Origin: Acetobacterium malicum subsp. dehalogenans DSM 11527
GTDB taxonomy: Bacteria; Bacillota; Clostridia; Eubacteriales; Eubacteriaceae
Direction: 5' to 3'
Assembly: GCF_000472665.1 (NCBI RefSeq)
Contig: NZ_AXAC01000035.1
Span: 1 to 51,064, forward strand
Length of the DNA: 51,064 bases
Shown: one piece after another, positions 1-51,064 of the stretch
Layout of the letters: every line of letters begins with the position of its first letter
Position numbering within the stretch: position 1 is the first letter of the stretch
Translations under genes and position numbers: made by a program
The notes under the pieces: generated by a model
Told to the model about the DNA's origin: nothing
The model's database searches: none
Seen by the model: the letters and a program-made list of their open reading frames with translations, nothing else

Positions 1-112
1 TCTGTTTCTATTTTAGCCGCATTCACCCTCGCGGATGTTTCGGCTGTTTTACAGGTTTTATGGTACTATTCTCTTTTCTATGACCGCCGCTTCTTACTTA
101 AGAAGCTTTTCT

Positions 113-246
113 ATTATATCGTTGTTTCTTCATGTTGTCAAGCTGTTTTTTGAAATTCTTTTAAGTTCATTTCAATGTTTCAGCTGTGTCCGCTGCCTCA
201 CTCGAGACAACTTCATTAGTATACGCTCTTTCACCCCTCCTGTCAA
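113..246 (-). promoter_or_regulatory. Tandem rRNA-type promoters P1 and P2 reading out of the left edge
   Basis: Two near-perfect sigma-A promoters lie on the minus strand. P1 has -35 TTGACA (241-246) and -10 TATACT (218-223). P2 has -35 TTGACA (136-141) and -10 TATAAT (113-118). Both spacers are 17 bp. A 7-bp stem with a 4-nt loop (89-106) begins about where P2 transcripts would start. Two strong promoters about 105 bp apart with no following ORF are typical of rRNA operons, so an rRNA operon just outside the left edge is inferred. No rRNA sequence is visible here. Positions 1-353 otherwise show no credible gene. Confidence 0.65.
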
Positions 247-353
247 CGCTTTTTTGAAAGTTTTTTCAAAGTTTTTTGATTTCTTTCGCATAGCACTGAA
301 TATATGCCTCATTCACCGTTATTCGGACATTTCATCCGACAATTCGTTCTTTT

Positions 354-388
354 AAAAAAGAACCTGGAATCAAATGATTCCAGGTTCT
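354..388 (-). terminator. Rho-independent terminator of ribU
   Basis: On the minus strand a 13-bp perfect stem (359-371 with 376-388) is followed by a run of U residues (complement of the A run 354-359). It lies just after the ribU stop codon. Confidence 0.9.
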
Positions 389-409
389 CTATATTAATGA
401 AAATATTAA

Positions 410-979
410 CTATTTGCTTTCTGCAATCTTTGTTTCTTGTATTTCCAAACCCAGCACCTTGCTGACGGATTTGTAAACAACAAAGGTAATGACTGAATTT
501 ATTCCTGCTTTAATCAGATTAAAGGGAACAATAATCGGAAGGATCATCGGCAGAACCGCTTCAACCGGAATTCCTAAAAAGAATGGTGTGATTGCAATGT
601 TCCATAACGCCATGGTGATTGTCATTGTTACTGCACCAAGTGCCAAACCAATGACCGCACCTTTTCTGGTTCTGTTTCTTTTGTAAACATTCCCGGCAAC
701 AAGCACAAAAGATCCGGTAGCGAAGAAATGCATTAAGATACCAATAATCCCACTGGCCGAGCTAACGGTTACGCCCTGTAACACACAAACAACAGCTGTC
801 AGGATTAAGCCGCCTAATGGGCCAAACATAAACGCACCAATGAAAATGGGAATATCCGCTGGGTCATACTCTAAAAATGGAGCAGCCGGGAATATTGGAA
901 AATGGATTAAATAAACCAATAGTATGGACATTGCTGCCAACACCGCCATTTGGGTCAGTTGTTTTGTCTTGATTTTCAT
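410..979 (-). CDS. ribU: Riboflavin ECF transporter substrate-binding (S) component RibU
   Basis: Membrane-embedded S component of an energy-coupling factor transporter. It captures riboflavin outside the cell and works with a shared EcfAAT module encoded elsewhere. The 189-residue length is normal for the family. The protein has about six hydrophobic segments and the family hallmark FLEYDPADIP near residues 36-45, after a short basic N-terminus. The start is ATG with AAGGAGGA seven bases upstream. An FMN riboswitch with a terminator directly precedes the gene, which independently supports flavin uptake. It forms a single-gene transcription unit with its own terminator. The alternative, an S component for another vitamin, is unlikely given the riboswitch. 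Confidence 0.92.
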   Translation of the reverse strand: MKIKTKQLTQMAVLAAMSILLVYLIHFPIFPAAPFLEYDPADIPIFIGAFMFGPLGGLILTAVVCVLQGVTVSSASGIIGILMHFFATGSFVLVAGNVYKRNRTRKGAVIGLALGAVTMTITMALWNIAITPFFLGIPVEAVLPMILPIIVPFNLIKAGINSVITFVVYKSVSKVLGLEIQETKIAESK

Positions 980-1013
980 AAAAATCCTCCTTCAATTGTC
1001 TGTCCAGTAAACT

Positions 1014-1047
1014 AAAAAGCCCTTGAAAATTTCTTTTCAAGGGCTTT
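1014..1047 (-). terminator. Terminator hairpin of the FMN riboswitch expression platform
   Basis: A 14-bp perfect stem (1016-1029 with 1034-1047) with a 4-nt loop is followed by a U-rich tract on the minus strand, between the aptamer and ribU. FMN binding is expected to favour this hairpin and switch off ribU. Confidence 0.88.
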
Positions 1048-1061
1048 GCGTGCAAAATTGT

Positions 1062-1190
1062 ACGCCATTTCTTTCATCCGGACTATACCGTCGGTTCTGG
1101 ATTCCAACCAGATCGGCCTTTCGGCTCGTGGACTTATCACTTTCGCGCATCACCACCGGTGAGGACTTACACCTCGCCCTGAAACAGACT
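1062..1190 (-). promoter_or_regulatory. FMN riboswitch (RFN element) upstream of ribU
   Basis: On the minus strand the conserved RFN blocks appear in order: CAGGGCGAGGTG, CCGGTGGTGATGCG, AGTCCACGAGCC, CCGACGGTATAGTCCGGATG. The variable arm between them is short. The aptamer is followed by a strong terminator, so regulation is most likely transcriptional, with premature termination when FMN is plentiful. Confidence 0.96.
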
Positions 1191-1198
1191 ATTCATTT

Positions 1199-1228
1199 AT
1201 TATATACCCGGTTGAATTTCTTTGTCAA
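1199..1228 (-). promoter_or_regulatory. Promoter of the ribU riboswitch transcript
   Basis: Minus-strand -35 TTGACA (1223-1228) and -10 TATAAT (1199-1204) with an 18-bp spacer sit immediately upstream of the FMN aptamer. The promoter lies directly behind the corA stop codon. Confidence 0.8.
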
Positions 1229-1247
1229 TGATAATTTTTAGTCATCT

Positions 1248-2177
1248 CTAACTAAACATTTTTTTCTTAAATAGCACAAAGGCAGCCACGCCGGTACAGG
1301 CAACCGAAATCAATACCACACTCCAAAAATTAGGAATCGGTAACCCTTCGACGTTCATTCCGAAAAAACTGGCAATCATCGTTGGTATCGCCATTAAGAT
1401 GGTTAAGGATGTCAGGATCTTCATCACAATATTTAAGTTGTTTGAGATAATCGATGCGAATGCGTCCATGGTTCCGCTGAGAATGTTGGCATAAATATTA
1501 GACATCTCAATGGCCTGTTGGACTTCAATCAGCACATCTTCCAATAATTCCTTATCCTCTTCATAGAGTTTGATAATACGGCCACGCTCCAGCTTTTCCA
1601 AAACGCCCTGGTTAGCTTTCAGGGATGTCGAGAAAAACACCAGACTCTTTTCCAGGTCAAGCAACTGGATCAGTTCCTTGTTTTTCATGGATATATGAAG
1701 TTGCCGTTCAATATCGGTACTCATCCGGTTAATATGACGCAGATAAATTAAAAATCGACTGGCCACCCGGTATAAGATTTGAAATATAAAACGGGTTTTT
1801 AAATTTGTATAGACATTTTTAACGCGTCCTTTTGCAAAATCGTCGATGAGGGTATTGCCCCTTAAACAGACGGTAATAATATTCTCTTCGGTTTGAATGA
1901 TCCCAACTGGTATGGTTGTATAAAGTACCATCTTGGTATCTTTTTCAATCACTGGAACGTCGATGGTGATAAGCGCCTGGTTATTGTCTTCCAGTTCCAC
2001 CCGGGAAATTTCTTCTTCATCCAGTGCGGCTCTCAGGAAATCCGGCTCCACCTCTAATTCTCTGGTGATAAACTGCAATTCTTCTTCCGTTGGATTAACC
2101 ATGTTGATCCAGCTGTTTTTTTCAATGGTTTCAATTTCTTGAATCTTGCCATCAACGGTTTTATAGATTTTGATCAT
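1248..2177 (-). CDS. corA: CorA-family magnesium/divalent cation channel
   Basis: Pentameric inner-membrane Mg2+ channel. The 309 residues comprise a large cytoplasmic N-terminal domain, a long helical stalk (about residues 130-245), and two C-terminal transmembrane helices (about 248-270 and 283-303). The signature GMN sits in the loop between them (SFFGMNVEG), with a basic tail KKKMFS. The start is ATG, preceded at good spacing by AAAGGAGG. The transcript starts upstream of an M-box magnesium riboswitch, then carries a terminator and a 29-codon upstream ORF that stops 15 bases before this gene. Magnesium is therefore the likely physiological substrate. Cobalt or nickel transport by some CorA homologues is possible, but the M-box argues against it here. 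Confidence 0.93.
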   Translation of the reverse strand: MIKIYKTVDGKIQEIETIEKNSWINMVNPTEEELQFITRELEVEPDFLRAALDEEEISRVELEDNNQALITIDVPVIEKDTKMVLYTTIPVGIIQTEENIITVCLRGNTLIDDFAKGRVKNVYTNLKTRFIFQILYRVASRFLIYLRHINRMSTDIERQLHISMKNKELIQLLDLEKSLVFFSTSLKANQGVLEKLERGRIIKLYEEDKELLEDVLIEVQQAIEMSNIYANILSGTMDAFASIISNNLNIVMKILTSLTILMAIPTMIASFFGMNVEGLPIPNFWSVVLISVACTGVAAFVLFKKKMFS

Positions 2178-2192
2178 TGCTTTCCTCCTTTA

Positions 2193-2282
2193 TTAAGAGC
2201 AGCCGATGATCTGTAAGATAATTTGGCCGCTCAGTTTTTGTTCATTTTGTTCAATACGCTTCTCTCCAGGGTCTGCGTCCAT
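2193..2282 (-). CDS. 29-residue upstream ORF (candidate leader peptide) of corA
   Basis: A short ORF runs from ATG at 2282 to TAA at 2193-2195. Its ribosome binding site is AAGGAG with a 9-nt spacer. The peptide begins MDADPGEKR and ends in a hydrophobic stretch (IILQIIGCS). The stop lies 15 nt before the corA ATG, and the corA Shine-Dalgarno sequence fills that gap, so the two ORFs look translationally coupled. The acidic-proline N-terminus resembles the EPDP of enterobacterial MgtL, whose translation aborts at low Mg2+. That parallel is inference. It could also be a plain small protein or a chance ORF. Confidence 0.6.
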   Translation of the reverse strand: MDADPGEKRIEQNEQKLSGQIILQIIGCS

Positions 2283-2360
2283 CCTATCTCACTCCTTTTT
2301 TTGAATTTGTACTAAAGAAAACCATTTTGCAGATTTGCCCATGGTTCTTCCCTTTAATAT

Positions 2361-2398
2361 AGAAAATAAAAAATCTCCACTTTAACAGAGGAGATTTT
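2361..2398 (-). terminator. Terminator hairpin of the M-box expression platform
   Basis: A 9-bp stem (2370-2378 with 2390-2398) is followed on the minus strand by U6-A-U4. It lies between the M-box aptamer and the corA leader ORF, as expected for magnesium-induced termination. Confidence 0.88.
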
Positions 2399-2404
2399 CG
2401 CACA

Positions 2405-2582
2405 GCAAAAATAATGATTCCTCCATTCGTTGAGTTTTGGCACTATACAGCATAGGGCAATGCCCAACTGCATTAAGTAAAACCTTAATTCGATAGTACC
2501 TGTTGACCCATTGGCATCTTTCGATGTTTCCGGGCAGCAGCCATATCTGTATAGGAGCCTCACCTAACAAAAGAAACATTTA
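2405..2582 (-). promoter_or_regulatory. M-box (ykoK) magnesium riboswitch upstream of corA
   Basis: On the minus strand the core M-box blocks are unmistakable: GTTAGGTGAGGCTCCTAT, GCTGCTGCCCGGAAAC, GATGCCAATGGGTCAACAGG, then TTAATGCAG and GCCCTATGCTGTATAGTGCC. The order and spacing match Mg2+-sensing M-box leaders of Gram-positive transporter genes. High Mg2+ should promote the downstream terminator and reduce corA. Confidence 0.96.
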
Positions 2583-2602
2583 ATTTCTTATCATTCTAAT
2601 TA

Positions 2603-2631
2603 ACTATATCTTTTTATCTCCCGGTTGTCAA
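2603..2631 (-). promoter_or_regulatory. Promoter of the M-box-corA transcript
   Basis: Minus-strand -35 TTGACA (2626-2631), a 17-bp spacer and -10 TATAGT (2603-2608) lie directly upstream of the M-box. Confidence 0.8.
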
Positions 2632-2694
2632 TGCTTTTTAGGTTAACCGCAGATAAATGAACCCATCAATTTTTGCCATAAAACAAGACTTTTC

Positions 2695-4089
2695 TTACTC
2701 TCCTGATTCCTCGTTTTTTGGTTCTTCCGTTTCCTCATTATCTAACTCTTCCCCATCGTTACTTTCCAATTCTTCAATCACTTTGCTTTCCAGCGCCGCT
2801 TTCTCCCGGCGTTTTTTTCGGTAAATGACAACACCGAGGATTCCACTGACAACAATAATTGCTCCAAAAATTGCTGCCACCCCGGCGATTACCCAGGGAT
2901 TGGTTACCGGAGGCTTAACAATATTAACCCGTACTGTAGCCACTGCACTTTTATAGGTATTATTGCCTTTGTACTTAACAAGCACCTCCTGCTCGCCAAC
3001 TTCCCGGTCATATTCCAACTCAATATCATCTCTGTCATATTCGATTTTGTTATTATCCTCATCGACGAGATCAAGTTCCAGATCGTCATAAATAGCATCA
3101 TCCAGATTCTCATCATTGTCATCATACTCCACTTCACCAGGATAATCGTTAATAATCAGTGAGCAATCGTCTTTTTCGTAAATGGTTACTGTTTGGGTGG
3201 CCATGCTGTAATTAAATTTTTCATTCCCTTTATACTTAACAGTAACCGGTTGATCTCCCGCTACCCGATTATAGCTTAATTCGATGTCGGTTGTTGTAAA
3301 ATTCACGGGATTATTCTTGCTGTCGACCACTTTAATCTCCAGCGCCGCATAAACGGCGGCATCCAACTTCCCCGGATCTGATTGATATTCTACTAAACCG
3401 GGGGATTTTGCCAGACTAACACTGGTATTTTCCTTGGTCGGGGCCGGTGGATCAACATTTCCTTTGATCTCAACAAAGGCTGTCCCCAAGCTTGGCAGAA
3501 ACTGATTATTGCCCTTGTACTTTACGGTTACATCCTGCTTACCTGGGGCACGATTGTAGCTTAATTCAATATCGGCCGCGGTAAAGCCCACCGGGTTATT
3601 GCCAGCATCAACCACTACAACCCCCAGGGACTGGTATACTGACAGATCCAGTTGGGCCGAATCCCCGGTGTAGGTGACTGCCGGAGGATTGGCACTTAAG
3701 ACCACCCGGGTTTCTGTTCTCGGCACCTCTGTTATGGTAATCCCTCCCGACGCTGAACTGCTTAGATACTGATCATTCCCTTTATAGGTTACATCCACTC
3801 TTTGCGTGCCAACCTGGCGGCTATAATTGAGATTAATCTCATCTTGAGAAAAATCAATCTTATTTGAGTTTCCATCAAGAACAACAATACTTAGTGCCTG
3901 AAATACGGCCTGATCCATCGCCGACTGGGATGGGTTAATGATCACCGCCGGCGGAGAACTGGCCATAGATATGGCGGTTTCCATTTTTTCCCCAACCGCA
4001 GCCCAAATAGCGCCGGGCAACATAAGCAAAGTCAGAGATATCATTAAAATGATTTTCAATAAAGATTTGTCAGACTTTCCATCCTTCAT
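2695..4089 (-). CDS. Membrane-anchored surface protein with four repeated beta-rich domains
   Basis: Function not known. The 464 residues contain a signal peptide (hydrophobic core about 11-30, ending AIWAA) and four copies of an 85-90-residue domain. Each copy carries the pattern LDxAVYxxLxxxVVDxxNN, then DIELSYNR, then VTVKYKGN. A short proline linker (VDPPAPT) follows the second copy. A single transmembrane helix (about 403-425) with a YRKKRREK stop-transfer end precedes an acidic cytoplasmic tail rich in Glu and Asn. The last repeat is strikingly acidic (many DD and ED pairs) compared with the others. The upstream neighbour at 4144-5700 is a close paralogue with five repeats. The gap of 54 bp suggests one operon. 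No LPxTG sorting signal is seen. An adhesive or structural extracellular role is a guess. Confidence 0.8.
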   Translation of the reverse strand: MKDGKSDKSLLKIILMISLTLLMLPGAIWAAVGEKMETAISMASSPPAVIINPSQSAMDQAVFQALSIVVLDGNSNKIDFSQDEINLNYSRQVGTQRVDVTYKGNDQYLSSSASGGITITEVPRTETRVVLSANPPAVTYTGDSAQLDLSVYQSLGVVVVDAGNNPVGFTAADIELSYNRAPGKQDVTVKYKGNNQFLPSLGTAFVEIKGNVDPPAPTKENTSVSLAKSPGLVEYQSDPGKLDAAVYAALEIKVVDSKNNPVNFTTTDIELSYNRVAGDQPVTVKYKGNEKFNYSMATQTVTIYEKDDCSLIINDYPGEVEYDDNDENLDDAIYDDLELDLVDEDNNKIEYDRDDIELEYDREVGEQEVLVKYKGNNTYKSAVATVRVNIVKPPVTNPWVIAGVAAIFGAIIVVSGILGVVIYRKKRREKAALESKVIEELESNDGEELDNEETEEPKNEESGE

Positions 4090-4143
4090 TTTCCTTCTCC
4101 TTATACCATTGCTGGATATTCCGTCAGTACCGCTTGACCGCTA

Positions 4144-5700
4144 TTAATTACTCTGCGAATGTTTTTTACGATAAATCACCACTCCAATAATTCCCAAAAC
4201 AATGACAATGGCACCAATAATTCCAGCCACTCCGGCAATCAGCCAGGGATTATTGGGATTCGGTTGGACAATGTTTACCCGCACTGTCGCCACCGCACTT
4301 TTAAAATAATTGTTGCCTTTGTATTTGACAATAACCTCCTGCTCGCCCACTGCTCTTGTATAATCAAGCTCGATATCGTCCCGATTGAATTGAATTTTAT
4401 TGTTGTTTTCATCCACTACTGTAACGCATAGATCCTGATAAACCGCCTCATCAAGATTTGTCGTGTTATCATCATAGTCGACACTCGGCGGATTTTGCGA
4501 AATAATCAGCGAACTGTCACCCTTATTGGTAATGGTCACTGTTTGGGTAGCGGTGCTGCCGTTAAATTGATCAGTTCCCTTATATTTCACCGTCACCGGC
4601 TGATCGCCCGGTTCCCGGTTGTAGCTTAGTTCGATATCGGTGGTTGTAAAATTGATGGCCTTATTCTTGCTGTCAACTACCTGAATGCCCAATACCTGAT
4701 AAACGGCGGCATCCAGCTTTCCTGAATCGGTGGTGTAGGCTGCTTCAATAGGTGGCTTGGCCAGATTCACGGATGTATTTTCTTTAGTTGGCGCCGGTGG
4801 ATCAACTTTCCCGGTGATTTCGACATTTCCGGTGGCCGTACTTGGCGAAAACTGGTCATTTCCCTTATATTTTACGGTGACATCCTGTTTCCCCGGGGCA
4901 CGATTATAGCTCAAGTCAATATCAGCTGCAGTAAAACTGATTTTGTTGTTGCCCGCATCGACGACGACAATGCTCAATGCCTGATAAACGGCCAGATCAA
5001 GTTTTGCTGAATCACTGGTATAGGCCACAGCCGGAGGTTTAGCCGCAATTGATACCTTGGTATCCTGCTTGCCGGTTATTTGAACCGTGGCATTTACCTG
5101 GCTTGGGTTATACTGGGAATTCCCCTTATAAGCGACAACAACATTTTGCGTTCCCACGGCATGATTATAGGTCAGGACCATGTCGCTTGGTGCAAAATTG
5201 ACCTTATTGGAATCACCATCTACCACTTGAATAACCAGATCATCATAAACTGCTTTATCCAGTGTTGCCGTATCGGCAGAATATCCCACCGATGGGGGAT
5301 TGGCTTTCAGCACCAGTCGGGTATCTTTTTTGGGAACATCATTAATGATAATCGTTCCGGTCGCGGTACTGACTTCATACTGATCATTTCCCTTAAAAGT
5401 GACCGTTATTTTTTGTGTCCCCACCTGGCGGTTATAGTCGAGGGTAATGTCGTCTGAAGTAAAGTCAATTTTATTGTAGTCGCTATCCACAACTACGATG
5501 TTCAACGCTTTATACACTGCCTTATCCAGCTCGGCGGCCGACGCATTAAAGGTTACCGACGATGGCGCGCTGGCAATCGATATTGTCGTTGCCATTTTTC
5601 CATCGACTTCCGCCCAAATGCTCATCGGCAGCATCAGCAAAATTAATGCCGCCATCAATCCTGTTTGCCACAATCGTCCACTTAATTTTTCATTCTTCAT
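4144..5700 (-). CDS. Membrane-anchored surface protein with five repeated beta-rich domains
   Basis: Paralogue of the product of 2695-4089, function unknown. The 518 residues start with a signal peptide (LMAALILLMLPMSIWAE). Five tandem copies of the same 85-90-residue domain follow, each with the VVDxxNxKI, LxYNxxxGxQ and VxYKGNxQ landmarks. A C-terminal transmembrane helix (about 488-510) ends in YRKKHSQSN, and there is no long acidic tail. The third, fourth and fifth repeats are closest to repeats two, three and four of the paralogue, so the two genes differ mainly by one repeat. The start ATG has GGAAAGGAAACG upstream. The protein is likely extracytoplasmic, with the repeats facing outwards. 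Confidence 0.8.
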   Translation of the reverse strand: MKNEKLSGRLWQTGLMAALILLMLPMSIWAEVDGKMATTISIASAPSSVTFNASAAELDKAVYKALNIVVVDSDYNKIDFTSDDITLDYNRQVGTQKITVTFKGNDQYEVSTATGTIIINDVPKKDTRLVLKANPPSVGYSADTATLDKAVYDDLVIQVVDGDSNKVNFAPSDMVLTYNHAVGTQNVVVAYKGNSQYNPSQVNATVQITGKQDTKVSIAAKPPAVAYTSDSAKLDLAVYQALSIVVVDAGNNKISFTAADIDLSYNRAPGKQDVTVKYKGNDQFSPSTATGNVEITGKVDPPAPTKENTSVNLAKPPIEAAYTTDSGKLDAAVYQVLGIQVVDSKNKAINFTTTDIELSYNREPGDQPVTVKYKGTDQFNGSTATQTVTITNKGDSSLIISQNPPSVDYDDNTTNLDEAVYQDLCVTVVDENNNKIQFNRDDIELDYTRAVGEQEVIVKYKGNNYFKSAVATVRVNIVQPNPNNPWLIAGVAGIIGAIVIVLGIIGVVIYRKKHSQSN

Positions 5701-5844
5701 TCTCGTTTCCTTTCCAACTGGTCATAATTCGTTTGTACTGATTATTATCTTATTTACCGACTATTTTAACATATAATCACTGAAAAAGTTTCTTTTTTTA
5801 TGTTAGATTCACTCCTACATCTATTTTATTTAATCCCAGGCACT

Positions 5845-5874
5845 AAAAAAGACCTGCCCCTAAAAACAGATCTT
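5845..5874 (-). terminator. Terminator of the MBG-domain surface protein gene
   Basis: An 8-bp stem with one G-U pair (arms around 5849-5856 and 5867-5874) is followed by seven U residues on the minus strand, 24 bp after the stop codon. Confidence 0.8.
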
Positions 5875-5897
5875 CTTTCTTTAAATTTTATTTTGAA

Positions 5898-7334
5898 CTA
5901 ATCCATTTTTGTTAACCGATTCTTACCAAAGAAGATCGCTCCGGCAATCAGCAACAGTAGCAGTAGCGCAATTCCCATATAGGGTACCGGTGACTCTGCT
6001 TCTTTTTCTGTTGCGCCATTTCCGCCATTGCTGTAATCATTCCCGCCATAGACAGCGACAGCATCTTCTTTCTTAACAATTTCAAATTTATCGGTTCCGT
6101 CAGCCAGGATAATACGGTAATTAGCATTATTTAAGCTCCCTAAAAAAATGTCGTAGCTGCCCACCGCTTCACCGGCTTCGCGTTCTAAGGAGCCAAACAT
6201 TACATCATCAGCATACAGCCCCTTATTAAAGCCATCGCCAGAATCATCCTGCCAGACCGTGTAGGTTAATGCCGGGTCTGCTTCGCCCTGAACTTTCGAA
6301 ACATAAGCCGGGATAACCGTTACCGCAGCCGGGGTAATATCATATTTTTTCTTTGAAACGATTGTTTGATTATTAATTGTATAATTGTCGGCGTTTGTCC
6401 CGTTGATTCCATATAAATAGAATCCGCCTGTTGCCCATACATAATAACTCCCCACATCTTTTTGCTGGATATTAATTTCTCCGTAATAGGGATAAAAATT
6501 CTCAGCGCCAAAAGCGCCTAATTCTTCACCCTGGATCAGATCCGTTTTAATGACCGATAGTTGGTAGTCATGAAGGTTTGGTGTTCCATCATATACCTTA
6601 TCTTGACCGGCAAGAAGAACTTCCACCGGTTTGGGCAAAATATTCGCGCCCAGTGAGATGTCGATACTCACTAATGGTTTCGTCACTTTATTTTCATCAA
6701 CAATGATATAGTTTTTTCCTTTTTCTCCTGAAATTGTCATTTCTTTGAGGATAATCAGGTTAGGATTGACCGGTCTTACATCTTTAAATAAAAAATTGGC
6801 AGATTTGTAGTTAAATACCACCACATTTATATCTGCATCGATAACACCGGTGTTCCCCAATCCCTTTAAGACATTTTCGGGCACACTGGTATTACCATCA
6901 TATATTTTAGCAATTGGCTTTTCAGTGAAGAATTCTGTTGTTTTGAGTTCGACGGGCATAATTTTAATTTCTTTTTTATCATCAATGCTCTGATAGGCTT
7001 CATCACCCCGATATCCTGCAAACACCATATAGGTTCCTGCCGCCGAAGGCGGAATCGCCGATAATGGGTACGCTTCTCCATTTGCCTGAATCCCTTTATA
7101 GGTGATCTCGATCAGGTCAGGATTAAGATCAGGGCCATCAACAGCTGGATTTACGGTCGCCAAAACGTGAGGATTTCCATTATAAACGGGATCGGAAGAG
7201 AAGACAATAAGCGGGATTAATGTTCCCTGTTCAGCTTCGTTTTCTGCTAAAACGCCGATTGGAAAGCATGCCACATTCAAAACGATCGTCAAGACTAGGC
7301 CTAAAAACAGCCTGATACCTTTGGTCTTTTTCAT
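5898..7334 (-). CDS. Membrane-anchored surface protein with YDG/MBG-type domains
   Basis: The 478-residue secreted protein has a signal peptide (about 1-30, ending GVLAE) and immunoglobulin-like modules. The first segment carries VYNGNPHV and FAGYRGDEAY. The next segments have KIYDGNTSV and KVYDGTPNL, the hallmark of YDG domains. A final module has KVQGEADPALTYTV, the hallmark of MBG domains. An Asn-rich linker and one C-terminal transmembrane helix (about 450-470, MGIALLLLLLIAGAIFFG) with a short basic tail finish it. Such domains are common in bacterial adhesins and surface-layer-like proteins. The specific ligand is unknown. It has its own promoter and terminator and lies upstream of two other anchored repeat proteins, which suggests a surface-protein cluster. 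Confidence 0.82.
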   Translation of the reverse strand: MKKTKGIRLFLGLVLTIVLNVACFPIGVLAENEAEQGTLIPLIVFSSDPVYNGNPHVLATVNPAVDGPDLNPDLIEITYKGIQANGEAYPLSAIPPSAAGTYMVFAGYRGDEAYQSIDDKKEIKIMPVELKTTEFFTEKPIAKIYDGNTSVPENVLKGLGNTGVIDADINVVVFNYKSANFLFKDVRPVNPNLIILKEMTISGEKGKNYIIVDENKVTKPLVSIDISLGANILPKPVEVLLAGQDKVYDGTPNLHDYQLSVIKTDLIQGEELGAFGAENFYPYYGEINIQQKDVGSYYVWATGGFYLYGINGTNADNYTINNQTIVSKKKYDITPAAVTVIPAYVSKVQGEADPALTYTVWQDDSGDGFNKGLYADDVMFGSLEREAGEAVGSYDIFLGSLNNANYRIILADGTDKFEIVKKEDAVAVYGGNDYSNGGNGATEKEAESPVPYMGIALLLLLLIAGAIFFGKNRLTKMD

Positions 7335-7385
7335 TGGTTACTTCCTTGTAATATGAATTGTCACTATATTCTGTAGTTTTCTCCA

Positions 7386-7414
7386 ATTATACCGATTTAT
7401 CCCCTGGTGTACAA
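7386..7414 (-). promoter_or_regulatory. Promoter of the MBG-domain surface protein gene
   Basis: Minus-strand -35 TTGTAC (7409-7414), a 17-bp spacer and -10 TATAAT (7386-7391) lie about 50 bp before the ATG. Confidence 0.65.
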
Positions 7415-7479
7415 TCAAACCAGACCATTGTTCGTTTAGAATTTACTTTGTTGTTATTTGTTTACAATCATTACATAAA

Positions 7480-7513
7480 AAGAACAAATAAAACCCACCT
7501 TTACGGCGGGTTT
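7480..7513 (-). terminator. Terminator of the fruKA operon
   Basis: A 9-bp stem with one G-U pair (7491-7499 with 7505-7513) and a following U-rich tract lie 14 bp after the fruA stop. Confidence 0.8.
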
Positions 7514-7527
7514 TTGGAGTCGATTAT

Positions 7528-9435
7528 TTAGATAATTTCCAATTCATCACTTTCACTGGTTTTTGGTTTTTTCAATATGCTGAGCATCAGCATGCTGGCC
7601 ACTGAACCGGCCAACAAGGCAATCACGTAACCAAAAGGACTTCCCACCAGTGGAAATACGAAAATCCCACCGTGAGGAGCCATCAGTGTACAGCCAAAGA
7701 ACATTGATAATCCACCGGCTAGAGCCGAACCAACGATACAGGAAGGAATCACCCGGAGCGGATCTTCTGAGGCAAAGGGAATTGCCCCTTCAGTAATAAA
7801 GGAGAGGCCCATCACGTAATTGGCAATCCCGGCTTCCCGCTCTTTTTTGGTAAAGCGGTTCTTAAAAATAGTGGTGGCCAGGGCAATGCCCAGCGGCGGA
7901 ACCATTCCCCCTACCATCACTGCCGCCATAATATCATACTGACCGGTGGCCAGTGATGCCAGACCAAAGGTATAGGACGCCTTATTGACTGGCCCGCCCA
8001 TATCCACCGCCATCATGCCGCCAAGGACAATGCCTAGAATGACCTTGCTGGATGTCCCCATACTATTCAACCCGGCACTTAAGGCCGCATTGAGTGCTGC
8101 AACAGGAGGATTAATGATAAATACCATCAAGGCGCCAATCAGCAGAATCCCAAAGAAGGGATAAATCAAGATCGGCTTAATGCCTTCCAGACTGGCCGGC
8201 AATTTGGCGAAGACTTTTTTTAGTCCCAGTACCAGATAGCCGGCGGCAAAACCAGCCAACAATGCGCCGAGAAAACCGGCGCCACCAGTGTTGGCCAGCA
8301 TCCCCCCGACAAAGCCAACGGCCAGCGCCGGCCGATCGCCAATACTCATGGCGATATAACCCGCCAATACCGGCAACATAAAGGCAAAGGCAGTCCCGCC
8401 GACTTTCATCAGGAACGCTGCGAATGGGGTATTGCTTCCAAAGTTGGCCGGGTCAATGCTATAGTCGTCGAACAAAAACGCCAGCGCAATCAGAATTCCG
8501 CCGCCAATAACGAAGGGCAGCATATGAGAAACACCGTTCATCAGATCTTTATAAATTTTACGGCCGACACTTTCTTTTTCCCCGCCATCGGTTTCTGCAA
8601 TGGTTTGGTCTCCAGCAGAATACACCGGCACCTTTCCGGCCAGAGCTTCTTCAATGAGTTCCTGCGGTTTATGAATCCCTCGGGCCACATTGGTTTGAAT
8701 AACGGGTTTCCCATTAAAACGGCCCATTTCCACATTGGTGTCGGCCGCAATAATAATGCCGTCGGCCGCTTTGATTTCAGCTGCTGTCAATCGGTTCTTA
8801 ACCCCACCGGAACCATTCGTTTCCACCTTGATGGTTATGCCCATTTGTTTAGCCTTACTTTCCAGACTTTCGGCTGCCATGTAGGTATGGGCGATACCCG
8901 TGGGGCAGGCAGTAACGGCCAGGAGCTGATAATATCTGGTCGGATCCGGAGTTTCTACCGCTTTCGCGTCTCCAAATTTTTCCTGTTCCTTTTCATCGAT
9001 GAGTTTCAAAAACGTTTGGGGATCGGTTGAGGCAATAAGCCTGGCCCTGAATGCTTCATCCATCAAAATAGTGGATAGCCGGCTGAGCATTTCCAGATGG
9101 AGATTGTTTGCTGCTTCAGGGGCAGCTATTAAAAAGAACAGATAGGCCGGCTCTCCGTCCAATGCTTCAAAGTCAGTACCTTCTCTAATCACCATGGCGG
9201 CCAATCCGGCATCCGTAACTACCGGCGATTTACCATGAGGAATGGCCACCCCTTCACCGATACCAGTGGTTCCTTCTTCTTCCCGGGCCATTACCGCTTT
9301 TTTGAAGACCTCTTGATCCGCGATTTTTCCACTTTCGGCCATCAACGCCACTAGTTGTTCAATAATCACTTCCTTGGCTGCCGGTTTTCCTGCAAGATCA
9401 ATGCCCTTTTCGTTTAACAAATCAATAATCCGCAT
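7528..9435 (-). CDS. fruA: PTS fructose transporter subunit EIIABC
   Basis: The 635-residue multidomain permease imports fructose and phosphorylates it to fructose 1-phosphate at the membrane. Domain order is EIIA, then EIIB, then EIIC. EIIA (about 1-145) has phospho-acceptor His67 in VAIPHGKS. EIIB (about 168-265) has phospho-acceptor Cys177 in TACPTGIAHTYMAAE. EIIC (about 295-625) carries around nine membrane segments. The AIAHTYMAAE-like motif is typical of the fructose/mannitol family. The gene follows fruK by 12 bp, so the product is handed to 1-phosphofructokinase. No DeoR-type regulator is encoded in the operon, which is unusual compared with the common fruR-fruK-fruA arrangement. Confidence 0.94.
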   Translation of the reverse strand: MRIIDLLNEKGIDLAGKPAAKEVIIEQLVALMAESGKIADQEVFKKAVMAREEEGTTGIGEGVAIPHGKSPVVTDAGLAAMVIREGTDFEALDGEPAYLFFLIAAPEAANNLHLEMLSRLSTILMDEAFRARLIASTDPQTFLKLIDEKEQEKFGDAKAVETPDPTRYYQLLAVTACPTGIAHTYMAAESLESKAKQMGITIKVETNGSGGVKNRLTAAEIKAADGIIIAADTNVEMGRFNGKPVIQTNVARGIHKPQELIEEALAGKVPVYSAGDQTIAETDGGEKESVGRKIYKDLMNGVSHMLPFVIGGGILIALAFLFDDYSIDPANFGSNTPFAAFLMKVGGTAFAFMLPVLAGYIAMSIGDRPALAVGFVGGMLANTGGAGFLGALLAGFAAGYLVLGLKKVFAKLPASLEGIKPILIYPFFGILLIGALMVFIINPPVAALNAALSAGLNSMGTSSKVILGIVLGGMMAVDMGGPVNKASYTFGLASLATGQYDIMAAVMVGGMVPPLGIALATTIFKNRFTKKEREAGIANYVMGLSFITEGAIPFASEDPLRVIPSCIVGSALAGGLSMFFGCTLMAPHGGIFVFPLVGSPFGYVIALLAGSVASMLMLSILKKPKTSESDELEII

Positions 9436-9448
9436 TTTTTCTTCCCCC

Positions 9449-10366
9449 TTATCTTTCGCTTTCTTCGATTTTTTCCAACAGCTTCAAAACCTCTTCCCTG
9501 GTGGCCAATGTTTCCGAAAAGGCCGATGCGCTTCCCGTTGCTACTCCCATCTTAAAAGCCTCCCGATAATTCTGATTTTTAAGATAGCCGGCAATAAATC
9601 CCGCTACCATCGAATCTCCTGCGCCGACAGAGTTTATAACCACCCCTACTGGCGGTTTCATTTCATCGATATTTCCGTTTTCATCAACAAGAATGGCACC
9701 ATCCCCGGCCATCGAAACCAACACATTTCGAGCACCCATTTCCTGCAATCGTTTAGCGTAAATAATAATATCCTCCCGACCATTTAATGTAACCCCAAAC
9801 ATCTCCCCCAACTCATGGTTATTGGGTTTAATCAGAAAGGGTCGGTACTTAACGACTCTGAGTAAAAGTTCCCCAGTGGCATCCACGACGATTTTGACGC
9901 TGCGGTTTTCCAGAAATTTCATAATATTTTCGTAGCTGTCTTCGGGCAATGCGGTTGGGATACTACCAGCCAAAACCAGCATATCTCCAGATTCAATGGA
10001 TTCCAGTTTTTTAAACAGCTGACCAAGTTCTTTCTTGCTGATATCGGGACCCTGCCCATTGATTTCACTTTCTTTAGCAGCTTTTATTTTGATATTAATT
10101 CTGGAATTTCCCGATTTAAGTTTAACAAAATCAGTGTAGCATCCAAAATCTTTGACGCGTCGTTGAATTTCCTTTCCAGTAAAACCGCCTACAAAACCCA
10201 GGGCGATATTTCTAATCTCCAGATTTTTTAGGACCATCGACACATTGATACCCTTTCCACCCGGGTAGATTTGCTCCCATTCACTACGGTTAACCGCCCC
10301 CTCCCGAAAGGAGTCCAGCCCCACAACATAATCCAACGACGGATTAAAGGTTACCGTAAAAATCAT
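9449..10366 (-). CDS. fruK: 1-phosphofructokinase
   Basis: PfkB-family sugar kinase of 305 residues that converts fructose 1-phosphate to fructose 1,6-bisphosphate in the cytosol. The N-terminus FTVTFNPSLDYVV is characteristic of the 1-phosphofructokinase/tagatose kinase branch. PGGKGINVS is PfkB signature 1. NSVGAGDSMVAGF near residue 250 is signature 2 and contains the catalytic Asp. The start chosen is ATG at 10366, preceded by GGGAGG, in place of an in-frame TTG six codons upstream that overlaps the ribosome binding site. It is first gene of the operon with fruA. A tagatose 6-phosphate kinase role is less likely given the fructose PTS neighbour. Confidence 0.92.
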   Translation of the reverse strand: MIFTVTFNPSLDYVVGLDSFREGAVNRSEWEQIYPGGKGINVSMVLKNLEIRNIALGFVGGFTGKEIQRRVKDFGCYTDFVKLKSGNSRINIKIKAAKESEINGQGPDISKKELGQLFKKLESIESGDMLVLAGSIPTALPEDSYENIMKFLENRSVKIVVDATGELLLRVVKYRPFLIKPNNHELGEMFGVTLNGREDIIIYAKRLQEMGARNVLVSMAGDGAILVDENGNIDEMKPPVGVVINSVGAGDSMVAGFIAGYLKNQNYREAFKMGVATGSASAFSETLATREEVLKLLEKIEESER

Positions 10367-10478
10367 ATGACATCCACCTCCCAAACCTTCGCGTATTTTG
10401 CAACCATCACTTCTTATCTTTGTATTTATGTTTATTTTATCTTTTGGTTACTTATTACCCACTTTTTCTTCATAGATA

Positions 10479-10510
10479 CAAAAAAAGATAGGATCACCTG
10501 GATCCTATCT
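10479..10510 (-). terminator. Terminator of the first two-component operon
   Basis: A 10-bp perfect stem (10486-10495 with 10501-10510) followed by at least seven U residues on the minus strand, 23 bp after the kinase stop. Confidence 0.9.
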
Positions 10511-10532
10511 CATAAAACTTTTCATTTCTTGT

Positions 10533-12641
10533 CTATTCTGCCAAAGGAAGGATGATTGCCGCTTTGAAGAGATCCCCATCAATTTCCAGTTTCAGCTCAC
10601 CTTGCTGGATCGTCATCAGATCTTTGGCAATGGCCAAGCCCAAACCGCTGCCTTCACTGTTTCTGGTTTCATCACCCCGTTTAAACCGTTCCATCAGTTC
10701 ATCGGGCGAAATGTTCAGGGGCTGGGCCGAGATATTTTTAAATATCACCATTCCGCTTTTATCTTCCTCACATTTTGAAAATTCAATGTATACCCGGGAT
10801 TCCTTCTGGGCATATTTCAAAATATTGAAAAGCAGATTCTCAATGACCCGCCAGATCAGACGACCGTCGGCGGTGACGACAAAAAGATCCTTGGGGTATT
10901 GGGTGATAAACTCCAGCTGCGAATTTTGCAGTTCTTCTTCCATCTCACCGAGGCCCTGGGTCATCAACATTTCCATGTCGACAGCCTGAAACTCCACTTC
11001 AATATTTCCTGATGAAGCTTTGGCAGCTTCAAATAAATCGTCGGTCAGCACTTTCAGGCGGTGAGCCTTATTTTCCAGAATATCTAAATATTTCTGTTTT
11101 TCCTCGGAATTCAAATTTCCATTTTTCAACAGATCGATGGAGGTGATAATCGACGTCAGCGGAGTTCTGATATCATGGGATACATTGGTCAGCAGCTCAG
11201 TTTTTAACCGCTGGCTTTTTACTTCTTCGGATACTGCCAGTGAAATGCCATCACCAATAGCATTAATACCTTCAGCCAGCTCGCCCAGGGCGCCATCAAA
11301 GCCAGTCAGTTTGTAATCAACCTCGCCATTTTTTATACGTTCCAATCCTTCTAAAATCCCATCATACTTCTTCGCTTTTCTGCCACCCCAATAGAGCAGA
11401 TAAATAATGCAGATGAACGAGCAGATACCGAGAATCGGTACCTGTACCGACAAGGCCAGAACAACCAGCAGCATGGCCCAGAACATAAATCGTTTCACGG
11501 TCGATGATCCCTTCATGACATCATTGTAATAACTGGCAATTTTCTTGAACTGGGCTTTAATAAATCTCCATGTCATTCTGATCAGTTTGAGAAACAATAG
11601 CCGTTCTCCGAAACTGCCTTCTTTTAAAATTCGTACCACTGACAGTAAAAAGTTCAATCCCAAAGCCGCACCCACGGCAAAAAGCATCAGCATATCGACC
11701 CGGGGGAAATTCTGATCATAAAAAAATACAATCGCGGCAACGACCAGGGTTTCCACCATCAGCAACAATAAAAAGTGAGCATCAATCCAGAACGCGTCAA
11801 TTGGTAAAAGCTGAACGCCTTCGCTTTCTTTTTTTCGCCCGGCCGCTATGCATGCTAGTAGCGCACAAATGGCCGCCAGAATAAAAGACACAATAAAGAT
11901 ACTCATCAGCCACAGAAATTGTAATCGTTCAGCCTGATACATCACTTCCCGTTGGGCGATATAGGCGTCGTCAAATCCAATAATTACCTGAAAATCCGGG
12001 TCAACGGAGTAGTCTAATGGTTCGAATTGATCAATATTGGACAGACTGGACGAAATCGCCCCCTTGTTGTAGGTGAAAGTCACCCGTCGATTAAGCAGAT
12101 CATCCTGGTTGACTTCTTTGGGCTGACTGTTTTTAACACCTTTGCTATCAATAATATAAGATAATCCCTGGGTTTGCTCCAGCTCTTTTTTCAATCGTTC
12201 ATACTGAAACAGCCCCTCATTGATCAGCTGTTTTTTTTGCGCCTCCAGTTCATCGGCGTATGGTTCCCAGAAACTTGCATTATTGAGCATCTCCTGTTCC
12301 GTTGAGAGTCCCATATCCTCTGGATCAACAATGTCCAAACCTACTAGTATATTCAATTTGTACCGCTTAATCGCTTCGGGATCAATAGCATTCCCCGCGC
12401 GAATATTTTCTTCACTCTGATAGAAATTATAAACCTGATCGATATTTTCGTAGACAGTCAGTACTTTATTCTCAAGCTCAATACTCTCGAGATAATTATT
12501 GGTATTTGCCCTGTAATCCCAATTGAACCAGTAGACTTCAAATAAAGCCCCAAAGCTGATGGTGATCAAGGCCACTGCCAAAAGTGAACAGGCAATTTTA
12601 AATTTTTTATCAGTCCATATAGTTTTCAATTTTGTAGCCAA
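10533..12641 (-). CDS. Membrane sensor histidine kinase
   Basis: The 702-residue sensor kinase pairs with the adjacent OmpR-type regulator. The N-terminal transmembrane helix is at about 13-33. A large extracellular sensor region (about 34-235) follows, then a cluster of further membrane helices (about 240-410). A linker precedes the HisKA domain, with the phospho-acceptor His489 in NVSHDIRTPLTS. The HATPase domain has GDETRNSEGSGLGLAIAKDL near the C-terminus. The start is most likely TTG at 12641, which lies inside the regulator gene (32-bp overlap). A second TTG lies four codons later, and no ATG precedes the first membrane helix. The stimulus is unknown. The multi-helix middle region is unlike simple two-helix sensors. 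Confidence 0.87.
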   Translation of the reverse strand: MATKLKTIWTDKKFKIACSLLAVALITISFGALFEVYWFNWDYRANTNNYLESIELENKVLTVYENIDQVYNFYQSEENIRAGNAIDPEAIKRYKLNILVGLDIVDPEDMGLSTEQEMLNNASFWEPYADELEAQKKQLINEGLFQYERLKKELEQTQGLSYIIDSKGVKNSQPKEVNQDDLLNRRVTFTYNKGAISSSLSNIDQFEPLDYSVDPDFQVIIGFDDAYIAQREVMYQAERLQFLWLMSIFIVSFILAAICALLACIAAGRKKESEGVQLLPIDAFWIDAHFLLLLMVETLVVAAIVFFYDQNFPRVDMLMLFAVGAALGLNFLLSVVRILKEGSFGERLLFLKLIRMTWRFIKAQFKKIASYYNDVMKGSSTVKRFMFWAMLLVVLALSVQVPILGICSFICIIYLLYWGGRKAKKYDGILEGLERIKNGEVDYKLTGFDGALGELAEGINAIGDGISLAVSEEVKSQRLKTELLTNVSHDIRTPLTSIITSIDLLKNGNLNSEEKQKYLDILENKAHRLKVLTDDLFEAAKASSGNIEVEFQAVDMEMLMTQGLGEMEEELQNSQLEFITQYPKDLFVVTADGRLIWRVIENLLFNILKYAQKESRVYIEFSKCEEDKSGMVIFKNISAQPLNISPDELMERFKRGDETRNSEGSGLGLAIAKDLMTIQQGELKLEIDGDLFKAAIILPLAE

Positions 12642-13302
12642 TGCCCCACACCACCTTTAAATATTTTGGTTCTTTTGGATTAATTTCGATTTTTTCCCGG
12701 ATCCGGCGAATATGTACGGCGACTGTGTTGTCCGAATTATAGGCTGGTTCTTCCCAGGCGTTCTCATAAATCTGATCAATGGAAAATACCTTCCCTTTTT
12801 CCGACATCAAGAAATGCATGATCTTGTATTCTACCGGCGTCAGTTTCACCTCTTCACCATCCACCGTCAGTCGTTTATAGTCATCTTCCAGAACCAGTCC
12901 GCCAGTGCGGTAGGTTCCCACTTTTTCCGGACAGCCACCGAGGGTATTGTAGCGCCGTAATTGCGACTTCACCCGGGCAATGACTTCCATCGGATTAAAG
13001 GGTTTGGTAATATAATCATCACCCCCCATGGTCAAACCCATGATTTTGTCGTTATCCTCAGTTTTAGCTGATAAAAAGATAATTGGGATATTTTTTGTCT
13101 CTCTAATTTTCATGGTTGCCCGAAGTCCATCCATCTCTGGCATCATCACATCCATAATGATCAATTGAACCTCTTCTTTTTCCACCAGTGCGATGGCTTC
13201 TTTTCCAGTATAGGCTTTTAAAATCGTATAGCCTTCGTTTTTTAAATAAAGCTCCAGTGCTTCAACGATTTCTTTTTCATCATCACATATTAAAATACTC
13301 AT
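12610..13302 (-). CDS. OmpR/PhoB-family response regulator
   Basis: The 230-residue cytoplasmic transcription factor has a receiver domain (1-118) with acidic pocket DD at 7-8, phospho-acceptor Asp51 in IIMDVMMPEMDG, and Lys in ITKPF. A winged-helix DNA-binding domain follows (about 135-228), with the usual TPVEYKIMHFLMSEKGKVFS and VAVHIRRIREKI stretches. It is first in the operon. Its 3' end overlaps the kinase gene by 32 bp, implying coupled translation. Target genes cannot be read from the sequence, but an inverted repeat and direct GTAAG repeats upstream of its promoter are candidate autoregulatory sites. Confidence 0.92.
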   Translation of the reverse strand: MSILICDDEKEIVEALELYLKNEGYTILKAYTGKEAIALVEKEEVQLIIMDVMMPEMDGLRATMKIRETKNIPIIFLSAKTEDNDKIMGLTMGGDDYITKPFNPMEVIARVKSQLRRYNTLGGCPEKVGTYRTGGLVLEDDYKRLTVDGEEVKLTPVEYKIMHFLMSEKGKVFSIDQIYENAWEEPAYNSDNTVAVHIRRIREKIEINPKEPKYLKVVWGIGYKIENYMD

Positions 13303-13333
13303 TTCCTAAGCTTCCGCCTTTCCATTTCATCTT

Positions 13334-13390
13334 GGTTTAACTTTAACACAAACTTCTGTCAAAACAATGCTGAATTTCCTTACGAAATTC
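13334..13390 (-). promoter_or_regulatory. Promoter and candidate operator of the first two-component operon
   Basis: Minus-strand -35 TTGACA (13357-13362) has a weak -10 TAAACC (13334-13339) at 17 bp. Just upstream is a perfect inverted repeat GAATTTC-5-GAAATTC (13372-13390). The minus strand also shows TTGTAAG and TCGTAAG about 11 bp apart, a spacing typical of OmpR-family binding. Operator function is inferred. Confidence 0.45.
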
Positions 13391-13429
13391 TTACAACCAA
13401 TTATCTACCACGCCCACAATCCAAACCGC

Positions 13430-13459
13430 AAAAAAGGCAGCATCCACTGGATTGCTGCC
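13430..13459 (-). terminator. Terminator of the TetR regulator gene
   Basis: The stem GGCAGCA/TGCTGCC (13436-13442 with 13453-13459) is extended by imperfect pairs and followed by six U residues on the minus strand, just after the TetR stop. Confidence 0.8.
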
Positions 13460-13470
13460 CTTAAAAATTT

Positions 13471-14118
13471 TTAAATTAGAAATTTAATACCGTCCGGCTT
13501 GTTTTTATTTGAGAATTCAAAGCCCTGTTGAATCGTGTTTTCGATCATTTCACCATCCAGGTTCATCAGTCTGAATAAATTGCGGATAAAGAAATAAATC
13601 ATTGCCCGGCTGGTAAACTTGATGTTCTTTTCATAGAAATCGATGAATAGCTCTTTTCGAGCCCCATATTCCGAACGGGCGATGACTTCCAGATCGGCCT
13701 CAATGTAGTTTTTGTTGAGAAAATCCAGACAGGAGCGGTTCAGCGTATTGGTGATGTTGGTTCGTCCGTGGGGGTTTACATTTTTAACCAGCACCTCATA
13801 ATACAAGGTTTTGTTATGCTCATCATTTAATATCGCTTCATAATACAGCACCAGCGAATAACAATACTTGGTATAAAGATTAAGATTCTCAGACACCGAC
13901 GAGACATAGTCATACAATGCCAAAAAGAAGACATTGTAGATATCAGTGATCATATCGTCTTTCTTTTTATAATAATAAGTAATGGTCCCCAGCTTAACAT
14001 CAGCACGATCTGCAATGTCCTGAATGCCGGTTTTGTTATAACCATTCTCATAAAATAAAACCTTTGCTGTTGTTATTATATTGCTCTTTGTTTGGGTTCC
14101 TTTTCTTGACGTTGCCAT
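13471..14118 (-). CDS. TetR/AcrR-family transcriptional regulator
   Basis: The 215-residue regulator has an N-terminal helix-turn-helix at about 12-58 (IITTAKVLFYENGYNKTGIQ, then ADVKLGTITYYYKKKDDM). The helical C-terminal half is presumably for ligand binding and dimerisation and has no recognisable signature. The start is ATG with AGGAAAGG upstream. It has its own TTGACA promoter and terminator, so it is a single-gene unit between the two-component system and paaK-ACT. The ligand and targets are unknown. The neighbouring aromatic acid genes are controlled by a T-box and are not obviously its targets. Confidence 0.85.
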   Translation of the reverse strand: MATSRKGTQTKSNIITTAKVLFYENGYNKTGIQDIADRADVKLGTITYYYKKKDDMITDIYNVFFLALYDYVSSVSENLNLYTKYCYSLVLYYEAILNDEHNKTLYYEVLVKNVNPHGRTNITNTLNRSCLDFLNKNYIEADLEVIARSEYGARKELFIDFYEKNIKFTSRAMIYFFIRNLFRLMNLDGEMIENTIQQGFEFSNKNKPDGIKFLI

Positions 14119-14173
14119 GGTTTGCCTTTCCTGTATAAATCATTTTATTAGTTACATTTAATTCATACCTTTG

Positions 14174-14202
14174 ATCTTACGAAAAGTTTTGCCGAATGTC
14201 AA
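14174..14202 (-). promoter_or_regulatory. Promoter of the TetR regulator gene
   Basis: Minus-strand -35 TTGACA (14197-14202), 17-bp spacer, -10 TAAGAT (14174-14179). Confidence 0.65.
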
Positions 14203-14245
14203 TAGGAATTTTATGAATATTTTTAATTTACCCTAAGAGGTTAAA

Positions 14246-14683
14246 TTATTTCAGTAATAGTGTTTCTCTATCCAATAGATTTATCTCAACTACCTTTTCT
14301 AGGGTGTCAATGGCTTTCTGCTGAACATCATCATCAACCCGAATAATAATGATGGCATTATCGGTTTTTTTCGGCAGAAAAGAATAGGCATAGACAATAT
14401 TTATTTTCGCCTGGGTCAGCGCATCTACCAAAGTGCTTAATCCACCGGGATCATCGGAAATCTCTGCCGCTAAAACCGGCGTCACCGTGGTAATGATATC
14501 ATTTTCCTTAAGAACCTCAATCCCTTTTTCGGTTTCCTGCAAAATCAGACGCACGATCCCAAAATCAGTGGCATCGGCAATGTTCAGCGAGCGAATATTG
14601 ATCTTATTATCGGCCAGAATTTTCAAAACATTATTCAGTCGACCTTCGTGGTTTTCGATGAAAATGGAAACTTGTCGTATCAT
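14246..14683 (-). CDS. Tandem ACT-domain protein linked to aryl-CoA ligase
   Basis: The 145-residue cytosolic protein is made of two ACT domains (about 1-68 and 69-145), with the usual beta-alpha-beta pattern (QVSIFIENHEGRLNNVLKIL, then DDPGGLSTLVDALTQAKINI). ACT domains bind amino acids as regulatory ligands. This stand-alone pair commonly sits next to paaK in anaerobes. Its Shine-Dalgarno sequence overlaps the paaK stop region (12 bp gap), so both are made from one message under the phenylalanine-type T-box. Sensing an aromatic amino acid or adjusting ligase activity is a reasonable inference, but no direct evidence of the ligand is visible. Confidence 0.85.
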   Translation of the reverse strand: MIRQVSIFIENHEGRLNNVLKILADNKINIRSLNIADATDFGIVRLILQETEKGIEVLKENDIITTVTPVLAAEISDDPGGLSTLVDALTQAKINIVYAYSFLPKKTDNAIIIIRVDDDVQQKAIDTLEKVVEINLLDRETLLLK

Positions 14684-14694
14684 TTTTTCTTCTC

Positions 14695-16005
14695 CTAAAT
14701 CTTTCTTAAATCGACAACCCGTTGGCTTTTTCCTTCACTTCGGGGCAGGCTTTTGGGTTCCACCAGGGCTACCTTGGCATTGACGCCAATGGTTGATTGG
14801 ATCCGATCTCTGATCCGTTTTTCCAGGTTCTCCAGATTGCTGATCCGATCCGAGAACAAGGCTTCACTGAGTTCAACCTTTATTTCCAGGGTATCCAGTG
14901 AGCCGTCTCGTCTGACTACCAATTGATAATGGGGTTCGACTTCGCCGATTTCCAGCAGTACACTTTCAATTTGGGTTGGGAAAACATTAACGCCACGAAT
15001 AATCAGCATATCGTCGGTTCGTCCCTGAAGCCGGCTGATTCGTAAATGGGTTCGACCACAGGCACAAGGTTCCGCTTTGATAGTGGTAATATCCCGAGTC
15101 CGGTAACGCAGAATCGGAATCCCCTCTTTGGTAATGGTGGTAATCACCAATTCGCCCTGTTCACCATATGGCAGCACCTTCAATGTCACTGGATCAATAA
15201 TTTCAGGAATAAAATGATCTTCCCAGACATGAAGACCATCCTGACATTCACACTCGATGGCAACGCCCGGTCCCATGATTTCCGATAAACCATAAATGTC
15301 ATAAGCTTTGATTTTCAGTTTTTTCTCGATATCTTTGCGAATATTTTCCGACCAGGGTTCAGCTCCAAAAATACCAGCCCGAATCTTTAAGCTGGCGGGA
15401 TCAATGCCGGACTCCGCCAACACCTCTGCTAAATAAATAGCATAAGAGGGGGTACATGTCAATACCGTTGAGCCGAAATCCTGCATAATCATGATCTGCT
15501 TGGCGGTATTCCCCCCCGAAATGGGGATGATCGAAGCGCCCAGTCGCTCAGCCCCGTAGTGAACTCCCAAGCCGCCGGTAAATAAACCATAACCATAGGC
15601 ATTTTGGATCACTGAGTGAGGACCAGCACCGGCTGCGACCAGGCACCGGGCCATCAGTTCCGACCACATCGAGATATCATTCCGGGTATATCCCACCACC
15701 GTCGGCTTGCCGGTGGTGCCAGATGATGCGTGGATTCGAACGATCTGTTCCAGCGGCACGGTAAAAAGACCATAGGGATAATTATCCCGCAAATCAACCT
15801 TGGTGGTAAAGGGCAGATTCTGAAGGTCTTCCAGTGACTTAACATCCTCTGGCAGCAAACCTTTTTCCTGAAATTTATTGCGGTAGAAGGGAACATCGTG
15901 ATAAATCCGATTGACCATTCGTTTTAATCGTTCCAATTGCAGTTCCTGCAATTTTTCTCTTGGCATGCATTCGTAGCTCTTATTCCAGTACATTTTTTCC
16001 TCCAA
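14695..16005 (-). CDS. paaK: Phenylacetate-CoA ligase (aryl-CoA ligase)
   Basis: The 436-residue AMP-forming ligase activates phenylacetate (or a related aryl acetate) to its CoA thioester using ATP. Diagnostic segments are [18 protein letters not shown] (P-loop, about 90-107), [31 protein letters not shown] and the C-terminal [11 protein letters not shown] with the catalytic Lys. A strong GGAGG lies 5 nt before ATG. The gene is under a T-box whose specifier reads UUC (Phe). In anaerobes phenylacetyl-CoA can be reductively carboxylated to phenylpyruvate by indolepyruvate-type oxidoreductases. A T-box for Phe therefore fits a salvage route from phenylacetate to phenylalanine and does not fit catabolism. 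The substrate could also be indoleacetate. Confidence 0.9.
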
Positions 16006-16024
16006 AATTTTCTTATTGATTCTA

Positions 16025-16326
16025 AATAAAAAGACCCGTCCTTATTGAAAAGGACGAGTCTGACTCGCGGTACCACCTAATTTGATTATTAACTAATCCA
16101 CCTTTATAGAACGCAATCCACAAGGATTCTGTTCTTACTTTTGTTAACGGTGAGTGACACCGGACTTGCCTAGTAAACCGGTAAATAAACGAATTTATTC
16201 ACGCTTGTTCAGCCAATCAGCTCCTGAGGGAACTTCACTCACGTCATCGTCATTGGCTTCCAGCCTTACCAACTCTCTGTCGACTCCAACGAAAATTACT
16301 TTCCTCATTCACAGCTTTTAATTATT
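16025..16326 (-). promoter_or_regulatory. T-box leader, predicted phenylalanine (UUC) specificity, for paaK-ACT
   Basis: On the minus strand the T-box sequence AGGTGGTACCGCG (around 16066-16079) precedes a terminator stem, GACTCGTCC with GGACGGGTC (16033-16041 with 16052-16060), and a U-rich run. Upstream, Stem I can be drawn: lower helix TGAGG/CCTCA, AGTA on the 5' side and GAA on the 3' side of the specifier loop, and upper helix ATTTTCGT/ACGTGAGT. The codon after GAA-G is TTC, i.e. Phe. UGGU in the bulge fits a tRNA with discriminator A. Uncharged tRNA-Phe should allow read-through. Confidence 0.88.
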
Positions 16327-16332
16327 TCAATT

Positions 16333-16362
16333 ATTATATTACTAACCGCAAAATAATGTCAA
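16333..16362 (-). promoter_or_regulatory. Promoter of the T-box-paaK transcript
   Basis: Minus-strand -35 TTGACA (16357-16362), 18-bp spacer, -10 TATAAT (16333-16338), placed directly before the T-box Stem I. Confidence 0.8.
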
Positions 16363-16433
16363 GATTTTTTTAGACCAGCCTGCTCAAAGTCTTCGTTTCC
16401 ACCAATAGTACACCTGCTTGATCACTTATAAAT

Positions 16434-16462
16434 TTGCTGTTTAAAAAAAGATATGATAGGAT
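16434..16462 (+). promoter_or_regulatory. Candidate promoter of the plus-strand ABC transporter pair
   Basis: -35 TTGCTG (16434-16439), 17-bp spacer and -10 TAGGAT (16457-16462), about 55 bp before the start codon. The -10 match is only moderate. Confidence 0.4.
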
Positions 16463-16519
16463 TAATGTGATCGATTATAATTATTTTAATCTTTTCCAAT
16501 GATCAATAAGGAGTAAATG

Positions 16520-17356
16520 ATGGACCGTGTTCTTATTTCACTTAACGCCATTTCCAAATATTTTGGCCGAAAATTAATCCTGAAAGATATCAATCTTGAG
16601 ATCACTCCCCAAAAAGCCATTGCTTTCCTGGGCCCCAACGGCAGCGGTAAAAGCACCCTGCTGAAAATCATCGCTGGTCTGACAACAATTTCTTCCGGCG
16701 CTGTCAACTATACGCCGCAGCTTAAAATTGCTTACATCCCCGAGAATTTCCCCAAAATTGATTTGACCCCGGCAGAATTTATTAAAGCCCTGGGTCTGAT
16801 TGGCGGTTTACCCCCGGAGCAAGTCAGCACTGGCATGACACGCTTGTTTGAGACCTTTCAGATGGACGACATGTGCGATGTTCCGATCAAACATCTGTCC
16901 AAAGGTACCATTCAAAAGGTGGCGGTGATCCAGGCCTTGCTCGATACTCCTGATGTCTTGCTGCTGGACGAACCATTATCCGGCCAGGACAGCCAATCCC
17001 AACAATTGTTTATCCAGATGGTTCAGGAACTGCAGCAACAAGGGATGGCGACGGTGATGTCCTGTCACGAGCGTTTTCTCGTCAAACAACTGGCTAACAC
17101 CGCTTACGAAATATCAGACCATCAGTTAAAACCCGTGGATTTATCCGGTATCAAGGCAATCGAGTATGATGTGATGATTTTTGAAGCGCCAGCTAAACCA
17201 ACTCTTAATTCCGAACTGAGCAGTTTGATCGAAAAAGCAACCTGGGATCATAATCGTTTAAAACTGATCGTTTCCAGAGAACACAGCGATGAGGTTTTAA
17301 TAACGCTGTTAAAAGATAAATTCAAGCTGCGGACCATGGAAGGAATGGATCAATGA
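16520..17356 (+). CDS. ABC transporter ATP-binding protein
   Basis: The 278-residue cytoplasmic ATPase of an ABC-2-like system has Walker A GPNGSGKST, an LSKGTIQKVAVIQAL signature (a variant of LSGGQ), Walker B VLLLDEP and an H-loop His in MSCHE. The C-terminal 70 residues form a short extension. Two adjacent ATG codons occur. The second (16520) has better spacing from AAGGAG and is chosen. The stop overlaps the start of the membrane protein gene by 4 bp (ATGA), so subunits are made together. No substrate-specific marker is visible. Export of a drug, peptide or lipid is the usual role of such two-gene systems. Confidence 0.88.
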   Translation: MDRVLISLNAISKYFGRKLILKDINLEITPQKAIAFLGPNGSGKSTLLKIIAGLTTISSGAVNYTPQLKIAYIPENFPKIDLTPAEFIKALGLIGGLPPEQVSTGMTRLFETFQMDDMCDVPIKHLSKGTIQKVAVIQALLDTPDVLLLDEPLSGQDSQSQQLFIQMVQELQQQGMATVMSCHERFLVKQLANTAYEISDHQLKPVDLSGIKAIEYDVMIFEAPAKPTLNSELSSLIEKATWDHNRLKLIVSREHSDEVLITLLKDKFKLRTMEGMDQ

Positions 17357-18072
17357 AAAATCTGTTAATTTATCACTTTAAATCCTATCTTAAATCTTAT
17401 AAATTATTGCTGCCTTTTTTAATCTACCTGATCTATTTATTTGCCGCTTACGGGATCATGCCTTTTTCGATTGTTTCGAGCTTTTCTGAATCGGCTGGGG
17501 TGCTTTTCTTTATCATGGCCTTTGTCGGATTCAGCTACGCTGAACTGGAAAATCCGGTTACCGAACAGCTGATTTTGCTGCGGATCAATAATGCCACTCT
17601 TTATTACCTGAGCCGCCTGACCGTACTGCTGATCATCGGTGTTGTTATGGGTGCCATTGGCATTCTCTACCCCCTGATTGACAATGTTGTCAATCATTAT
17701 CACTTATTCACCCGCAGCTTACAGTTCGAAGATGTCATGATCGGGTTTTTCCTGCATTGTTTAATGGCCTTTTTAGGCGCCATGACCGGTTCGTTTTTTC
17801 ATCCCCGCCTTATCAAAAACCGCAAAATGGCGGTATTGCTGCTGTTCTTTGTCGCTGTCATGGCGATATCAAAGGGCGCTTTGGCCGACCATTTCTCCTC
17901 AAGCCGCTTTGTTTCATGGATTTTCCCACCAGTTTTTGAAATCCTTGCCGCATTTACTGGGCAGGATTTTTTCAGCATCCCGGCTATGCGATTACCGGTT
18001 GCCTTTGGGATTGCCTATGGTTTGGTTATCATGATTAGCCAAATGCAACTGTTAAAACGTTCAAAATTCTAA
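17353..18072 (+). CDS. ABC transporter membrane subunit
   Basis: The 239-residue integral membrane protein has about six hydrophobic segments (for example 19-38, 46-62, 92-112, 134-150, 160-178 and 212-232). It is translationally coupled to the upstream ATPase through an ATGA overlap. The sequence itself is not recognisable beyond being an ABC-2-type or uncharacterised permease. Assignment rests on the genomic coupling and hydrophobicity. It is the last gene of the unit, and a bidirectional terminator follows. Substrate unknown. Confidence 0.75.
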   Translation: MKNLLIYHFKSYLKSYKLLLPFLIYLIYLFAAYGIMPFSIVSSFSESAGVLFFIMAFVGFSYAELENPVTEQLILLRINNATLYYLSRLTVLLIIGVVMGAIGILYPLIDNVVNHYHLFTRSLQFEDVMIGFFLHCLMAFLGAMTGSFFHPRLIKNRKMAVLLLFFVAVMAISKGALADHFSSSRFVSWIFPPVFEILAAFTGQDFFSIPAMRLPVAFGIAYGLVIMISQMQLLKRSKF

Positions 18073-18112
18073 ATCCTTTTTATCTTGAATCTTGATGTTA
18101 TCTGAGTCAATC

Positions 18113-18154
18113 CTGAAAAAAGCCCTTCAAAAGATTTCATTTTTGAAGGGCTTT
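18113..18154. terminator. Bidirectional terminator between the ABC permease and cobT
   Basis: A 14-bp perfect stem (18119-18132 with 18141-18154) lies between convergent genes. The U run is best on the minus strand (cobT side), with weaker U content on the plus strand. Confidence 0.85.
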
Positions 18155-18185
18155 AATGTTATTGGTTCAATTCTTAATTCAATTT

Positions 18186-19238
18186 TTAGACAACACCCAG
18201 GCCAACATCACCGTAGGTTGCCATTTCGCGATTCATGTACAGGGCTGCTTCGACAATATTAAAAGCAATGGCGGCGCCGCTGCCTTCACCCAAGCGCATG
18301 CCCATATTCAGGAATGGTTTGGCGCCAATAAATTCCGAAGCATAGGCGGCCCCCTTTTCAGCTGATGCGTGGGAACAGATCAGGTAACCTTTTACCTCTG
18401 GGTTGATTCCGATCGCAATGGCGGCGGCGGCGGTGGAAATAAAACCGTCTATTAAAACCGGAATATGATTGGCCGCTCCGGCCAGCATCGCTCCGGCCAT
18501 GGCGCCGATTTCAAATCCGCCGACCTTGCCCAAAACATCGACGGCATCGTCTTTATCAGGCTGATTCAGAGCAATGGCGTCCCGGATCACCTGGGCTTTG
18601 ACCACTTGCTTATCTTCTGACAGATTGGCCCCAGCACCAGTCAGTTCTGCTGCATCAACCCCGCTAAGAGCCGAAATGATGGCCGCACTGGCGGTGGTGT
18701 TGGAGATTCCTACTTCTCCAGTACCTAAAATATTGTAACCGTTATTAATCGCCCGTTGGGCCACATCGATACCGACTTCCAGCGCTTGCACCGCTTCTGC
18801 CCGGGTCATTGCCGGACCTTTCCGCATATTCGCTGTGGCTTTTCTGATTTTTTTATCTAAAATTTTTGATTTGGGTTCCAAGTCAGCATTCATACCCACG
18901 TCACAAACAAAAATATCTGCTCCGGCTTGTTTACTTAAAGCCGCAACCCCGCTTTTTCCAGTCACGACCATCTGCGCCATCAAAGCAGTAACTTCCTGGG
19001 GTGCCGCGGCAACGCCTTCTTCAAACACACCATGGTCGGCAGCAAAAACCAGCATCGCTTTTTTGCTGACATCCGGGTACATTTGGCCGGTAATGCCGGC
19101 TAACTGGACGGCGATCTCTTCCAGGGTTCCCAGACTACCCACTGGTTTGAGCAGAAAATCAACCCGCTCCCTGGCAGTTTTCATCATTTCTTCATTGAGT
19201 GGTTGGATTTTTGCTAATGTTTCATTAAATAAACTCAT
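18186..19238 (-). CDS. cobT: Nicotinate-nucleotide:dimethylbenzimidazole phosphoribosyltransferase
   Basis: The 350-residue cytosolic enzyme makes alpha-ribazole phosphate (or an analogue with another lower-ligand base) for the nucleotide loop of cobamides. Diagnostic stretches are GTGEVGISNTTASAA and the catalytic-Glu segment MRLGEGSGAA near residue 315, with HASAEKGA upstream. The start is ATG preceded by AGGAG. Cobamides are central to acetogens through the corrinoid iron-sulfur protein and methyltransferases. No other cobamide gene is nearby. It follows the second histidine kinase gene by 69 bp. A -10-like TATAAT (19272-19277) suggests a separate promoter. Confidence 0.95.
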   Translation of the reverse strand: MSLFNETLAKIQPLNEEMMKTARERVDFLLKPVGSLGTLEEIAVQLAGITGQMYPDVSKKAMLVFAADHGVFEEGVAAAPQEVTALMAQMVVTGKSGVAALSKQAGADIFVCDVGMNADLEPKSKILDKKIRKATANMRKGPAMTRAEAVQALEVGIDVAQRAINNGYNILGTGEVGISNTTASAAIISALSGVDAAELTGAGANLSEDKQVVKAQVIRDAIALNQPDKDDAVDVLGKVGGFEIGAMAGAMLAGAANHIPVLIDGFISTAAAAIAIGINPEVKGYLICSHASAEKGAAYASEFIGAKPFLNMGMRLGEGSGAAIAFNIVEAALYMNREMATYGDVGLGVV

Positions 19239-19307
19239 TCTTATCTCCTGTCAATTCGACTGTTTTTTCTCATTATAACATATCTGGGGAGTTTGAAAAT
19301 TCAAATT

Positions 19308-20948
19308 TTAAAGTTTTTCTAGTGGTAACCGCACTTCAAACCAGACCCCATTTTCCCGGTTATCCACAGCCACCTTGCCGCCATGGCAGATTATGATGCC
19401 TTTGACGATTGCCAGCCCCAATCCCGTGCCTTTTTTATCCGACTGAGCCTTGTAGAAGTATTCCCAGATCTGATTGATCTCATTTTCCGGGATCGACTTA
19501 CCCACATTATAAACAGAAACGATCCACTCTTTTTCCCGTATTTCACAGCCCACCTCAATCATTCCGTCAGTTGGACTGACATGTTTAATGGCATTATTTA
19601 AGAGATTATAAAAAACCTGTTCCATCCGCTTCCGATCCATCGTCACTTTTCTGTCCGGATCACAGCGATTATTAAAGCTGATATTTTTTTCCGGATAGGT
19701 ATTCACAAACCGCTCAACCACTGAAGCGATGACCTCAACCCCGGAAACGCTTTCCGTTTTGAGCTGATAGGCGCCGGATTCAATTTGGGCCAGATCGAGC
19801 AGATCACTGGCGATGCCGCTAATTTTATCGGCTTCCTTCTGGATCGTCACAAAGTATTCCAATTCTTCCTCGCGATTTTCAAGGATCCCGTCTTCCAGGG
19901 CTTCAGCGTAGCTTTTGATTACTGCCAAGGGAGTTTGAATTTCATGGGACACCTGGGCAGTGAAACGCTGCCGCATTTTTTCAAAGGTCCGTTCCTTATC
20001 CAATTCTTCCTGCAGTTTTAGAATCGCCCCTTCCAGTTCATCAGAAATATGATTCAGGGTTTCCCCCAACTGGCCGATCTCATCCTTTCTAAAGCCCTGA
20101 TATTTTTGGGTGAAATTCAAATTCCCCATTTCCCGGGAAAGACGATTTAACGAAACAATCGGCCTGGAAATACCCCGGGAAAAAAAGTAGGCAAAAAGCA
20201 GCGAACAGGCAAAAACAATGATTAAGAATACCAATAAAAAATTTTCCACAATTTCAACGACTTCGTGAACTGAATAAAGCGGAATTCGACCAATGATCTG
20301 GGCGCCATCCGCAGCAACGATCTTATGGGTCAACCACTCGACCTGATGATCATCATTACCGAGGACAATTACAAAGCTTTCATCCTGCTGATGTTCTCTG
20401 ACCTGATTCTCGATACTATTCTGTTGGCCGGTACCGGAACCTGAGCCGTGTTCGGTTCCGCTACCAGTGCCACTGCCGGATCCTGACCCGTTACCGGTGC
20501 CGCTACCAGCACCAGCACCCGCTTCATTGCCCGTGCCGCTGTGTTCACCGCCTGCTGCCAGCCGTTTTTTTTCAACGATGGTCGATCCCGAACCATCGGT
20601 TTGATCCGCTTCTTCTACTCCTTTACTTGCGGCCACTGTTTCGATGCTGCCATTTTTGGTCGAAACTTTTTCTAAAGAAATCGCTGCGGTCCCGGTTTGT
20701 TGCTGAATAATCTGAATGACAATCCCTTCTTCTTCGGCGACATCGATATACGCCTGCAGTTCCGGGGTTAATCCGCTCTGATTATACATCGTCGCGGCCT
20801 GATTCGTTTTATCAATTAAAACCGCTGTTCTTTTCTCAGTATAATACACTTCAAAATAAGAACCAAGGACATAATAGGTCAGTAAACACAACACCAGAAA
20901 AAAGGCCCCCAGATAGAGCATTAAGCGCGAAAATATCGAAGATCTCAT
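19308..20948 (-). CDS. Sensor histidine kinase with a Gly/Ser/Thr-rich extracellular tract
   Basis: The 546-residue membrane kinase has its first transmembrane helix at about 9-29. The extracellular domain (30-230) contains a low-complexity region at about 133-176 made of GSG, GTG and GAG units. The second helix (about 232-255) is followed by HAMP (about 256-310), HisKA with phospho-acceptor His335 in VSHEIQTPLAV, and HATPase with KKGTGLGLAIVKG. It overlaps the upstream regulator by 4 bp. The Gly-rich tract is unusual in a kinase sensor and probably acts as a flexible spacer or a surface-exposed tether. The stimulus is unknown. The divergent secreted protein at 21839 is a candidate partner or target. 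Confidence 0.9.
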   Translation of the reverse strand: MRSSIFSRLMLYLGAFFLVLCLLTYYVLGSYFEVYYTEKRTAVLIDKTNQAATMYNQSGLTPELQAYIDVAEEEGIVIQIIQQQTGTAAISLEKVSTKNGSIETVAASKGVEEADQTDGSGSTIVEKKRLAAGGEHSGTGNEAGAGAGSGTGNGSGSGSGTGSGTEHGSGSGTGQQNSIENQVREHQQDESFVIVLGNDDHQVEWLTHKIVAADGAQIIGRIPLYSVHEVVEIVENFLLVFLIIVFACSLLFAYFFSRGISRPIVSLNRLSREMGNLNFTQKYQGFRKDEIGQLGETLNHISDELEGAILKLQEELDKERTFEKMRQRFTAQVSHEIQTPLAVIKSYAEALEDGILENREEELEYFVTIQKEADKISGIASDLLDLAQIESGAYQLKTESVSGVEVIASVVERFVNTYPEKNISFNNRCDPDRKVTMDRKRMEQVFYNLLNNAIKHVSPTDGMIEVGCEIREKEWIVSVYNVGKSIPENEINQIWEYFYKAQSDKKGTGLGLAIVKGIIICHGGKVAVDNRENGVWFEVRLPLEKL

Positions 20949-21616
20949 TCTTTAAACTTATATCCCAACCCTCTGACGGTTTGGATACATTCTCCTTTAT
21001 CGTTCATTTTTTTACGCAGCCGCTTGATGGTGGTGTCAACCACCCGGATATCTCCTTCATAATCATAGCCCCAGATCCGGTCGAGAATCTGTTCCCGCGA
21101 CAAGACCAGCTTATGATGATTGATAAAATAAATCAGCACCTCAAATTCCTTCTGAGTCAGGTTAATCGTTTCATCATCGATGGTTATTTCCCGTTCTTCG
21201 GCATTTAAATGGATCCCACATACATCGAGCTGGTTATCGGTGGTGGCGACCCCGCTTCGTTTTAATAAGGCTTTGATGCGAACCATCAACTCCCGGGGAC
21301 TGAAGGGTTTGGTTACATAATCGTCCGCCCCGACTTCAAAGCCCTGAATTTTATCATCTTCTTCCCGGCGGGCCGTCAACATAATCACCGGCACATTGTC
21401 AGTTTGCCTGATTTCTGCCAGTACCTCAAAACCATCCATCTTCGGCATGGTGACATCAAGGATGATACAGTCCGGCTTTTTTTCCGCCCATAAGTCCAGG
21501 GCCGCTTCCCCATCAGCCGCACCGAAGCCTTGATAACCTTCTTTGTATAAATATTTCAAGACGATTTCCCGCAATTTATCTTCATCTTCCGCCACCAGAA
21601 TACGAATACCCTTCAT
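20945..21616 (-). CDS. OmpR/PhoB-family response regulator
   Basis: Regulator of the second two-component system. The receiver has an acidic pocket near residues 10-13, a phospho-acceptor Asp (residue 54 from the chosen start) in CIILDVTMPKMDGFEV, and YVTKPFSPRE. The winged-helix domain includes NLTQKEFEVLIYFI and RVVDTTIKRLRKKM. The start chosen is ATG at 21616, which has GGAGG nine bases upstream. An in-frame ATG at 21622 is only three bases from the same site. It is first in the operon with its kinase. The divergent intergenic region holds TGACA repeats at about 11-bp spacing that probably bind this protein. Confidence 0.92.
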   Translation of the reverse strand: MKGIRILVAEDEDKLREIVLKYLYKEGYQGFGAADGEAALDLWAEKKPDCIILDVTMPKMDGFEVLAEIRQTDNVPVIMLTARREEDDKIQGFEVGADDYVTKPFSPRELMVRIKALLKRSGVATTDNQLDVCGIHLNAEEREITIDDETINLTQKEFEVLIYFINHHKLVLSREQILDRIWGYDYEGDIRVVDTTIKRLRKKMNDKGECIQTVRGLGYKFKE

Positions 21617-21667
21617 TGACATGCGCCTCCTTTTTCTTCTTATCTATAAGAGCTTATCACATTACTA

Positions 21668-21795
21668 TGACAAGATTGTGTCAGTATTAACCGTTCAGCC
21701 CAGGCTAATTTCACTTTCATTTTATCACATGATTTTCATCACTGTCTTTTATTTTTAATTTTTGACACAATAATGACATATAACCGTCATATAAT
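21668..21795. promoter_or_regulatory. Divergent control region with TGACA repeats
   Basis: Between the regulator gene and the secreted protein gene lie an inverted repeat TGACA-6-TGTCA (21668-21683) and direct repeats TTTGACACAAT and AATGACATATA (21761-21782). The direct repeats are 11 bp apart, with a third weaker copy, and end just before a perfect plus-strand -10 TATAAT (21790-21795). The plus promoter lacks a properly spaced -35, so activation by the OmpR-type regulator bound to the 11-bp repeats is inferred. Confidence 0.5.
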
Positions 21796-21838
21796 ACAGA
21801 TATCAACAAAACCCAATAAAAAAACGGAGGAATTTTCT

Positions 21839-22147
21839 ATGAAAACAAAATTAATTTTAGTAACATCATTAGCTTTAATGCTGGCAACCGCCGGCAGCGC
21901 CATGGCTGCTTCAACCAATGGCGTCGGCAATGGCACTGGAGCCTGTAACGGCCTGACTGAACAACAACGGATCGAACGCCAGGCCAGCCACGATACCAAT
22001 GGCGACGGCATCTGTGACACCCCTGGTGCTGGTGGAGCTGGTGCCGGTGCATTTGTTGATGCCGATGGCGACGGTGTCTGCGATGTTGGTGGCGGAACCA
22101 AACCTCAGGATGGCTCCGGCATGCGTCATGGCGGCAGAACCCACTAA
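21839..22147 (+). CDS. Small secreted protein with two DxxGDGxCD calcium-type loops
   Basis: The 102-residue protein has a signal peptide (about 1-23, ending GSAMA). The mature part contains DTNGDGICD and DADGDGVCD, nine-residue loops resembling those of dockerin, EF-hand or thrombospondin type 3 calcium sites, each with a Cys. The linkers are Gly/Ala-rich. The C-terminus is GMRHGGRTH. The start is ATG with GGAGG seven bases upstream. An earlier in-frame ATG without a ribosome binding site is rejected. It is divergent from a two-component operon and probably controlled by it. Function is unknown. Extracellular Ca2+ or metal binding is inferred from the loops only. Confidence 0.75.
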   Translation: MKTKLILVTSLALMLATAGSAMAASTNGVGNGTGACNGLTEQQRIERQASHDTNGDGICDTPGAGGAGAGAFVDADGDGVCDVGGGTKPQDGSGMRHGGRTH

Positions 22148-22168
22148 TCAGCATCCTTAAATTTGAAA

Positions 22169-22215
22169 GGGGGTGTCGCAAAATAACATTTTCTTAGTCA
22201 GCGATCCCCCTTTTT
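22169..22215 (+). terminator. Terminator formed by the left IS end, after the secreted protein gene
   Basis: GGGGGTGTCGC (22169-22179) pairs with GCGATCCCCC (22201-22210) and is followed by five T residues on the plus strand. It ends transcription of the secreted protein gene and blocks entry into the element. Confidence 0.7.
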
Positions 22216-22225
22216 ATCATCATCA

Positions 22226-22287
22226 CAAAAGAAACCGAAGCGATTCTGGTCAATTTTCAGAAGAGCTTCGGTTTCTTTTGTTTTTTT
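22226..22287 (+). terminator. Second plus-strand hairpin terminator inside the IS left end
   Basis: A 16-bp perfect stem (22226-22241 with 22265-22280), with further inner pairing, is followed by seven T residues on the plus strand. It points against the transposase gene, so it would stop antisense transcription into it. Confidence 0.75.
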
Positions 22288-22323
22288 GCGCACTTTAATA
22301 AACCATGGGTTCATTAATGCAAT

Positions 22324-23931
22324 TCAGGCTGTTGTTTTCAGAGCATGCAGATGATGTCCGCATCGTTGCGTTTGAATCTTCGCATGAAATTTGTTGATAT
22401 TGTAGCCAAAGCAGAGCAGGAAAAATTCAGTTTTCACCTGATTTTTACCCCGTGTTAAAAAACGGGAGAAAGCATAATCGTTTTTCAATACACCAAAGGC
22501 ACCTTCCACCTGGATGGACCGATTCATACGAAGGTGTTTTCCCGTTTCGGTTATGATATTTTCAAAGGAAACCTGTCTTTTTTCGATGAAGTTTTTAGAT
22601 ACCTGCAGGCGACGATTTCCTTTTGCACGGGTACATTTTTCTTTGACCGGACAGGCTTCGCAACTTTCGCATTCATAAATGGTTACGACCGATCGATAAC
22701 CGGTCACCGATGTCCGGTGTGTGATACCGATTGGTCGGAGTTGTTTGTTATTGTGGCAGGTATATTCGTCCGTTTCAGCATGGTAAATCATGTTTTCCCG
22801 TTTACTGATATCCTTTTTGAAGGTTTTCTTCTTCCATTTCTCATAAGTCTGAGGTTTAATGAAGGGAATATACTGGTTATCCGTGAGATAGCCGTAGTTC
22901 TCTTCGCTTTCATAACCGGAATCGGCAATTACATTGGTATAGCGGCAACCGATATTTTTCTCCAGATTTTCGAGCATGGGAATCAGCGTTGTGAGATCAT
23001 TGCGATCCTGGAAAACACCCACGGCGGTGATGTATTCACTCTCCACCCCGATTTGTACGTTGTAGGCGGGTTTGAGCTGACCATTGCGCATATGATCTTC
23101 TTTCATCCGCATAAATGTCGCATCGGGATCGGTTTTAGAATAGCTGTTACGGGTTTCAAAAAGTTGATGGCTGATCTGGTAGTTCTGCTGCCTGGTTTTA
23201 TAGTCGGTCAGTTTCTCAATCCATTTCTGCAGTTGGGTTTTTCGTTTGCCAATCCCATGAACAAAGGTGATTCCCTGGGCATCCTTTTGTCTGAAGAGAT
23301 CAGCAAGAATCCTTTCCAGATCCGCAACCAGCGTTTCGGCGGAGACCGTATAGCCGAAAAAACAGCGCTGATTCATTTCGTCAATCAGCTGTTTCACTTT
23401 TTCCTGCATTTTGGCTTCATTTCGGGTTACGGTCTTTTTCCAGACAAAGGTATAGCGGTTGGCATTGGCCTGGATTTTTGTTCCATCGATAAAGACATTT
23501 TCCAAGGGGATTTCACCCAATCGATTCAGTTGTTTGACCATCTGATAAAACAAGTCTTCCATCGATTCGGACAGATATTTTTGTCGGAATCGGGCGATCG
23601 TGGCATGATCCGGCGCTTTCTGTCCACCCAACAGCCACATGAAGTTGATATCCCGTTTACAGGCTCTTTCGATTTTATGTGACGTATAGAGATTATTCAT
23701 GTAAGCGTACGTAATGATTTTAAACATGATTTTGGGTTCAACTGCCGGTTTTCTCCCTTTTGAGGAGTATGCCTGATATAACTTTGTATAATCCAATCCC
23801 TCCAACAGGTGGCTGTGCAGTCTCACTGAATCATCTGACGGTATTAACATTTCGAATTCCAATGGTAATTTTAGTTGATAAAACCCATTTAATTCGGTAT
23901 AATTCTTACAGGTTAATTTAGTTTTTTGCAT
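22324..23931 (-). CDS. IS1182-family DDE transposase
   Basis: The 535-residue transposase is apparently complete. The N-terminal part (LEGLDYTKLYQAYSSKGRKP, then HATIARFR) is the domain typical of IS1182/IS5-like enzymes. Catalytic residues are visible: Asp in VFIDGTKIQANANR, Asp in NVIADSGYESEENY and Glu in QVEGAFGVLKNDYAFSRF. A CxxC-type cluster (CESCEACPVKEKC) precedes the last. No good ribosome binding site is seen. A TATAAT lies only 6 bp before the ATG, so expression may be very low or leaderless. There are no frameshifts, so the element may still be active. Confidence 0.92.
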   Translation of the reverse strand: MQKTKLTCKNYTELNGFYQLKLPLEFEMLIPSDDSVRLHSHLLEGLDYTKLYQAYSSKGRKPAVEPKIMFKIITYAYMNNLYTSHKIERACKRDINFMWLLGGQKAPDHATIARFRQKYLSESMEDLFYQMVKQLNRLGEIPLENVFIDGTKIQANANRYTFVWKKTVTRNEAKMQEKVKQLIDEMNQRCFFGYTVSAETLVADLERILADLFRQKDAQGITFVHGIGKRKTQLQKWIEKLTDYKTRQQNYQISHQLFETRNSYSKTDPDATFMRMKEDHMRNGQLKPAYNVQIGVESEYITAVGVFQDRNDLTTLIPMLENLEKNIGCRYTNVIADSGYESEENYGYLTDNQYIPFIKPQTYEKWKKKTFKKDISKRENMIYHAETDEYTCHNNKQLRPIGITHRTSVTGYRSVVTIYECESCEACPVKEKCTRAKGNRRLQVSKNFIEKRQVSFENIITETGKHLRMNRSIQVEGAFGVLKNDYAFSRFLTRGKNQVKTEFFLLCFGYNINKFHAKIQTQRCGHHLHALKTTA

Positions 23932-23988
23932 AACTTAATTATACCACTGATGCGGATTCTTCGGAATTCGCATTTTTTTTTAAACCAT

Positions 23989-24044
23989 AAAAAAGGAGCT
24001 TCTGCATCATAGCTTATTCGCTATTTTGCAAAAGCCCCTTTTTT
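23989..24044 (-). terminator. Terminator after the AGCS symporter gene, built from the right IS end
   Basis: On the minus strand a 13-bp stem with one mismatch (24032-24044 with 23989-24001) is followed by at least six U residues. It sits 7 bp after the symporter stop and includes the right tip of the IS1182 element. Confidence 0.75.
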
Positions 24045-24050
24045 ATTTGC

Positions 24051-25466
24051 TTATTCTACTTCTTTATTCTTAAGCTTGGTAACGTAGGTGCGGGTTTCGG
24101 CAACAACCACACCACTTAAAGCGATTAAGGCAATCAGATTCGGCAATGCCATTAAACCATTAAAAATGTCAGCAATGGTCCAAACCGCTGAAACGGTCAT
24201 AAATGGGCCGATAAAAACGGCCAGAATATATAAATAGCGATAGGTTAGAACAGCCTTTATATTCCCATTTGACAAATATTCCAGGCAGCGTTCGCCGTAA
24301 TAGTTCCAGCCCAGAATGGTGGTAAAGGCAAAGAATACCAGACAGATCATCAGTAGAAACGAGCTGACGGCTGGGGCAAATGGCAAGCCCGCCTGAAAGG
24401 CGTTGGTGGTAACCGCCACCCCTTCCAGACCAATATTCCAGGACCCTGTTAAGACGATGGCCAGCCCGGTCATGGTACAGACCACGATGGTATCTAAAAA
24501 GGTTCCGGTCATTGAAACCAGACCCTGTCGGACCGGTTCATTGGTTTGTGCCGCAGCCGCAGCAATGGGGGCGCTACCAAGACCAGCCTCATTGGAGAAG
24601 ATGCCTCGGGCAATCCCTTTTTGCATGGCGATCAGCACTGCTCCCAAGGCACCGCCGGCAACAGCCCGCAGACCAAAGGCACTGGCGACAATCTCAGTAA
24701 TCGCCGCCGGGATCAATCCGGCATTGGTAATTAAAATGATCGCACAACAGATCACATAAATGACAATCATAAAGGGGACAATGATCTGGGAAACATTGGC
24801 GATCCGTTTCAGACCCCCAATAACAACCAGCCCCACAAAAATAGTAACGATGGTTCCGGTTATCACCACACTCCAGGAATAATCCATGCCCAAGAGATTA
24901 ACCGTCCACTGATTATTGGGATCGAAGAAATTATTGGCCGCACTGGCGATTCCGTTGACCTGGGTAAAGGTTCCTATTCCCAGCAGACCAACCCCCGCAC
25001 CAAAAAAAGCAAATATTTTTGCCAGCCAGCGCCATTTTATGCCCATCCCATTTTCGATATAGTAAAAAGGTCCGCCCAGGACATGTCCATCCGGTTCAAT
25101 GACCCGATATTTAATGGCCAGAACCCCTTCGGCAAATTTGGTGGCCATCCCGAATAAGGCGGCAATCCACATCCAAAACAAAGCTCCCGGTCCTCCGGCG
25201 ACAATCGCAGTGGCAACACCTACAATATTTCCGGTTCCAACGGTAGCTGAGAGGGCCGTACACAGGGCTCCAAAACTGGTTACCTCGCCTTTACCGCCTT
25301 CTTCATTCTTCACCATGTACTTCAGCGCTTTTGGTAAATAGCGGATCTGAAGTCCGTGCAATCGGATGGTCAGGAAAATCCCCACCACCAGGATCAGCAC
25401 AATCAATGGCACACCCCATACGAGGTCGTCAAACCATACTAAAAATTCATTAAATTGTTGAAACAT
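24051..25466 (-). CDS. Sodium:alanine/glycine symporter (AGCS family)
   Basis: The 471-residue membrane protein has about 11 transmembrane segments and imports alanine or glycine with Na+. The AGCS landmarks include TALSATVGTGNIVGVATAI (about 71-89), GGPGALFWMW and FSNEAGLGSAPIAAAAAQT. The start is ATG with AAGGAGG. It is preceded by a glycine riboswitch, making glycine the probable controlling substrate. The gene is transcribed alone and ends in a terminator that abuts the IS1182 element. Sodium coupling fits the Na+-based energetics of acetogens such as Acetobacterium, though the ion is inferred from the family. Confidence 0.93.
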   Translation of the reverse strand: MFQQFNEFLVWFDDLVWGVPLIVLILVVGIFLTIRLHGLQIRYLPKALKYMVKNEEGGKGEVTSFGALCTALSATVGTGNIVGVATAIVAGGPGALFWMWIAALFGMATKFAEGVLAIKYRVIEPDGHVLGGPFYYIENGMGIKWRWLAKIFAFFGAGVGLLGIGTFTQVNGIASAANNFFDPNNQWTVNLLGMDYSWSVVITGTIVTIFVGLVVIGGLKRIANVSQIIVPFMIVIYVICCAIILITNAGLIPAAITEIVASAFGLRAVAGGALGAVLIAMQKGIARGIFSNEAGLGSAPIAAAAAQTNEPVRQGLVSMTGTFLDTIVVCTMTGLAIVLTGSWNIGLEGVAVTTNAFQAGLPFAPAVSSFLLMICLVFFAFTTILGWNYYGERCLEYLSNGNIKAVLTYRYLYILAVFIGPFMTVSAVWTIADIFNGLMALPNLIALIALSGVVVAETRTYVTKLKNKEVE

Positions 25467-25496
25467 TTTGTTCCTCCTTCTCTAAATTGTGAAGAG

Positions 25497-25622
25497 GGAG
25501 AACAACGCCAATGGGTTGCTCTGTCCTTTTGCCTGAGAGATAGCCTGAAATGCTCAGTCGTTGCCGGACTGATATTTTCAGGGGTACACCTTCGGCGCTC
25601 ATCTTTGAGACTCTCCAGAGTG
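25497..25622 (-). promoter_or_regulatory. Glycine riboswitch (single aptamer) controlling the AGCS symporter
   Basis: The minus strand shows CTCTGGAGAG, GCGCCGAAGG and CTCTCAGGCAAAAGGACAGAG, the glycine aptamer core. Only one full aptamer is visible. P1 (25616-25620 with 25519-25523) overlaps AGAGCAAC (25515-25522). That segment can pair with GTTGTTCT, and GTTGTTCTCC (25497-25506) can alternatively cover the Shine-Dalgarno sequence (25468-25477). This suggests a translational OFF switch, with glycine shutting down uptake. Confidence 0.9.
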
Positions 25623-25646
25623 CTGTGATTTTACAACAGCGTTAAA

Positions 25647-25676
25647 ATAATATCACACTTCATTTGACAGATGCAA
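25647..25676 (-). promoter_or_regulatory. Candidate promoter of the glycine riboswitch transcript
   Basis: Minus-strand -35 TTGCAT (25671-25676), 18-bp spacer, -10 TATTAT (25647-25652). Confidence 0.45.
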
Positions 25677-25713
25677 GATTATTTTAAAAATCAACCCGCT
25701 GATGATTTTTAAA

Positions 25714-25744
25714 TAAAAAAAGAAACGCCTCGCTTTGAGACGTT
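25714..25744 (-). terminator. Terminator of metQ
   Basis: An 8-bp stem with one G-U pair (25724-25731 with 25737-25744) and a following U-rich run on the minus strand, 17 bp after the metQ stop. Confidence 0.88.
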
Positions 25745-25760
25745 CCCCGGATATTTTGAC

Positions 25761-26573
25761 TTAGGACATTGGTACCACGGCACCCTGATAATTGCTTTCG
25801 ATAAAGCTGATGACCTTTTCGCTTTGCAGTGCCTTCATCAGCGCCAGGGTTTTTTCGCTGGTTTCTTCACCAGCTCGGACTGCGACAATATTGGCATAAG
25901 TCTGAGCTGCCAGCGAATCTTTTTCTTCTTTGGCAATGGCATCAGTGCCGGCATTCAGTCCGGCTTCAATGGCGTAATTGCCATTAATGACGGCCAAATC
26001 TACATCAGGCAATGATCGCGCCAGCTGGGCTGCTTCCAGTTCTTTGAAGACGATATTTTTAGGATTTTCGATAACATCTTTTGGTGTTGCTTCCAAACCG
26101 GCATTGGGATCGACCTTGATCAAGCCAATGGTCTGTAACAGCAGTAGCGCCCGGGCTTCATTGGTGGTATCGTTGGGAATAGCAATGGTCGCGCCACTGG
26201 CAATCGCATCCAGGGTTTTTATTTTCCCCGGGTATAAACCCAATGGTTCATAGTGAACGGCACCGGCACTAACCAGTTTGGTGTTGTTTTTGACATTGAA
26301 GTCTTCCAGGTAGGGAAGATGTTGGAAAAAGTTGGCATCCAACTCTTTGTTTTCCAGGGTTAAATTTGGTTGGACATAATCGGTGAATTCTTTAACTTCA
26401 AGGGTGTAACCCGCTTCTTTTAATACTTCTCCCGCAACTGCCAAAATCTCGCCATGAGGCGTTGGGCTGGCTCCGACGACGATGGTTTTATCATCTGTGC
26501 CTTTGGCTGTGCAGCCAGTGAATAGGGCCAAACCGAGAACGCTGATCAATAATACTGAACCTAATTTCTTCAT
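25761..26573 (-). CDS. metQ: Methionine ABC transporter substrate-binding lipoprotein
   Basis: The 270-residue NlpA/MetQ-family lipoprotein binds methionine outside the membrane and delivers it to MetNI. The lipobox is LFTGC, with Cys at about residue 21. The mature protein has the family segments VGASPTPHGEIL, LEVKEFTDYVQPN, NFFQHLPYLEDF and the late NGNYAIEAGL. The start is ATG with AAGGAG. It lies 120 bp after metI and has its own TTGACA/TATATT promoter, so it can be made in excess over the other subunits. Binding of methionine sulfoxide or a related compound is possible. Confidence 0.94.
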   Translation of the reverse strand: MKKLGSVLLISVLGLALFTGCTAKGTDDKTIVVGASPTPHGEILAVAGEVLKEAGYTLEVKEFTDYVQPNLTLENKELDANFFQHLPYLEDFNVKNNTKLVSAGAVHYEPLGLYPGKIKTLDAIASGATIAIPNDTTNEARALLLLQTIGLIKVDPNAGLEATPKDVIENPKNIVFKELEAAQLARSLPDVDLAVINGNYAIEAGLNAGTDAIAKEEKDSLAAQTYANIVAVRAGEETSEKTLALMKALQSEKVISFIESNYQGAVVPMS

Positions 26574-26628
26574 GATCTTCTCCTTTTCATTTCTTTTCTT
26601 TCATATAATCCCTAGTTGAATAATATGT

Positions 26629-26657
26629 AATATAACACGGACACTGGCGCTTGTCAA
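26629..26657 (-). promoter_or_regulatory. Internal promoter for metQ
   Basis: Minus-strand -35 TTGACA (26652-26657), 17-bp spacer, -10 TATATT (26629-26634) in the metI-metQ gap. Confidence 0.7.
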
Positions 26658-26692
26658 GCCCAATCCTCGGTCGATCGTCACGTCATGCTGCT

Positions 26693-27352
26693 TTATTTTC
26701 GACGGTCCTGTTTCTGGGCGATTTTCATCCCCACTTCCTGGAACAGCTGCACAATTAAAACCAGCAGTACCACGGTAATGACCATCATCCCCGTTTCATA
26801 GCGATAATAGCCAAAACGGATAGCAATATCCCCTAGACCGCCGCCGCCAACAATCCCCGCCATGGCCGAATAGCCCAAAATAGTGGTGGTGGCAATAGCC
26901 GCGCCAATAATCAGCGAGGGCTTTGCCTCAGGAATCATCACCTTGGTCACCACCTGCATCGGACTGGCCCCCATTGACAGTGAGGCTTCAATAATGCCGT
27001 AATCCACCTCTTTGATGGAAGATTCCACCAGCCGGGCAATAAATGGCGCCGCCGCAATAACCAGCGGTACGATTGTGGCTGTGGATCCGATGGTGGTTCC
27101 GGTGATCAGTCGGGTCAGCGGGATTACCGCAATCAGCAAGATCAAAAAGGGGATCGAGCGGGTAATATTGACCACAATATTGAGTACCTGGTTGAGCAAT
27201 CGCATCGGGACAATCCCCTCGGAATCGCTGGTGACCAGCAAGACCCCCATCGGTAAGCCGATCAGATAAGCCAGCAGTGTTGATGCCAATGTCATATAAA
27301 GGGTTTCAAAGGTCCCTTGAACAATCAATGCTGTCATTGAACTATCCCACAT
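26693..27352 (-). CDS. metI: Methionine ABC transporter permease
   Basis: The 219-residue inner-membrane permease of the MetNIQ importer has five hydrophobic segments and the EAA-like loop EASLSMGASPMQVVTKVMIPEA (around 130-150) that contacts MetN. The start chosen is ATG at 27352, with GGAGG nine bases upstream. It overlaps the metN end by 11 bp. An in-frame TTG six codons upstream is possible but overlaps the ribosome binding site. Length matches other MetI proteins. Confidence 0.93.
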   Translation of the reverse strand: MWDSSMTALIVQGTFETLYMTLASTLLAYLIGLPMGVLLVTSDSEGIVPMRLLNQVLNIVVNITRSIPFLILLIAVIPLTRLITGTTIGSTATIVPLVIAAAPFIARLVESSIKEVDYGIIEASLSMGASPMQVVTKVMIPEAKPSLIIGAAIATTTILGYSAMAGIVGGGGLGDIAIRFGYYRYETGMMVITVVLLVLIVQLFQEVGMKIAQKQDRRK

Positions 27353-28373
27353 GGCTGCCCACCTCCTCAACGGTTATTTGATGAGAGCGCAGGTAGTTAA
27401 TGGCCCGGGCCGCACTCAGCTCATCCTCAGGCAATTGAATCACCATTTGCCCGAAAGCAAAACCATCAATATTTTTCATGTCGGCATGGAGAATATTGAC
27501 CAGGCATTTTGTTTCGAGAATCATTTTTGCCATCACCGAATCACTGGATGATTTTTCATCAAAGACAATCCGATAGGTGTTTTTGCCCATCACTACCGGA
27601 CCCTGATCGCCTTCAGAAAAAATCATTTTTTTGGCAATCTCGGTTTTCGGATTGCGGAAGATCTCTTCAACTTCGCCATCTTCGGCAATCTGGCTTTTAT
27701 CAATGATTGCCACATGGCTGCAGATTTGTTCGACCACACTCATTTCATGGGTAATGATCACAATCGTAATGCCCAATTTGTGATTGATTTCTTTTAACAG
27801 CTTGAGAATAGAATTGGTTGTGGACGGATCCAGGGCCGAGGTGGCCTCGTCACACAAAAGAATCTTGGGATTATTGGCCAAGGCTCGGGCGATGGCAATT
27901 CGTTGTTTTTGTCCCCCGGACAATTGTGAGGGATAGGCTTTAGCCTTATCTGGTAGACCCACCAGTTCCAAAAGTTCGGCGGTTCTCTTTTTGGCCGTTT
28001 CTTTATCCACCCCGGCAATTTCGAGGGGAAAGAGAATGTTCTTCTCCGCAGTTCGCTGCATCAGCAAATTAAATTGCTGAAATATCATACCCACCGAGTA
28101 ACGCACGGTTCGCAGCTCTTTTTCGGTTATTTTAGATATATCCTGTCCATCAATGAAGACACTGCCGCTGGTGGGCTTTTCAAGCAGATTGATACAGCGA
28201 ACCAGGGTGCTTTTGCCAGCTCCGCTCATACCAATAATGCCGTAAATATCGCCCTGGTTGATGCTTAGATTGATACCATCTAAAGCTCTTACTTCGCCAC
28301 TTTTGGGACGAAAGGTTTTTCCCAGATCCTTTATTTCAATGATGGGTTTTGGGGACGTCTTTTTCGTTTCGAT
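27342..28373 (-). CDS. metN: Methionine ABC transporter ATP-binding protein, apparent AUC start
   Basis: ATPase of the methionine importer. Domains are the ABC ATPase (about 10-250) with Walker A IGMSGAGKST, LSGGQKQRIAIARAL and Walker B ILLCDEATSALD, then a C-terminal NIL regulatory domain (about 265-343) that binds methionine. The reading frame stays open upstream of Met49 through IIEIKDLGKTFRPKSGEV, the normal MetN N-terminus. No ATG, GTG or TTG occurs in frame before the ribosome binding site. A strong AGGAGG lies 9 bp before an ATC codon (28371-28373). Starting there gives 343 residues, the normal family length. AUC initiation is therefore proposed. A sequencing error at that codon is the alternative. 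Confidence 0.88.
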   Translation of the reverse strand: METKKTSPKPIIEIKDLGKTFRPKSGEVRALDGINLSINQGDIYGIIGMSGAGKSTLVRCINLLEKPTSGSVFIDGQDISKITEKELRTVRYSVGMIFQQFNLLMQRTAEKNILFPLEIAGVDKETAKKRTAELLELVGLPDKAKAYPSQLSGGQKQRIAIARALANNPKILLCDEATSALDPSTTNSILKLLKEINHKLGITIVIITHEMSVVEQICSHVAIIDKSQIAEDGEVEEIFRNPKTEIAKKMIFSEGDQGPVVMGKNTYRIVFDEKSSSDSVMAKMILETKCLVNILHADMKNIDGFAFGQMVIQLPEDELSAARAINYLRSHQITVEEVGSHVG

Positions 28374-28425
28374 GTTCCTTACCCTCCTACAATCAACAAA
28401 TTTAACTAAACAATAACATATTAAA

Positions 28426-28485
28426 AACAGTGGGTTTTAAAGATACCCACCGTTTATTATAGTATCGATTTCATTTTCTTGTCAA
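28426..28485 (-). promoter_or_regulatory. metN promoter interlocked with the yccF terminator hairpin
   Basis: Minus-strand -35 TTGACA (28480-28485) and -10 TATAAT (28456-28461) are 18 bp apart. Immediately downstream a 10-bp stem with one G-U pair (28426-28435 with 28445-28454) is followed by five U residues. The expected start site, near 28449, falls inside the first arm. Read-through from yccF would form the full hairpin, while transcripts started at this promoter would lack half of it. Confidence 0.65.
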
Positions 28486-28498
28486 GCTTAATCCCTTA

Positions 28499-28867
28499 TT
28501 ATATATCAGTAATTTGTGCGCCAAAGGGAAACAATGCCAGCTTGGCAAACTTAAACCATTGTAGTCCAAATGGTATCCCGATCAGGGTGATGCAATAGAT
28601 AATTCCCAAAATTGCTGATCCCGCTGCCAGACCCCAGCCAAAGATCAATATCCATAGAATATTTAAGATCACCGAACCGGTTCCCATCTGGGAATAATCA
28701 ACCGTTTTTCCAAATGGCCGAAAGACCAACTGGGCCATTTTAAAAGCCTGTAATCCCAGCGGTATGCCAATAATGGTGATGCAACAAAGAATGCCGGCGA
28801 GCAGCCAGGCAATGGCCATAATCAGGCCACCTAAAATAATCCAGATAATGTTACCGATGATACTCAT
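28499..28867 (-). CDS. YccF-domain inner membrane protein
   Basis: The 122-residue protein is made of two related halves, each a hydrophobic hairpin plus the conserved CCITIIGIPLGLQAFKMAQL (about 28-47) or YCITLIGIPFGLQWFKFAKL (about 90-109) segment. This is the duplicated YccF domain of a small membrane protein family without a firmly known function. The start is ATG with AAGAGG upstream. It lies between msrA and metN, with no obvious functional link. A hairpin at 28910-28950 separates it from msrA. Confidence 0.88.
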   Translation of the reverse strand: MSIIGNIIWIILGGLIMAIAWLLAGILCCITIIGIPLGLQAFKMAQLVFRPFGKTVDYSQMGTGSVILNILWILIFGWGLAAGSAILGIIYCITLIGIPFGLQWFKFAKLALFPFGAQITDI

Positions 28868-28909
28868 GCTTTTTTCCTCTTTTCAAAGTCTCTTAATTTG
28901 CTGTTTGTG

Positions 28910-28950
28910 AAAGGGTCCTGGTTTTTGGGACCAGTTTTAGCCAACCCTTT
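28910..28950 (-). other. Hairpin between msrA and yccF
   Basis: AAAGGGT (28910-28916) pairs with ACCCTTT (28944-28950), and CTGGT pairs with ACCAG inside it. No U run follows on the minus strand, so it is not a canonical terminator. It may be an mRNA processing or stability element. Confidence 0.4.
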
Positions 28951-28952
28951 CC

Positions 28953-29495
28953 TTATTTTAAAGACGGGTCCTGCGCTTCCGCAGCCTTTTTAAATTCATG
29001 GTGGCCAATATGACAATAGCCACCGGGATTCTTGATCAAATAGTCCTGATGATAGGCCTCGGCGGAACAGTAGTTTTCCAACGGCAGTACTTCAATGGCC
29101 AGGGGCACCCCATACTCCAGTCGCAGTTCATGAACCGCCTTTAAGATTACTTCCTCATCGGCAGGATCTGAATAATAAATACCGGTGCGGTATTGGGTCC
29201 CGACATCATTCCCCTGACGATTCACCGCCACCGGGTCGATGACTTCAAAATACATACTTAATAGAAATGGCAGACTGATCACCTGATTGTCATAACTCAC
29301 CTTTACCACCTCGGCATGCCCCGTATTGCGATGACAGACATCCTCATAGCTGGGATTTTGGGTTTTTCCATTGGCATAACCGACCTCAGTTTTCAGAACC
29401 CCTCTGATGGCCTGAAAGTACATTTCCGTTCCCCAGAAACAGCCACCTGCCAGAATTATTTCTTTAATGTTCACATTTTTATTATTGTTTACCAT
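28953..29495 (-). CDS. msrA: Peptide methionine sulfoxide reductase MsrA
   Basis: The 180-residue cytosolic enzyme reduces methionine S-sulfoxide in oxidised proteins. The catalytic Cys is in LAGGCFWGTEMYF (about residue 19), followed by GYANG and the late YHQDYLIKNPGGYCHIGH, whose Cys can act in resolving the disulfide. The start ATG is one base after the stop of the alpha/beta hydrolase gene, so the two are co-translated. There is no msrB nearby. It provides oxidative-damage repair in an anaerobe that also carries a flavodiiron protein further right. Confidence 0.95.
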   Translation of the reverse strand: MVNNNKNVNIKEIILAGGCFWGTEMYFQAIRGVLKTEVGYANGKTQNPSYEDVCHRNTGHAEVVKVSYDNQVISLPFLLSMYFEVIDPVAVNRQGNDVGTQYRTGIYYSDPADEEVILKAVHELRLEYGVPLAIEVLPLENYCSAEAYHQDYLIKNPGGYCHIGHHEFKKAAEAQDPSLK

Positions 29496-29496
29496 C

Positions 29497-30237
29497 TCAG
29501 TTTCCTTTCCAGATTTCGATAATTTTTACCACCGTCACGGCTTGCTGTTCGGCCGACGAAATGGCTGCTGTCCCATCGCCGGCCTGTGCTCCATAATTAC
29601 CAAAGCCGCTGTGATTACCACCAGCTATTTCGTGATAACTGGCATTGACCGGCATCTTATTCCGACCATCAGCAAAGCCCTGTTGATCGATAATCCGATC
29701 CTCGCTGCCATACAAACTCAGGACCGGATGGCTGCTCTGGGCCAGTGATTGATTGGGATAAGCCCCCAGCAAAGCCAAGCCATCCACCTTATCTTCATGT
29801 TCGGCCAAATAATCCGCAGCCATGGCGCCACCCAGCGAGTGACCTACCATGATCCACTGCTCTATTTCCGGCATCGTTTCCAACACCTTATCTGCACCAT
29901 TGGCATTAAACACCGCCAGATTAAAGGGCATTCCCACAATCACCGCCGAATAGCCTTGTTCCGCCAGTGACCGCATCAACGGGGCATAGGCGATATCTTC
30001 GACCTTGCCGCCGGGATAAAAGATAAAACCAGTTTCATCCTGGGCTGCTGTTGGTGTGAAAATGGTCAGATTTCCCTCTTTCCTGACATTCACCTGATCA
30101 TCAGAGATCAGAGCATCATGGGCGGTTTGATCAGCATGGTAATAGTCACCCAGATAGGTCAGCATTCCGATAATGAGTGCCACCAATGCAATTCCAATTA
30201 TCTTAATGATCCGTTTTAAAATTTGACCTTCTTTCAT
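29497..30237 (-). CDS. Membrane-anchored alpha/beta hydrolase
   Basis: The 246-residue protein has an N-terminal transmembrane anchor (about 9-28). The alpha/beta hydrolase fold behind it has the nucleophile Ser in GHSLGGAMA (about 132-140), Asp in YGSEDRI and His in GGNHSGFG near 205. The GGNHSGFGNYGAQAGDG region is typical of the small Abhydrolase_5 group. The substrate is unknown and is probably an ester or similar compound outside the membrane. It is in one operon with msrA (1-bp gap). The start is ATG with AAGGAG. Confidence 0.85.
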   Translation of the reverse strand: MKEGQILKRIIKIIGIALVALIIGMLTYLGDYYHADQTAHDALISDDQVNVRKEGNLTIFTPTAAQDETGFIFYPGGKVEDIAYAPLMRSLAEQGYSAVIVGMPFNLAVFNANGADKVLETMPEIEQWIMVGHSLGGAMAADYLAEHEDKVDGLALLGAYPNQSLAQSSHPVLSLYGSEDRIIDQQGFADGRNKMPVNASYHEIAGGNHSGFGNYGAQAGDGTAAISSAEQQAVTVVKIIEIWKGN

Positions 30238-30343
30238 CGCAGCTCCTTTTATACCAAAATGACTCTTTGTTATCGTTTTGCTCTATATTATACCCCAACC
30301 CGCTATAAAACAACAATTAACTCCTTTTAACATTATTCAAAAA

Positions 30344-30369
30344 ATAAAAAAACCGCAATTTATGCGGTT
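30344..30369 (-). terminator. Terminator of the tRNA operon
   Basis: AACCGCA/TGCGGTT stem (30351-30357 with 30363-30369) followed by U7-A-U2 on the minus strand, just after tRNA-Lys. Confidence 0.9.
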
Positions 30370-30380
30370 ATGATTTCAAA

Positions 30381-30456
30381 TGGTGACCCATGGGCGACTT
30401 GAACGCCCGACACCCTGATTAAAAGTCAGATGCTCTACCAACTGAGCTAATGGGTC
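30381..30456 (-). tRNA. tRNA-Lys (UUU)
   Basis: The complete cloverleaf on the minus strand has acceptor GACCCAT/ATGGGTC, anticodon loop CTTTTAA with anticodon TTT, T-arm GGGCG TTCAAGT CGCCC, and encoded CCA. It is last in the operon. Two degenerate copies of it lie directly upstream. Confidence 0.97.
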
Positions 30457-30495
30457 AGATAAAGTTATTAAATTATAGTTTGTCTTCGTAGGTTT

Positions 30496-30582
30496 GCATG
30501 ATCCATCTGTTTGCCAGACTAAGTGATTCACACCAAATCAAAGATTTGGGTTCTCTACTTATACCAACTGAGCTAATGGGTC
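30496..30582 (-). ncRNA. tRNA-Lys-derived structured repeat, copy 1
   Basis: The first 21 nt match the 5' end of tRNA-Lys exactly (acceptor strand plus D-arm start). After that the sequence departs. It forms an inner hairpin CCAAATC-TTT-GATTTGG (complement of 30533-30549) enclosed by an outer stem TAAGT/ACTTA (30557-30561 with 30520-30524). A degenerate acceptor 3' strand ATGGATC follows at 30500-30506, without CCA. It lies 126 bp upstream of tRNA-Lys in the same operon. It may be a pseudo-tRNA or a structured RNA. Function unknown. Confidence 0.6.
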
Positions 30583-30620
30583 AGATTAAATTATTATGTT
30601 GTATTGTCTTCAAACGGTTG

Positions 30621-30707
30621 TTTGATACGTTAGTTTGCCTGAACTAAGCGATTCACACCAAATCAAAGATTTGGGTTCTCTGCTTATACCAACTGAGCTA
30701 ATGGGTC
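30621..30707 (-). ncRNA. tRNA-Lys-derived structured repeat, copy 2
   Basis: Same element as copy 1, 125 bp further upstream. Across the shared block of about 65 nt only two positions differ, and they are paired partners: the outer stem here reads TAAGC/GCTTA (30682 with 30649) instead of TAAGT/ACTTA. The acceptor 3' remnant is more decayed. The compensatory change supports a folded RNA. Confidence 0.6.
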
Positions 30708-30760
30708 ATGTACATTGTTTTGTTTGTTTTGTTTTTTCTGTCTTCTCTGCCTGGTAAAAG

Positions 30761-30837
30761 TGGCAGGGGTAGCAGGACTCGAACCTACGAAATGCCAGAA
30801 TCAAAATCTGGTGCCTTACCAACTTGGCTATACCCCT
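30761..30837 (-). tRNA. tRNA-Gln (UUG)
   Basis: Minus-strand cloverleaf with acceptor AGGGGTA/TACCCCT, anticodon loop TTTTGAT (anticodon TTG), discriminator G and encoded CCA. It serves Gln and, through misacylation, is the substrate of the GatCAB amidotransferase encoded at 35-38 kb. Confidence 0.95.
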
Positions 30838-30861
30838 ATAAAAATAATAATGATATAGAAA

Positions 30862-30939
30862 TGGGGTGGATAATGGGACTCGAACCCACAACTTCCGGAA
30901 TCACAATCCGACGCTCTAACCGATTGAACTATACCCACC
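30862..30939 (-). tRNA. tRNA-His (GUG)
   Basis: Minus-strand cloverleaf with anticodon loop TTGTGAT (anticodon GTG), T-arm GTGGG TTCGAGT CCCAT, encoded CCA, and the extra 5' G pairing with C73 that is diagnostic of tRNA-His. Confidence 0.95.
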
Positions 30940-30964
30940 ACGATATAAATACCTTTAAATAAAA

Positions 30965-31041
30965 TGGTGCGCCTGAGAGGATTCGAACCTCTGGCACACG
31001 GCTTAGAAGGCCGTTGCTCTATCCTACTGAGCTACAGGCGC
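30965..31041 (-). tRNA. tRNA-Arg (UCU)
   Basis: Minus-strand cloverleaf with acceptor GCGCCTG/CAGGCGC, anticodon loop CTTCTAA (anticodon TCT), T-arm GAGG TTCGAAT CCTC, encoded CCA. Confidence 0.96.
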
Positions 31042-31060
31042 TCAATTCTTTTCGCAAAAA

Positions 31061-31134
31061 TGGAGCGGGTGAAGGGAATCGGACCCTCGCGACTGGCTTG
31101 GAAGGCCAGGGCTCTACCACTGAGCTACACCCGC
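31061..31134 (-). tRNA. tRNA-Gly (UCC)
   Basis: Minus-strand cloverleaf with acceptor GCGGGTG/CACCCGC, anticodon loop CTTCCAA (anticodon TCC), discriminator T and encoded CCA. First gene of the tRNA operon. Confidence 0.95.
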
Positions 31135-31159
31135 ATTGCCTCTCTTAGAGACAAGTGTT

Positions 31160-31188
31160 AGTATACTTGAAATAGAAAGAGTTGTCAA
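31160..31188 (-). promoter_or_regulatory. Promoter of the tRNA operon
   Basis: Minus-strand -35 TTGACA (31183-31188), 17-bp spacer and -10 TATACT (31160-31165), 26 bp before tRNA-Gly. The same -35 and -10 are found in P1 of the rRNA-type promoter pair at the left edge. Confidence 0.85.
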
Positions 31189-31260
31189 CTCTTTTTTATT
31201 TTTTCTTTATTTTTCCATTTTAACGAACCTTCAGACCTGGTCATTAATAATAACCGCATC

Positions 31261-32043
31261 TTAGACCGTTTTGATTCCCACACCTTTTTTGAAGATGTAC
31301 GCAGCAATTAAAAATGAGCTGATGACCAGTGCCATTGTCAATAGCACATGAATGACAATGTTGCCCTCACATACACCGATATAGGCATAACGGGACACAT
31401 TAACCAGCGGATAAATGGGGTTGATATATTTGATGGCCGATAATAAACCCGGCAACTTGGAAATCTCAAAAAATACCCCGCCCAGATAGGTAAGAGGAGT
31501 GATGACAATCGCCAGCGCAAAATTCATCTTTTCAAAATTATCCAGCACCAGTCCGGCAATCAAGCCCAGGGATGCAAAAACAAAGGATGTCGCGGTCAAT
31601 GCCAGCACGAAAAAGATGGGGTATTCAACTTCATAGCCGACAAAGAAGATCGTTGCTGCATAAGTCAGGACACCGACCAGAACCCCGCGAAACATCCCGC
31701 CAAAGACAAAGGCTAGAATTTTTTCCGCAAGCGAGATCGGGTAACTGTTTAAATCCTGAATAGTATTCTGAAATTTCTGTGAGATAATCGAAAAGGATGG
31801 ATTTTGGAAGGCGGCAAAAATCGCCCCCATCGTCGCTAAACCCGGCACCAGAAAATTAAGATAACTGATCCCTTCAATCCCAACCTCTCTGGTTTGGAGC
31901 ATCCCTCCGAAAATTGCCATATAAAGAATATTGGAAATCAGCGGTGCCAGAACCGTCTGAACCGGCACCTTCATAAACCGATGTATCTCCTTGTTCAAGA
32001 GGGTTGAAAAGCCAACTCTGTTATAAAATATTCTGTTTTTCAT
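31261..32043 (-). CDS. ABC-2-type transporter permease
   Basis: The 260-residue membrane subunit of an ABC-2 exporter has about six transmembrane segments. Landmarks are the cytoplasmic N-terminus ending KEIHRFMKVPVQTVLAPLISN, the SFSIISQKFQNTIQDLNSYPIS cytoplasmic stretch (about 104-125) and the PLTYLGGVFFEISKLP motif near 190 that is typical of ABC-2 permeases of the NodJ/drug-export type. It follows its ATPase gene by 8 bp. The substrate is not evident. Confidence 0.88.
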   Translation of the reverse strand: MKNRIFYNRVGFSTLLNKEIHRFMKVPVQTVLAPLISNILYMAIFGGMLQTREVGIEGISYLNFLVPGLATMGAIFAAFQNPSFSIISQKFQNTIQDLNSYPISLAEKILAFVFGGMFRGVLVGVLTYAATIFFVGYEVEYPIFFVLALTATSFVFASLGLIAGLVLDNFEKMNFALAIVITPLTYLGGVFFEISKLPGLLSAIKYINPIYPLVNVSRYAYIGVCEGNIVIHVLLTMALVISSFLIAAYIFKKGVGIKTV

Positions 32044-32051
32044 ACGCCCTC

Positions 32052-32957
32052 CTAATGTTTAATGATATTTAAATAAATATCTTCTAGTTTTGGTCTTTCC
32101 ACCACCAGATTGGTGAATTCCATGTTTTTCTCTGAAAGCTGTCTAAAGACTTTGGACAAGTCCTTTTTTGAAGCTTTCAACTGCAGCCTGGTTTTGTCTT
32201 CGATATGCGGATGATAGTCGTTTAAAAAATCAAAATCAGCCAGATTCAGCTCTTGATCAAAGTGAACCTCAATGATCGACTCCCGAGAAAACGCATCCAT
32301 CAGCTCTTCTTTGGGTTCATCGGCGATGATCTTTCCGCCATCAATAATCACGATCCGCTTACATAGTTTTTCAGCTTCTTCAATGTAGTGAGTGGTCAGG
32401 ATAATGGTGGTTCCCCCTTCATGCAGCTTAACCAGAAAATCATACAAGGTATGGCGCATTTCAATATCGACACCCGCCGTCGGCTCATCCAAAATCAGGA
32501 TTTTAGGTTTATGTACCAGTGCCTTGGCAATTAAAAATCGTCTTCGCATGCCCCCGGACAGATCTCGGATTCTGGCGCTTCTTTTTTCGGTCAGGTATAA
32601 TGCATCCAGAATTTCGTCGATATATTCCTTATTATCCTTAATCCCGAAGTAGCCTGATTGTTTTTTTAGTGCTTCATCAACGGTAAAGATAAAATCATAA
32701 CCGGTGTCCTGTGGTACAATGCCGATGATCTTTTTTGTTTCCAGTTCCTTCTTGTCAATATCATATCCGCCGATACTGACTGCTCCCCGAGTCTTTTTTA
32801 CATTACCGGCGAGAATATTGATTAAGGTGCTTTTCCCCGCCCCATTTTGCCCGAGCAGGGCGGTAAATTCGCCTTCTTCAATTTCTAAATTGATGTTTTT
32901 TAGGGCCTCTTTTTTTCCTTTTTGATAGGTCATTGATACATCTTTAATACTCAGCAT
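32052..32957 (-). CDS. ABC transporter ATP-binding protein
   Basis: The 301-residue ATPase subunit has Walker A GQNGAGKST, signature LSGGMRRRFLIAKAL, Walker B ILILDEPTAGVD and H-loop TTHYIEEAEKL. The C-terminal 80 residues form the extension common in the NodI/drug-export subfamily. The GGMRRR variant signature is typical for this group. It is in one operon with the permease (8 bp) and lies 27 bp after the phosphodiesterase gene. Export is likely. The substrate is unknown. Confidence 0.92.
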   Translation of the reverse strand: MLSIKDVSMTYQKGKKEALKNINLEIEEGEFTALLGQNGAGKSTLINILAGNVKKTRGAVSIGGYDIDKKELETKKIIGIVPQDTGYDFIFTVDEALKKQSGYFGIKDNKEYIDEILDALYLTEKRSARIRDLSGGMRRRFLIAKALVHKPKILILDEPTAGVDIEMRHTLYDFLVKLHEGGTTIILTTHYIEEAEKLCKRIVIIDGGKIIADEPKEELMDAFSRESIIEVHFDQELNLADFDFLNDYHPHIEDKTRLQLKASKKDLSKVFRQLSEKNMEFTNLVVERPKLEDIYLNIIKH

Positions 32958-32984
32958 CGAGTGCCTCCTTTTCCGATATTTCTG

Positions 32985-33470
32985 TCAGTCATTCCAAAAC
33001 GGAATGATTTTTGCGTCAATTTCGCCATTTTCGATGGTAATCAGCCCGTAACTTTCGGGATCACCCATTCGGGGTGCCCCCACCGAACCGGGGTTTAACA
33101 TCAGAATACGACCATCATCTTCAATATAAGCATGGTGGGTATGGCCATAGAGGATAACCTGGGCATTTTTTTCCAGCCCGGCATAATAAACACGGTGCAA
33201 ATCATTCTTGACCCCATACTTATGGCCATGGCAGGCAAAAAATTTGAAGCCACCCAAGGTCGTCTCCAACGAGATACTGCCATCATCAGCAAAAGAATCC
33301 AAATTCCCCTTCAGGATGTGAACAGGGATATTCGTGATCGTTCGCAGATAGAGGGCATCTTCCACATAATCTCCCAAATGGATGATGACATCCACCCGAC
33401 CCATTTCCTCAACCGCCTGTTTCACCGCTTTTAGATTACCGTGGCTGTCACTCATTACGCCAATTTTCAT
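32985..33470 (-). CDS. YfcE/MJ0936-family metallophosphodiesterase
   Basis: The 161-residue calcineurin-like phosphodiesterase has metal ligands in VMSDSHGN (start), IHLGDYVED, LKGNLDSF, ACHGHKYG and GHTHHAY. The start chosen is ATG at 33470, with GGGGG upstream. An in-frame ATG four codons earlier lies inside that region. Family members act on artificial phosphodiesters, and the natural substrate is unclear. It sits in the rph-rdgB run, an arrangement common in Firmicutes. Confidence 0.9.
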   Translation of the reverse strand: MKIGVMSDSHGNLKAVKQAVEEMGRVDVIIHLGDYVEDALYLRTITNIPVHILKGNLDSFADDGSISLETTLGGFKFFACHGHKYGVKNDLHRVYYAGLEKNAQVILYGHTHHAYIEDDGRILMLNPGSVGAPRMGDPESYGLITIENGEIDAKIIPFWND

Positions 33471-33529
33471 TTTATCCCCCATCCCTTATTCTTTCTACTA
33501 ACCTAAAGTATCCCGATTGTCCCGTTTTA

Positions 33530-34129
33530 TTAAAGCGCCTGATTCAGCAGTTCCCGAGCCTTTTCAATGGCGACGGCCCGATGACTGAGGCGGTTTTTTT
33601 CTGCCTTGCTCATATCGCCGTAACAGCGGCCCGACGCTTCGTGGATAAACAGCGGGTCATAGCCAAATCCGCCAGCGCCGCAATAATCAAAGGCAATTTT
33701 TCCCCGGACCAGACCTTCGCAGGTCAACTCCCGACCATCCGGTAAAATCATCGCAATGGCCGTAATAAAAGCCGCACCCCGATTTTCTTCCGGCACAGCG
33801 GCCATTTCCTGCAGGAGTTTTTTATTATTGTCAGTATAACTGACATTGTCACCGGCGTAACGGGCTGAATAGATTCCCGGCGCCCCATTGAGACAATCGA
33901 CCGACAAGCCGGAGTCATCGCCCATAATAATCAGATCTTTTCCTATGACATAGGGTTGTAACGCCCTGACCTTTATCAGCGCATTCGCTTCGTAGGTCAG
34001 ACCGTCTTCAATGATGTCAATGTCAATGCCAAAATCCTTCATCGTCTGGACTTCAAAATCCGCCCCCAGCATGGCCTTCAGTTCGGTGGCCTTATCCTGA
34101 TTTGCAGTGGCTAAAAGTATCGTTCTCAT
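33530..34129 (-). CDS. rdgB: XTP/dITP diphosphatase (RdgB/HAM1)
   Basis: The 199-residue nucleotide-pool sanitiser hydrolyses dITP, ITP and XTP to monophosphates, preventing their incorporation into nucleic acid. It shows the N-terminal LLATANQDKATELKAML, the GDDSGLSVDCLNGAPGIYSARYAG motif (about 70-93) and the late FGYDPLFI and SHRAVAIEKA. It follows rph by 13 bp, a conserved pair in Gram-positive genomes. Confidence 0.95.
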   Translation of the reverse strand: MRTILLATANQDKATELKAMLGADFEVQTMKDFGIDIDIIEDGLTYEANALIKVRALQPYVIGKDLIIMGDDSGLSVDCLNGAPGIYSARYAGDNVSYTDNNKKLLQEMAAVPEENRGAAFITAIAMILPDGRELTCEGLVRGKIAFDYCGAGGFGYDPLFIHEASGRCYGDMSKAEKNRLSHRAVAIEKARELLNQAL

Positions 34130-34142
34130 TATAACTTACCCG

Positions 34143-34913
34143 TTAATCCTGTAATGTATCTTTTTGGAAGGCAATGATTTTTTTGATGCTTGCTTCTCCC
34201 AGTTCCAGCATCTTTTGAAGTTCTTCCTTTTTAAAGGGACGTTCTTCACCGGTTCCCTGAATTTCGATGATTTCGCCGCTTTCAGTCATCACCATATTCA
34301 TATCAACCTCGGCGTTTGAATCTTCTTCATAACACAGGTCAACGATGGCTTCGCCCTGATAAATTCCGACACTGGTAGCGGCGACAAAATTGGTAATCGG
34401 CATGGATTTGATTTTTCCCGCTTCGATCAGTGCTGACAAGGCATCATGAAGGGCCAGAAATGAACCGGTAATCGCCGCGGTCCGAGTTCCACCGTCGGCC
34501 TGGATCACATCACAGTCAATCCAGATGGTCCGTTCCCCTAGCATGGTCTGATCGATGACAGACCGCAGACTTCTGCCGATTAAACGCTGGATTTCCATCG
34601 TTCGGCCATCGATTTTACCACGGTTACGATCCCGACTTTTGCGGGTATTAGTGGACCCGGGAATCATTTCATATTCGGCGGTGACCCAGCCTTTTTTCTG
34701 ACCTTTTAAAAATGGCGGTACCTTTTCTTCCACCATGGCGGTACAAATGACCTTGGTATCGCCCACTTCGATGAGTACGGATCCCTGGGCATTTTTAATA
34801 AAGTGACGGGTGACCTTTATTGGTCTTAATTCATCAGCTTCCCGGCCATCAATCCGTTGATTGCTTGTATCGATCACTGTTTCCATTTCTTTTATTGCTT
34901 CACTGTTTTTCAT
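34143..34913 (-). CDS. rph: Ribonuclease PH
   Basis: The 256-residue phosphorolytic 3' exoribonuclease trims tRNA 3' ends and contributes to RNA turnover. Diagnostic parts are [55 protein letters not shown] and the C-terminal QGTGEERPF. The family usually runs 240-260 residues. The N-terminus ([16 protein letters not shown]) is about 14 residues longer than average, so an internal start at Met11 is possible. The neighbours are rdgB and the phosphodiesterase gene. Confidence 0.94.
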
Positions 34914-34941
34914 GTTTTTCCTTTATTATTCTATTATTTTT

Positions 34942-34976
34942 TAAGGGATTACTGCAAAACTTGCAGTAATCCCTTA
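34942..34976 (-). repeat. Perfect 16-bp inverted repeat between gatB and rph
   Basis: Arms 34942-34957 and 34961-34976 are perfectly complementary with a 3-nt loop. The minus-strand transcript has A residues, not U, after the stem, so a canonical Rho-independent terminator is unlikely. It may act as an RNA stability or processing element. Confidence 0.6.
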
Positions 34977-34998
34977 GCTAGTCACATTATTGTTGTTT

Positions 34999-36435
34999 TT
35001 ATGCTAAATGTTTGGCTACGACAGCCCGAATAATTTCGTTGGCGACCTGGGCATTTGCTTTTCCCTTGGTGGCCTTCATCACCTGTCCGGTTAAAAAGCC
35101 GTAGGCTTTTTCATTGCCGGCACCAATATCTTCTACCGATTTCGGGTTATCCGATACGATTTTTTCAATGATGGCTTCCAGTTCCCCGGTGTCACTCATT
35201 TGTGCCAGACCCTTTTCTTTAACAATGTCGCCCGGGTTTTTACCGGTACTGAACATTTCTTTTAAAACTTCTTTACCGGTGTTGCCACTGATTTCATTGT
35301 TTTTGACCAATTTCAGCAATTCCACCAATTGCGCGGGAGTAATGGAAATATTTTCCATACTCACTTCGTTTTCTTTTAACAGCGGCGGAATTTCAACCAT
35401 CATCCAGTTAGAAATCTGTTTGGGTTCGTTATACAGAGCCACGGCGTCTTCAAAAAATCGGGCCGTAACACCAGTGGTGGTCAACACCCCAGCATCGTAT
35501 TCCGGTAATTTATATTCATCAATATAGCGCTGTTTTTTAGCTTCCGGCAATTCCGGCAGTTCACTTTTAATTTTTTCGATATAGGCCGGTTCCAGCACAA
35601 TCGGAACCAGATCCGGTTCCGGGAAATAACGGTAATCATGGGCTTCTTCCTTGCTTCGCAGCGAAGATGAGGTGCCTTTGGTGTCATCCCATTTCCGAGT
35701 TTCCTGAATAATCGTGTGACCCTTTTTCAGTTCAATGATCTGTCGTTTACTTTCATATTGAACCGCCCGGATCAGTGCCCGGAAAGAGTTCAGGTTTTTC
35801 ATTTCGGTTCGGGTTCCCAGTACTTCGGAGCCCTTTTCCCGAATCGACAGATTCACGTCAAAGCGCATCGAGCCCTGTTCCATTTTACAGTCAGAGACGC
35901 CAGTGTATTCCAGAATGTTTCTGACTTTTTCAGCAAAAGCACGGGCTTCTTCGGCACTGCGCAGATCCGGCTCGGTGACGATCTCAATCAGCGGTACACC
36001 ACAGCGGTTAACATCCAGAAGGGTCCCGTCGGCTGATTCATGAAGCAGCTTGCCGGCATCTTCCTCGATATGGATGCGGGTAATGCCGATATCTTTTTTA
36101 ACGCCGTCGACTTCAATACCAACTACGCCACCGGTACAGATGGGTAAATCAAACTGGGAAGTTTGATAGGCTTTAGGCAAATCCGGATAGAAATAGTTTT
36201 TTCGATCCATTTTGCTGAAATGGGCAATCTCGCAATTAAGCGCCAAGCCAGCCCGGGTCGCATATTCAACCACTTTTTCATTTAATACCGGTAAAACGCC
36301 TGGCATTCCCAAACACACCGGGCAGGTATGGGTGTTCTCATCCTGGCCAAACTCGGTCGGACACGAACAGAATATCTTTGTTTTTGTCCCTAATTCAATA
36401 TGGATTTCCATTCCAATGACAATTTCATATTCCAT
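34999..36435 (-). CDS. gatB: Asp-tRNA(Asn)/Glu-tRNA(Gln) amidotransferase subunit B
   Basis: The 478-residue subunit binds the misacylated tRNA and phosphorylates the side-chain carboxylate before amidation. It begins EIVIGMEIHIELGTKTKIFC with the Cys pairs of its zinc site (CSC, CPVCLG). The tRNA-binding YqeY-like tail domain lies at about 330-478. It lies 3 bp after gatA in the gatC-gatA-gatB order, so the complex is made from one message. It generates Gln-tRNA and/or Asn-tRNA. Confidence 0.97.
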   Translation of the reverse strand: MEYEIVIGMEIHIELGTKTKIFCSCPTEFGQDENTHTCPVCLGMPGVLPVLNEKVVEYATRAGLALNCEIAHFSKMDRKNYFYPDLPKAYQTSQFDLPICTGGVVGIEVDGVKKDIGITRIHIEEDAGKLLHESADGTLLDVNRCGVPLIEIVTEPDLRSAEEARAFAEKVRNILEYTGVSDCKMEQGSMRFDVNLSIREKGSEVLGTRTEMKNLNSFRALIRAVQYESKRQIIELKKGHTIIQETRKWDDTKGTSSSLRSKEEAHDYRYFPEPDLVPIVLEPAYIEKIKSELPELPEAKKQRYIDEYKLPEYDAGVLTTTGVTARFFEDAVALYNEPKQISNWMMVEIPPLLKENEVSMENISITPAQLVELLKLVKNNEISGNTGKEVLKEMFSTGKNPGDIVKEKGLAQMSDTGELEAIIEKIVSDNPKSVEDIGAGNEKAYGFLTGQVMKATKGKANAQVANEIIRAVVAKHLA

Positions 36436-36438
36436 GAC

Positions 36439-37911
36439 TTAGACCTCCGTTCCCAATGGTGCTTTTAAATTCGTCAGGCCTGATTCATGCTCAAACGCCC
36501 AGGCGGTTTTTAACAGCGTCTCTTCACTTAAGATCGGCCCCAGCAGCTGCATCCCAATCGGCATTCCGTTGTTGTCCAGGCCACAGGGAATTGAAACGCC
36601 GGGAATCCCGGCAATGTTAACCGGCACGGTATAAATATCAGTCAGATACATCTCCAGCGGATTACTGGTTTTTTCGCCGATCCCAAAAGCCGTAGTCGGT
36701 GCCGTTGGGGTCAACAGCACATCGCAACCACCAAAAACCTGATCAAAGTCAGCTTTGATGATGGTTCGTACCTGCATTGCTTTTTTATAATAGGCGTCAT
36801 AATAACCAGAACTAAGGGCATAGGTACCCAGCATAATCCGTCGCTTTACCTCATCGCCAAAGCCCTGGCTTCTGGTTTTCTTGTAAAGATCAACCAGATC
36901 ACTGTATTCTTCCGCTCTGAAACCATAGCGAATACCATCGTAACGGGCCAGGTTAGAGCTGGCTTCAGCCGATGAAATCATATAGTAAGCCGATAAGGCA
37001 TAGTCCAGATGCTGGAATGACACATCGACAATGGAAGCCCCCAGGGTTTTATAGATGGCAATGGCATCTTCCAGACTTTTGCGGACTTCCGGCTGCAGAC
37101 CTTCGCCGAAAAACTCTTTGGCCACACCAATTTTCAACCCCTTAACCCCTTGTTTGAGGGTTTGGGTATAATCGGTTTTTTCCAGATTGAGAGAGGTGGA
37201 ATCCTTGGCATCATGGCCAACAATGGCATTTAGCACCAAAGCGCAATCTTCAACATCCTTGGTGAATGGACCGATCTGATCCAGTGAGGAGGCGAAAGCG
37301 ACCAGACCATAGCGGGAGACCAAACCATAGGTTGGTTTCATCCCCACCACCCCACAAAAGGAGGCGGGCTGACGAATCGATCCACCGGTGTCTGATCCCA
37401 ATGTGTAAAAGGCTGTGTCGGCTGCCACGGCAACGGCTGACCCGCCGCTGGAGCCACCAGGTACCTTGTTCAAATCCCAGGGATTACGGGTCTTTTTATA
37501 AGCAGAGTTTTCGGTGGAAGAACCCATGGCAAACTCGTCCATATTGGTTTTTCCCAATAAAATGCCACCCTCTTCGCTAAGCCGGTCATAAACCTCGGCA
37601 TTGTAAGGCGGATTGAAGTTATACAGCATTTTTGACGCACAGGTGGTCAAGATCCCCTTGGTGCACATGTTGTCTTTGAGTCCGTAAGGAATCCCTTCCA
37701 GTGAGGTTCTTTTGGCTCGCCCGGACAGCTCGGCATCCAGCCCCTGAGCCGCTTCCAATGCTGCTTCGGTCTGGAGACTGAGATAGGCATCGGTGGCTTT
37801 TTCAACGGCGTTAATGCGGTTAACCACCGCTTGGGTTACATCCGTAACCGTGACTTCTTTTTTATCCAGAAGGTCATTTATTTCATGTATGGTTTTTTGA
37901 TATAATTCCAT
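36439..37911 (-). CDS. gatA: Asp-tRNA(Asn)/Glu-tRNA(Gln) amidotransferase subunit A
   Basis: The 490-residue glutaminase subunit releases ammonia for the GatB site. The amidase signature carries the Ser-cisSer-Lys triad: Lys in [10 protein letters not shown] (about 79), Ser in [13 protein letters not shown] and Ser in [15 protein letters not shown]. The strong AGGAGG ribosome binding site overlaps the end of gatC (9-bp gap). Length and motif order match GatA and not other amidases. Confidence 0.97.
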
Positions 37912-37920
37912 TATTGCCTC

Positions 37921-38208
37921 CTATTCCATAACCCGGGGAACCTTAAAGCACCCGGCTTCGCTTTCCGGCGCATTGGCCAACGCTTCTTCATTGGTCAGAC
38001 AAGATTCGATTTCATCCGCCCGAAAGACATTCTGAACCGCCAGCACATGTTCAGTGGCTTTAATTTTTGATGTGTCCAATCCGCTGAGGGTTTCCGCATA
38101 ATCCAGCACAGCCCCCAGTTGGTCGGCCAGAGCGATCACTTCATCTTCAGAAAATTCCAAACGGGCAAGATTGGCCACGTAGGTGACATCTTCTCGTGTT
38201 AAACTCAT
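37921..38208 (-). CDS. gatC: Asp-tRNA(Asn)/Glu-tRNA(Gln) amidotransferase subunit C
   Basis: The 95-residue small subunit stabilises GatA-GatB. It has the family's opening TREDVTYVANLARLEFSEDE and the C-terminal PESEAGCFKVPRVME, whose FKVPRV wraps around GatA. It is first of the gatCAB genes and follows ligA by 113 bp. The start is ATG with AAAGGAT. Confidence 0.95.
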   Translation of the reverse strand: MSLTREDVTYVANLARLEFSEDEVIALADQLGAVLDYAETLSGLDTSKIKATEHVLAVQNVFRADEIESCLTNEEALANAPESEAGCFKVPRVME

Positions 38209-38321
38209 ATTCGTTATCCTTTCTTTGCTGTTGACTTTCTCGGTTGTTCTTTATTCATACAGTTACTGTTTTCTATTTTAACAGCCGGAGCTATCAGTCT
38301 GATTCTAAAAATCACCCTTCA

Positions 38322-40322
<2,001 letters not shown>

Positions 40323-40366
40323 CTATCCTTTATTGCTGTTTTAACTTTTTTCAACGCTATTCTTAA

Positions 40367-42574
40367 CTACGCTTTTTCAACAAAAGTCGGATCCATTTTT
40401 TTGATCCCGACCCCCGGAAACGCGACCGAAATCATGTTGTTTTTCACTTCAACCACGGTACCGATACCAAATTTCTTATGTTTGACCTTATCAGTCAGCA
40501 CAAACCCGCTTTCCGATGGATTATTTTGCAGGTTGACGGCATTGGCATTATTTCTGCGGATGGCTACTTTTGACTGGGTCACTCGCTCGGAGAAGGTTTT
40601 ATTTTTTTTGGTTTCAATGTCAATTTCCGGTTTACGCTCGTAACGCTGTTTATTTTCCACACACACCTCATCCGGCATTTCTTTTAAAAATCGCGACGGG
40701 GTTTGAAGCTGGCGTCTTCCGTAGAGGGTTCTTTCGGCCGCCCAGGAAATATAAAGGCGTTTCATGGCCCGGGTAATGCCCACATAACAGATGCGCCGTT
40801 CCTCTTCAATATCCTCTGGTGAATCCATGGCGCGGCCATGGGGAAAGATCCCTTCTTCGAGACCGGGAATAAAGACAATCGGGAATTCCAGCCCTTTGGC
40901 GTTATGAAGGGTCATCAACAACACCTTACCCTGGTCACCGTCGTACTTATCCGTTTCTGAAGACAAGGCGACGGTTTCCAGATAGGCACTGAGGCTTTGA
41001 TCGTCGCTGTTTTTTTCAAAATCGGTGGCTGAAGACACCAGTTCCTGGAGGTTTTCCAGACGGCTTTCTCCCTTATCCATTTTTCCGGTTTCCAGCATTT
41101 CCAGGTAGCCGGTTTTTTCAATAACCGCCGTGATCAGCTCACTTAAACTGGCCGTCGCCTGAATTGCTTCCAGTTTCTTCATCAGCTCGCTAAAGGCCCT
41201 GACCTTGTTTTTGACACTGGGGCTCAGCTCCGGAATTTCTTCGACGTGATGAAAGGCTTGCATTAAGCTGAAGCTTTTAAAATTGGCGTATTCGGCAATT
41301 TTTTCAATGGTGGCTGAACCGATCCCCCGTTTGGGTACATTGACAATTCGCATAAAGCCCATGTTGTCTTTGGGATTACTGAGGACATTTAAATAGGCAA
41401 TGACGTCTTTAATCTCAACCCGGGAGTAAAACCCGGTTCCGCCGATTAACTGGAAGGGCAGACCGGCCCGCATTAATGCTTCTTCAAACAGTCGGGACTG
41501 GGCATTGGTTCGATATAGAATCGCAAAATCGCCGAAGATGCCATTGCCCTTGGTAATATTATCATTAATCTCATCAACAATAAATCGGGCTTCATCATAT
41601 CCCTGGTTAAAAGAGGCAATCATTATTTTTTCATCGCCATCATTGTTGGTCCATAGCGCTTTTTCCTTACGGCCGGTGTTTCTGGCGATGACGCCGTTGG
41701 CACAATCCAGAATGGTCTGGGTCGAGCGGTAATTCTCTTCCAGTTTAACCACCTTGGCATTGGCATAATCTTTTTCAAAGTCGAGGATATTATTGATATC
41801 TGCCCCCCGCCAGCCATAAATACTCTGGTCATCGTCCCCGCAGACACAAATGTTTTTGTATTTGGCGGCGAGCATATTGACCAGTTCGTATTGGCTGTGA
41901 TTGGTATCCTGGTATTCATCAACCATAATATACTTAAATCGATTCTGATATTGTTCCAGAATTTCGGGAAAACCCTTAAATAATACTAGGGTATTGTAGA
42001 TCAGATCATCAAAATCCATGGCATTGTTTGCTTTCAGGCTTTCCTGGTAGCGTTTATAATAAAGTCCGACTTTTTCTTTTCTAAAATCGCCGGAATTTTC
42101 TTTCATATAGGCTTCGGGACTGACAAAATTATTTTTGGCGGTCGAAACTTCACCGCTTAAAAACTGGTTGGTAAAATACTTGTCATTGAGTCCCAGTTCT
42201 TTGATCAGACTTTTATATAAACGCTTCTGGTCGTCCATATCATAGATGACAAAATTATCGTCATAACCCAACCATTGTGCATGGGTTCGCATAATCCGGG
42301 CGCACATGGCGTGGAAGGTAGACATCCAGATCCGTTTACTATCCTGAATATTCATTTTGGCAATTCGATCACGCATTTCGCCGGCTGCCTTATTGGTAAA
42401 AGTGATGGCCAAAATCTGTGAGGGCCAAGCCTGTCCCGTTTCAATAATGTGGGCAATGCGATGAATAATGGTTCTTGTTTTTCCTGATCCGGCCCCTGCC
42501 AGTATTAATAGTGGCCCATCGATGGTTTCTGCTGCTTCTCTCTGTCGACTGTTTAACCCGTCTAATAAACTCAT
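40367..42574 (-). CDS. pcrA: ATP-dependent DNA helicase PcrA (UvrD/Rep superfamily 1)
   Basis: The 735-residue 3'-5' helicase for repair and plasmid or replication fork work has motif I LAGAGSGKTRT (about 26-36), motif Ia FTNKAAGEM, motif II VDEYQDTN, motif III CVCGDDDQSIYGWRGAD, motif IV LEENYRSTQTIL, motif V TLHNAKGLEFP and motif VI VGITRAMKRLY. The C-terminal segment ends KKFGIGTVVEVKNNMISVAFPGVGIKKM, the RNA-polymerase-interacting tail typical of PcrA. It is upstream of ligA. Confidence 0.97.
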   Translation of the reverse strand: MSLLDGLNSRQREAAETIDGPLLILAGAGSGKTRTIIHRIAHIIETGQAWPSQILAITFTNKAAGEMRDRIAKMNIQDSKRIWMSTFHAMCARIMRTHAQWLGYDDNFVIYDMDDQKRLYKSLIKELGLNDKYFTNQFLSGEVSTAKNNFVSPEAYMKENSGDFRKEKVGLYYKRYQESLKANNAMDFDDLIYNTLVLFKGFPEILEQYQNRFKYIMVDEYQDTNHSQYELVNMLAAKYKNICVCGDDDQSIYGWRGADINNILDFEKDYANAKVVKLEENYRSTQTILDCANGVIARNTGRKEKALWTNNDGDEKIMIASFNQGYDEARFIVDEINDNITKGNGIFGDFAILYRTNAQSRLFEEALMRAGLPFQLIGGTGFYSRVEIKDVIAYLNVLSNPKDNMGFMRIVNVPKRGIGSATIEKIAEYANFKSFSLMQAFHHVEEIPELSPSVKNKVRAFSELMKKLEAIQATASLSELITAVIEKTGYLEMLETGKMDKGESRLENLQELVSSATDFEKNSDDQSLSAYLETVALSSETDKYDGDQGKVLLMTLHNAKGLEFPIVFIPGLEEGIFPHGRAMDSPEDIEEERRICYVGITRAMKRLYISWAAERTLYGRRQLQTPSRFLKEMPDEVCVENKQRYERKPEIDIETKKNKTFSERVTQSKVAIRRNNANAVNLQNNPSESGFVLTDKVKHKKFGIGTVVEVKNNMISVAFPGVGIKKMDPTFVEKA

Positions 42575-42663
42575 GTATTCTCCTAAATATTTATTTCATA
42601 GTTAATTGCAAAAATGCTGAGAACTTCAGGCTCAGTTTTACAACGCTCTAATTTGCTTCTTTA

Positions 42664-43803
42664 TTAAAATTTCTTTTCTCCATAATAAATGCTGACTAAG
42701 ACCTTATCCATTTCAGAGGCATCCATTTTTACGGGATTCCGCTGGGTGGAACCCTTCAGAGAATTCTTCAGCAACTCATCATAGTGGGCTTTGAATTGTT
42801 CTGCCGGGATCCCGGCGGCCTGAAAGGAACTGGGAATGCCAAAGGTTTTATTCAGATCTTTAATTTCGGCGATGATGTTTTTACCGATTAACCGGGATAG
42901 CTGTTCCAGGTCCTCGGCCACCTGGGGATCCTGCCCATTGTATTCCAGCACATAGGGCAGGGCAATCGCGTTGAGGAGGCCATGACTGGTACCAAAGCGG
43001 CCCCCAAAAGCGTGAGCAATGCCATGATCCATTCCCAGGCCGGCATTCTGAAAGGCAAACCCGGCCAGACAGGAAAAATTGTGGACATGCTGGCGACTTT
43101 CGATATCGCCGCTTTCAAAGGACTGGCGCAAATGCTTTAACAGACCTTCCACCGCTCCCTTAGCCATGGTTTTGGTGAAATCATCGGCATTTTTATTAAT
43201 ATATGCTTCCAGACCATGGGTCAGGGCATCCATTCCCGATTCTACCATGACGTTGGGCGGCATCGACAAAGCCAGCTCCCCATCCAGAATGGCCAGATCG
43301 GGAATAAAGGCCTTTGTTTTCAGGCCGATTTTAATGTTCTCTGCTGGGAAGGTAATCACCGCTGCCCGGGTGACTTCGGATGCGGTCCCGGAGGTCGTGG
43401 GGATGGCTACCAGTTTAATCCGCTCCCGTTTTTTCGGCGCCTGACCGGTTTTGATTGCTTCAATCGTTAACCCATCGTACTCGCACATCAGGGTCATAAC
43501 CTTGGCCGCATCGAGAACCGCCCCCCCACCAATGGCAATGACTACGTCCGGATTGAAGTCTTTCATCTTAATCAGGCCCGCTTCCACATCTAAAACGCTG
43601 GGGTTAGCGCCAATCCCACTGAGGATATCGTAATCCCTGGCACCTTCTTTTAAAAGGGCTTCGGCTCGTTTGATGGTCCCATTTCTAAATAAAGCGGTCT
43701 TTCCGGTTACAATAAAAAAGCGTTGTCCCGCGATCATTTTTATGGCATCCAGGGTGCCGGGCCCGGTGATAATCTCATCTCCGTAAAATTTTAGACTGCT
43801 CAC
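42664..43803 (-). CDS. Iron-containing (group III) alcohol dehydrogenase
   Basis: The 379-residue NAD(P)-dependent dehydrogenase has the GGGAVLDAAKVM nucleotide-binding stretch (about 92-103), PTTSGTASEVTRAAV and the metal-site region GMDALTHGLEAYINKNADDF, then GLGMDHGIAHAFGGRFGTSHG with the Fe-ligand His residues. The start is GTG at 43803 with AGGGGG nine bases upstream, inside the kinase gene (29-bp overlap). This links expression to the two-component genes. The substrate (ethanol, butanol, 1,3-propanediol or a diol) cannot be fixed from sequence. Pairing with a two-component system is unusual. Confidence 0.92.
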   Translation of the reverse strand: MSSLKFYGDEIITGPGTLDAIKMIAGQRFFIVTGKTALFRNGTIKRAEALLKEGARDYDILSGIGANPSVLDVEAGLIKMKDFNPDVVIAIGGGAVLDAAKVMTLMCEYDGLTIEAIKTGQAPKKRERIKLVAIPTTSGTASEVTRAAVITFPAENIKIGLKTKAFIPDLAILDGELALSMPPNVMVESGMDALTHGLEAYINKNADDFTKTMAKGAVEGLLKHLRQSFESGDIESRQHVHNFSCLAGFAFQNAGLGMDHGIAHAFGGRFGTSHGLLNAIALPYVLEYNGQDPQVAEDLEQLSRLIGKNIIAEIKDLNKTFGIPSSFQAAGIPAEQFKAHYDELLKNSLKGSTQRNPVKMDASEMDKVLVSIYYGEKKF

Positions 43804-45112
43804 TTTTTTCTACCCCCTTATCAAAATTCAATGTAATTTTTGTCCCCTTTTTTTCTTCGCTTTCGATGATCATGCCGGCATGGTGCTCGTCCACAATCCA
43901 ATTGGCAATCGAAAGCCCCAGACCGGTTCCACCCTCAGTTCGGGAACGGGCCTTGTCGACCCGATAGAACCGTTGGGTGACCTTGTTAATCTCATCCTTG
44001 GGAATCCCGATACCCTGATCGATGACTTCCACCGACACCCCCTGAAGGGTGTTCTTTCCAATGACACGAATAATCGTATTTTCACTACTGTATTTAATGG
44101 CGTTATCCAAAAGAATCACCAGTAACTGGGTAATTTGCTTTTCATCACCAGTGATAATCAGACCGTCCTCCAGCTTATTGATAAAAGCAATACCCTTTTT
44201 TCCGGCTAACGGTGCCATTTTTTCGCAAACCACCTTGATTAAATAGGTTAGATCCACCGGTTCTTGCTGTACCATCATATCCCCAGAATCGGCCCGGGCT
44301 AAAAACATCAGGTCTTCCACAATATGCTGCATCCATTGGATTTCGTCATAGGCGTTATTGATCCAGGTCAGCTGGCTTTCCACACTTTCATCGGTGCTGG
44401 CCTTGACCACTTCCAGATTTGTCTGGATCACAGCAATCGGTGTCCGCAACTCGTGGGATGCATCAGCCAGAAATTCCTGCTGTCGTTCCATGTTTTTTTT
44501 AATCGGAATCAGGGACCTGCCGGACAAAAAATATCCACCCAGAAAGGATAATGAGGCCCCGATCAGGATGGTGAATCCCACCATTTCCTGAGCATTTCCC
44601 AACAACGATCGTTCCGATGCCATATTTTTCATCGCCTGAACAATTTTTAATTCGCCATTTTTATTGACCACCGTATAGGTGCAAATTTTATAATCCTTAT
44701 CGCCCTGCTTATAATTACTGATCAGGTATTTTTCGTTATTACCTTCAAAATAATGCTTTGATATTTCCACCAGCTTTGCTTCATCAAGCGGAAGGGAATA
44801 GGACTGATCTAGAACTCTGAATTGTTGATCAAAAATCACATAGGAGATATTATTCTGGACAAGACTGCGCGTATATTCAAAATAACCCTGTTTTTCTTCT
44901 TCGGTAATCTCTTGTCCCGCTTCCTGACGCTCCAGATATTCAATTTCGTTAGCCAGCTGCGAGCAATATATTTTAAGGTTATTATTCACATTTGTCTCCA
45001 CATCCATACTCAAAACCACATACAGAAAAATGGAAATAAATAATAGGAGTCCAATCAGGACTCCCGTATTCATCAGGGTGAGATTGATCCGAAGCTTGTT
45101 AAGACTTAACAT
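43775..45112 (-). CDS. Sensor histidine kinase, two-helix type
   Basis: The 445-residue membrane kinase has transmembrane helices at about 15-36 and 178-200. They flank an extracellular sensor of about 140 residues with no recognised fold. The HisKA domain has phospho-acceptor His220 in ADASHELRTPIAV. The HATPase has DNAIKYSSE, VIDQGIGIP and EGGTGLGLSIANWIV. There is no clear HAMP landmark. It overlaps the regulator gene by 14 bp at its start and the alcohol dehydrogenase gene by 29 bp at its end. The signal is unknown. Confidence 0.92.
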   Translation of the reverse strand: MLSLNKLRINLTLMNTGVLIGLLLFISIFLYVVLSMDVETNVNNNLKIYCSQLANEIEYLERQEAGQEITEEEKQGYFEYTRSLVQNNISYVIFDQQFRVLDQSYSLPLDEAKLVEISKHYFEGNNEKYLISNYKQGDKDYKICTYTVVNKNGELKIVQAMKNMASERSLLGNAQEMVGFTILIGASLSFLGGYFLSGRSLIPIKKNMERQQEFLADASHELRTPIAVIQTNLEVVKASTDESVESQLTWINNAYDEIQWMQHIVEDLMFLARADSGDMMVQQEPVDLTYLIKVVCEKMAPLAGKKGIAFINKLEDGLIITGDEKQITQLLVILLDNAIKYSSENTIIRVIGKNTLQGVSVEVIDQGIGIPKDEINKVTQRFYRVDKARSRTEGGTGLGLSIANWIVDEHHAGMIIESEEKKGTKITLNFDKGVEKSEQSKILRR

Positions 45113-45782
45113 TCTCCTTCTCCTTTAAAACATAACCCAAGCCGCGGATGGTTTTAATATAGGCCTGCGAGGTGTCCAGCTTTTTTCGCAAATAGTGGAC
45201 ATAGATCTCGACACTATTTTCCATGGCCATACTCTCAATTCCCCAGATCCGGTCCAGAATCTGCTCCTTTGAAATAGTCATACCAGGATTCCGGATAAAC
45301 ATTTCCAGCAATTGGGCTTCCTTGGCGGTAAGTCTGTTTAGCACCTCATCGACATACAATTCTCCGGAATTGATATTCAGGGAAATGTTTGAAAAGTGAA
45401 TCACATTATCCTGATAAACCTCCCAGGGTCGTCGGCCCAGCGCCCTTACCCGGGCAATTAACTCCTCGGTCACAAACGGTTTGACCAGATAATCATCGGC
45501 ACCCATATTCAGTCCGTTGACCTTATCCTTGGTGTCGTCTTTGGCCGTTAACAACAGAATCGGAACATTTTTCCCCGCTTCCCGGATTGATCGCAAAATT
45601 TCCAAACCGGTCATTCCCGGAAGCATAATATCCAGGATAATCACATCATACACATCATTTTCGCTGAGCAGCTTGCCTTCAATACCATCGTTGACAACAT
45701 CAATCAATATTTTGTTTTTTTCAAATATCTTCCCCAAAGCTGCAGCCAGGGGCTTTTCATCCTCAACTAAAAGAACACGCAT
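45099..45782 (-). CDS. OmpR/PhoB-family response regulator
   Basis: The 227-residue regulator has a receiver with acidic residues 7-9, phospho-acceptor Asp51 in VIILDIMLPGMTG, and DYLVKPF. The winged-helix domain (about 130-225) has RLTAKEAQLLEMFI and SVEIYVHYLRKKLD. It starts 12 bp after the stop of the large unknown gene and overlaps the kinase gene, so it sits in the middle of a four-gene operon. Binding sites cannot be recognised. Confidence 0.94.
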   Translation of the reverse strand: MRVLLVEDEKPLAAALGKIFEKNKILIDVVNDGIEGKLLSENDVYDVIILDIMLPGMTGLEILRSIREAGKNVPILLLTAKDDTKDKVNGLNMGADDYLVKPFVTEELIARVRALGRRPWEVYQDNVIHFSNISLNINSGELYVDEVLNRLTAKEAQLLEMFIRNPGMTISKEQILDRIWGIESMAMENSVEIYVHYLRKKLDTSQAYIKTIRGLGYVLKEKENVKS

Positions 45783-45794
45783 GGTTTTTCTCCT

Positions 45795-47858
45795 CTATAG
45801 GTTGCTCTCTTCTTTCTTTTTCATCGGAAATACTTCTTCCAGCAGTTCGTCCATTGGTAGAATAGTTCCTTCAAACTTAGGTTCTTCAATAACTCGGCGG
45901 CATTCAAGGAAAATTCGTACAGCCCCCTCATAATTTTCCAGGAAATTATCCGATTGCAGGATTTCCCGGTCCATCAGGTGGTAAATGAATAAACCCATAA
46001 AATAAACCTTATCCGGTTCAATATTTTTGAGATTAACATACTTGAAAAATGCTGACAGAGCATTATCATCTTTATCCAGAATTTCCCCAGCAATCCGTAC
46101 CCATTCCTGAGACAGAGTCTCGGTAACCGCCTCTTTGAAAGCCACCCAAAGGATTGCCCGAGCCACCGAATCTTCGACAATATTTAGTGAGTTTTGAACG
46201 GCTTCGGCCCCCCGATTGAAAGCTTCGATGATTTTTGGGGCGTAGGTGATCTGACCCAGGGTATAGTTTTTTCTCAGGCCAGCATCGGTATCGATGAGTT
46301 TATTCAACAGGATATCATCCTTTTTCAGTTCGGTTTGGATGACATACCACTCGTCATAGATACAGTAGGGCAGAAATCCGAAATCATTGAAAATATGGTT
46401 GATAATCCGCTGGACCTGAAGATATTTCTCCCGTTTTCGCTGAACTTCTTTCTGTTTTTTGAGAAAGGTCTCCATCTGATAATAGAGGTTGTGCCGTTCA
46501 AAAAAACGTTCCATCTGCGTAATGGTTTCTGGTTCATCGCTGTAAAAGATCAATTCATCCAGTTCCCGCTGCTCTTCTCCAAGACTTCGGCCATTATTCA
46601 TAATCAGTTGTAAATACTGTTTGTCCTCATAGGTGACCCGGTTACAGGGATGATAGAGGGGATTGGGGAAGGTTTCGGTATAGATGAAAAAGACCTGCCG
46701 ACTGCGTCGGAAATAAATAATATAACCCTTAGTCGTGAAGAAGCCCCAGCCCTTGTCACTCGGTTTATTGCCATGTTTGATATTAAAACCTTCGGTATAA
46801 AGACAATTTTTCAAGAGATAGGTGACGATCTTCTCATTATTGTCAATGCCCATATTTCGCAGATTTTGTCGATAATAAGCCCAGAGCAGTTCAATGGCGG
46901 TGCCTTTGGGATCAAACAAAGCTTCCATCGAAAACATCTTTTGACTTTTTAAGTTTTTAACTATACACAAAAGCAAACAATCCAAATGGATTGCCTCGAT
47001 AAATTCGCCCGGTTTTATTTTTTCCAGATCTTCAACAACCTGATCATTAAAATATTCCAGACTGTCTTTTTTCAGCTTATCCTGAAGCTTGCTGGTCTTC
47101 TGATTGAAGCGGTCAATGGCATTGGCCACAGAAAACAAAACACTTTCGGAAACAAGGGTCAGAACGACCTTTTTTTTCTTATCCCAGGGATAAAAAACAT
47201 TTTTTAGGATCACTTCATTAATAATTTCCGAGGATTCCACCTGATAGTCTACCAGCACGTCGCTGGGGATCGAAATATAGATCAGTTTGGGATTATCAAG
47301 GGTATCGATGATCAAACCCCGACGGCTCAAAAACACATTGGCTTTAATCAGTTCATCCTCAACCCCGCAATTAACTTCCACTTCTTCCAGAAATTGTTCG
47401 TTCTGGATCATATAAGCAATAAAATTTCGCGTGGTATCCAAGCCCTGGTCTTTTAAATTAGCTTCAAACCCGTAAAGCAGCAAAATATGCACAATCCGCA
47501 CAATATCCCGTTGCCGATCAACACCCCGACTTTCTTTGGCCCGAATAAAGGTCTGATTGAGGGGGGAATTTAAATCATAATAGTCCGGTGCAACCGAAAA
47601 AAGAGCCTCAACTGCCAGCAGAATCAGCAGATCTGCCTCAACTGAAACCATTCCATTTTTTTGAACATCCTTATTTTTTTTAAGGTTATTCATCATCCAT
47701 TGGTACATATCATCTAATTTCTCAATGCCCTTTTTTAAAACATTATTACAGTCTCCACAAAGGCCATCATATTTTATGTTTAATTTTTCGTTATCTATTT
47801 TATAATTCCTGTCAAAAAAACCGATTGTTTTTCCACATTTATTACACGGCGTTTTCAT
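45795..47858 (-). CDS. Large cytosolic protein of unknown function with N-terminal Cys4 zinc-ribbon
   Basis: Not recognised. The 687 residues start with a Cys4 motif (Cys5, Cys8, Cys34, Cys37: CNKCGKTIGFF then GLCGDC) that resembles small zinc ribbons attached to bacterial cytosolic proteins. The rest is a long, mostly helical region without signal peptide or membrane helix. It is rich in Glu, Lys, Tyr and Ile, with a charged helix near 455-480 (QMETFLKKQKEVQRKREKY). No nucleotide-binding or catalytic motif is seen. It is the first gene of an operon followed after 12 bp by a response regulator, a histidine kinase and an iron alcohol dehydrogenase. Its start has AAGGA about 10 bases upstream. 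Homology to phage or defence proteins cannot be claimed. A regulatory or scaffolding role linked to the two-component system is only an inference. Confidence 0.85.
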   Translation of the reverse strand: MKTPCNKCGKTIGFFDRNYKIDNEKLNIKYDGLCGDCNNVLKKGIEKLDDMYQWMMNNLKKNKDVQKNGMVSVEADLLILLAVEALFSVAPDYYDLNSPLNQTFIRAKESRGVDRQRDIVRIVHILLLYGFEANLKDQGLDTTRNFIAYMIQNEQFLEEVEVNCGVEDELIKANVFLSRRGLIIDTLDNPKLIYISIPSDVLVDYQVESSEIINEVILKNVFYPWDKKKKVVLTLVSESVLFSVANAIDRFNQKTSKLQDKLKKDSLEYFNDQVVEDLEKIKPGEFIEAIHLDCLLLCIVKNLKSQKMFSMEALFDPKGTAIELLWAYYRQNLRNMGIDNNEKIVTYLLKNCLYTEGFNIKHGNKPSDKGWGFFTTKGYIIYFRRSRQVFFIYTETFPNPLYHPCNRVTYEDKQYLQLIMNNGRSLGEEQRELDELIFYSDEPETITQMERFFERHNLYYQMETFLKKQKEVQRKREKYLQVQRIINHIFNDFGFLPYCIYDEWYVIQTELKKDDILLNKLIDTDAGLRKNYTLGQITYAPKIIEAFNRGAEAVQNSLNIVEDSVARAILWVAFKEAVTETLSQEWVRIAGEILDKDDNALSAFFKYVNLKNIEPDKVYFMGLFIYHLMDREILQSDNFLENYEGAVRIFLECRRVIEEPKFEGTILPMDELLEEVFPMKKKEESNL

Positions 47859-47991
47859 TATTTACAATCCTTCCCTATGATCCTGCTTACTTTTCTCTAT
47901 ATTGACAAATTATCACTTGTTTTTTTACAGGCTTCACCCATTGTATTGATGTCACTGTGTATAGTTTACCATAAAACTGCGCTTTTTACTC

Positions 47992-48034
47992 AAAAAAAAT
48001 AAAAGAGCAAGCTAAATTAAGGTTGCTCTTTTAT
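47992..48034 (-). terminator. Terminator after mnmA
   Basis: A 12-bp perfect stem (47999-48010 with 48023-48034) followed by a U run on the minus strand, 18 bp after the mnmA stop. Confidence 0.9.
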
Positions 48035-48051
48035 CGATAAAATCAGACGAA

Positions 48052-49128
<1,077 letters not shown>

Positions 49129-49172
49129 TTATGTTTTCCCCCTCTGTTTTTCTACCAAATCCACTTTATTTT

Positions 49173-50363
49173 TTACTGGACCATTTCATTCGCCATTTTT
49201 TTGGCTAATTCATTTAAATCAATGACATCCTGTTCATCTGGCGTTCCCTTGATCATCAATATTTCATCAATGGTATCCACTTTTGCTTCGTCAATAAAAT
49301 AATTAAAGTTCTTGTCGGCTCCACCACTCCAGCTGTAATCTGCAAAGAATCCGACCTTGTGATTGTCAACTTTTATTTCGCCCAATTTATAAAGCAGATT
49401 GGCCATTTTTGGAAAAATCTGTCCGTAATAGGATGGTGCACCCAAAAACAGGCCCTTGTATTTCCAGATATCCGAAATAATAAAGGAAATATCGGTCTTA
49501 GCCACATCGTAAAGCTTCACGTCTTTGACGCCTTCGTTCTTTAAGGCGATCGCTAGAATTTCCGCCGCCTTTTGGGTACAGCCATACATGGAACCATAGG
49601 CAATGACAACCCCAGGATCGGTTTCTTTAGCGCTCATTTTTACGTACATATCCAAAATATATTCAGGATTATCCCGCCAGATTAAACCATGTGACGGACA
49701 AATCGTTCCGATTTCAATGCCACCCAGCTTATTTAAGGCTTTCAACGCCTGCCCAGCTACCTTGCCAACAATACAGGCATAATAACGGCGGGTTGGTTCT
49801 TCAAAAGCGGCCAGGTCATTTTCGTCGTCAAAAATACTGCCCACTGGTGCTTTAAAACTGCCAAAGACATCCATGGAAAAGAGCACCTTATCGGTGGTAT
49901 CATAGGTAACCATCGATTCTGGCCAATGGACCATCGGTGTCATAAAGAATTGGAGGGTATGTTTTCCCAGACAAAGGGTATCGCCTTCACCAACCTCGTG
50001 AAGGTTTTCGGTAATTTTATAAAAATTATTCATAATCGGGAAGGTTTTTTTATTTCCGACAATGACCATATCCGGATACTCGGCCAGCAGATCGGTAATC
50101 CCACTGGAATGATCCGGCTCCATATGATTGACAATCAGGTAATCCACCTTTTTGTCCCCGATCAGGGATTTGATTTTTTTTATATATTCATCAGCCTTGA
50201 TGGTTTTTACCGTATCAATAATGGCTACTTTTTCGTCGTTGATCACGTAAGCATTATAGGAAACACCTTCCTGATCAATTGGCCATAGCCCTTCAAAAAG
50301 TGTCGTTTGATAATCATTCACGCCGACCCAAAAAATATCATCTTTAATTTTTACTGCATTCAT
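49173..50363 (-). CDS. fprA: Flavodiiron protein (A-type flavoprotein, FprA-like)
   Basis: The 396-residue cytosolic enzyme reduces O2 to water or NO to N2O, protecting anaerobes. The metallo-beta-lactamase-like diiron domain (about 1-245) has ligands in VNHMEPDHSSG (about 80-90), then HWPESM and SHGLIW. A flavodoxin domain binding FMN follows (about 250-396), with VIAYGSMYGCTQKAAE and GAPSYYG. The start chosen is ATG at 50363, in place of an in-frame GTG four codons upstream. A TTGAAA/TATATT promoter lies just upstream. In acetogens such proteins are supplied with electrons through rubredoxin, which is not encoded here. Confidence 0.95.
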   Translation of the reverse strand: MNAVKIKDDIFWVGVNDYQTTLFEGLWPIDQEGVSYNAYVINDEKVAIIDTVKTIKADEYIKKIKSLIGDKKVDYLIVNHMEPDHSSGITDLLAEYPDMVIVGNKKTFPIMNNFYKITENLHEVGEGDTLCLGKHTLQFFMTPMVHWPESMVTYDTTDKVLFSMDVFGSFKAPVGSIFDDENDLAAFEEPTRRYYACIVGKVAGQALKALNKLGGIEIGTICPSHGLIWRDNPEYILDMYVKMSAKETDPGVVIAYGSMYGCTQKAAEILAIALKNEGVKDVKLYDVAKTDISFIISDIWKYKGLFLGAPSYYGQIFPKMANLLYKLGEIKVDNHKVGFFADYSWSGGADKNFNYFIDEAKVDTIDEILMIKGTPDEQDVIDLNELAKKMANEMVQ

Positions 50364-50398
50364 ATTATTCCCCACTTTCCTTATGTTTCTCGAACTTA

Positions 50399-50427
50399 AA
50401 TATAACCTTAAATAGAAAATATTTCAA
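50399..50427 (-). promoter_or_regulatory. Promoter of fprA-mnmA
   Basis: Minus-strand -35 TTGAAA (50422-50427), 17-bp spacer, -10 TATATT (50399-50404), about 35 bp before the ATG. Confidence 0.6.
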
Positions 50428-50515
50428 GAGAAAAAAACAGATAGTCCGGAATGGCTCTAGAGAATAAGCCAAAATTGAGTCCTTTTATGGATTGATGGAT
50501 AACCATCAAAAAAAT

Positions 50516-50545
50516 AAAAAAGAGATGCGTACACACCTCTTTTTT
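50516..50545. terminator. Bidirectional hairpin terminator upstream of fprA
   Basis: A 9-bp stem AAAAAAGAG/CTCTTTTTT (50516-50524 with 50537-50545) with extra inner pairs. A/T runs on both sides allow termination in either direction, insulating fprA from the IS110 side. Confidence 0.7.
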
Positions 50546-50909
50546 AAGAAAATTAAGAAAGGAAATTAAAACGTTTTCACACCATGGGTTTATTATAACC
50601 GATTACATTTTAAAAATCCAGTACTTTTTTCTGTTTTTTATGCATTATTTTAATTTTTTTTTCATTTACTGCCTTTGTTACTTAACAAAAGCTTAGTATA
50701 AATTTTACCCTCCATTCCATTTACAGTTTTTTTGAAGCTATGCTATAATGACGTTGATCAAACATTTATCTGAAGTGAAAGACTTGTGGTAATAAGTCAA
50801 TATAATGTTTAAGAAAAATTTAGAGCTGTTTTTTAAAAAAGGCATCACTAAACAGACCTAATACTATTAGGCTTTTAAAAGGATATGCGCATCGATTTAT
50901 TAATCGATA
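50546..50909. other. Intergenic stretch between fprA and the IS110 remnant
   Basis: AT-rich with no convincing gene. It contains a plus-strand promoter and, at 50804-50860, an 18-codon ORF (MFKKNLELFFKKG start) without a ribosome binding site. A 15-nt palindrome CCTAATA-C-TATTAGG lies near 50858-50872, and an ATCGATT/AATCGAT inverted repeat near 50891-50908 is close to the transposase stop. The end of the IS110 element probably lies in this stretch but cannot be placed. Confidence 0.4.
50720..50749 (+). promoter_or_regulatory. Plus-strand promoter facing the IS110 element
   Basis: -35 TTTACA (50720-50725), 18-bp spacer, -10 TATAAT (50744-50749). No complete gene follows before the IS110 transposase, which is on the other strand, so the original target may have been displaced by the insertion. 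Confidence 0.5.
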
Positions 50910-51064
50910 CTACACACTCCTTTCCGGTGCATAGAGTTGGTGGTTGCGTAGTAGCACATCCACCATGCGCACTAGTTTTCTTGCGGTAAGAACGAGGGCT
51001 CGTTTGTGCTGATGTTTGGGAACTTCATGATATTTTTTGAGATAGTATTCCCGATAAACCGGTT
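50910..51064 (-). CDS. IS110-family transposase, C-terminal part (runs off the right edge)
   Basis: The last 51 codons of a minus-strand ORF end at TAG 50910-50912. The translation includes PVYREYYLKKYHE, KHQHKRALVLTARKLVRMV and DVLLRNHQLYAPERSV, the typical C-terminus of IS110-type (DEDD plus Ser) recombinases. The catalytic domains lie outside the window. IS110 elements carry a guide (bridge) RNA in a non-coding end. The transposase-upstream end is not visible here, and only the short 3' end is. Confidence 0.75.
   Translation of the reverse strand, partial: PVYREYYLKKYHEVPKHQHKRALVLTARKLVRMVDVLLRNHQLYAPERSV

Follow-up and report, generated by a model that had tools for sequence, protein, structure and literature searches.

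The window analysed here, a stretch of 51,064 nt from Acetobacterium malicum subsp. dehalogenans DSM 11527, carries on its minus strand, in this order, a promoter-like site, an M-box riboswitch assigned by the RF00380 covariance model above its gathering score, a terminator, a 29-codon open reading frame (ORF), corA, an FMN riboswitch and a gene for an ECF riboflavin-type transporter (Table 1). The stability of the terminator hairpin was matched by none of 200 shuffles. The preliminary description had placed the small ORF between the M-box terminator and corA, with an AAGGAG site and a 9-nt spacer, a stop ending 15 nt before the corA ATG, the corA Shine-Dalgarno (SD) sequence within that gap and a peptide beginning Met-Asp-Ala-Asp-Pro-Gly-Glu; its coordinates and all of these details proved correct. 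Near-identical corA loci occur in Acetobacterium sp. (100%) and A. wieringae (97%–98%). A Pfam search with the 29-aa leader peptide gave no match, and assignment to a known protein family was dropped. Upstream of the promoter-like site, three neighbouring minus-strand ORFs of 464, 518 and 478 aa (2695–7334) resemble surface proteins in having internal repeats and an anchor-like C-terminus.

Table 1. Features of the corA leader in the window
Feature	Position	Strand	Basis or remark
Sigma-70-like promoter, TTGACA-17-TATAGT	2603..2631	(-)	Consensus match 11/12; the match alone is no evidence of function
M-box (Mg2+) riboswitch aptamer	2415..2578	(-)	RF00380, 149.2 bits against a gathering score of 44
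Intrinsic terminator hairpin of the M-box, followed by a U-tract	2369..2399	(-)	-13.4 kcal/mol, z -4.46
Leader-ORF Shine-Dalgarno sequence, AAGGAG	2292..2297	(-)	9 nt upstream of ATG
Leader ORF, 29 codons, peptide MDADPGEKRIEQNEQKLSGQIILQIIGCS	2193..2282	(-)	Sequence; alignment of Acetobacterium loci
Codons 1-8, MDADPGEK, peptide part common to four genera	2259..2282	(-)	Sequence comparison
Region 1, leader-ORF start region, 5' arm of helix 1:2	2275..2291	(-)	Predicted
Region 2, partner of region 1 or region 3	2214..2232	(-)	Predicted; helix 2:3 uses 2232-2225
Region 3, partner of region 4 or region 2	2195..2211	(-)	Predicted; helix 2:3 uses 2204-2197
Region 4, hidden in helix 3:4	2172..2189	(-)	Predicted; corA SD AGGAG 2189-2185, start codon 2177-2175
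corA, CorA-type Mg2+ transporter, 309 aa	1248..2177	(-)	PF01544, E 6e-53

Searching 19 Acetobacterium genomes gave 17 M-box/corA loci, each with the leader ORF and an AGGAG-type site upstream of it; the two genomes in which no such locus was found are 86% and 83% complete. Moreover, of the 34 SD-led small ORFs that the 51-kb window contains on its two strands, no other fits M[DE]x[DEG]P, and a chance ORF was rejected as an explanation. The Acetobacterium peptides start with an invariant MDADPG[ED], with Asp2 and Asp4 in 17/17, vary in the middle and end in I[IMV]GCS, and the indels within the ORFs are in-frame, of 3 nt. Codon 5 (Pro) is CCT in 16 loci and CCC in one. When changes were mapped on the corA tree, codons 2–7 showed five synonymous and one non-synonymous change (a conservative E to D), compared with 10 synonymous and 28 non-synonymous changes in loop codons 8–17, a contrast that involves small numbers (Fisher p = 0.013). 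The retention in relatives of the ORF and its acidic-Pro codons, with a bias towards synonymous change, which the preliminary description had proposed as a check, was thus observed, and we regard the ORF and its conserved N-terminus as well supported. In four loci (L010, L011, L015 and L016), the M-box terminator and the leader ORF are separated by an insertion of at least one copy of a GC-rich, palindrome-like repeat (GCGCGAAGGCAACGAGCCAA...), downstream of which the ORF is intact. Two Acetobacterium genomes (G014, locus L024; G016, locus L025) have a second M-box, located before a P-type ATPase-like gene, with a leader ORF beginning MDSDHSSGIEPER....

Folding of 12 Acetobacterium leaders predicted, in all 12, pairing of the corA SD and AUG with the last codons of the ORF (helix 3:4) and pairing of the ORF start region with the middle of the ORF (helix 1:2). 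Helix 2:3, formed in the window by GAGCGGCC with GGCUGCUC, is predicted to exclude both. The pairing probability of the corA SD was at least 0.61 in 14 of the 15 leaders computed, reaching 0.91 in the window's leader, and was weak (0.41) in L009. RNAalifold yielded helices 1:2 and 3:4 unprompted. Among 16 distinct alignment rows, 97.2% of cells pair in 1:2 plus 3:4, compared with 38%–52% in slid controls, and 95.3% pair in 2:3, compared with 31%–63%. Compensatory change is thin in the genus, with one pair changed on both sides per structure: shuffles reach the number of double-changed pairs in 469 and 425 of 500 cases, so that it is no excess, whereas they reach the number of double-changed cells in only 2 and 6 of 500, and the covariation score of 2:3 (0.086) is exceeded by those of two slid controls (−3, 0.208; −1, 0.093). 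The support within the genus is therefore one of preservation more than of covariation. By prediction and preservation, the leader contains mutually exclusive helices of the mgtQ type, 1:2 and 3:4 versus 2:3, with the transporter SD in region 4.

A search of 40 genomes of the family for an SD followed by MDxDP returned 29 sites in 25 genomes and one in the reversed control. Besides the 17 Acetobacterium corA leaders, these sites include eight in corA leaders of three additional genera; no Mg2+ transporter gene was found behind the remaining four. The eight sister-genus leaders, whose CorA proteins are 62%–80% identical to Acetobacterium CorA, keep MD[AGS]DP[GC]EK, and no similarity was evident beyond residue 9. 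The sister-genus peptides comprise MDADPGEKRLLKLNNQAVIISAYILTAF and close variants (four loci), MDADPGEKS[TI]KMNTKYKFRRS (two loci), MDGDPCEKKYLIKHVSKR and MDSDPCEKMIFHLLV. At the gathering score, these eight loci show no M-box; the first sister genus has an M-box elsewhere, before a P-type ATPase-like gene (L018–L021).

Helices 1:2, 2:3 and 3:4 were predicted again in the sister genera with quite different letters. In L320, for example, the predicted helices join the ORF start GAUAUUAUGG with UCAUAAUAUC (1:2), GCGGUCA with UGACCGC (2:3) and UUUUGACC with the corA site GGUCAAAA (3:4). Nine representatives of the four genera, which are related within genera and thus do not amount to nine independent tests, were compared with shuffles, these being, as in the survey and M-box-free tests below, first-order Markov resamplings and not exact dinucleotide shuffles. 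At p < 0.05, helix 1:2 beat the shuffles in seven of the nine (misses, L014, 0.064, and L327, 0.094), helix 3:4 in eight (miss, L327, 0.152) and folding of the middle alone in eight (miss, L014, 0.063), the last giving the 2:3 hairpin in all representatives but L014. These predictions suggest that whole helices were replaced across the four genera while the layout and the N-terminus stayed. In the four-genus corA set, the peptide signal (residues 1–8) is set apart from the RNA arms, which makes it directly testable whether D/E-P starts report Mg2+. A functional small protein acting on CorA or on Mg2+ homeostasis, the kind of peptide role that the authors of a study on a conserved mycobacterial M-box small ORF favour in its accessible text (PMC12810186), is very unlikely here, given that conservation across genera covers only about residues 1–8 and the remainder differs in peptides of 15 to 29 aa. 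A function of the conserved Acetobacterium C-terminus (IIGCS) was likewise dropped, since the sister genera lack IIGCS and, in Acetobacterium, it coincides with the segment predicted to pair with the corA ribosome site.

Considering these results, we propose that the leader ORF is translated and probably serves as a ribosome-operated switch on corA translation, placed behind the transcriptional switch of the M-box, so that Mg2+ would be read twice. In the OFF fold, the ORF start would pair with the middle of the ORF (1:2), and the ORF end with the corA SD and AUG (3:4); in the ON fold, helix 2:3 would free the corA ribosome site. At low Mg2+, ribosomes may slow on, or drop off, the first codons (Asp2, Asp4 and Pro5) and be reloaded by the good SD, and with region 1 covered, region 2 would pair with region 3 and corA would be translated. 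When Mg2+ is ample, ribosomes would pass region 2, or region 1 would be left to pair, and 3:4 would form, turning corA off. Given the footprint size that we assume, a ribosome on codon 5 would presumably cover region 1 and leave region 2 free, so that slow, aborting or repeated starts would give 2:3 and corA ON, and full runs or the absence of a ribosome would give 3:4 and corA OFF. This sign agrees with that of the M-box, taken as OFF at high Mg2+, as is reported for the Bacillus subtilis M-box (PMC12810186). The single Pro of MDADP, compared with four in MgtL, counts against this scenario, and a ribosome that finishes the leader ORF might, by simple coupling, open 3:4 as well, thereby reversing the sign.

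Plain translational coupling would instead have corA read only when a ribosome finishes the ORF and opens 3:4, with Mg2+ playing no part or with scarce Mg2+ lowering corA. It would suit the position of the leader stop codon, whose first base is the final paired base of 3:4 and whose end lies 15 nt from the corA AUG, and a helix 3:4 that is predicted to hide the corA SD and AUG (SD pairing of 0.91 in the window's leader). However, coupling leaves helix 2:3 and the conserved acidic-Pro start unexplained, and we consider it unlikely. In L326 and L327, the leader ORF ends at or just before region 2, some distance before the main part of region 3, so that, with the footprint size assumed above, a ribosome terminating there would barely touch region 3, if at all; acidic-start ORFs also end 50–94 nt upstream of the gene in L018–L025.

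To place the leader ORF in a wider context, M-box leaders were gathered across family, order, class and phylum, giving 189 leaders, of which 172 were non-redundant and 167 had a callable target gene. Of the M-boxes listed in the class search, four were omitted (two at contig ends, G425 and G430, along with G315 and G129), and the phylum sample consisted of 30 loci taken automatically and 40 picked for family diversity. The automatic rule misplaces some target starts (e.g., L119, L239 and L247). An SD-led small ORF preceded the target in 112 of the 167 leaders, nine of the 112 being Acetobacterium corA leaders, although this and the other survey numbers are descriptive because the SD cut-off, initially −6 kcal/mol, was moved to −8 and then to −9 kcal/mol with the data in view. 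Under the same rule and in the same class, such ORFs were found in 0/29 FMN leaders and 5/28 SAM leaders, none of them of the acidic-Pro type. The ORF was present in 108 of 130 M-box leaders whose gene lies at least 150 nt from the aptamer, compared with four of 37 with a nearer gene, and 52 of the 167 leaders lacked such an ORF even under a looser rule. By BLAST linkage, the 167 targets fall into MgtE-like (87), CorA (43), P-type ATPase-like (23) and ABC permease (7) clusters and small further groups (7 in all), the MgtE-like, CorA and ABC permease names being taken from a Pfam match of one member each and the ATPase name from sequence resemblance only.

Residue 2 is D or E in 91, residue 4 is G or D in 79 and residue 5 is Pro in 54 of the 112 survey leader ORFs. 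Within residues 2–9, 56% of the leader ORFs contain [DEG]P; the figure is 1.3% for 224 target proteins, and reading the leader-ORF DNA in its two alternative frames gives 3.6% and 4.5%. The stricter motif M[DE]x[DEG]P is matched by 48 of the 112 leader ORFs, or by 39 of 103 if Acetobacterium corA is excluded. In 60 control loci, where the two strands yielded 155 SD-led small ORFs, it is matched by none. Such a preference for one frame, along with the retention of SD, start and frame, the in-frame indels and the synonymous bias at the start, makes it hardly credible that the leader RNA folds by itself with its ORF untranslated, even though the helices are predicted without any ribosome. In the 83 of 112 leaders that start with M[DE] and have suitable spacing, the ORF start region was more complementary to the following leader than shuffles were (mean z −2.1, 66% at p ≤ 0.05), and the target start region gave a mean z of −1.75 and 46% at p ≤ 0.05. 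Where regions 2 and 3 were separable in order (37/97), 2:3 beat shuffles in 54%, and in the 30 separable leaders from outside Acetobacterium, it did so in 43%.

CorA relatives collected by protein search, without reference to riboswitches, pointed the same way by an independent route. From 53 loci, 38 were scanned: 11 Acetobacterium loci (L026–L036) were not rescanned, and L078 (partial) and L045, L066 and L068 (no upstream sequence) were dropped. An SD-led M[DE]..P ORF lies upstream of corA in 25 of the 38 (MDGDPGS, MEGDPKP, MDADPLS, etc.), and the 13 without one are the Chloroflexi, Cloacimonetes and Planococcus loci, L074, L077 and Clostridia L058, L060, L061 and L063. Among 37 corA relatives searched, L040 alone has an M-box. 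Dependence of the leader ORF on the M-box was thus rejected, as 23 of the 24 relatives with M[DE]..P (excluding L037) have no M-box at the gathering score; a search of six such loci at a loose threshold also found none. The distant corA leaders proved too divergent for folding as alignments. In 23 M-box-free corA leaders, pairing of the ORF start beat shuffles in 43% and pairing of the corA start in only 17%, and the switch is therefore not equally clear everywhere. Judged from the distribution of these sequences, the leader peptide is a separate unit, found with or without an M-box, and no mere add-on to it.

The Pro codons of the leaders are largely CC[CU], the type linked to m1G37. Early Pro codons (residues 2–9) are CC[CU] in 86 of 102 cases, which include related Acetobacterium leaders, whereas the target genes have CC[CU] at 957 of 1808 Pro codons (p = 1e-10). 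At codon 5 outside Acetobacterium, CC[CU] is used in 40 of 42. Such codons might stall ribosomes when the Mg2+-dependent TrmD leaves tRNA-Pro without m1G37, as proposed for mgtL, which has CC[C/U] at positions 3, 5 and 7 (PMC6335274). We regard sensing through these codons as possible but doubtful, and its probability overlaps with that of the proposed ribosome-operated switch because both can act together; with this CC[CU] bias, a tRNA-methylation version is inseparable here from nascent-chain destabilisation. Many leader ORFs without an early Pro (MDVGSSS, MESGSDS) still start acidic, an acidic residue 2 (91/112) is commoner than Pro5 (54/112), and the M-box-free corA set has CCG at residue 5 in 5/23 and CC[CU] at only 21 of 29 early Pro codons, all of which speak against codon sensing.

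The likeness to MgtL suggested by the preliminary description holds in register, with acidic residues 2 and 4 and Pro5, and in the CC[CU] codons, but fails in the Pro residues, since only Pro5 of the MgtL Pro residues at 3, 5, 7 and 9 is present; MgtL, the leader of mgtA in Escherichia coli and Salmonella, also acts on transcription termination (through Rho in Salmonella) (PMC11282234, PMC6335274, PMC6460261). The corA leader was not filed as a member of the MgtL type because of these missing Pro residues, and its predicted output, unlike that of MgtL, is corA translation, with transcription left to the M-box. The EPDP of MgtL (Glu2/Asp4) is reported to destabilise ribosomes at low Mg2+, and a toeprint with EttA places Pro3 in the P site (PMC11282234). 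The leader of Salmonella mgtB, mgtQ, resembles the corA leader in being a small ORF whose product has Asp2 plus another acidic residue, in its translational output on a Mg2+ transporter and, by prediction, in its helices 1:2 and 3:4 versus 2:3, with region 4 holding the transporter ribosome site (PMC8092293). The acidic ORF start of the mgtQ type was found in 17/17 Acetobacterium loci and eight further corA loci. In mgtQ, the acidic codons Asp2 and Glu5 raise mgtB translation by favouring 2:3; it differs in encoding 8 aa and in lying in a PhoP-driven operon between mgtC and mgtB without a riboswitch, and we claim no sequence relation (PMC8092293). CorL of E. coli and Salmonella is likewise a leader ORF before corA, and corA expression is inverse to its translation; it has a UUG start in E. 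coli and Rho-dependent termination, and the accessible text mentions no M-box (PMC11552253). Mycobacterial uORF2 (rv1805A) shares the M-box, a conserved small ORF, Mg2+-related genes and a conserved Pro near the N-terminus (position 7), whereas its M-box is a translational platform with Rho, its peptide is described as specific to mycobacteria, and the accessible text proposes no acidic-Pro sensing (PMC12810186).

The preliminary description stated that no case of this combination had been described. The combination itself was not found in the literature consulted; its parts, an M-box with an upstream ORF (PMC12810186) and corL before corA (PMC11552253), are described. The 'small ORF' in the accessible part of PMC4072509 is another feature and was set aside. 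Ribosome profiling data of A. woodii (PRJEB33460) and Eubacterium limosum (GSE97613) are public (PMC7873083), and the main text of an A. woodii profiling paper contains no mention of uORF, riboswitch, leader or magnesium (PMC8407422). In the open-access literature, with most subscription papers outside this scope, nothing was found that joins the M-box with MgtL or the M-box riboswitch with an upstream open reading frame, and no Bacillota form of such a Mg2+ leader peptide, with or without an M-box, was found among the titles and abstract openings examined. The first interpretation of the locus is thus partly supported, right in kind and too narrow: it had missed that IIGCS coincides with a segment predicted to pair with the corA ribosome site, that the predicted layout is mgtQ-like and that the leader also occurs without an M-box in sister genera.

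Control of an M-box gene by Mg2+ is usually ascribed to the M-box alone. A second, ribosome-based sensor is suggested by the small ORFs that most of the longer leaders in the M-box sample contain, and if such a sensor follows the M-box, many Mg2+ genes would have two sensors with different outputs, and the ribosome itself would be a general gauge of Mg2+ in Gram-positive bacteria and no enterobacterial oddity. Leader peptides of enterobacterial mgtA, mgtB and corA and an M-box with a conserved small ORF in mycobacteria are already known. We lean slightly towards the broader view that leader peptides of the form M-[DE]-x-[DG]-P, reading Mg2+ before CorA, MgtE and P-type ATPase genes, extend across the Bacillota with an origin apart from MgtL and MgtQ, often behind an M-box and as an older or separate unit that works without the riboswitch too.

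Several further loci were noted during the survey. M-boxes precede an ABC-type permease gene in L233, L244, L143 and L267, four of the seven members of the ABC permease cluster (PF00528 in L233, the others by BLAST cluster), and with the leader ORFs MDADPGP and MDADPEP in L233 and L244, the product is possibly a Mg2+ importer of another type. In L135, a leader-like start, MDSDGSKGNNTNHLISEVTQ, continues in frame into an MgtE-like protein, resembling a fusion of leader and transporter. One genome (G269, C7:106258-108225; L089 and L113) has two M-boxes about 1.6 kb apart, preceding genes that are MgtE-like and MgtC-like by resemblance only, and one of the leader ORFs reads MESDNDGPFEG. Among the SAM controls, the small ORF judged most convincing (MCISKTKTKAFLITIYMTPFKEI) has a strong SD and lies 85–205 nt after the SAM riboswitch of L218, before an ABC transporter ATPase-like gene. 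A different corA leader, AGGTGATT(n)ATA GAA NNN AGG TGA, occurs at seven fitting loci of one Clostridia family (L092, L093, L096, L097, L117, L131 and L133), as if a mini-ORF (M-E-x-R-stop, with an AUA start) overlapped the corA SD, and by eye, L106, L108 and L114 have similar AUA-type corA leaders.
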